This document shows positions 1-28,834 of a DNA stretch of 28,834 bases, piece after piece. The first letter of the stretch is position 1. Each line of letters begins with the position of its first letter. Source of the stretch: a virus. Below the pieces are notes generated by a model. That model was given only the letters and a program-made list of their open reading frames with translations. It ran no database searches and was not told where the DNA came from. The stretch covers positions 1 through 28,834 of IMG/VR virus record IMGVR_UViG_3300017781_000080. The stretch is one strand, 5' to 3'. The translations under genes were made by a program, and so were the position numbers.

Positions 1-257
1 CAATACAAGTAAACTTAGCACCTAACATAGCATCTGCTGTTTCTACTTCTGTAACACGCATAACTCTAAACAATTTGTTTGTATATCCGTATTGACTGCT
101 TGTAACTTTAACAACATCACCTACGTCATTAACAATTGAACTGTAGTCTGCTGTAAAGTTTATAACTGTGCTTGTTCTACTTTGGTTAAGGTCAATGTTT
201 GCTAAATTACCCACTCTACTTCTGTCATTAACTAAATTAAATCTAGTGTCCAGTGGA
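1..257. repeat. Left copy of the terminal overlap (1-52 and 215-257 recur at the right end)
   Basis: Bases 1-52 match 28751-28802 with one difference (A29 versus C28779, a synonymous Ala codon change). Bases 215-257 match 28792-28834 exactly. The two blocks share the 11-mer TCTACTTCTGT (42-52 and 215-225). The right-hand copy therefore equals this region with the 173 bases between the two 11-mers removed. Confidence 0.95.
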
Positions 258-1402
258 TTGTCTGGTTCATTATTGTTTCTGTCACCACTTGGTGTGCTTA
301 TTACTATGGTTTGTGTTTGGTCTTTTTTGTCAACACTAGGGTATTCAGCATCAATACTGTTGTATAAACTGAATAATTCTGTTGACGTAATATCAATTGA
401 ACTGGTTATGTTGTCATCATTAAACACATAAGCCGCTGACTTTTCACCACTAGTTGCCGCTCTGTTTGACACAACTTTAAACTTACCTTGTTTAGGATCG
501 TAAGCAAAGTATGCCGCACAACTTCTACATATTTCATTAATGTTTCTTTTTACTGGTTGGTAGGTTGAACACATACCATCAATTTGCCATCTAGGATGTC
601 CTGCTACAATATTACCAGTGGCTGTTCTGTATTCAACATTAGCCGTAGAATAGTCGTAGAGGTCGTTAAACGAGGTTAAATCAATATCAGCACTACTGAT
701 ACCAGCACCATATCTATCGTTTTGTAAGTAGTCTAATAGCACGTTTGACGGCTCATTTAAACTGTTATTGATATCATATGTAATAGCACCTAAGCCTTGC
801 AATCCGTTTTCAGCATCATAATCCATTTCAATAACTGAATAGACTAAGTTTGCATAACTTGTGCCTGCATCAATTGTGGTCATTAATGTGGTAGCCGCTA
901 CTGCACCAGTTGTAGGAAACACTTGGTCACTTGCCGCTGTTCCGCCTGCATATACTCTACAACGTATCTTACCATTAATTTGATTAGATGTAGTAGCATT
1001 TGGATCTGTTGCTCCAGTAACTGTTGCACCACTAAAGATTAATTTTGCATCATCTCTGTAAATGTCATTAATAGTAATTGTGCCACTATCTGTTTTCTCA
1101 CCAATAACCATACAATACACCATGGTATTGTTTTGGTTTTTAATTTCTGCATCCACAATGATTGCACCAGTAAAACTTTGTCCATAAAACACAGGAACTC
1201 TGTTGTCTGTGCTTGGTGGTAACTGTATCTTAACACCTGGATCTTTTGTTTCCTGTTGCTTAGGTGGTTCCATTACCCCTAATGCTTTTGCTGTTCCTAA
1301 GGCTAAACCAGCACTAATAATACTTGTGGCAATAGTAGCCGCTATACCGCTTATACCGATTGCTCCTACGATTGCTGTTGCTATTGCTGTAAATACTGCC
1401 AT
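1..1402 (-). CDS. Tail tip/hub protein (lambda J / T5 pb3-like), N-terminal part cut by window edge
   Basis: Open frame from ATG at 1402 to base 1 with no stop, 467 codons. The N-terminus is a Gly/Ala/Ile-rich hydrophobic stretch of about 40 residues, then a segment with the R-V-P-V-F-Y-G signature (about residue 70) typical of phage tail-tip proteins of the J family. A later Cys-containing segment (GMCSTYQPVKRNINEICRSC) resembles the hub-domain region where J-like proteins narrow to the tip. These proteins sit at the tail end and contact the host surface. The ATG directly abuts the stop of the upstream GNAT gene (1403), with a weak GAGGG upstream. The gene continues in frame at 28750 down to 27330 when the terminal repeat is closed; the total is 941 codons including stop. 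The family call rests on motif and position only. Confidence 0.75.
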   Translation of the reverse strand, partial: MAVFTAIATAIVGAIGISGIAATIATSIISAGLALGTAKALGVMEPPKQQETKDPGVKIQLPPSTDNRVPVFYGQSFTGAIIVDAEIKNQNNTMVYCMVIGEKTDSGTITINDIYRDDAKLIFSGATVTGATDPNATTSNQINGKIRCRVYAGGTAASDQVFPTTGAVAATTLMTTIDAGTSYANLVYSVIEMDYDAENGLQGLGAITYDINNSLNEPSNVLLDYLQNDRYGAGISSADIDLTSFNDLYDYSTANVEYRTATGNIVAGHPRWQIDGMCSTYQPVKRNINEICRSCAAYFAYDPKQGKFKVVSNRAATSGEKSAAYVFNDDNITSSIDITSTELFSLYNSIDAEYPSVDKKDQTQTIVISTPSGDRNNNEPDNPLDTRFNLVNDRSRVGNLANIDLNQSRTSTVINFTADYSSIVNDVGDVVKVTSSQYGYTNKLFRVMRVTEVETADAMLGAKFTCI

Positions 1403-1858
1403 CTACACACCCTCATATATATAATTTGTTTCTATAGGTCGCCAACCTCGTTTTTCTAAATCAAAGTCTGGCGATATCTCCATGTTTGTGAGTGTAAAAC
1501 CTTCTATTATTTCTTTTTCTACTAGAGTTTTACCTATTTTCACATATTCTTTTAGTAGTCTATAACCCAATGATGACATTCTGTGTTCTGGTTCAACCCA
1601 CCACGCAACTTCTTTCATTGTTTTTATTTCTGGTAACCATGCATCTGTTTGTATTTGTGCTATCAACATGCTTACTACTTGATTGTTCTTTTCACCTAAC
1701 AGTATGCAACCTTCTTTTCCAAAACTATCTAATAATCTTCTAATATACATATCATTGTATTCTGGATTGTGTAAAGCACTATAAGGTGAACTGTTGGCAA
1801 AGTTAATCATCATTGCCATTATGCTGTCATAGTCTTGTATTGTTGCTCGTCTAATCAT
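1403..1858 (-). CDS. GNAT-family N-acetyltransferase
   Basis: A 151-residue protein with the GNAT layout: an N-terminal RRATIQDYDSI start, a central beta-strand segment (ILLGEKNNQVVSMLIAQ), then EVAWWVEPEHRMSSLGYRLL, which corresponds to beta4 plus the acetyl-CoA pyrophosphate loop (degenerate R-x-x-x-x-G-x-R), and a C-terminal FEKRGW-like element (DLEKRGWRPIE). GNAT enzymes transfer an acetyl group from acetyl-CoA to an amine; the substrate cannot be told here. The ATG overlaps the stop of the preceding minor tail gene (TAATG at 1858), and the stop abuts the hub gene start, so it is translated inside the tail operon. It could modify a tail or host protein. Fold call confident, role unknown. 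Confidence 0.8.
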   Translation of the reverse strand: MIRRATIQDYDSIMAMMINFANSSPYSALHNPEYNDMYIRRLLDSFGKEGCILLGEKNNQVVSMLIAQIQTDAWLPEIKTMKEVAWWVEPEHRMSSLGYRLLKEYVKIGKTLVEKEIIEGFTLTNMEISPDFDLEKRGWRPIETNYIYEGV

Positions 1859-2544
1859 TATCTTATTCTGTATCCACCCATGCCGCCACCAAAGCCGCCA
1901 CCAAAGCCGCCACCGATTCCACCGTAGCCACCACCGTAGCCACCACCGTATCCAGAACTAGCACTATATTCTTTACCAAAGTCAAATGATACATTGTGTA
2001 AGTCTGCTACTCTGTCAAAAGTGTTATCTGTTGGAAAGTATTTTTGTCTATCTGTTAAGTTAGTTCTTTGTCCTGCTACTTTTTGTTCTAATATGGTGTT
2101 AACACTTGCACAACTAACTGCAACACTATTAGTATTCTTGCCTTCAATAAAGTTGTAGTCTTCACTGATGCTGTAATTAGTTATAATGCCATTGTAACGT
2201 TGAAACACATTTGCGGCATCTACACTATAATCATCATTAAAGAATGCTCTGTGTATTTTAACTACACCACCTTTAATTGCGGTGCTTAATATCAAACCCA
2301 TATAGTCTTGGTCACTAGGTATGCCTGTTAAACTAAGTTGTATGTCACCGTTTGTTGTTCTTATGTCTTCTGGTATTTCACTAACACCTAAGAAACTGCC
2401 TAACTCTGTGTAAGTGTTTCCATCATATGTAACTGGTTTGTATGCACCACTTATGTAATAAGTTGTTGCACCCAATGTAAGGTCTACTAACATTGCATGT
2501 TTTATATTGTTTGTGCCGGTAACTGGAGGTATACTTGTTGCCAT
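1858..2544 (-). CDS. Minor tail protein with Gly-rich C-terminus
   Basis: A 228-residue protein. Residues 17-130 look like the beta-rich N-terminal module of phage minor tail / distal-tail adaptor proteins (YYISGAYKPVTYDGNTYTE followed by a G-D-I-Q-L-S-L-T-G element). The last about 35 residues are an extreme Gly/Tyr/Phe repeat (GGGYGGGYGG, GGGFGGGFGGG) ending YRIR, encoded by 12-base tandem units around 1875-1950. The position between the tape-measure/minor tail genes and the tail hub fits a tail-tip component (functional analogue of lambda L/K-region proteins). SD AAGGA lies about 8 bases before the ATG. The exact family was not determined. Confidence 0.6.
   Translation of the reverse strand: MATSIPPVTGTNNIKHAMLVDLTLGATTYYISGAYKPVTYDGNTYTELGSFLGVSEIPEDIRTTNGDIQLSLTGIPSDQDYMGLILSTAIKGGVVKIHRAFFNDDYSVDAANVFQRYNGIITNYSISEDYNFIEGKNTNSVAVSCASVNTILEQKVAGQRTNLTDRQKYFPTDNTFDRVADLHNVSFDFGKEYSASSGYGGGYGGGYGGIGGGFGGGFGGGMGGYRIR
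1875..1950 (-). repeat. 12-bp tandem repeats encoding GGGF/GGGY units
   Basis: Degenerate direct repeats (CCACCAAAGCCG and CCACCGTAGCCA on the plus strand) encode the Gly-rich tail of the 228-residue minor tail protein. They are locally GC-rich compared with the rest of the window. Confidence 0.8.
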
Positions 2545-2553
2545 GTTGTGTCC

Positions 2554-3201
2554 TTATGTTGTGATTATTTCGACCATTTCAAATGCACTTTGAAACTGTA
2601 TTCTATCATGTGGGACTACTCTGTATCCTGGTCGTTTTGTTAATTTAACTTTAAAGTGAACATCTTTACCAGTTGCTATGTTGCCACTAGACAATGTAAC
2701 ACCGTCTTGACTTATAACTGGTCTGTGAACTGGTATTGCTACACTACTGCCTGTGCTAAAACTAACATCTGCTGTTACTTGGTAAGGATATCTATAACTG
2801 CTTACTAATGGTTGTAAGAAGTCTCCTTTCTTAAACAATGTGCCACTGCCGCCAACACCACTTGCATTTACTGTTATTGTGCTACCACTTACACTTACTA
2901 ATGTTAGTGTGCCACTTGTTATACCACCTTGATATGCTGTAAGATAACTTAGTCCGCTGTTTGTATCACCAATATCAATTGTGGTTTCTTCTGTAACATC
3001 CAATGCATCAATATCTTCTAACAATCCTCTGTTAGTGCTGTATTGTAATCCGCTATGCATACCTACTTTGAATCTGTATGGTTGGTTACTTGCTCTTTCG
3101 GCAGTTAGGACTACTCCACTTCTACTTACTGATTGAGCGGCAACTTTACCTTTGTTTATATCAATGTATGTTGCGTTGTCTATAATTGTTTGTAAACTCA
3201 T
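2554..3201 (-). CDS. Putative distal/minor tail protein
   Basis: A 215-residue protein of unknown exact family. It is Thr/Ser/Gly/Val-rich, has no membrane segment, and its pattern is consistent with an all-beta virion protein (for example SGTLTLVSVSGSTITVNASG at about residues 96-115). It starts at TAATG overlapping the tape-measure stop (3201), so it is translationally coupled to it. It is the first gene after the tape measure, where siphoviruses encode distal tail proteins. Called minor tail on position and composition only. Confidence 0.5.
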   Translation of the reverse strand: MSLQTIIDNATYIDINKGKVAAQSVSRSGVVLTAERASNQPYRFKVGMHSGLQYSTNRGLLEDIDALDVTEETTIDIGDTNSGLSYLTAYQGGITSGTLTLVSVSGSTITVNASGVGGSGTLFKKGDFLQPLVSSYRYPYQVTADVSFSTGSSVAIPVHRPVISQDGVTLSSGNIATGKDVHFKVKLTKRPGYRVVPHDRIQFQSAFEMVEIITT

Positions 3202-5093
3202 TATGCTGGTTGCCTCCTCGCACCTACTTGCGTTACGTTAAACAGGAACTCGGGGTTCTCAGAAAGTCGAGCCTCGAAAGATCTGGAATCTATAGCATTA
3301 ATATTGTAATTTACCGTTGTGCCCATTCCCATTCCGCTACCACCAGTTGACATTTCGTCATTTGGTATAACTGTTCCTGATTGTTTTGGAACAAATAGTT
3401 CTGGTCCTTCTTCACCAACAACATATGGTTGTCCTGCGTTTGCTGGTCCACCTTTTGCTAATCCAAATATACTCAAGATAGGTCCTGATATAAACTTTTG
3501 CACTAATGCTTTTGCTAACACTTTCTTAATATGGTCACCTAATTCGCTAAAACTGGCTTTACCTGTAAGTATTGCATCTGTTAAAGTATCTTCAAATATT
3601 TCAACACCTTTGACTAATCCATCTTCAATTGTTTTTTGCAACCTTTCCATTGGTGTTCCTAATCTAGTAGCAACATCTTGAAGAACTTTATCTAAATCAA
3701 ATACTTGATCTTGGAATGCTTTTATTAATGCTGGTGCTTGACGTAATTGTTCTATAATACGTTTAAATAAACCTTCTTGTTCTTCTATAACTTTATTATT
3801 TTCGCTATTTTTATTTTTAATTTCTTTTAATTTTTGTAAATATTCAATCAAATTGCTAAAATCTACTTCTCCAATTGTTGGTTGTAATTCTTGAAGTGCT
3901 AAATCTGTGATAACATCATTTAAACCTTGTAATGAAGGTTCTACTTTATCTGTAAATATACCAACAAAATCAATAAAAGAATCTTTTATTTTGTCGAAGG
4001 TTGAGAAATTTATAATTTCATCAAGTATTGGTTCTGTTCTGCCTAATTCTTTTAGTGCTTTTGCGGCATCTTGCAATTTTCCAATATCAATTGTGCCATC
4101 TAGTCTACCAAATTCTTCAACATAATCTCTTAATATAGTTTGTGCTTCACTAAGTCCTTCTGTTGGAAAAAGATCTAAACCTGGAATTTTTCTTGCTAAA
4201 TTAATAAGGCTTACAGTAACGTCTCTTATTGTTTTTAACAAAGTTTCAAATACCATTACGACAGAAATCAAAATGTCTATAAATTCATTTTTAAGAAATT
4301 CGCCAAAATCTTCTACTTCACCTTTTTCTTTACCTATTGCAATTATAAAGTTTGTAAAGTCTAATGCTACTTTTGTAAGTGCTGGTGATAATGCGGCAAC
4401 AAATACATTTGCAACACCATTCAATAGTTTTCTTAATTCAGTCATTGCATCACTAAAACGTTCTACGCCTTGTATTGATTGTGAACTTAAAACAGCACCT
4501 AATTCACTTGCTCTTTCAAATACTCTCCTCATAGCATCGCCACCTTGATTAAGAACGTTAACTAACTCTGCACCTTCTGAGTCAAACGCCTTAAACGCAA
4601 TGCTTAATCTTGCTGATGCACCTTCAGTGTTTTTTATAGCATCTGCTAATTCAAATAATACATTTTCTGCTGATTTAAATTCACCATTACTGTCTCGTAA
4701 ATTTATACCTAGTCTTTTCAATTCAGGTGCTAGTTCACCTGTGCCTTTTTGTGCTTCACCTAATCTACGTGAGAAACGTCTTAAGGCAACTTCGGCTTGG
4801 TCCGTGCTTACGCCGGCTAATTCTGCCGCGAAACTAAACTTTTGTAATGTTTCAGCCGCAATACCAGTTGTTTTTGCTACCTTACCAATTCTATCGATTA
4901 ATGCGGCTTGCCTTAAGATAAGTGCGGCTATAACACCTGCAAAGGCTGTAAAAGCGAATGTAATTTTTGCAATGATACCACCTAGTTTGCCTATGGCTCC
5001 ACCAAGAGCTCCTACACCTTTTGTTGCTGTGCTTATGCCTTTACTGAATTGTTTTGTTCTTAATATTAATGTTGTCGCTATTGGTGCCGCCAT
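3201..5093 (-). CDS. Tail tape measure protein
   Basis: At 630 residues this is one of the longest structural genes. It is mostly alpha-helical, with an amphipathic Gly-rich N-terminus and a hydrophobic segment at about residues 40-66 (IAKITFAFTAFAGVIAALIL). The C-terminal module AKGGPANAGQPYVVGEEGPE followed by LFVP is the hallmark of many phage tape measures. The protein sets tail length; at about 0.15 nm per residue it predicts a tail near 95 nm (inference). SD AGGAG precedes the ATG, which overlaps the upstream stop (TAATG at 5093). The upstream tail-assembly chaperone pair fits the normal siphovirus order. Confidence 0.93.
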   Translation of the reverse strand: MAAPIATTLILRTKQFSKGISTATKGVGALGGAIGKLGGIIAKITFAFTAFAGVIAALILRQAALIDRIGKVAKTTGIAAETLQKFSFAAELAGVSTDQAEVALRRFSRRLGEAQKGTGELAPELKRLGINLRDSNGEFKSAENVLFELADAIKNTEGASARLSIAFKAFDSEGAELVNVLNQGGDAMRRVFERASELGAVLSSQSIQGVERFSDAMTELRKLLNGVANVFVAALSPALTKVALDFTNFIIAIGKEKGEVEDFGEFLKNEFIDILISVVMVFETLLKTIRDVTVSLINLARKIPGLDLFPTEGLSEAQTILRDYVEEFGRLDGTIDIGKLQDAAKALKELGRTEPILDEIINFSTFDKIKDSFIDFVGIFTDKVEPSLQGLNDVITDLALQELQPTIGEVDFSNLIEYLQKLKEIKNKNSENNKVIEEQEGLFKRIIEQLRQAPALIKAFQDQVFDLDKVLQDVATRLGTPMERLQKTIEDGLVKGVEIFEDTLTDAILTGKASFSELGDHIKKVLAKALVQKFISGPILSIFGLAKGGPANAGQPYVVGEEGPELFVPKQSGTVIPNDEMSTGGSGMGMGTTVNYNINAIDSRSFEARLSENPEFLFNVTQVGARRQPA

Positions 5094-5464
5094 TATAGTC
5101 TCCTAATAAAATTATCGAGATTCTTTTCTGCTTTTTTAATTGTAGGCGTGCTCATACCTTTCCTTGCTTGTGTGGAGTAACCCCCACTTGTTTTTCCTGT
5201 TCCTGCTTTCGGTGGATTAGGATATTGTCCTTTGTCTAGAACTTCTATATAATCCTTGTATTTGGCTGTGGCATATATTGCAACACTTTTATTTCTTGTA
5301 ACTTTCTTTTTGGTATGATTTACACCATAATCCGTATCAGTAGGAGTTTCATCTTTGAAGTCTTTAAGAACTTCATTGGCAAAACGACCATTAAGATACT
5401 TTTGAAGTTTCTTCATGTCTTTTTTAAATGCTCTTGCATTTAACGTTGCGTTCGTTCTCGCCAT
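5093..5464 (-). CDS. Small tail protein, possibly HK97 gp10/neck-like
   Basis: A 123-residue, strongly basic protein (many Lys/Arg). The C-terminal half KAGTGKTSGGYSTQARKGMS followed by a helical KKAEKNLDNFIRRL recalls HK97 gp10-type tail-completion proteins, but the match is by general character, not by a diagnostic motif. It overlaps the 3' end of the frameshift chaperone extension by 25 bases and ends TAATG with the tape measure. Likely a tail-assembly protein; identity uncertain. Confidence 0.4.
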   Translation of the reverse strand: MARTNATLNARAFKKDMKKLQKYLNGRFANEVLKDFKDETPTDTDYGVNHTKKKVTRNKSVAIYATAKYKDYIEVLDKGQYPNPPKAGTGKTSGGYSTQARKGMSTPTIKKAEKNLDNFIRRL

Positions 5465-5691
5465 AATGCTTCTAGTTCCTCTGGTCGGTAAGTATCTGTT
5501 ATATCCTCACCTGACTTTAATTTTTGTTCTCTTAACCTATGCGTTTGCACATGGTTAAATATTTGTATATCTAACGTATTGCCTTCTTCTAGCAGTTTAC
5601 TAGGTAGAACGTGATACGTTTCTGCCATTGCATCTACCATTAATACTAAATTATGAACTCTAGGGTCAATGGTATTGTCTACCTGACTTAT
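5440..5691 (-). CDS. Tail assembly chaperone, -1 frameshift extension (lambda T-like)
   Basis: An 83-codon open frame entered by -1 slippage at 5691-5697. Its codons run in frame from ATA at 5691 through MVDAMAETYHVLPSK (ATG at 5640) to the stop at 5440. There is no Shine-Dalgarno before the internal ATG (upstream CATAATTTAGTATTA), which argues against independent initiation. Joined to the 99-residue upstream product it gives a 182-residue fusion, equivalent to lambda gpGT. In lambda the fusion recruits tail-tube subunits while G binds the tape measure. Sequence conservation with lambda is not claimed; the call rests on gene order and the slip site. Confidence 0.75.
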   Translation of the reverse strand: MSQVDNTIDPRVHNLVLMVDAMAETYHVLPSKLLEEGNTLDIQIFNHVQTHRLREQKLKSGEDITDTYRPEELEALWRERTQR

Positions 5692-5987
5692 TTTCCCAGG
5701 CTTTCTGTAACCTTCATAATTGCGGCATTCATAATGTCCATTGGCAATGTTTTTTCGTCATCTACTACAGGTATACCTTTGTCATCCAATACTAAGTCCT
5801 TAACAGTCATATATAATTGTCCAGCGTCCTTTGTGTCAAGGCTTGCTAGTTTAGTGTATGTGCTAATTGGTAGTTTGTCATAAACGTAGAACTGTAGTTC
5901 CTCACCGTATTTCTCTACGATGTCTTTGTCGTCTATAATGATTGATGTTAGTTCAGGTTTGCCTGCTAATTCTGATAAATTCTTCAT
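5688..5987 (-). CDS. Tail assembly chaperone (lambda G-like)
   Basis: A 99-residue acidic protein (for example IIIDDKDIVEKYGEELQFYV) lying between the tail-tube gene and the tape measure, the position of tail-assembly chaperones. The last codons are CTG GGA AAA TAA, so the canonical slippery heptamer G GGA AAA directly precedes the stop. SD AAAGGA lies about 7 bases before the ATG. Expected products are the short form and a minority -1 fusion with the next frame. Confidence 0.75.
   Translation of the reverse strand: MKNLSELAGKPELTSIIIDDKDIVEKYGEELQFYVYDKLPISTYTKLASLDTKDAGQLYMTVKDLVLDDKGIPVVDDEKTLPMDIMNAAIMKVTESLGK
5691..5697 (-). promoter_or_regulatory. Programmed -1 frameshift slippery site GGGAAAA
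   Basis: On the minus strand the zero-frame codons are CTG GGA AAA TAA, giving the X XXY YYZ heptamer G GGA AAA. Slipping -1 reads ATA AGT CAG GTA and stays open for 83 codons. This is the lambda-type G/GT arrangement; lambda itself uses GGGAAAG. Confidence 0.85.
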
Positions 5988-5990
5988 ATC

Positions 5991-6197
5991 TTATTCCTTT
6001 ATATCTTTATTATCTTCAACTTTAAGGTATTCTCTACTTTCAGTTAAATGTTTTATTCCACTAAGTGCAAATTGTAGTCTGCCTTGTGCTTTGTTTAAAT
6101 CTTTTTCAGCACAACGTATTTCATGATGTGCTTTTGCTACTTCGCCTTCAAGACTCTTTAGTATGTCCTTCGTCGAATGTTTGTTCCATATCTGCAT
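5991..6197 (-). CDS. Hypothetical small coiled-coil protein
   Basis: About 68 residues from the ATG at 6197, which has SD AGGA about 7-8 bases upstream; an ATG at 6221 (76 residues) has a weaker, more distant AGG. The sequence is Lys/Glu-rich and heptad-like (LKSLEGEVAKAHHEIRCAEK), suggesting a helical coiled coil. It overlaps the 3' end of the 77-residue gene upstream by about 50 bases in another frame. Between the tail tube and the chaperone genes, so probably a tail-morphogenesis accessory. Family not recognised. Confidence 0.5.
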   Translation of the reverse strand: MQIWNKHSTKDILKSLEGEVAKAHHEIRCAEKDLNKAQGRLQFALSGIKHLTESREYLKVEDNKDIKE

Positions 6198-6381
6198 GTT
6201 CTTGTTCCTGTATATCTTCATTTATATTTACCTGTTTCTTAGCCTTCTTGGCTTTAGGTAAATCAATTCCGTGCTCTTTGGCAAGTTCATGTGTGTTATA
6301 CTGTTCGCCATATATAGTAACAGTTTCACCACTATGTCCATTGTCAAGAACGGATTGTAGTTTTGCTTTTATATCTTTCAT
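6148..6381 (-). CDS. Hypothetical 77-residue protein
   Basis: Preceded by a strong SD (AAGGAG, 6 bases before the ATG), so translation is well supported. The N-terminal half (VTIYGEQYNTHELAKEHGID) looks like a small folded module; the C-terminal half is a charged Lys then Glu/Asp-rich tail. It is the first gene after the hairpin that follows the tail-tube gene. Function unknown. Confidence 0.6.
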   Translation of the reverse strand: MKDIKAKLQSVLDNGHSGETVTIYGEQYNTHELAKEHGIDLPKAKKAKKQVNINEDIQEQEHADMEQTFDEGHTKES

Positions 6382-6401
6382 ATGTTCTCCTTAAAGTGTA
6401 A

Positions 6402-6424
6402 ACTCCCCCACATTGTGAGGGAGT
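6402..6424 (-). terminator. Intergenic hairpin downstream of the tail-tube gene
   Basis: A 10-bp stem with a 3-base loop: minus-strand ACTCCCTCAC / GTGGGGGAGT around AAT. One pair is U-G on the minus RNA but would be C-A on the plus RNA, so the structure favours the minus transcript. The tail after it is only TTTACACTTT, so it may attenuate or stabilise rather than fully terminate. Confidence 0.65.
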
Positions 6425-6456
6425 CTAACTTATATGTTATTACGGTTTTGTAATTA

Positions 6457-6939
6457 TTAAGATACGATGACCTTAGTAATCTCACCATTAACGATAATTT
6501 CCATTGGAGTTACCCATACAGCCGCATCGATTGATGCTGTAGGAGTTAACCCTGATAAGAAACCTTTGCCTTTAACGTAGTATTCACCAGTTGTATTACC
6601 TTCATTAAACGCAACTGAGAAAAAGATCTCTGTTTTGTCTGCTGAAGTTTCTAGTAATCCTTTGTTTGTTATTGTGTTGGTGCCTGATCCTGCTCCGAAG
6701 AACACAGTTCCATCCAATAACATGTTTAAAGAAACACTATTTTCGTTTACTGTTGTAAATGCACTAGAACTTGTAGAATCCAATGTTGAATATCTAGTTG
6801 TTCCTGTTGATGCACTTACAGTTACGTCTTGCATTAAGGGAATTACTAAAGCATCACTGCCTCCTGGAAGAGACATTGCTTCAGTATTTCCTAAAGTTAA
6901 TACTGCTTGAGAACCGCTTGTTACATTAATTACTGCCAT
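6457..6939 (-). CDS. Major tail (tube) protein, putative
   Basis: A 160-residue, Thr/Ser/Val-rich, beta-type protein with no long helices, strong SD (AGGAG) and a downstream hairpin, as expected for a highly expressed tube subunit. It sits between the neck genes and the tail-assembly chaperones/tape measure, the standard place for the tail-tube gene. No signature motif was recognised, so the call is positional. Confidence 0.65.
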   Translation of the reverse strand: MAVINVTSGSQAVLTLGNTEAMSLPGGSDALVIPLMQDVTVSASTGTTRYSTLDSTSSSAFTTVNENSVSLNMLLDGTVFFGAGSGTNTITNKGLLETSADKTEIFFSVAFNEGNTTGEYYVKGKGFLSGLTPTASIDAAVWVTPMEIIVNGEITKVIVS

Positions 6940-6954
6940 GTTGTTCTCCTATAG

Positions 6955-7353
6955 TTAAACAGTTTTTTCAAAGCGAAATTCAAAAGTATATGTAATCTTG
7001 TCTAAGTCAATGTCTGATTCATAATCACTTTCACTAGTTATAGTGTTAGTAATCACAGACTTTGCTGTTAACACATTACTGATTATACTGTTGATATCAC
7101 TTAATTGGGTTTTGGCATCGAGGGTGACGAATGCGTTAAGTGTAGATGTGTTGGTGTTAAGGTTATTCCTGTCCAATACTTCATATAAAGTATCTTGTGA
7201 AATTTGCTCTTCATCAACATAAAGTGTTTTCATGTTCTTTTCATATAACGTGTCCCCACCACTTTCGAACGGAAGTTCTGAACTTACACTAACATTACTG
7301 CTAGATAAGTTTGTGGTAAGTTGTGTTATTAAACTGTCCCTGATTACACTCAT
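6955..7353 (-). CDS. Putative tail terminator / tail completion protein
   Basis: A 132-residue protein beginning MSVIRDSLITQLTTNLSSSN, with a C-terminal beta segment (DKITYTFEFRFEKTV). Small proteins with an N-terminal helix and terminal beta strands just before the tube gene are commonly tail terminators (lambda U-like). It begins immediately after the stop of the preceding gene, with AAGGG upstream. Assigned by position and size only. Confidence 0.5.
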   Translation of the reverse strand: MSVIRDSLITQLTTNLSSSNVSVSSELPFESGGDTLYEKNMKTLYVDEEQISQDTLYEVLDRNNLNTNTSTLNAFVTLDAKTQLSDINSIISNVLTAKSVITNTITSESDYESDIDLDKITYTFEFRFEKTV

Positions 7354-7354
7354 A

Positions 7355-7912
7355 TTATCTGACCCTTGTTATAAATCGTTTGCCACGAGTCCTACGGTTT
7401 TTTCTGAAGTTGACCAGTTCATCGGCGGATGTTATAGTTGCATCTGCATCTACATCATACCACACAATTACTGCAAGTTTCTCTGAAAACAAGTTATTAA
7501 ACTTGGTATCATAGAAGTTAATTTTCATAACTTCTGAACTTTCTGGGTTTCCAAAGTCTGCTACTTTTGGTAACAAGTATTCTTTGAAAACATAACTTAC
7601 ACATAAGTCTGTCCAATCTTGCAAGTTGCCAATAATTAAATTCCTATTGACAGCCGGCAAAATTGATGTGCTACTGACATTCTTACTGCTAGTGTAAGTA
7701 GCCCACTCGGGACTAGCCTGCATCTTTGTAGTAATTCTGTCAGTTGCACGTTGACATAATATGTCAAGGTATTCTTCTAAAGTTGTTGCCGCAGTTCCAG
7801 AGTTAGCAAATGAAATCTCATTCGCTTCAAACAATCTTTGATCCAAGTTTCGTATGTCTTCTGCTTCTGCAAAAGCCAATACATTATTTGATCCATCTCT
7901 CTGAAATGCCAT
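7355..7912 (-). CDS. Putative head-tail connector/completion protein
   Basis: A 185-residue protein directly downstream of the major capsid gene, with SD GGGAG. It is helical in the first half (LEEYLDILCQRATDRITTKM) and ends in a very basic stretch (FRKNRRTRGKRFITRVR), which would suit contact with DNA or portal. Position between capsid and tail terminator suggests a head-completion or adaptor role. Family not recognised. Confidence 0.5.
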   Translation of the reverse strand: MAFQRDGSNNVLAFAEAEDIRNLDQRLFEANEISFANSGTAATTLEEYLDILCQRATDRITTKMQASPEWATYTSSKNVSSTSILPAVNRNLIIGNLQDWTDLCVSYVFKEYLLPKVADFGNPESSEVMKINFYDTKFNNLFSEKLAVIVWYDVDADATITSADELVNFRKNRRTRGKRFITRVR

Positions 7913-7926
7913 GTTATCTCCCTAAC

Positions 7927-8907
7927 TTATATGGTGTTAGCCATGTTAGTTACTAGGTTATTAGTTCTTAACCATCTGATACCAACTGCTTCACTAATAA
8001 CAGCGTCTAAAAGAGCTCTGTTACCAATGTCACTTAGTGATCCAATAGTTGAAGTTCCTGTAGAACCTGCGCCGTTTAATTCATTAGCAAGTAAGAATTC
8101 AACTTGAGGTGTAATACCTGCATAGTAGAACCCGTTAAGGTCTGCTGGGGCATTTTCCGCTCTAAGTTTTGCAACTGCTTCTGCAAAGTCAACTAGGTTG
8201 ACGTTGTTAGCGGCTACATATGAACCTGTTAAAGAACCAACTGCTTTAATGAAGTTTTTTCTTAAATGACAGAATCCGTTTCTCACAGTTCCAGTCATAA
8301 TATACTGGTCATGTTTAACGTCTTCTTCCATTTTTAAGGAAATATCACGCTTGGACATGTATCCAAGTGCCTCTGGTGAGAATACAACGTTAACGTCTAG
8401 TGCACCTGTTGATCCACCGTTAATTGTTGCTTGGTTAATTAGGACAACTGTTGATCCTGAACCGTCTAATGTTGATCCATTAGTTGGTGCAGTTTCTGTG
8501 TTGTTAAGCATAACTTTAAAACCTGCTTCGTCAGTTGCTTGTGCTACTGAGTTAGATAGTCTTGTTGTTACTGCATTTCTAACAACGTCGAATTGTCCGT
8601 CTTCTAAGGCTTCCTCTGAAACCTGTGTTCCTGCTCCTCTTTTTACTGCTGTTGCTGATGCTACAGAAGTTGCAAAGGACTGGTCTGATGCGCCTACAAC
8701 GTTGGCGGATTCAGCGATTCCTGAAGCTCCTGTTGTCCATGCATCTGTTAATGGAAAGTTTACAGAATTACCTGATCCTTCCTCGATGTTTATTGAATTA
8801 CTGATTAAAGCCGGGTTTGGTAGCAAGACTGCGTCTGCATAAAAGTCTACTAAGTCTGCTGTTACGGCTGTAAATAAATCATTAATTCCACTACTTGATG
8901 TTGCCAT
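7927..8907 (-). CDS. Major capsid protein (putative HK97 fold)
   Basis: A 326-residue protein in the capsid position (portal, scaffold, this gene, connectors). The N-terminus NDLFTAVTADLVDFYADAVL followed by a beta segment (GNSVNFPLTDAW), the Ala/Val/Thr-rich middle (QATDEAGFKVMLNN) and the C-terminal AEAVAKLRAENAPADLNG segment are of the kind seen in HK97-fold coat proteins. SD AGGAG lies about 8 bases from the ATG. A hairpin precedes the gene (8941-8965). No adjacent protease is present, so maturation may not involve proteolysis. Confidence 0.8.
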   Translation of the reverse strand: MATSSSGINDLFTAVTADLVDFYADAVLLPNPALISNSINIEEGSGNSVNFPLTDAWTTGASGIAESANVVGASDQSFATSVASATAVKRGAGTQVSEEALEDGQFDVVRNAVTTRLSNSVAQATDEAGFKVMLNNTETAPTNGSTLDGSGSTVVLINQATINGGSTGALDVNVVFSPEALGYMSKRDISLKMEEDVKHDQYIMTGTVRNGFCHLRKNFIKAVGSLTGSYVAANNVNLVDFAEAVAKLRAENAPADLNGFYYAGITPQVEFLLANELNGAGSTGTSTIGSLSDIGNRALLDAVISEAVGIRWLRTNNLVTNMANTI

Positions 8908-8940
8908 TTCTGGTCTCCTTTATAATTTATTGTTTATCTC

Positions 8941-8965
8941 CAAAGACAACATTATGTTATCTTTG
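8941..8965 (-). other. Scaffold/capsid intergenic RNA hairpin
   Basis: CAAAGA-T-AACA / TGTT-G-TCTTTG around TAA on the minus strand: 11 pairs including one U-G that exists only in the minus RNA. It overlaps the scaffold stop codon and has no U-tract, so it looks like a stability/processing element upstream of the capsid gene rather than a terminator. Confidence 0.6.
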
Positions 8966-9784
8966 ACGTTTTGTCATATGATCCTCAACCATTTTATTGG
9001 TTACAGAATCTCTTGACAAGTTTATGTTTTGTCTACGCAATGCAACATAGGCTTCTCTGTATCTAGGTTCTGAATTCATCCTTGCTTCATCTAAACCCTT
9101 CTTACTGTTAGAAACTGGTGTGCTTTGTGCATCCACAGTAGCGATTCCTTTTTTGGAAAATTGTAAACCTAATTGTTTGCCCATCTTCTCGACAGCCGCA
9201 CTATAGTTAGGTAGACCTTCATCAGTTGTGATAAAATCTTCGCCATCTACGATGTGAAAACTTTGTCCTTCAACTTTGAACATGTTATCAGCATTCATTA
9301 ATTTGATTACTGAGTTTCTTTGTTCAGGCGTCCATGCTGTTGGCATAACGTCTTTTAATTTTCCTACGTGTGCATCTAGGACATATTGGCTTTTAACACC
9401 TTCTAGTTCTGCTTTAAGTTCGGCTACAGTTTGTTCTTTCTTTGCTACTGCACTTTTCAATGCACTAACATCTAAACTACTTTCACCTTCTGTAATATTC
9501 GCGGTCTGAAGTTCCTTCACAACCTGCTTTACACTACTTAAACTGTCAACACCTAGTTCATTAACTAAACGTTGCTCTACTTCCCTAGTTGCCGTTTTGG
9601 CAATAGCATCCTTTTCTGCTTTGGTAAACATACGTTGACCATCCACAAAATAGCGACCCTCACGTATTTCTACTTTGGATTCATTACTGTTAACAGAGAT
9701 ATTTTCTTCCGAATTTGCAGTCTCTGGAACTGTTTGACTCTCACCAGTGTCAACTACTGTATCTTGCTTTATGTCTTCTGACAT
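8957..9784 (-). CDS. Capsid scaffolding protein
   Basis: A 275-residue protein directly upstream of the capsid gene. The N-terminal about 50 residues are acidic and Ser/Thr-rich, and the middle is a Lys/Glu coiled coil (SALKSAVAKKEQTVAELKAE). The C-terminus is basic (VTNKMVEDHMTKRQR), the typical site where scaffolds bind coat protein. The size and composition match phage scaffolds; no Ser-protease motif is visible. SD AAGGAG precedes the ATG. Confidence 0.8.
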   Translation of the reverse strand: MSEDIKQDTVVDTGESQTVPETANSEENISVNSNESKVEIREGRYFVDGQRMFTKAEKDAIAKTATREVEQRLVNELGVDSLSSVKQVVKELQTANITEGESSLDVSALKSAVAKKEQTVAELKAELEGVKSQYVLDAHVGKLKDVMPTAWTPEQRNSVIKLMNADNMFKVEGQSFHIVDGEDFITTDEGLPNYSAAVEKMGKQLGLQFSKKGIATVDAQSTPVSNSKKGLDEARMNSEPRYREAYVALRRQNINLSRDSVTNKMVEDHMTKRQR

Positions 9785-9831
9785 CTTTTTCTCCTTCTAT
9801 TAATACGACGAAGTATCGTTAACCAGTCTAA

Positions 9832-11544
9832 TTATAAACTATTAGTAGTTGTTGACGTAGTCAATAACTGTTCGAGTCTATCACGCAGTCTGTCACGTAA
9901 ATCTTCTTTGACGCCTTGGCCCATTATGCTTTGACTTTCTTCATAGTCAACGCCTGGGTTACTGGCCTCTAATGTTAATTCGTATTCTTTGTGTGTTTTG
10001 AATGGCATGAATATTGTTTCTCCATTCTCGTTTTCATGGGTATGAAATCCTTCACCACCTAGTCTTTGTGCTTCAGCCTCTGCTTCTTGACTACTGTTAA
10101 AGTGTCTTGCAACAAACTGGGTAGTATTCTGATAGAATCTATCATATAGATCCATCATCATGTTTAATTCTTTTAGTTCGTGCTCCATAGCACGGTTGTT
10201 GTATTGTCTATTATAACTGATTTCTACTTCATTGCTTTGTCCAGTCCAGTCATGATAGATATCAAATGCACGTTTTTCTGCATTTTCCATTTGCACCGCT
10301 TTCTTTCTTATAAATGCTTGTAGTTTAGTATCTAGAGTTTCTATCATTGCGGCACTACTTGATGCTTTGATTAGTTCATCACTTCTAATCATACATGTTT
10401 CTAACATCTTTTGTATTTTGTTGTCTATTAGGTCTTTTAGTTCAGTTACTGGATCAGTGTTTGGTTGTCTAAACTCATAGGTAAAGTTTTGTTCACCTTG
10501 TAATCCACTGTTAACTCTTACTATACTACCTGCGGCGGCACCAATCTCGCCATTGTTAAGGTCGTCTGTTGCTTCGTCTACTACTAGTGTAGGATGAATG
10601 CTGTAATTAATTGAACTATATATTTCTGAATTCAAGTTGTATACTTCTTTTTGTATAATACTTGCATCTAATACTGGTGAACTACCAACTCCTGGATATG
10701 TAGGTATGCCTTGATAAATTGGAAATACAGGAATGTATCCTAATTCATTTGTTTGCACTACTCTATACACACCGTCTTCTTGTTCGAACAAACCTTCAAT
10801 ATCTGGTGGTAAGTAATCTTCATCATCACTCATAAACACAGTTTCAATTGTGTCTGGTGTAAAGTATCTATATACTGTTTGATTTTGTTCTTCTGCTACT
10901 TTAACTACTAACTTACGCAACACTTGGTCACCGTCTTGGTTATATCCAAATTCCCAATTGGTAACGTCTAGTGGATTGTGAACACTGAAACGAGGTATTT
11001 CAGATCCGCTAGGCTTAACAACACTTAACCAACTCACGCCAAATACACTTACTAGTGTGTCAACCATACTAAAGAACTCTGGTAAACTGTTTCCAGTTCC
11101 ATCACAGTTCTGTTGAAATGCTAACATTTCTGGTGTATCAGGTAATAATCTATGTGCTGGATTTTTAAATAGGATTGAATTATATTCATTAACAATCAGT
11201 TTTACATAGTTGTAGAAACTTACATTGTTTATTTTTTCAGCATAGTAACTGTTGTCATCACTTTCATTGCCAGCATAAGCCGATGCTGTGTCTGTGCCAC
11301 CGTAATGTTGTGTTACTTTTGATTTGTGCTTGCCAGTTGTGTTTCCGAACTCATCTACAGTATATGTGTTAATTACTTCAGAACCTGTTTGCTGGTCTTC
11401 TTGAAACATCTTGAGATATCTACCTTGTTTGTATTCTTCTGATCCGAGAAAACTACGATAAGAAAGGTCCCAGGTGTCGTGATATCTTGCATATAAGATG
11501 TGAATGTCAGCGATAAACTCGCCGTAGGTGAGAGGTTGGCTCAT
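9832..11544 (-). CDS. Portal protein
   Basis: At 570 residues it has typical portal size. It shows long mixed alpha/beta regions, an AFIRKKAVQMENAEKRAFDI helical stem-like segment near residue 420, and an acidic/Gln-rich region. It is the first gene of the structural operon, followed by scaffold and capsid. The portal forms the dodecameric channel at one capsid vertex through which terminase pumps DNA. GGGGA lies about 5 bases before the ATG, and the putative promoter motif TATTTATC is 37 bases upstream. Confidence 0.85.
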   Translation of the reverse strand: MSQPLTYGEFIADIHILYARYHDTWDLSYRSFLGSEEYKQGRYLKMFQEDQQTGSEVINTYTVDEFGNTTGKHKSKVTQHYGGTDTASAYAGNESDDNSYYAEKINNVSFYNYVKLIVNEYNSILFKNPAHRLLPDTPEMLAFQQNCDGTGNSLPEFFSMVDTLVSVFGVSWLSVVKPSGSEIPRFSVHNPLDVTNWEFGYNQDGDQVLRKLVVKVAEEQNQTVYRYFTPDTIETVFMSDDEDYLPPDIEGLFEQEDGVYRVVQTNELGYIPVFPIYQGIPTYPGVGSSPVLDASIIQKEVYNLNSEIYSSINYSIHPTLVVDEATDDLNNGEIGAAAGSIVRVNSGLQGEQNFTYEFRQPNTDPVTELKDLIDNKIQKMLETCMIRSDELIKASSSAAMIETLDTKLQAFIRKKAVQMENAEKRAFDIYHDWTGQSNEVEISYNRQYNNRAMEHELKELNMMMDLYDRFYQNTTQFVARHFNSSQEAEAEAQRLGGEGFHTHENENGETIFMPFKTHKEYELTLEASNPGVDYEESQSIMGQGVKEDLRDRLRDRLEQLLTTSTTTNSL

Positions 11545-11580
11545 ATATTCCCCATGGGTTTTTTATATTGTATACGATTG

Positions 11581-11588
11581 TATTTATC
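11581..11588 (-). promoter_or_regulatory. Boundary motif GATAAATA, copy 1 (upstream of portal)
   Basis: Minus-strand TGTA-GATAAATA-CAATCG, 37 bases before the portal ATG. It is one of five copies found, all at transcription-unit boundaries in the same orientation. Promoter function is inferred, not shown. Confidence 0.5.
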
Positions 11589-11681
11589 TACATTACCAGT
11601 AAATTAGTGTTTATATGGTGTATAGGTGTAAGTATTAGTGGCTTGTCCTAACAAACCTACTCTGATTATAGAGACTAAAAG

Positions 11682-11719
11682 ACTACAATGACTTATAAGG
11701 ACCATTGTAGTTTTTTTTT
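11682..11719 (+). terminator. Rho-independent terminator preceding the plus-strand island
   Basis: Perfect 9-bp stem ACTACAATG / CATTGTAGT with a 12-base loop, followed on the plus strand by nine T. Outer A/T pairs can extend it. On the minus strand it is followed by CTTTT, so it may act weakly both ways. It lies just before the -35 box at 11731 and would insulate that promoter from read-through. Confidence 0.8.
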
Positions 11720-11730
11720 GGCTAAAAAGG

Positions 11731-11758
11731 TTGACTTCTAGACTAATATGTGTATAAT
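11731..11758 (+). promoter_or_regulatory. Sigma70-type promoter P1
   Basis: TTGACT at 11731-11736, a 16-base spacer, and TATAAT at 11753-11758. The predicted start, about 7 bases downstream, falls at the A of the ATG at 11765. It is near-identical in layout to P2. Confidence 0.85.
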
Positions 11759-11764
11759 AACATT

Positions 11765-11998
11765 ATGAATATAGAAACTTTACTAGACGATTTAAAAAGT
11801 GCAAAACTTCAATTGGATAGTGCTATTGAAGATTTGGAACAATTTATTTACAATAAAGATAAACACCATTCTTATAATATGAATCAATTGCAACTTGTTT
11901 TTGCAAATACGGCTGATGTATCTGCAATAACAGAATTATCTTCTGAAGAACTAGAGACAATTGATGATAATATGCTCTTTGATAGATTAAAAGGTTGA
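11765..11998 (+). CDS. Small acidic plus-strand protein, apparently leaderless
   Basis: A 77-residue protein beginning MNIETLLDDLKSAKLQLDSA, Leu/Asp/Glu-rich and probably all-helical (IEDLEQFIYNKDK, TELSSEELETIDDNML). It is the only convincing coding gene on the plus strand. No Shine-Dalgarno is possible because the TATAAT of P1 lies 6 bases before the ATG, so the mRNA should be leaderless; an in-frame GTG at 11750 lies inside the promoter and is rejected. A strong promoter, small size and acidity suit an early regulator or host-takeover protein, but no family is recognised. Confidence 0.65.
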   Translation: MNIETLLDDLKSAKLQLDSAIEDLEQFIYNKDKHHSYNMNQLQLVFANTADVSAITELSSEELETIDDNMLFDRLKG

Positions 11999-12022
11999 CT
12001 TTGATATCAAAAGAAGTATAAT
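11995..12022 (+). promoter_or_regulatory. Sigma70-type promoter P2
   Basis: TTGACT at 11995-12000 (overlapping the stop codon of the 77-residue gene), a 16-base spacer, and TATAAT at 12017-12022. The sequence AAAGGTTGACTT is shared with P1. The predicted transcription start is near 12029. Confidence 0.85.
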
Positions 12023-12028
12023 TAACTA

Positions 12029-12233
12029 CTGTAGCAAGAACATTTAACATTTTTATTATTATATAAGGAAAGTGTAAATTTATGTAGTGTATTGCAGTTC
12101 TTTATAGTGAGGGTTCACTATGTGCTACACTAGAAGGGTTATTGGGTAACATATCCTCCCGGATATTAACTTAAATTATTTAATTAACTTGAATAGTTAC
12201 TGTGTTTATTAGGCTCAATAACCCTTTTATTTT
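12029..12233 (+). ncRNA. Structured small RNA, about 205 nt
   Basis: No open frame of note lies between P2 and the U-rich end. The 5' half holds a hairpin ATAGTGA/TCACTAT with a GGGT loop (12104-12121), enclosed by UGUAG/CUACA. The 3' half is a multibranch structure closed by TAGAAGGGTTATTG (12131-12144) with CAATAACCCTTTTA (12216-12229), containing GTAAC/GTTAC (12146-12150 with 12196-12200), ATATCC/GGATAT with loop TCCC (12151-12166) and TTAAA/TTTAA (12171-12183). TTTT follows. A CCTCC run in the second hairpin resembles the anti-Shine-Dalgarno sequence. No known RNA family was recognised. Confidence 0.6.
12131..12233 (+). terminator. Terminator closing the structured RNA
   Basis: A 14-pair stem (one G-U) between 12131-12144 and 12216-12229, followed by TTTT. 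It encloses about 70 bases of internal structure, which is unusually large for a simple terminator, so it may be both RNA scaffold and transcript end. Confidence 0.55.
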
Positions 12234-12302
12234 CCACATACTAAACTACCAACCATAACTTAATAATTGCTTAGACGGCGTCTGTGAGGTTCATTATTCA
12301 TG
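12234..12302. other. Gap between convergent terminators, with nested inverted repeats
   Basis: No gene seen. AATAAT (12262-12267) and ATTATT (12293-12298) flank AGAC-GGC-GTCT (12273-12283). This could be an operator or simply part of a terminator region; nothing further supports either. Confidence 0.35.
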
Positions 12303-12335
12303 AAAAAACCCTACTATGGCCACACAATAGGGTTT
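12303..12335 (-). terminator. Rho-independent terminator of the packaging operon
   Basis: On the minus strand AAACCCTA, a 14-base loop, TAGGGTTT, then six T in all. It lies 68 bases after the 55-residue gene. It separates the packaging block from the structural operon, implying a separate promoter for the portal operon. Confidence 0.85.
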
Positions 12336-12402
12336 AGTATGTTATTAGCCCACACAAACTCTGACAGAGCTACCCAAGATAAAACTTATAACACAACAAT
12401 AT

Positions 12403-12570
12403 TTATACTGTTATGGTTTCTATTTGTTCTTGTTGTTCTGGTGCTTCTGGTAATGTGAATTTGAATCCGTAACTTTGTGCAATACGTCTTTGTATTTCTT
12501 CATGAGGTATGTGCTTACCTCTGTATTTGCCATAACGGTATCTAGTTGTTGCTCTGTGTTTTGTTCTCAT
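12403..12570 (-). CDS. Small basic protein (55 residues)
   Basis: ATG at 12570 overlaps the preceding stop (ATGA), with SD GAGGA about 9 bases upstream. The N-terminus is very basic and aromatic (MRTKHRATTRYRYGKYRGKH); the C-terminus is Pro/Glu/Gln-rich (LPEAPEQQEQIETITV). A nucleic-acid-binding role is conceivable from the charge pattern only. It is the last gene before the terminator. Confidence 0.65.
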   Translation of the reverse strand: MRTKHRATTRYRYGKYRGKHIPHEEIQRRIAQSYGFKFTLPEAPEQQEQIETITV

Positions 12571-12746
12571 CTTAAGTATTCCTCGTGTTTGAATGCACCC
12601 ATTCTGCCTGCTTCATAACGTGCATATCCGTCTAGTTCTTTGGCAGTTTTCATTGTCCATGTTTTGTTAATTTTCTTTACTGTCATATCCTTTTGTGTTG
12701 TGCTTGTTCTAGGATACCAATAGAATGTGTATGTTTTTGTTATCAT
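12567..12746 (-). CDS. Small protein (59 residues)
   Basis: Starts MITKTYTFYWYPRTSTTQKD, with the ATG overlapping the preceding gene's TGA (ATGA at 12746) and its own stop overlapping the next ATG, giving a chain of coupled genes. An internal ATG at 12686 would give 39 residues (upstream AAAGGAT is a possible SD), so the start is not certain. The C-terminus (ELDGYARYEAGRMGAFKHEE) is helical and charged. Family unknown. Confidence 0.55.
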   Translation of the reverse strand: MITKTYTFYWYPRTSTTQKDMTVKKINKTWTMKTAKELDGYARYEAGRMGAFKHEEYLR

Positions 12747-12904
12747 GATTTGTCTATTTCTTCTTCATCAGATTGACTGGGCTTTGTGAGTGGTTTGGTC
12801 TTTTTCTTGCCAAATATCTTTTCCCAGTTATCTTCATATTGTTTATTGTTTGCTCCTTTGCGTGGTGCTGAGCCCTTTCCTCCATGCCATTGTTTATTGG
12901 TCAT
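12743..12904 (-). CDS. HGGKGS-type small phage protein
   Basis: A 53-residue protein from ATG 12904 (MTNKQWHGGKGSAPRKG) with a Y-x-x-N-W-x-x-I-F-G-K-K motif. This H-G-G-K-G-S ... NWexIFG arrangement is one I know from a family of small phage proteins of unknown function. SD AGGA about 8 bases upstream supports this start over an ATG at 12928. The C-terminus is acidic (DEEEIDKS). It overlaps its upstream neighbour by 11 bases and the next gene by 4. Confidence 0.65.
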   Translation of the reverse strand: MTNKQWHGGKGSAPRKGANNKQYEDNWEKIFGKKKTKPLTKPSQSDEEEIDKS

Positions 12905-13139
12905 CCTGTTCGTCCTGGTATACACCATTTACTTTAACGCGGAACTTTGGCTTAATCTTCTCATCTCTTTTGCCCCAGTTTATTTTATCGTATCCATCTT
13001 TGTATGCTTGGTCATTTACACCACTGTTAATCTCAGAATACTTCTCTCCTTCACTGTGGCTTTTTAGTGCCCTAAGTCTAGGATTTTTGTCTACTATTGC
13101 TTTTGCTTGTTTTTGAATGTCTTTATCAATCTTTTTCAT
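12894..13139 (-). CDS. Hypothetical 81-residue charged protein
   Basis: Starts at TAATG overlapping the large terminase stop, so it is coupled to it. Lys/Asp-rich throughout, starting MKKIDKDIQKQAKAIVDKNP and ending with a beta-like FRVKVNGVYQ segment. No family recognised. Position immediately after terminase suggests a packaging or head accessory, by context only. Confidence 0.5.
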   Translation of the reverse strand: MKKIDKDIQKQAKAIVDKNPRLRALKSHSEGEKYSEINSGVNDQAYKDGYDKINWGKRDEKIKPKFRVKVNGVYQDEQDDQ

Positions 13140-14404
13140 TATAGTCTCCTTCTACTGTGTGCATAGCCTTTATCTCGTTGACGTGTTATACCAAAGTTTT
13201 GATACACTAAGTATCCTAATGCATCAGCGGCGTGATCTAGCACATTGTCCTTGTCTGGTATTCTAGTTCCTTCCTTGTAACTCATTTTGATAAACATTTC
13301 TCTTATTTTTGCACATTTAGGATCTATCAATAAGTTGCGTTCACCTTTTGCATTACATAACAAACTGTTAACTGCATTTATTCTGTCTATTACTGGAGGA
13401 TTGGTTTTGCCCACTACTAACTTGAATCCATTGTTAGCAAGTATAATGTGGTCACTCTGATTACTGTTAGTTGACTTGTGACTGCCACTTGCATCTGGAT
13501 AACACACATAGTTTCTATTTGGGTAACGTGTTTTTATTTCATTAATCATTTCATATGTGTTGCTTTGATATATCTCTATAAAGTCTATCACATGTAGTTT
13601 ATTACCGTTCATATAACCTATCACAGCACTCATAGGACTGTTGTTAAAGTCCATGCCTATGTGTATGGTGCGGAGTTGTTCTACTGGGAACTCATTGGGC
13701 TGTATATTATCCTCGCTAAAGGATGTATAAATAATTCCAGAATAATCTTGGAATTCTGCTAAGAACTCTTGGGCAAATTCGCGAGAATCTAAATCTCTTT
13801 TGGCACTTTCTATTTCTTCTTCTGTAATCCAACCGCCATCTATTGTTCTATATGTGTGCGTATTCCATTCTTGTTCAGCGCCGGCTTTAACATACAAGTC
13901 ATAGAACCAGTTGCCTTTCCCCTTGGGGGTCCCTATAAACAATGCCCCACCTTTTGTATCTGCTAACATAGGTCTACATATAGTGCTCCATACTTCAGGG
14001 TGTAAGTCAGCACACTCATCCATAACAATATAGTCGAAGCGTGATCCACGTAAGCTCTGAGGAGAGTCTGCAGATCGAATGAATATTTTGCTATCATTCT
14101 TCAATGTAATAGTTAAGTCTGATTTGTTTACGTTTTTAATCCAGTTTTTAGAATACAGTCTATCTAGAAGTTCATCCCAAATCACCGTTTTTGCTTGTCG
14201 ATATGTGCTGTATAATGCCAACACTCTTTGCTTTGGCTTTACACTATGTTTGGCTATTTCATTAATGGCTAACATTGACTTTCCAAAACGCCTGCCAGCC
14301 ACCACTATGATAAATCGGGTGGAATCATTAGATATAATTTGCTGTGGTTTTGAAAGTTTCAAACATGTCTCCATGTCTTGCGTATAATGATATCTCTGAT
14401 ACAT
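13139..14404 (-). CDS. terL: Terminase large subunit
   Basis: A 421-residue packaging motor. The ATPase domain has Walker A at residues 36-43 (AGRRFGKS), Walker B at 124-130 (DYIVMDE) with catalytic Glu130, and the coupling motif near FIGTPKG (residues 157-162). The C-terminal RNase H-like nuclease has candidate metal ligands Asp252 (GMDFNN), Asp304 (YPDASG) and the D-H-A-A-D-A motif at 390-395. It cuts the concatemer and drives DNA into the prohead through the portal. An ATG at 14374 (residue 11) is a possible alternative start; neither has a clear SD. The 5' end overlaps an HNH gene. Confidence 0.95.
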   Translation of the reverse strand: MYQRYHYTQDMETCLKLSKPQQIISNDSTRFIIVVAGRRFGKSMLAINEIAKHSVKPKQRVLALYSTYRQAKTVIWDELLDRLYSKNWIKNVNKSDLTITLKNDSKIFIRSADSPQSLRGSRFDYIVMDECADLHPEVWSTICRPMLADTKGGALFIGTPKGKGNWFYDLYVKAGAEQEWNTHTYRTIDGGWITEEEIESAKRDLDSREFAQEFLAEFQDYSGIIYTSFSEDNIQPNEFPVEQLRTIHIGMDFNNSPMSAVIGYMNGNKLHVIDFIEIYQSNTYEMINEIKTRYPNRNYVCYPDASGSHKSTNSNQSDHIILANNGFKLVVGKTNPPVIDRINAVNSLLCNAKGERNLLIDPKCAKIREMFIKMSYKEGTRIPDKDNVLDHAADALGYLVYQNFGITRQRDKGYAHSRRRL

Positions 14405-14862
14405 CCAGGTGTAACAGCATAGTCTTTTGCAATGCCACCTAATCCATCTGCATCACTTCTTCTCACATAACGTGCTCTTATATCAATGATGTCTGCTTCT
14501 TTGAGTTTACTCATTTTGTGTTTTGAGCCCACAGTCATTGTGCCTGCATCACGTATCCTATCCCATACTTCTTGTTGACTGTTTAACTTCATATGATTAG
14601 GATTGCAACACATTTTATTACCGCATGATGTGGTTATTCTCAATTTACCTTCTATAGGATTAGCATATAGTCCTTGACTGTGTATCCAAACAAAACGTGT
14701 GCATCTATGTAGTGTTCCCCCGGCGGCAAACAAACCGTAGCCATGTCTTGTAGGTGATAGTTTCCAATCCCAACATTCATCATCACCTTTACGGTCAACA
14801 TGACACCAGAATCTATCTATATCCTTTTGTGTTATTGGTTTTATTTTTCTTTTATACGGCAT
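14359..14862 (-). CDS. HNH endonuclease with C-terminal HTH
   Basis: 167 residues from ATG 14862 (MPYKRKIKPITQKDIDRFWC); the ATG at 14889 would overlap the preceding gene. An ECWDWKLSPTRHGYGLF core and a C-G-N-K-M-C-C-N-P-N-H-M-K-L metal-binding block are typical HNH elements. The C-terminal 50 residues (from KLKEADI to TWRHV) look like a helix-turn-helix and match in pattern the C-terminus of the second HNH gene. Such proteins next to terminase can be packaging nicking factors (HK97 gp74 is the known example) or homing endonucleases. Confidence 0.8.
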   Translation of the reverse strand: MPYKRKIKPITQKDIDRFWCHVDRKGDDECWDWKLSPTRHGYGLFAAGGTLHRCTRFVWIHSQGLYANPIEGKLRITTSCGNKMCCNPNHMKLNSQQEVWDRIRDAGTMTVGSKHKMSKLKEADIIDIRARYVRRSDADGLGGIAKDYAVTPGCIRDIIIRKTWRHV

Positions 14863-14869
14863 GCTTATC

Positions 14870-15115
14870 TCATTTGTCCCACGGATCATTATCCCAAGGA
14901 TGCGGTTTCATTCCTCCGCCTGGTGGTATAATAACATCATCATCGTCCCAAGTGTATGTAGGCTTTTTAATCTTTTCGAACATCTTTCTCACAGCATACG
15001 TTTCTGGATCTAATGCTTCTTCCAAATACTCATCTATAGCCTGTTTTACTGCTTCATAGTCTTTGGGGTCATTACTTTTAAATCCAGTCATCTTCATCTC
15101 GGTAAGTGTCGCCAT
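14870..15115 (-). CDS. Hypothetical 81-residue acidic protein
   Basis: Acidic protein (WDDDDVIIPPGGG motif and PWDNDPWDK end). It overlaps the upstream HNH gene by 22 bases if the ATG at 15115 is used; ATGs at 15097 (overlapping the HNH stop as ATGA) and 15091 are alternatives, and none has a strong SD. Placed between two HNH genes in the packaging cluster. Function unknown. Confidence 0.5.
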   Translation of the reverse strand: MATLTEMKMTGFKSNDPKDYEAVKQAIDEYLEEALDPETYAVRKMFEKIKKPTYTWDDDDVIIPPGGGMKPHPWDNDPWDK

Positions 15116-15681
15116 GTTAAGTTACGGTGTATTGCTTCTATTGTGGAGGTATTTACATTAAGTATTTCACCTAACTTTTGTTGTGTTATTTTGTAGTGTT
15201 GTTCAATTACCCACAACACTTGCTTTTCAGTTAGTTTTGCATTGTAGTTGTCAGCACCTATGTGACTTGGTGGTTTGATATATCTGCCTTTGTTTATGCA
15301 GTCTTTGATATTGTCTTGAACTGTGCCTAAGAATAAATGGTCTGGATTAACACATGCTCGATAACTTATGTCATTGTTTTCATAATGTTGGTCACAGTCA
15401 TGTAACACACATAGTTCATTAACATCCTCTTCTTTGAACTTGCCACTTATAAATGCACTGAATCTATGTGCTGTGATGTAACGCAAACGTCTACCGTCAA
15501 CGTCATCATACTTATACCACCAATTCTTGTAGCCATTGTTTTGAACATTGCCCATTAAGAATATACATCCGTTTGGTTGTTCTTCACATTTGGCATGAAA
15601 CCGGTCTATGTAATGTTGTTCTATATTGTGAACGTGGTGGTCTTCACCAGGAGGGCCGCTCTTCTTTACACCTTTAGACAT
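15094..15681 (-). CDS. HNH endonuclease with C-terminal HTH (second copy)
   Basis: A 195-residue protein with the classic phage HNH_3-like block: AHRFSAF, then V-L-H-D-C-D ... C-V-N-P-D-H-L-F-L-G-T, then DNIKDCINKGR. The first His/Asp and the second H (NPDH) form the catalytic/metal site. The C-terminus KLTEKQVLWVIEQHYKITQQ through TWRHLPR is a helix-turn-helix paralogous to that of the other HNH gene. Starts at TAATG of the membrane-protein gene. Probably a packaging nicking factor or homing enzyme inserted in the cluster. Confidence 0.85.
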   Translation of the reverse strand: MSKGVKKSGPPGEDHHVHNIEQHYIDRFHAKCEEQPNGCIFLMGNVQNNGYKNWWYKYDDVDGRRLRYITAHRFSAFISGKFKEEDVNELCVLHDCDQHYENNDISYRACVNPDHLFLGTVQDNIKDCINKGRYIKPPSHIGADNYNAKLTEKQVLWVIEQHYKITQQKLGEILNVNTSTIEAIHRNLTWRHLPR

Positions 15682-15902
15682 TATAGTGTTATTTGTTCTT
15701 TGGGTTTTTGTTTTTGTATTTCAGAACCGTATCCAACTAATAACATCACAAACGTTAGTGGCAAAAACCATAAGTTCAATAAGCCTAACATGTGTCCCCA
15801 TACCATGCTGATAGTTGTTAAACTAAACACATTTAATGGTCCACATAGTCTGTTTGTTTGAAAGTCAGAAATATCTTTTATTTGGGGTTTTGTAAACTTC
15901 AT
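15681..15902 (-). CDS. Small membrane protein
   Basis: A 73-residue protein with one or two hydrophobic segments in residues 26-60 (FSLTTISMVWGHMLGLLNLW then LPLTFVMLLVGYG) and a charged C-terminal tail (SEIQKQKPKEQITL). SD AGGA precedes the ATG. This size and topology would fit a holin-like or membrane-anchoring protein, but the location among packaging genes gives no support for lysis. Unassigned. Confidence 0.55.
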   Translation of the reverse strand: MKFTKPQIKDISDFQTNRLCGPLNVFSLTTISMVWGHMLGLLNLWFLPLTFVMLLVGYGSEIQKQKPKEQITL

Positions 15903-16014
15903 ATCTTTATCCTATATTGTGTTGTGAAAAAAGTGCCTGACTGAAATGCTGACATCTGCACACGTTTCCTATTACGTTATGCGTCTAGCACCAGCCAGGT
16001 CTTACCTCACAAAC

Positions 16015-16401
16015 TTATTCTTCATTTTTCTCTGTCCATGGTAGCATAGTATCTTCCTCGCTACCGTCTTGTATGCCATTATCTGACATTGATAACCATT
16101 GTTTAGAGAGCCATATCATCATTACTCTATCGCCATTCATTGCTGTTTCGAACATCTTTTGACGTAACTTCTGCTTCGTCGTTTGTGTTCCTTTTATATA
16201 TAGATCCGCGAAGTTGTCTCGTAATGTTCCTGCAGGAACTCCAAAGAAGTCGCTGAGATCTTTCCAACTGCAATGCAAACACGCCAATTTGTAAAATTCT
16301 TCTTCTGGTATAACAGTTTTATTTCTGCCCACAACTCTGCCAGTTACAGTTTTTTCACCGTATTTAACTTGTTTTACTTGATAATTTGGTTTTTGTTTCA
16401 T
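16015..16401 (-). CDS. terS: Terminase small subunit, putative
   Basis: 128 residues from ATG 16401 (MKQKPNYQVKQVKYGEKTVT); the longer ATG at 16434 has no SD. A helix-turn-helix region (FYKLACLHCSWKDLSDFFGV followed by PAGTLRDNFADLYIKG) is followed by a helix with the pattern MFETAMNGDRVMMIWLSKQW-LSMSD. This resembles the A-L-x-G-N-x-x-M-x-I-W-L-G-K-x-x-L-G-x-x-D element of many small terminase-like proteins. It would bind the packaging site and recruit TerL. Unusually, five genes lie between it and the end of TerL. Copy 2 of the boundary motif is 53 bases upstream. Confidence 0.75.
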   Translation of the reverse strand: MKQKPNYQVKQVKYGEKTVTGRVVGRNKTVIPEEEFYKLACLHCSWKDLSDFFGVPAGTLRDNFADLYIKGTQTTKQKLRQKMFETAMNGDRVMMIWLSKQWLSMSDNGIQDGSEEDTMLPWTEKNEE

Positions 16402-16453
16402 GTTGTATCCACTTTTAAGTGTAAGCCAAGCCATATGCTTGTAATTGCAATGT

Positions 16454-16461
16454 TATTTATC
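16454..16461 (-). promoter_or_regulatory. Boundary motif GATAAATA, copy 2 (upstream of TerS)
   Basis: Minus-strand TATA-GATAAATA-ACATTGC, overlapping the stop codon of the 109-residue gene and 53 bases before the TerS ATG. Shares TATAGATAAATA with copy 3. Confidence 0.5.
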
Positions 16462-16786
16462 TATAGTTGATAAAACCGGACACTTTAGATGGTGTAGTGC
16501 CTCTTTTTATGTTGTGATTCTTGTATTTGTGGCTTTTGTATGCATACCATTCACCTAATATAAATGCATGGTCTAATAAAAACTCCCTAGTTGACACATA
16601 CAACTGCTGTAAGTATGCAATATCTTCTCTGTCTAGAGTTTGATGTTTTTCATAATGATGTGTGATACGTCTTATGTCATAATGTAAATGTTTTGGCTTA
16701 TCACTGTATGTGCTAACGTGACTGTTAACATTTACGTTACAGATTAAATGATTGGCATGTGCAATAAGTGTTACTATGTCTGTCAT
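16457..16786 (-). CDS. Hypothetical 109-residue protein
   Basis: His/Tyr-rich protein (ANHLICNVNVNSHVSTYSDK, then RRITHHYEKHQTLDREDIAY). Helical in its central part, with no membrane segment or known motif. No Shine-Dalgarno is seen before the ATG, so expression may depend on coupling or be weak. It sits between the polymerase-like gene and the packaging genes. Confidence 0.5.
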   Translation of the reverse strand: MTDIVTLIAHANHLICNVNVNSHVSTYSDKPKHLHYDIRRITHHYEKHQTLDREDIAYLQQLYVSTREFLLDHAFILGEWYAYKSHKYKNHNIKRGTTPSKVSGFINYR

Positions 16787-16818
16787 ACATATACTTATTA
16801 AACATAGTGTTAATTGGT

Positions 16819-16983
16819 TTACTTACACTGATATATGCGTTGTTTGGTCAAGTCACAAGGTGTGCAATAACTATCTACTACTGCTTGAAGTAACATAATA
16901 CGTTCGAATTCTTTTCTCAACAAATACAATTCAGCATCTAACTTACTGCGATGTATAACAGGCTTTGATTGTTTAAACTTCAT
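16819..16983 (-). CDS. Small protein (54 residues)
   Basis: The start is set at ATG 16983 (MKFKQSKPVIHRSKLDAELY), which has SD GGAGAG 6 bases upstream and overlaps the end of the polymerase-like gene by 11 bases; an upstream ATG at 17052 would lie deep inside that gene. The C-terminus contains C-T-P-C-D-L and ends YQCK. Basic and helical; function unknown. Confidence 0.6.
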   Translation of the reverse strand: MKFKQSKPVIHRSKLDAELYLLRKEFERIMLLQAVVDSYCTPCDLTKQRIYQCK

Positions 16984-18430
16984 ATAGTTCTCTCCATGCT
17001 TTTTTATCTGCTTGTTGTTGATCCCACTGAGTAAAACTTTGTGTATCTGCAAATTTACTTATAAAATCTTGTGCTAACTGTTCTTCTTGTTGAGGTGTAA
17101 TAACATAATAATCAGCTGGTCTACTCCAGTCCTCTATTTTTTCTTCTGTGAATGTGGCATAACGCCATAAAGGATCTAAATGTAAATAATAGTTTAAGTT
17201 ACCTATACCTTGTGGCTTCTGGGTATACACACAATCATGCACCCACAACAAACTATCTCCCTTACAGTTTGCAAATACTTTTTGCATTATTTCAGTTTCT
17301 GCTTGTTGATACAGTTTGCTTTCTGCTCGGCTTTGACTGTAATTTTGACCTTTGTCTAACTGTAAGTATTCTTTAAGTGCTGGCTTGCCAACATCTTCTA
17401 ACAGTAGTTCAGTAAACAGATTAAGTTCTGATTGAAGTTCTTTTACATACCAATGTTCAACAAAACGTTGCCTGTCTTCTATACTGTATATACTGTCTTT
17501 GAGACTACCAAAAGGTCCTGCTTTTGCACCAAAGCCCAGCATGTTAAGTGCATCTTTAACATACTTTGTTTTTTCTTTGTGTGAGCCTCTAGTTAGTGTT
17601 AAACATTCAGTTACTAATCTGTGTCTCACAACTGTTTTATTTTCTACTAGTTCTTTTAATGCTGGTGTTTTTGCATTGGGCTGTCTTAGTTTGATATAAC
17701 CTAATTTAAATGCATAAGCGGCACTTGATATGTCATACTTGTAACATTTACCTAATGCGGCTTCTCTTACTGTGGTGCTAACAGTATTTTGTATGTTAAC
17801 TCCTTTAGCATAGTATCTACCATATGGTTTTAGTTCTACACTCATTGGCAATACACCATTATGTATTCCGGCAACATCTAGTATTTCATTAGCACCACAC
17901 ACATTACGCATTACTTTGTCTTTTTCTTTGCCTTTTGCTAGTGTTGGGTAATACTCACAACTTTTAACAATAAAGTTGATTAAACTCTTTGTGTTGATAG
18001 GCACATTCCAATCAGCATCAGTTATTTCTGTGTATATACTGCTGAAGTCATTATTACTTCTGTATTCAATTAATTCTGGCATTGACACTAAACTTTTAAC
18101 TTCACTAGGCATTGGTTTATTGCTCAATATGTTGCCTTTTTGTATCATCATGTATAATGGGTAATTTGAGTTTAACCAATCAAGCCATCTCTTACCTCCG
18201 TTATATCTGTAATCAAAGTCTTGTCTAATATGTGTTACATACAGTTGACTGTTGCCATTTTCTAACTGTATTGCTTTGCCTAACTCATTAACTGTTTTAA
18301 GCAAGTATTCTGTTGCAATAGATTCATAACTAGTTCCTCTATTACTTTTATTGCTTTTAGGTGATATTTTGTTCATACCGGATACTATGTCAGTTACACT
18401 TGGTATTGAGTTATTACTTTTCTTATTCAT
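16973..18430 (-). CDS. Putative compact single-subunit polymerase (Pol A / T7 RNAP palm superfamily)
   Basis: A 485-residue protein with three ordered motifs. Motif A-like: KCYKYDISSAAYAFKLG with Asp233. Motif B-like: K292-D-A-L-N-M-L-G-F300-G301-A-K, aligning with the K-x7-Y-G-S-K motif of T7 RNA polymerase (K631 to Y639) and K-x7-Y-G of Pol I. Motif C-like: LLWVHDCVYT with His398-Asp399, close to the W-V-H-D of T7 DNA polymerase and the I-H-D-S-F-G-T of T7 RNA polymerase. Spacing (59 and 107 residues) is close to that of Pol I. A GRYYAKGVNIQNTVST segment precedes motif A. No exonuclease domain or T7 RNAP N-terminal domain is visible. DNA versus RNA product cannot be decided. SD AGGGA precedes the ATG; promoter and iterons lie directly upstream. 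Confidence 0.5.
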   Translation of the reverse strand: MNKKSNNSIPSVTDIVSGMNKISPKSNKSNRGTSYESIATEYLLKTVNELGKAIQLENGNSQLYVTHIRQDFDYRYNGGKRWLDWLNSNYPLYMMIQKGNILSNKPMPSEVKSLVSMPELIEYRSNNDFSSIYTEITDADWNVPINTKSLINFIVKSCEYYPTLAKGKEKDKVMRNVCGANEILDVAGIHNGVLPMSVELKPYGRYYAKGVNIQNTVSTTVREAALGKCYKYDISSAAYAFKLGYIKLRQPNAKTPALKELVENKTVVRHRLVTECLTLTRGSHKEKTKYVKDALNMLGFGAKAGPFGSLKDSIYSIEDRQRFVEHWYVKELQSELNLFTELLLEDVGKPALKEYLQLDKGQNYSQSRAESKLYQQAETEIMQKVFANCKGDSLLWVHDCVYTQKPQGIGNLNYYLHLDPLWRYATFTEEKIEDWSRPADYYVITPQQEEQLAQDFISKFADTQSFTQWDQQQADKKAWRELYEV

Positions 18431-18491
18431 TTATTTTCTTTCCCTATTATGCTCTCATGTAGGTGTTATTAGTTTATTATATACTATATGC

Positions 18492-18541
18492 ATGTATATC
18501 AAATTTTCCAAGATGTATATCAATGTCAAGATGTATATCAA
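18492..18541 (-). repeat. Three iterons (TTGATATACAT) at the early promoter
   Basis: Plus-strand ATGTATATCAA at 18492-18502, 18513-18523 and 18531-18541 (start-to-start 21 and 18 bases); copies 2 and 3 share CAAGATGTATATCAA. They start at the predicted transcription start of the promoter at 18547-18576. They could be a repressor operator or a replication-origin initiator array next to the polymerase-like gene. Confidence 0.75.
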
Positions 18542-18546
18542 AGTTT

Positions 18547-18576
18547 ATTATAGCACACATATAGGTTAAAAGTCAA
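18547..18576 (-). promoter_or_regulatory. Sigma70-type promoter P3 for the polymerase/packaging operon
   Basis: On the minus strand TTGACT (18576-18571), an 18-base spacer, and TATAAT (18552-18547). The predicted start is near 18540, inside the third iteron. It uses the same TTGACT -35 as P1 and P2. The first gene downstream is the 485-residue polymerase-like protein. Confidence 0.8.
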
Positions 18577-18582
18577 TATTGT

Positions 18583-18816
18583 TTAGTAATTAGGAGTGCC
18601 AATATGCATATAACTATATGCGTTTGAAACTAATTCATTGCGTTGTTTAGGATTGTATAAATTACCATTTTCTAAATATTCAGTATCTCCTACCATATAC
18701 ACATCATGGATATATTTAAGTTCACTACCGGCATTGAATAACATTTTTTTAAGTTTGTTGTTTTCTTCTTGAAGTTTATACAGTTTACTGTCAGTTATAT
18801 TTGTTACTTTACTCAT
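18583..18816 (-). CDS. Hypothetical 77-residue protein with coiled coil
   Basis: The N-terminal 35 residues (DSKLYKLQEENNKLKKMLFN) form a short coiled coil; the rest is Tyr/Asn-rich without a known motif. Starts at TAATG of the upstream gene (18816). It ends only 7 bases before the -35 box of P3. Function unknown; a dimeric regulator is possible. Confidence 0.55.
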   Translation of the reverse strand: MSKVTNITDSKLYKLQEENNKLKKMLFNAGSELKYIHDVYMVGDTEYLENGNLYNPKQRNELVSNAYSYMHIGTPNY

Positions 18817-19184
18817 TACAATAACCCTACATTTTTTGCAACTTGATACAATGTTTCATGTCTATCACAACGTTCAGTTATAGTAAACTTAGCATCTGCA
18901 TTAACAAGTTCAGAATTTTTAAACAGTTGTGTAGACTTTTTGCCTTTTGATTTACCAAATACGCCCTTAATAACTAAAGCATTTTGTTTATAATCTTCAT
19001 TGTCTATCTTTTGCCATTGTGCATAGTTAAAATTGTTTTCACTGACGTAAGTAAAACAATGCTCAAAGTCATTGTCTATGTCTAGCATTTCTATTATTCT
19101 CACGGTAGATCCAACCTCTGAAGAAGAATTACCCCATGGGTTAACCTGTATTATTACATATTGTTTGTGTTGTTTATTTTTCAT
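18816..19184 (-). CDS. Hypothetical 122-residue protein
   Basis: Beta-rich start (QYVIIQVNPWGN), a central acidic stretch, and a basic patch KGVFGKSKGKKSTQLFK. No known motif. SD GAGGA lies about 7 bases before the ATG, and a TATAAT (minus, 19206-19201) lies about 20 bases before it. First gene of the early block after the terminator region, so probably early expressed. A single-stranded DNA-binding function could be considered from size and position but no motif supports it. Confidence 0.55.
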   Translation of the reverse strand: MKNKQHKQYVIIQVNPWGNSSSEVGSTVRIIEMLDIDNDFEHCFTYVSENNFNYAQWQKIDNEDYKQNALVIKGVFGKSKGKKSTQLFKNSELVNADAKFTITERCDRHETLYQVAKNVGLL

Positions 19185-19264
19185 TTTATTTCCTCAAATA
19201 ATTATAAAGTTATGTATTTGCCATTACATACCTATGAGCTCCAGTATTATTTCTAATACACTAT

Positions 19265-19272
19265 TATTTATC
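19265..19272 (-). promoter_or_regulatory. Boundary motif GATAAATA, copy 3 (upstream of early gene)
   Basis: Minus-strand TTATA-GATAAATA-ATAGTG, 81 bases before the ATG at 19184 and just after the terminator at 19306-19343. It is preceded by TTGCAATTA, a string also seen downstream of copy 2. Confidence 0.5.
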
Positions 19273-19305
19273 TATAATTGCAATATAAGGGCTTAAAAGC
19301 GGGCC

Positions 19306-19343
19306 AAAAAAAAACTCCCCTAACGTCAGCAAAGGGAGTTTTT
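19306..19343 (-). terminator. Strong bidirectional-looking terminator ending the fibre/lysis operon
   Basis: A 10-bp stem AAAAACTCCC / GGGAGTTTTT (19310-19319 with 19334-19343) and a 14-base loop. The minus strand then continues as a run of nine T; the plus side has five T. It marks the end of the right-hand minus-strand operon and of any RNA started near 19516. Confidence 0.88.
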
Positions 19344-19515
19344 AAATATAATATAATCGATATATTATCTTTTAAGAGTCTTAATTTAATGGCAATTAAA
19401 TTATTATCCGGTTAAAGAAGTTTTTCTTTAGGAGCTCAATCCTGAGGAAAATGTGCATGAAGCACTGGAGAAAGTAATGTGAGACATTACTTTTTTGATA
19501 CCTCTTTAACATATA
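19344..19515. other. Non-coding, highly structured stretch (possible small RNA)
   Basis: No gene of useful length on either strand. Hairpins in order: TAATTTAAT/ATTAAATTA (19382-19403, 9 bp), TAAAGAA/TTCTTTA (19413-19430, 7 bp), CTCA/TGAG (19435-19446), GTGC/GCAC (19453-19465), AAAGTAATGT/ACATTACTTT (19471-19493, 10 bp). On the minus strand it lies between boundary motif copy 4 and the T9 terminator, a possible 200-nt transcript. On the plus strand the last hairpin is itself a terminator. The transcribed strand is undecided. Confidence 0.45.
19471..19496 (+). terminator. Plus-strand rho-independent terminator
   Basis: Perfect 10-bp stem AAAGTAATGT / ACATTACTTT with a GAG loop; the T tract totals six on the plus strand. 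It would stop plus-strand RNA before it runs antisense into the gene ending at 19555. Confidence 0.75.
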
Positions 19516-19523
19516 TATTTATC
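19516..19523 (-). promoter_or_regulatory. Boundary motif GATAAATA, copy 4 (upstream of the non-coding stretch)
   Basis: Minus-strand ACTAA-GATAAATA-TATATG. No gene follows for 300 bases; the next features are the structured stretch and the terminator at 19306-19343. Confidence 0.45.
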
Positions 19524-19554
19524 TTAGTTTGGTGTATTTGGTGTTGTTATGTGG

Positions 19555-19860
19555 TTAACGTAACTGACTTCTTGCCCAACTCAAAGCACTAGCACCGCCC
19601 CAACCTAAATAGGCTTGTATTGCTCTGCTTTCTTCTGGTTTAAGTCCTTGACGTTTAGCACGGTCATAGTTGTCTTTTGCTCTTGCAAGATAACTAGCCA
19701 TACGTTGTATAGTTTGCATACTGATATTGTCACCATTTGCAAGTTGATTAGCCCTAGCAAGTCCTACTCTGGTCATTGCTTTTTTACTAGGAACTGCCTT
19801 GTCTCTGGCTTCTAAGGCTTTTTTTGCGTTGTTTCTAACACTTTGTGGAGGAACTGGCAT
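19555..19860 (-). CDS. Conserved phage protein (V-R-N-N-A ... GWGG type)
   Basis: 101 residues from ATG 19860 (MPVPPQSVRNNAKKALEARD), at TAATG of the preceding gene. The sequence follows a pattern I know from many phages: SVRNNAKKALE ... VGLARANQLANGDNIS ... TIQRMASYLARAKDNYDRAK ... IQAYLGWGGASALSWARSQL. The family's function is unknown; it is often encoded near head or lysis genes. An upstream in-frame ATG at 19932 would overlap the XhlA-like gene by 73 bases and is less likely. Last gene of the right-hand operon. Confidence 0.7.
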   Translation of the reverse strand: MPVPPQSVRNNAKKALEARDKAVPSKKAMTRVGLARANQLANGDNISMQTIQRMASYLARAKDNYDRAKRQGLKPEESRAIQAYLGWGGASALSWARSQLR

Positions 19861-20093
19861 TACATCATGCCTGCTATAATTGTGCCTAATATAGTAATTA
19901 GTGTGCTGACTGTAGCACCCAATACAAGCCATATTCTATTGTCCATTCTGTCTAGTCTAGTTGTAAAGAACTTTCTGTTTTCTTTTACATCTTCTTCTAA
20001 TCTATGAATGCAATCATGAATATGTGCCAAATGGTTGTCTCTGATTATTTCAATCTCTTTTGCAAGTTCTTGTGTAGTAACACGTTTACCCAT
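19860..20093 (-). CDS. XhlA-like membrane-anchored coiled-coil protein (holin accessory candidate)
   Basis: A 77-residue protein: an N-terminal amphipathic coiled coil (EIEIIRDNHLAHIHDCIHRL, LEEDVKENRKFFTTRLDRMD) and one C-terminal membrane helix (IWLVLGATVSTLITILGTII). This layout is that of XhlA-type proteins, which act with a holin and endolysin in some phages. No partner endolysin is recognised in the window, so a lysis role is only probable. SD-like GAGA lies about 7 bases from the ATG. Confidence 0.65.
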   Translation of the reverse strand: MGKRVTTQELAKEIEIIRDNHLAHIHDCIHRLEEDVKENRKFFTTRLDRMDNRIWLVLGATVSTLITILGTIIAGMM

Positions 20094-20094
20094 G

Positions 20095-20211
20095 TTATTT
20101 CTCTACAAGCTCGCCATCAACAACATGGTGTGTGCCAGCTTCTAACTTTGCTTTCACATCTTCCACTTGTGCAATTAATTCATCACATTGTTCTCTTGTT
20201 AATTCAGTCAT
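20095..20211 (-). CDS. Small acidic protein (38 residues)
   Basis: MTELTREQCDELIAQVEDVK and a C-terminus ending GELVEK. The ATG lies inside the end of the upstream gene (8-base overlap), and the stop is one base before the next ATG, so it fits the coupled operon. Helical, acidic, no membrane segment. Such tiny genes are easily missed; function unknown. Confidence 0.55.
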   Translation of the reverse strand: MTELTREQCDELIAQVEDVKAKLEAGTHHVVDGELVEK

Positions 20212-20620
20212 CTTCAAATCCTATTTTCTTTCTTAAGTCTGTTAATTGTTGTTTGTCTTGCACTATAACACAAGGTGTTGGAGTATTATTCTCCTTCTCA
20301 TCTGGATGACTCCAAAATGCCGCTAAGTGCAAATACTTACTTTCTATCTTTTCTACTACTGATAACAATGTATCAATACTAGTGCCTTCATTGTATTCTA
20401 ATAACAATGCTTCATGCTGACTAGCACAAAATGTGGCTACCCATGTAAGTTCATTACCTGGATCACCTGTTTTAACATGGAGGATTTTATCCTGCATATA
20501 ATACTGCTTTGACCAAGGACATACTTTGGCAATACTGTCAAAGTAAACACCCCAATCTACTTCTTTGTTCCTCTGTTCTTTTTCTTCTTCTTCTTTTTTG
20601 TCTTCATGTAAGCCATTCAT
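20204..20620 (-). CDS. Conserved CPWS phage protein
   Basis: A 138-residue protein. After a Lys/Glu-rich start (MNGLHEDKKEEEEKEQRNKE) comes W-G-V-Y-F-D-S-I-A-K-V-C-P-W-S, a signature I associate with a family widespread in marine phages, then TWVATFCASQHEALLLEY and LLSVVEKIESKYLHLAAFWS. Function of the family is unknown. SD GGAG lies about 5 bases before the ATG. Confidence 0.65.
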   Translation of the reverse strand: MNGLHEDKKEEEEKEQRNKEVDWGVYFDSIAKVCPWSKQYYMQDKILHVKTGDPGNELTWVATFCASQHEALLLEYNEGTSIDTLLSVVEKIESKYLHLAAFWSHPDEKENNTPTPCVIVQDKQQLTDLRKKIGFEDD

Positions 20621-20663
20621 AATCTCCGTTGTTGTATCCTATATCGTTATTTGTTTGTTATTT

Positions 20664-22328
20664 TTATGCTTGTCCACCATCTGTAATTGTCCAACCTGGG
20701 TTTGAACCTCCTGAGCTTACTAAATATGCTCTGGCGGCTACTGCATCACTATATGGCGAACCTGTGTATGTTGTATTATTATACGTTACGTTTGCGGCTC
20801 CTAATGTTATACTTGCTGGTGAACCACCAGCATTACTTACAAAATTTGCCCAACCAATTAGTGTTTTACTGTAATTTTCTGTGCTTATTGCACTATCGTC
20901 TAACATGTTAGCCATTGTAGTTATACTAGATAAGTTCCAACCGCCTATGTTACTGTTAAATCCTTTGTTTCTTATAAATGTGTTACTTGCTACACTTAAA
21001 CTAGATGTATTCCAACCGCTTGGGTCCATCACAATGTTTGCGTTAGAAATTACGTCTAGAGAAGGATCTATTCCGGAAATCAAAAGGTTGCCACCAAATG
21101 CTTTATGCATAGTTGTTACATTGCCAACATTTAAGCCATCAATGTTAGGACTTCTTTGCAAGTCATGTCCATATGAATTCATAAATCCTTCCATACTTGT
21201 AACTTTGCTTGTGTCAAAACTGCCTAAATCTAAAACACTATTATACGGTAATACACTTCCTATTCCTGCATACCGCACACCAAAAGTGTTAGCCATGTTT
21301 GTAACATTAGATGTGTTCCAATTTTGCGGATTTGAACCTAAATTTTGTGCACCTCTAAAAGAATCTTCTAAAGTAGTTACGTTTATGGTATTCCATTGAC
21401 TACAATTTGCTAAACCACATTCAGCACCGTCAAATATTCCTTTCATATTTGTAACACTTGATGTATCCCATTCACCTATATCAGGATTCACCGGTCTACC
21501 ACTGTAATTTTCAAATGTTCCTTGATGACTTACTATAGCGCCTGGTTCACCATTGCCTGCAAAACACTCCTCCATTGTTGTAACATTGCCAGTGTTCCAA
21601 TTTGACAAACTGCCTAAATAATATGATGATGCAAAAGTGCGTTTCATGTTTGTAACATTTGATGTATCCCAACCATTTAAAGTTGCTGTAGTAAAATCTC
21701 CACTTGCCCCAGTTGAAGACCGTTCAAATGCACTTTCAAAAGTGCTTTCAAGATTAATTATATTGCTAGTTGCGTCAGTTGCCCAACTAAGTCCGGATAA
21801 ACCTTTACTTGCAAAACTTCTTTGTTCAAAAGCAGATTTACCATTTGTTTCTGCGTTAGGACTATCATTTCTCATACCAAAAAACATTAATGCACAATTT
21901 GAATTTGCAGGCAATTTAGGATAATCTAGAGCATTTATAGCCATGGTGTTAGTATCTTGACTAACGTTAGAAAGAAATGCTCTGCTTTGGTCTGCAATGT
22001 ATGAAACATTGCCCCATCTATCAATAGTTTTTATTCTTTCTTCTTCTGTTGTGGACAAACTACCAAAATCATATTTGCCCATTGAGCCTTGCACTCTTAT
22101 TGTTACATTTGCACTTGATGAATATGTGTGCGTTGCATTTACGGTGCTACCTGTATGAGTATAAGTATCATTAACGTTGCCAGTGTCATCCCAAAATACA
22201 GTAAATTGTTCTGAACTAGTTCCTACAAATGGCAAACTTACACTATTGTCACTAGGATTTACTTCCATTTGTATTTGAAATGTTTTGTCAGGATTAGCAT
22301 CTGCTAATTTTCTGTAATAAGCACTCAC
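20664..22328 (-). CDS. BspA-like repeat protein, putative receptor-binding/fibre tip
   Basis: 554 residues with a GTG start at 22328 (SD AGGAGA 9 bases upstream, inside the end of the fibre gene). Residues 1-100 contain a PKD-like beta segment (THTYSSSANVTIRVQG). About residues 185-470 carry nine or ten DUF285/BspA leucine-rich-type repeats of the form W-[DN]-T-S-[NKS]-V-T-[NT]-M-x3-F. The C-terminus matches the closing module of BspA proteins: LIGWANF ... AARAYLVSSGG ... GWTITDGG. Bacterial BspA proteins are surface adhesins; here the place after the long fibre suggests host recognition. No signal peptide is visible, consistent with a virion protein. Confidence 0.8.
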   Translation of the reverse strand: MSAYYRKLADANPDKTFQIQMEVNPSDNSVSLPFVGTSSEQFTVFWDDTGNVNDTYTHTGSTVNATHTYSSSANVTIRVQGSMGKYDFGSLSTTEEERIKTIDRWGNVSYIADQSRAFLSNVSQDTNTMAINALDYPKLPANSNCALMFFGMRNDSPNAETNGKSAFEQRSFASKGLSGLSWATDATSNIINLESTFESAFERSSTGASGDFTTATLNGWDTSNVTNMKRTFASSYYLGSLSNWNTGNVTTMEECFAGNGEPGAIVSHQGTFENYSGRPVNPDIGEWDTSSVTNMKGIFDGAECGLANCSQWNTINVTTLEDSFRGAQNLGSNPQNWNTSNVTNMANTFGVRYAGIGSVLPYNSVLDLGSFDTSKVTSMEGFMNSYGHDLQRSPNIDGLNVGNVTTMHKAFGGNLLISGIDPSLDVISNANIVMDPSGWNTSSLSVASNTFIRNKGFNSNIGGWNLSSITTMANMLDDSAISTENYSKTLIGWANFVSNAGGSPASITLGAANVTYNNTTYTGSPYSDAVAARAYLVSSGGSNPGWTITDGGQA

Positions 22329-22331
22329 CGA

Positions 22332-25300
22332 TTATGTCTCCTGGACATACCAATATTCTACTCTTGTTCCCTCACACCACTCGCAATATATAATATTTCT
22401 AGCACTTCCTTGATAATCAGTAGTGCCTAATTTTACCCATCCTGCAGGAAAACTAGGTTCTGTAGATTTATTGTGATATATTTTTTGAACTATACCTAAT
22501 TTAGCATTTGTTAAGTCGTTTGTTATGTTTGCTGTAATGGCTGTAGTAGGACTACCAAATATTGTTGGTTTTACAAAATTAATTACTGCACCAGTATCTG
22601 TTGCTGATGGACTTCCAATTGTTTGAGTGAATATTGCAGTATCGGCTGTGATATCAACTAAGTCTACACCGCCTTTGGCAATTACTAAATTACCTGTGCT
22701 TTGTTCATTGGTTATATCCCATTGTGCTTTTACGGCATTATTGGCTTCATGTGTGCTTATTCTTAGTGTAGCATTGCCTTTTGAATCATAATTAAAGTTA
22801 CTGCTACCGCCAGTTTCACCTGACTTAGATTGTATCTCTACCAGTGTTCCTGTTTTGCTACTTAAGAATCCAGCACCTAAGAATTCATGATATTCATGTA
22901 GTTCATGTGGAAATCTATTTTCAACATAAGTTGTATCAGCGCCTTCATCACCATAATCTCTTACTGGACGTAATGTTACTTTACCATCTGTTTTAGCGGC
23001 AATTACTGTATTACCTTCACTGCTACTTAAGAATGTTCTTGGTATTGTGCCACCGGCTACGTTTGCACCATTTCTAAATGATGTTGAATATGTGCTTTGC
23101 AAATGCACGTCAGCATTTCCAACTGTGTTGTTTGCCTGTGCACCTGATCCTGGACTTCTTACTGTCAAACTTGCTGGCGGATGGAATATATCTGCACCAC
23201 TTACTACACCAGGTATAACATTATTAAATGTAAGTCTACCTATAACATCACTTGTTTTAGTTGTAACTTTGGCATCTTTACTACCACCAATAAGTTTATA
23301 GTTAAAGTTTGGTGCACCTAAGTATTGTAAATCTACAGTAGCATTGCCACTTTGTCCTAAGAACTCTGTCCATGGGGGATAACTTGTAAATCTTCCTATA
23401 CTGTTATCAGTGTATTGGTTCATCATAAACTTCATTTGTGGAGTTGTATTTGCACCACCAAAGTCTGTGACACCATCTTGTTCTACTGTGATACCTAATG
23501 TTGTTGTTCCTGGTAAAACGTCTGTTGTTCCTACACTTAACAAGTCTGGTGTTGCGTTTGCACCAATTAACAATGCACGTTGCGTTCTAATAGCACTATC
23601 TGGATTACTGTTAATATCAATGCTGTTTCTTGTTACAACATTACCCGCATCAATTGTTGTGCCACTTATAGTATAACTTGCATAATCCAATGTGGTATTA
23701 CTAAATGTTTCTGGACCTACATACTTGCTCATCCAAGGCTCTATGCTTTGGAACGGAAGACTTGCATTTGCAGTATCTCTGCTAATTCTAAATCTTAAGT
23801 CAGCATGTGTAGAACTTGCATAACCTGGAGCTAATATAAAGAATGCACCAGCACCATATGATTTCAATGCATTTTGACTGAATGTTACTGTATTACCTAC
23901 AATACTTACAACGTATGTGTCTGCTGGGAAAGCCGCGGCGCTACTTGAATCTGTTAATGAGAATTGACTCCAACCTGATGTTTTTGCATTAGTGCCTAAT
24001 CCAACTTCTACAGCATTTTGTAAACTACTAGAACCAAACATACTGGTATATGCATTGTTGGCACCTTCTTTTTGTGCGTATAATCCAAACGGACCACCTG
24101 GAGTAGTAGCAGTTAAATCATATGATGTTCCTGTGTTGCTACCGGCTGTTATAAACAAACCAGTTAAGAAACCTGGACATGATGTATTTGTGCTAAATGC
24201 ACCTAAATCTGCACTGGCTACACCATAACCTGTTGTGTCAGCATCAAATATCCTACTTTCTGCACTACTAATTGTTTTGTCTACTTGTATTCCGTTTGTT
24301 TGTCCTTTAAGTTGTAAAGGTTGACCACTATCACTGCTTATGTGGTCTGTTTGTAATATTCCTGAACTAGGATTAAATGATAATTTACTTGAACTTACTT
24401 CTAATGCATTATTACCACTAGTTGTTGGACTTAGTGTTACATAATGTGCCGCATCAGTTGAAGTATCATCTGTAATGTTTACGTTTGTGGCATTTGTTGC
24501 TGTAGTAACACTATCAGCAGGAGCAAATGTAAACACACCTGTTCCATTATCATATGCTAAACTTCCGCCACCACTAGCCGCCGCTGTAGTTGTGCTTATT
24601 AATGCTCTTACTTCTGAATCTGTTTGAATATCTGCTGGAGTAAATGTAAATACACCTGTTCCGCTATTATATGCTAATGCACCTCCACTACTTGCACTTG
24701 CTGGAGTTCCAACACTTATGTTGCCTCTAGCCCTTGCACCAGTAAAGTATAAGTTTGTGCCCTCTGTTAAGTCACTTGTTGATTTTGAACTTAGGTCTAA
24801 GTTAGTTCCTGTTTGTAAGTTAACTCTAGCATCTGCTCTAGCATCAGTGTAATATAAGTTAGTTCCTTCAAGTAGGAGAGTTGTGCTTGTTGGTATTGCA
24901 AAATCTTGTGTGCCGTCATTAGTAAACATCCACTGATCAGCACTCTCTCTCCATTGTAAATATACATTTGCCGCAGAACCTCTGTCTACGAATATATGGC
25001 TATCATTTACTGGTGTTCCTACAGCACCATACTGCATAGTGATATTTCTATCTTCAACAAATAAGTCTACAACTGTTTCTGAATTTATGTTTCCGGTTAC
25101 ATCTAAGTTGCCTCCAATAGTTGCATTTCCAGTTATAATTAAGCCAGTGCCACCTGTGCTTTTAAGAGCCATACTTGAAGAAATATTTCCGCCAGACTCT
25201 ATAAATGAATCATTGTAAATAGCACCATTACCGTAAAGTCTTGTTTTAGCCAATGCTATATTACCAGAATCTCCTAGGAGAAGTTCACCAGCACCAGAAA

Positions 25301-26153
25301 GTGCTCCATGAATGTGTAATCGTTGACCTCTATTTTCCCAACTACCATATCCACCTACTGTGAGATTTGCATATTGGTCATCTACAATAACTAAATCTCT
25401 ACGCACATTTAAGTTTTGAGTATCTACTTGACCTACTGTAGTAACGTAAAGATTACCTACACTTAAATTTCCGGTTGTAGTAACGTTACTGTTTGAAGTT
25501 ATGGCACTGGTCATATCTAGACCATTTGCTTCTATGAATGCTTGTGCTTGTGCGTTTGTTAATTCGTCAATTCCTGTTAATTGACTTCCATCACCTAGGA
25601 TATATGCACCACTTACATTTGCTGTTGTTGTGATGTTACCAGTAGTGTTTACTGCTGTTAAGTTGCCTGTATATGCACCTATGGCACTATTTGCTCTTGC
25701 TGTTGTGAAGTATAAATTTGTGCCTTCTGATAAACTTCCTGTATTTGGTAATACAGCGTTTACTCTTGCGTCTGCTCTTGTATTTGTGAAGTATAAGTTA
25801 TTTGAACCTTCTGCTAAATCGTCTGTGGTCTTACCACTGAATACAGCGGCACTATCAATGCCAATTGCGCCAGTTCCTGAACTATATGTTATGGGTGATG
25901 TTCCGCTTAAATGTGCTCTTACTTCTGATGCACTTGGACCAGTGTATGTAAATACACCTGTTGAATTATCGTATGCAAATGAGCCATCTCCACCTGCGTC
26001 TGTGGCACTTAATGCGGATCTAATTACTGTATTTGATGTAGTAAAAGCATCACCAACTGTTACATTACTTAATGTGGTAGTTACAGCAACATTACTGTTT
26101 GCTTCATCCACTGTGACATTGCTTTGAGCAACTGAGACTATAATATTAGCCAT
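22332..26153 (-). CDS. Long tail fibre protein with EGTNLYFT repeats
   Basis: At 1273 residues it is the longest gene. It is rich in Thr/Ser/Asn/Gly, typical of trimeric fibres. Four repeats of L-x-E-G-[TS]-N-x-L-Y-[FY]-T-x-x-R-A lie near residues 113, 141, 428 and 462. A second repeat, A-Y-[DN]-x-[SG]-T-G-V-F-T-[FY], lies near 60, 494 and 535. The middle contains GNITTTANVSG and VTGNINSETVVDLFVEDRNI elements seen in phage fibre shafts. The C-terminus is Trp/Tyr/Cys-rich (IIYCEWCEGTRVEYWYVQET). Strong SD AGGAG. Likely an adsorption fibre attached to the tail hub. Confidence 0.85.
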   Translation of the reverse strand: MANIIVSVAQSNVTVDEANSNVAVTTTLSNVTVGDAFTTSNTVIRSALSATDAGGDGSFAYDNSTGVFTYTGPSASEVRAHLSGTSPITYSSGTGAIGIDSAAVFSGKTTDDLAEGSNNLYFTNTRADARVNAVLPNTGSLSEGTNLYFTTARANSAIGAYTGNLTAVNTTGNITTTANVSGAYILGDGSQLTGIDELTNAQAQAFIEANGLDMTSAITSNSNVTTTGNLSVGNLYVTTVGQVDTQNLNVRRDLVIVDDQYANLTVGGYGSWENRGQRLHIHGALSGAGELLLGDSGNIALAKTRLYGNGAIYNDSFIESGGNISSSMALKSTGGTGLIITGNATIGGNLDVTGNINSETVVDLFVEDRNITMQYGAVGTPVNDSHIFVDRGSAANVYLQWRESADQWMFTNDGTQDFAIPTSTTLLLEGTNLYYTDARADARVNLQTGTNLDLSSKSTSDLTEGTNLYFTGARARGNISVGTPASASSGGALAYNSGTGVFTFTPADIQTDSEVRALISTTTAAASGGGSLAYDNGTGVFTFAPADSVTTATNATNVNITDDTSTDAAHYVTLSPTTSGNNALEVSSSKLSFNPSSGILQTDHISSDSGQPLQLKGQTNGIQVDKTISSAESRIFDADTTGYGVASADLGAFSTNTSCPGFLTGLFITAGSNTGTSYDLTATTPGGPFGLYAQKEGANNAYTSMFGSSSLQNAVEVGLGTNAKTSGWSQFSLTDSSSAAAFPADTYVVSIVGNTVTFSQNALKSYGAGAFFILAPGYASSTHADLRFRISRDTANASLPFQSIEPWMSKYVGPETFSNTTLDYASYTISGTTIDAGNVVTRNSIDINSNPDSAIRTQRALLIGANATPDLLSVGTTDVLPGTTTLGITVEQDGVTDFGGANTTPQMKFMMNQYTDNSIGRFTSYPPWTEFLGQSGNATVDLQYLGAPNFNYKLIGGSKDAKVTTKTSDVIGRLTFNNVIPGVVSGADIFHPPASLTVRSPGSGAQANNTVGNADVHLQSTYSTSFRNGANVAGGTIPRTFLSSSEGNTVIAAKTDGKVTLRPVRDYGDEGADTTYVENRFPHELHEYHEFLGAGFLSSKTGTLVEIQSKSGETGGSSNFNYDSKGNATLRISTHEANNAVKAQWDITNEQSTGNLVIAKGGVDLVDITADTAIFTQTIGSPSATDTGAVINFVKPTIFGSPTTAITANITNDLTNAKLGIVQKIYHNKSTEPSFPAGWVKLGTTDYQGSARNIIYCEWCEGTRVEYWYVQET

Positions 26154-26154
26154 G

Positions 26155-26676
26155 TTAAACTCCTACAATATTATTAAATGTTATTGAGTTGTTTGCTGAA
26201 GTAGGATCGCCTGCTGTTACATCTGCTGTATAACGTTCTATAACTGCCCATCTATGACTGTCAAAAACATTAACTGTAGGATTAGTATTTTCCCATGTAA
26301 ATTCTACAATACTAATAACTACATTAGTTCTAGCATCAGGATATATAAAACCTGTATACCTGTTTTTAGGAATGGTAAAATCAACTAGTCCTGCGGCGGC
26401 ATTTGTTTTATTAATATTGCCGGCGGCTATTGCTGTGGAGGTTGCTCCTAGATATCCAATAACGTTTGAAGTAGCAAAGTTAGGTTCACCTGTATTTACA
26501 TTGTATGTCAAAGCATCAACAACTAGTGTTGAATAGTTTGCAGTAAAATTATAATTTGTAATATCTGTTGCGAAATTGTATGTGAATGTTCTTTGATGTT
26601 CTGGCAACATTTCTATCATCTGGACGTTATCACTGCCCTTTAGATAGTTTTTGAACGATAAGGTTCTTCCCGACAT
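26155..26676 (-). CDS. Putative virion/fibre-associated protein
   Basis: A 173-residue, beta-type protein starting MSGRTLSFKNYLKGSDNVQM and continuing with aromatic/Asn-rich strands (FTYNFATDITNYNFTANYST) and FVEFTWEN-like segments. Strong SD AGGAGA; ends one base before the fibre ATG. I associate this form with structural proteins encoded next to fibres in marine phages, but no named family was identified. Probably a fibre base or adaptor. Confidence 0.5.
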   Translation of the reverse strand: MSGRTLSFKNYLKGSDNVQMIEMLPEHQRTFTYNFATDITNYNFTANYSTLVVDALTYNVNTGEPNFATSNVIGYLGATSTAIAAGNINKTNAAAGLVDFTIPKNRYTGFIYPDARTNVVISIVEFTWENTNPTVNVFDSHRWAVIERYTADVTAGDPTSANNSITFNNIVGV

Positions 26677-26698
26677 GCTTCTCTCCTATTGGAAATAA

Positions 26699-26720
26699 CC
26701 TATAAAGTATTCTCTATAGG
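26699..26720 (-). other. Leader hairpin before the fibre operon
   Basis: Minus-strand CCTATAGAG / CTTTATAGG around AATA: 9 pairs including one G-U that exists only in the minus RNA. No T tract follows. It sits between boundary motif copy 5 and the gene starting at 26676, so it would form in that leader. Confidence 0.6.
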
Positions 26721-26741
26721 CTGTTTAATTTGTTATGCTTG

Positions 26742-26749
26742 TATTTATC
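26742..26749 (-). promoter_or_regulatory. Boundary motif GATAAATA, copy 5 (upstream of the fibre operon)
   Basis: Minus-strand ATTAC-GATAAATA-CAAGCATAAC, 66 bases before the ATG at 26676. Shares GATAAATACAA with copy 1 (portal). Confidence 0.5.
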
Positions 26750-26755
26750 GTAATC

Positions 26756-26908
26756 TTAAGAATCTGGCAATGTAAAGCCATGTTCTGCGGCATAATCATC
26801 TATATTGTATGGTAAGCCATTAAACACTAGCACTCTATTTGTAGGGCCGTTGTAATTACCATCGGCGTCCCACATTTGTAAAATTAAACCTTTTAAACTA
26901 AAATCCAT
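26756..26908 (-). CDS. Small protein (50 residues)
   Basis: MDFSLKGLILQMWDADGNYN then GPTNRVLVFNGLPYNIDDYA, ending FTLPDS. The ATG at 26908 has a strong SD (AGGAGA, 6 bases). The compact mixed composition suggests a real folded peptide. It stands between the fibre-assembly-like gene and the fibre genes; function unknown. Confidence 0.65.
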   Translation of the reverse strand: MDFSLKGLILQMWDADGNYNGPTNRVLVFNGLPYNIDDYAAEHGFTLPDS

Positions 26909-26927
26909 ATCTTTCTCCTATATATCT

Positions 26928-27329
26928 TTATTGTGGTGGTCTAGGCCAAACCATATGTTGTCCAAACGTTACGTCTCTTAATGCTTGTCTATATGTTTGC
27001 CATTCCAACTTTTTTGCATCACTTAATGGTGAATCAGCACCTTGTGTCCAATCTGTTGCAGTTAATTTTGTATTTCTTTCTGCTCTGTATCTTGCTTCAT
27101 AATCTTCTGGCACAGGTGTTCCCATTTTTACTATTGGTGGATCAACATTTACATCAACGTAATTATTTTGCATATTTAAAACAAAACCCAATTCAGTTTC
27201 TAAACCACAAACCATGTTAAATTGATGATTTCTTTTACAGTTTTCCTGTGCTTGTTTTTCACTCATATTACGTTTAGCAAGTATTGTTCCTGTAACTGAA
27301 TTATAAAATATGTATGTTGAATTACTCAT
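26928..27329 (-). CDS. Tail fibre assembly-like protein (DUF4376-like)
   Basis: A 133-residue protein. The C-terminal half ARYRAERNTKLTATDWTQGA ... EWQTYRQALRDVTFG ... WPRPPQ is the recognisable R-x-x-R-N-x-x-L-x-x-T-D-W ... W-x-x-Y-R-x-A-L-R-D ... W-P-x-P-P module found in phage tail-fibre assembly or fibre-associated proteins. The N-terminal half (STYIFYNSVTGTILAKRNMS) is an unassigned beta module. It starts directly after the hub stop codon. Likely a chaperone or component for the fibre encoded downstream. Confidence 0.75.
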   Translation of the reverse strand: MSNSTYIFYNSVTGTILAKRNMSEKQAQENCKRNHQFNMVCGLETELGFVLNMQNNYVDVNVDPPIVKMGTPVPEDYEARYRAERNTKLTATDWTQGADSPLSDAKKLEWQTYRQALRDVTFGQHMVWPRPPQ

Positions 27330-28834
27330 TTAAAATAGATCCCTTAAACTGTCACCTGCTCGTAATCTTTCTAATGTAAAATTAGGTTTACCAGCGGTGT
27401 TTGGATACAATGTGCTAAATGCGGATGGTTGTGATGATACTTGTTTTGGTATATACTTCTTACCAGTTGTAGTAACTCCAGCCGCCTGAGCAACTGCCAA
27501 TCCTCTTGCTTCACTTATTTCAAGAGTATCATTTTCAACTACTGCTGGTGGTAAATTATTAAAGGTTGCACCTATTCCACTAGTTGATTGTGCATCTTGA
27601 ATTGTAGTTCCTGTTGGCTCATTAGTTGTTTCATCAACTTCTGTGTAGTCGACAGTATTAAATACTGCAAAACCTAGAGCTCCTCCTCCGCCTGGTAATG
27701 TTCCGAATGGTTGAAAGTCGCTTTTTAAACCATATTTTCCTAAGTCTGCTCCACCTAATGGTGATACAGTTGCTGGAACAATAAAACTTGCTGGTTCTCC
27801 TAATGCAGTAGGAATAGCATTGTTTATGCCTATAGTTGCACCACTGGCTACATTAACATTTATATTTGTAGTAATACTGCTGTTACCAGTAACTGCTGTT
27901 ATCACAGTAACTGGAGTAATTCCAGTTCCACTTAAAACACCACCTACAATTAAATTTGGATATCCTTCCTCATTAAATGTCAAAGTGTTTCCTGTAAATG
28001 CTCCTGTGGTAGTGTAAAACAATTCACCTGCCATTGGCATTACAGCCGCCGCAGGTGCTTCGTCAACACTAAATCCTACTGCCTGACTGGCTAATGATGC
28101 TCCTGGAATACCACCTTTATTGTCTAAGACAATTTCTGGAACTGTTGCTGATGGCAAAGTAGTAAATTTACCTTGGTCACCAATACCGTGTCCAAATACT
28201 CTTATGTCATACTTAGGTTCTTTTACATTAGGTAAATTTGGTAATGCTGTGCCATCGGCTTTTTCAGAAGTAGGATTTTCTGGCAAAGGTAATGCAATAA
28301 AAGGAATTTCTGATGGTGCCCAACTACCGCCTAATGGGTTTTGAATTTTAAATTTATTAAGTATTTTTTGTTTTGGTGAACCTGTTCCTGTTTCAGTTGC
28401 TACTTCAATTTCTATTTCATCTAATCCTGGAATATCTGGAATTGTTATTGGAAGAACTGCTAATGGTGTTTCAGGCGTAGATGTAATGCCTCCTTGTCCA
28501 CCTTCACCTCCAATTATAACGTTAGGCCAATCAATAGTGCTGTAATCTATTGGTGAGCCAACTACATTACCATTACCTGGGTCTACAATATTTGCTGTAG
28601 CATTAGCAGGATCTGTAATTACAATATCTCCAATAATAGGAATACTAGCGGTGCCTCCCCAAATACCTGTCCACCATCCAGGTATACCACTTACTCCTAC
28701 TGCACCATCACTTTGCAATACGGTGTGAGCATATATACTGTCGTCATATTCAATACAAGTAAACTTAGCACCTAACATCGCATCTGCTGTTTCTACTTCT
28801 GTCATTAACTAAATTAAATCTAGTGTCCAGTGGA
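27330..28834 (-). CDS. Tail tip/hub protein, C-terminal part (frame disrupted above 28802)
   Basis: C-terminal half of the hub gene that begins at 1402. Residues after VTEVETADAMLGAKFTCIEY are identical in the left-edge copy. The region is Gly/Pro/Ile-rich and beta-type (GGTASIPIIGDIVITDPANA; TTGAFTGNTLTFNEEGYPNL), ending LERLRAGDSLRDLF. An apparent start, ATG at 28805, is an artefact: the ATG is made where a 173-base deletion joins codons out of frame. No SD precedes it and a stop lies just upstream in frame. True coding should run 1402 to 1, then 28750 to 27330 (2823 bases). Confidence 0.75.
28751..28834. repeat. Right terminal overlap with internal 173-base deletion
   Basis: 28751-28802 equals 1-52 with one mismatch, and 28792-28834 equals 215-257 exactly. 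The fused copy breaks the hub reading frame (173 is not a multiple of 3). Confidence 0.95.

Follow-up and report, generated by a model that had tools for sequence, protein, structure and literature searches.

The TV-Pol family was described by Iyer, Abhiman and Aravind in 2008 and predicted to prime (PMC2579912); its hallmarks are a bi-helical thumb ahead of the palm, a beta hairpin with an absolutely conserved arginine, an RxxxK motif in the fingers and a common, not universal, association with a D5-like helicase. Priming by another A-family polymerase of a mobile element is established, as CCPol together with MP does prime, and CCPol prefers dNTPs (PMC7581432), whilst barbaviruses encode divPolA2, which is without a recognisable thumb and accompanies a PolB (PMC11348598). 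Here, we compare these systems with a 485-aa protein encoded by a viral stretch of 28,834 nucleotides analysed at full length (IMG/VR record IMGVR_UViG_3300017781_000080; hereafter the window). We consider, with a probability of roughly 0.6, that it is a minimal TV-Pol-like polymerase of superfamily A serving as a replication initiator.

Terminase, portal and tape measure genes show the window to be the genome of a small marine siphophage, probably a complete one, because its ends overlap (bases 1-52 and 28751-28802, 98%). It is circular or terminally redundant, and the join contains a minor assembly error; between 1-257 and 28751-28834, the 52-nt, 98% overlap is followed by a 43-nt exact match out of register. 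Elsewhere in the window, the genes for the small and large terminase are separated by those of two HNH-endonuclease-like proteins (14359-14889 and 15094-15681), each with a helix-turn-helix-like C-terminal part, and the ~1.2 kb that separates portal from terminase genes (11545-12742) holds almost no convincing gene, with one 82-aa plus-strand ORF and no tRNA or Rfam match. A protein with WNTSNVTNM-type repeat units (20664-22328), perhaps receptor-binding, is encoded beside the tail-fibre gene, and its coding repeats surface as DNA repeats.

The 485-aa protein is encoded on the minus strand at 16973-18430 by an ORF with an ATG start, the plus strand of the same interval being stop-rich. Searched alone, the sequence gave no matches in Pfam, PHROGs, NCBIfam, PDB sequences or, by tblastn, phage genomes; PADLOC yielded no match, and two scans of genome contigs detected no relative. 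The original prediction had proposed a polymerase from D233 in YDISSAAYAFKLG, K292, F300-G301 and WVHDC with H398-D399 at spacings of 59 and 107, all of which we verified in the ORF. By itself this motif triad is modest evidence for a polymerase, and homologues were needed because it is only moderately unusual, a loose D-K-x7-[YF]G-HD pattern being present in 0.6% of shuffles of the protein. Related phages in IMG/VR were reached via a terminase search and one carried a homologue (L011, 51% identity), whilst iterated scans with core alignments led to L103, L106, L104, L108, L110, L116, L117 (partial) and L118, bringing the phage homologues to nine and the family, with the window protein, to ten. 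Their 10-row alignment (A9) has 21 invariant columns, including R205, Q214, R222, Y232, D233, R269, K292, F300, G301, Y374, E378, H398 and D399; the motifs are therefore real, and the two catalytic aspartates, whose variation among homologues had been named as grounds for abandoning the proposal, are constant in 10/10. The most similar homologue pair, L103 and L106, is under purifying selection (dN 0.14, dS 0.87, dN/dS ~0.16), and a Pfam or PHROG match that counts was found for none of the ten members.

An AlphaFold2 model built from the ten rows (mean pLDDT 78, pTM 0.64; palm and fingers mostly ~90) has the thumb-palm-fingers fold of superfamily A. VIA-align matched 270-280 residues within model range 130-434 to Pol theta (Z 17.3), Klenow (Z 16.2, a comparison that the original prediction had proposed) and T7 DNA polymerase (Z 15.7), and Foldseek was in agreement with an A-family polymerase fold (E 8e-6). 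The strongest matches in a viral fold library were to phage proteins that are uncharacterised (E 1e-24). Next came replication proteins of virophages (Zamilon and Qinghai Lake virophage among them) and of giant viruses, together with phage PolAs. The model begins with an N-terminal domain (residues 1-137; 18020-18430, minus strand) that the PDB alignments, beginning around residue 130-138, leave uncovered. Its helix-strand-helix-helix-strand-strand order, taken from the secondary structure of the model only, may be that of a winged helix, and no homology was identified for these residues. A bi-helical thumb (147-163 and 168-189) precedes the palm. The earlier description of a minimal enzyme devoid of both exonuclease and promoter-binding N-terminal domains is accordingly half right: the exonuclease is absent, and an N-terminal domain of ~137 aa is present.

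Four motifs, all on the minus strand, occupy this fold in a Pol I-like arrangement. Motif 1 (R205-YYAKGVNI-Q214-N215; 17786-17818), which the original prediction had missed, is the equivalent of Pol I GRLSSTDPNLQN (GR...NLQN); R205 and Q214 are invariant in 10/10, the motif lies on beta hairpin 193-200/206-209 of the model, and the R+9=Q spacing of R205-x8-Q214-N215 matches Pol I R668...Q677. Motif A (Y232-D233...A238-Y239; 17714-17737) carries the catalytic D233 in predicted strand 229-235, with A238 at the steric-gate position of Pol I E710. Motif B (K292...N296...F300-G301; 17528-17557) accompanies an O-helix-like helix (284-299); K292, F300 and G301 are invariant, N296 takes the Pol I F762 position and F300 that of Y766 or T7 RNAP Y639. 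Motif C (H398-D399; 17234-17239) is invariant and forms the turn of modelled hairpin 393-397/400-403. The predicted placement of D233 in its strand and of D399 in the turn of hairpin 393-403 is as in Pol I, and the superfamily-A palm, with its motif A strand Asp and motif C turn His-Asp, is found in 10/10 and in the model. Like DNA polymerase I and T7 DNA polymerase (PF00476), the protein thus combines this fold (Z 15-16) with motifs 1, A, B and C; it differs from them in its missing exonuclease domain, its lost sugar-gate residues and the lack of any PF00476 match at E<=10 in the window or its relatives, whereas control genomes do match. Direct hhalign of the family against Pol A was weak (prob 4, E 0.0098), so the family link to Pol A is drawn through the predicted fold and TV-Pol-like intermediates.

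Those intermediates are phage and plasmid proteins. Microcystis phage Ma-LMM01 gene MAP_030 adjoins transposases and has the same motif set as the 485-aa family, and by this context we take it as the Ma-LMM01 TV-Pol of PMC2579912. One Polaromonas plasmid protein is hit by MAP_030 in tblastn (E 2e-4), and two are hit by phage homologue L110 (E 6e-6 and 8e-3). The family HMM finds Polaromonas plasmid proteins at 5.5e-26 and 1.9e-20, as well as a 373-aa protein of close relative L007 at 6.4e-7, though L007 is not in the model. In hhalign, A9 was aligned with a MAP_030 plus Polaromonas profile at prob 98.9 and E 1.9e-17, all four motifs falling in register, against E 0.29 for the reversed control; the TV-Pol-like proteins reached Pol A at E 2.8e-5. 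On plasmid pH8NP1 (L101:2287-3792) the TV-Pol-like polymerase is labelled 'Clp protease N-terminal domain-containing protein', a probable misannotation, and on pW9NP1 a repA-annotated gene comes after the homologue.

With the TV-Pols (MAP_030, virophage polymerases) and the pH8NP1 and pW9NP1 proteins, the 485-aa family shares the thumb, the hairpin arginine (R205, 10/10) and the palm/fingers core, two catalytic aspartates, the absence of an exonuclease and carriage in small mobile DNA. It departs from them in the fingers, where K292 is invariant but the residue four positions before it is Thr, so that the Arg of RxxxK is absent, a trait shared with MAP_030 and the Polaromonas plasmid proteins. 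In motif B it has Phe where TV-Pols have Tyr (Asn in MAP_030), and it has A/S/V/M at D+5 (TV-Pol His) and T/N/A at K+4 (TV-Pol Leu). Its setting beside siphophage terminase genes is also different, and no match to PF19263 (D5-type) or DnaB helicases was found in any carrier record, some of which are fragments. divPolA2 is likewise a divergent phage PolA that has no exonuclease and carries an N-terminal domain without known kin, but differs in its thumb and its PolB companion (PMC11348598); hhalign against divPolA2 AUR84708 (single sequence) gave no match (prob 0.2, E 0.25).

On the strength of the invariant motifs, the AlphaFold2 fold matches and the TV-Pol-like profile link, the protein is a minimal nucleic-acid polymerase of superfamily A, made up of N-terminal domain, thumb, palm and fingers, lacking an exonuclease and closest to the TV-Pol group. 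That it is a polymerase at all is highly probable. A chance resemblance of motifs in some other protein, which the missing database matches for the single sequence and the 0.6% of shuffles would allow, is scarcely credible, being already largely refuted by invariance over ten homologues, the model fold and the profile links.

The residues governing sugar choice set the family apart. The Pol I E710 position holds Ala238 here and A/S/V/M across all ten members (Val in L104, read from the alignment), and the F762 position holds Asn296 here and N/T/A across all ten; neither Glu710 nor Phe/Tyr762, on which sugar selection by Pol I depends, is retained. The original assignment of Phe300 to the position of T7 RNAP Tyr639 (Pol I Tyr766) was borne out (Phe in 10/10). 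In T7 RNAP, the E710-equivalent position is Gly542, which belongs to a set of four residues near the incoming nucleotide, and the Y639F change widens ribose acceptance (PMC4551944). CCPol-MP and PolA-SSB primases (PMC7581432, PMC10061031) resemble the present case as A-family polymerases of mobile elements with a possible small partner encoded nearby, but CCPol keeps both the E710 and F762 equivalents and uses dNTPs, whereas the 485-aa polymerase has lost both. From these substitutions we would predict weak discrimination between rNTPs and dNTPs. A small residue at the Gly542 place and Phe at that of Tyr639 would also suit a T7-like single-subunit RNA polymerase transcribing phage genes, the transcriptase alternative of the original prediction. 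This role is highly improbable because DNA polymerases account for every fold match listed, with single-subunit RNAPs absent among the best 50, and no T7-type promoter-like repeat family is seen across the genome; hhalign against T7 RNAP (single sequence) gave no match, and the gene is itself preceded by a sigma70-like promoter.

Synteny (blastn) and ORF comparison with close relatives place the gene in a swap slot at 16784-18820 (minus strand). In L003, the two flanks are kept at 94% and 82% identity and the block between is replaced, and L005 and L022 likewise keep the flanks around a replaced block. The slot holds a 245-aa gene in L003, a 113-aa gene and ~490 nt of non-coding DNA in L005, and in L007 the 373-aa TV-Pol-like gene, whose divergent product groups with the plasmid proteins in a tree and whose genome has nearly the same terminase as the window. 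The L003 slot protein (L003:1237-1974) belongs with those of 11 other loci to a family of 181-251-aa proteins that share a conserved basic core and in some members have an N-terminus of low complexity; the L003 protein has no PHROG or Pfam match, and the family is a possible alternative initiator. At L005:1290-1800 and L008:3340-3930, where there is no polymerase, a 110-113-aa gene is followed by ~500 nt of conserved non-coding DNA with apparent compensating stem changes, possibly a structured RNA, and Rfam returned no match in the replaced slot or near the polymerase gene.

Slot exchange bears directly on how much of replication the enzyme could perform. The original prediction had noted that no other replication enzyme is recognised in the window, which stands, and had raised the idea of a sole replicase. 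A role as the phage's chief elongating polymerase, extending host-made primers over the entire genome, would accord with that solitary status and with the DNA polymerase fold and catalytic residues, but we consider it unlikely: neither a homologue nor a PF00476 match is found in L003, L005 and L008, relatives of the same size (29.0-29.4 kb records) with nearly identical terminases, others carry a very different homologue, and the protein comes with no exonuclease and no helicase match. An accessory gene in a cargo slot, encoding a repair, recombination or counter-defence polymerase unneeded for replication, is no better than a minor possibility. The slot is certainly variable, a methyltransferase-like gene appearing in L087, L091 and L092, and two close relatives are 49% different in polymerase with nearly identical terminases; against this, PADLOC found nothing, homologues in divergent phages sit immediately upstream of terminase genes, and repeats are tied to the polymerase gene. 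The methyltransferase-like protein of these more distant relatives (349-429 aa; CPPYFDLELY, by eye; L091:2831-4120, L092, L087) is encoded near the slot, upstream of the small terminase.

A sigma70-type promoter (TTGACT-18-TATAAT with TG before the -10; 18547-18576; 11/12 in a consensus scan) precedes the polymerase gene on the same strand. Between it and the gene are three iteron-like direct repeats sharing TTGATATACAT, ~70-110 nt ahead of the ATG: TTGATATACATCTTG at 18527-18541 (0/300 shuffles reach it), a second copy at 18509-18523, and the shorter third at 18492-18502, all on the minus strand. Their 10-mer core, TGATATACAT, has no further copy elsewhere in the window. Repeats of at least 12 nt within 250 nt upstream are found in six of the nine full-length A9 members (window, L011, L103, L106, L110 and L118), a count that leaves aside the divergent L007 and two plasmid genes, which have none. 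Those at the corresponding place differ in sequence, being ATTTGATATAACCG in L011, ATTTGATAGTGCAG in L103, TTGATAGTGGAC in L106 and 18-19 nt long in L110 and L118; L108 has an imperfect pair (by eye), none are evident in L104 or L116, and the promoter-repeat layout of L103, L106 and L108 is similar (read by eye). Control ORFs of related loci reach 12 nt in 7/659 cases, which represent two distinct genes, one that recurs in five overlapping loci and directly follows the L007 polymerase, and another that apparently occurs in two. This enrichment is indicative, since the controls and homologues cannot be counted as phylogenetically independent, L103 and L106 being close. Directly downstream of the 373-aa polymerase gene, L007:7249-7273 contains a tandem 12-13-nt repeat, ATAGTGTATTACC.

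The upstream repeats are spaced 18-23 nt apart, as repeated binding sites are in iteron origins or operators, and could be only an operator. We nevertheless favour a primase-like role, and replication-initiating primase-polymerase is the best reading of the protein's function, with about an even chance of being correct. The lack of helicase matches in carriers, the priming precedents of TV-Pols and CCPol and the gene-linked repeats count for it; against it count the missing RxxxK Arg, the absence of evident repeats in L104, L116 and L007, and the dispensability of the gene for the phage lineage, since relatives lack it. In the initiator mechanism that we envisage, the N-terminal domain, or a partner, would recognise the gene-adjacent repeats, which may double as an operator for autoregulation. 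The active site would then lay a primer on opened DNA, probably with little selection between rNTPs and dNTPs, after which the genome would be copied by the helicase and Pol III of the host replisome. One candidate partner is the small conserved 122-aa protein encoded upstream of the polymerase (18816-19184, minus strand; alignment A11), which has no database match, is also present in relatives without the polymerase and, at a guess, might be SSB/OB-like. A more far-reaching and decidedly tentative proposal is that this single gene starts replication. Its product would be a superfamily-A primase-polymerase that binds the origin by recognising its own cognate iterons, tolerates ribose, has no accompanying helicase and passes replication on to the host replisome; gene and iterons would travel together between small siphophages as a module that can be exchanged.

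Phages of ~29 kb can show no recognisable replication enzyme, and the family described here escapes Pfam and PHROGs and yet is a polymerase. Gain, loss and replacement within one slot of near-identical genomes provide a clean case of replication-module swapping. With both ribose-excluding residues of Pol I gone, the enzyme also offers a test case for the evolution of primase activity and sugar choice in superfamily A.
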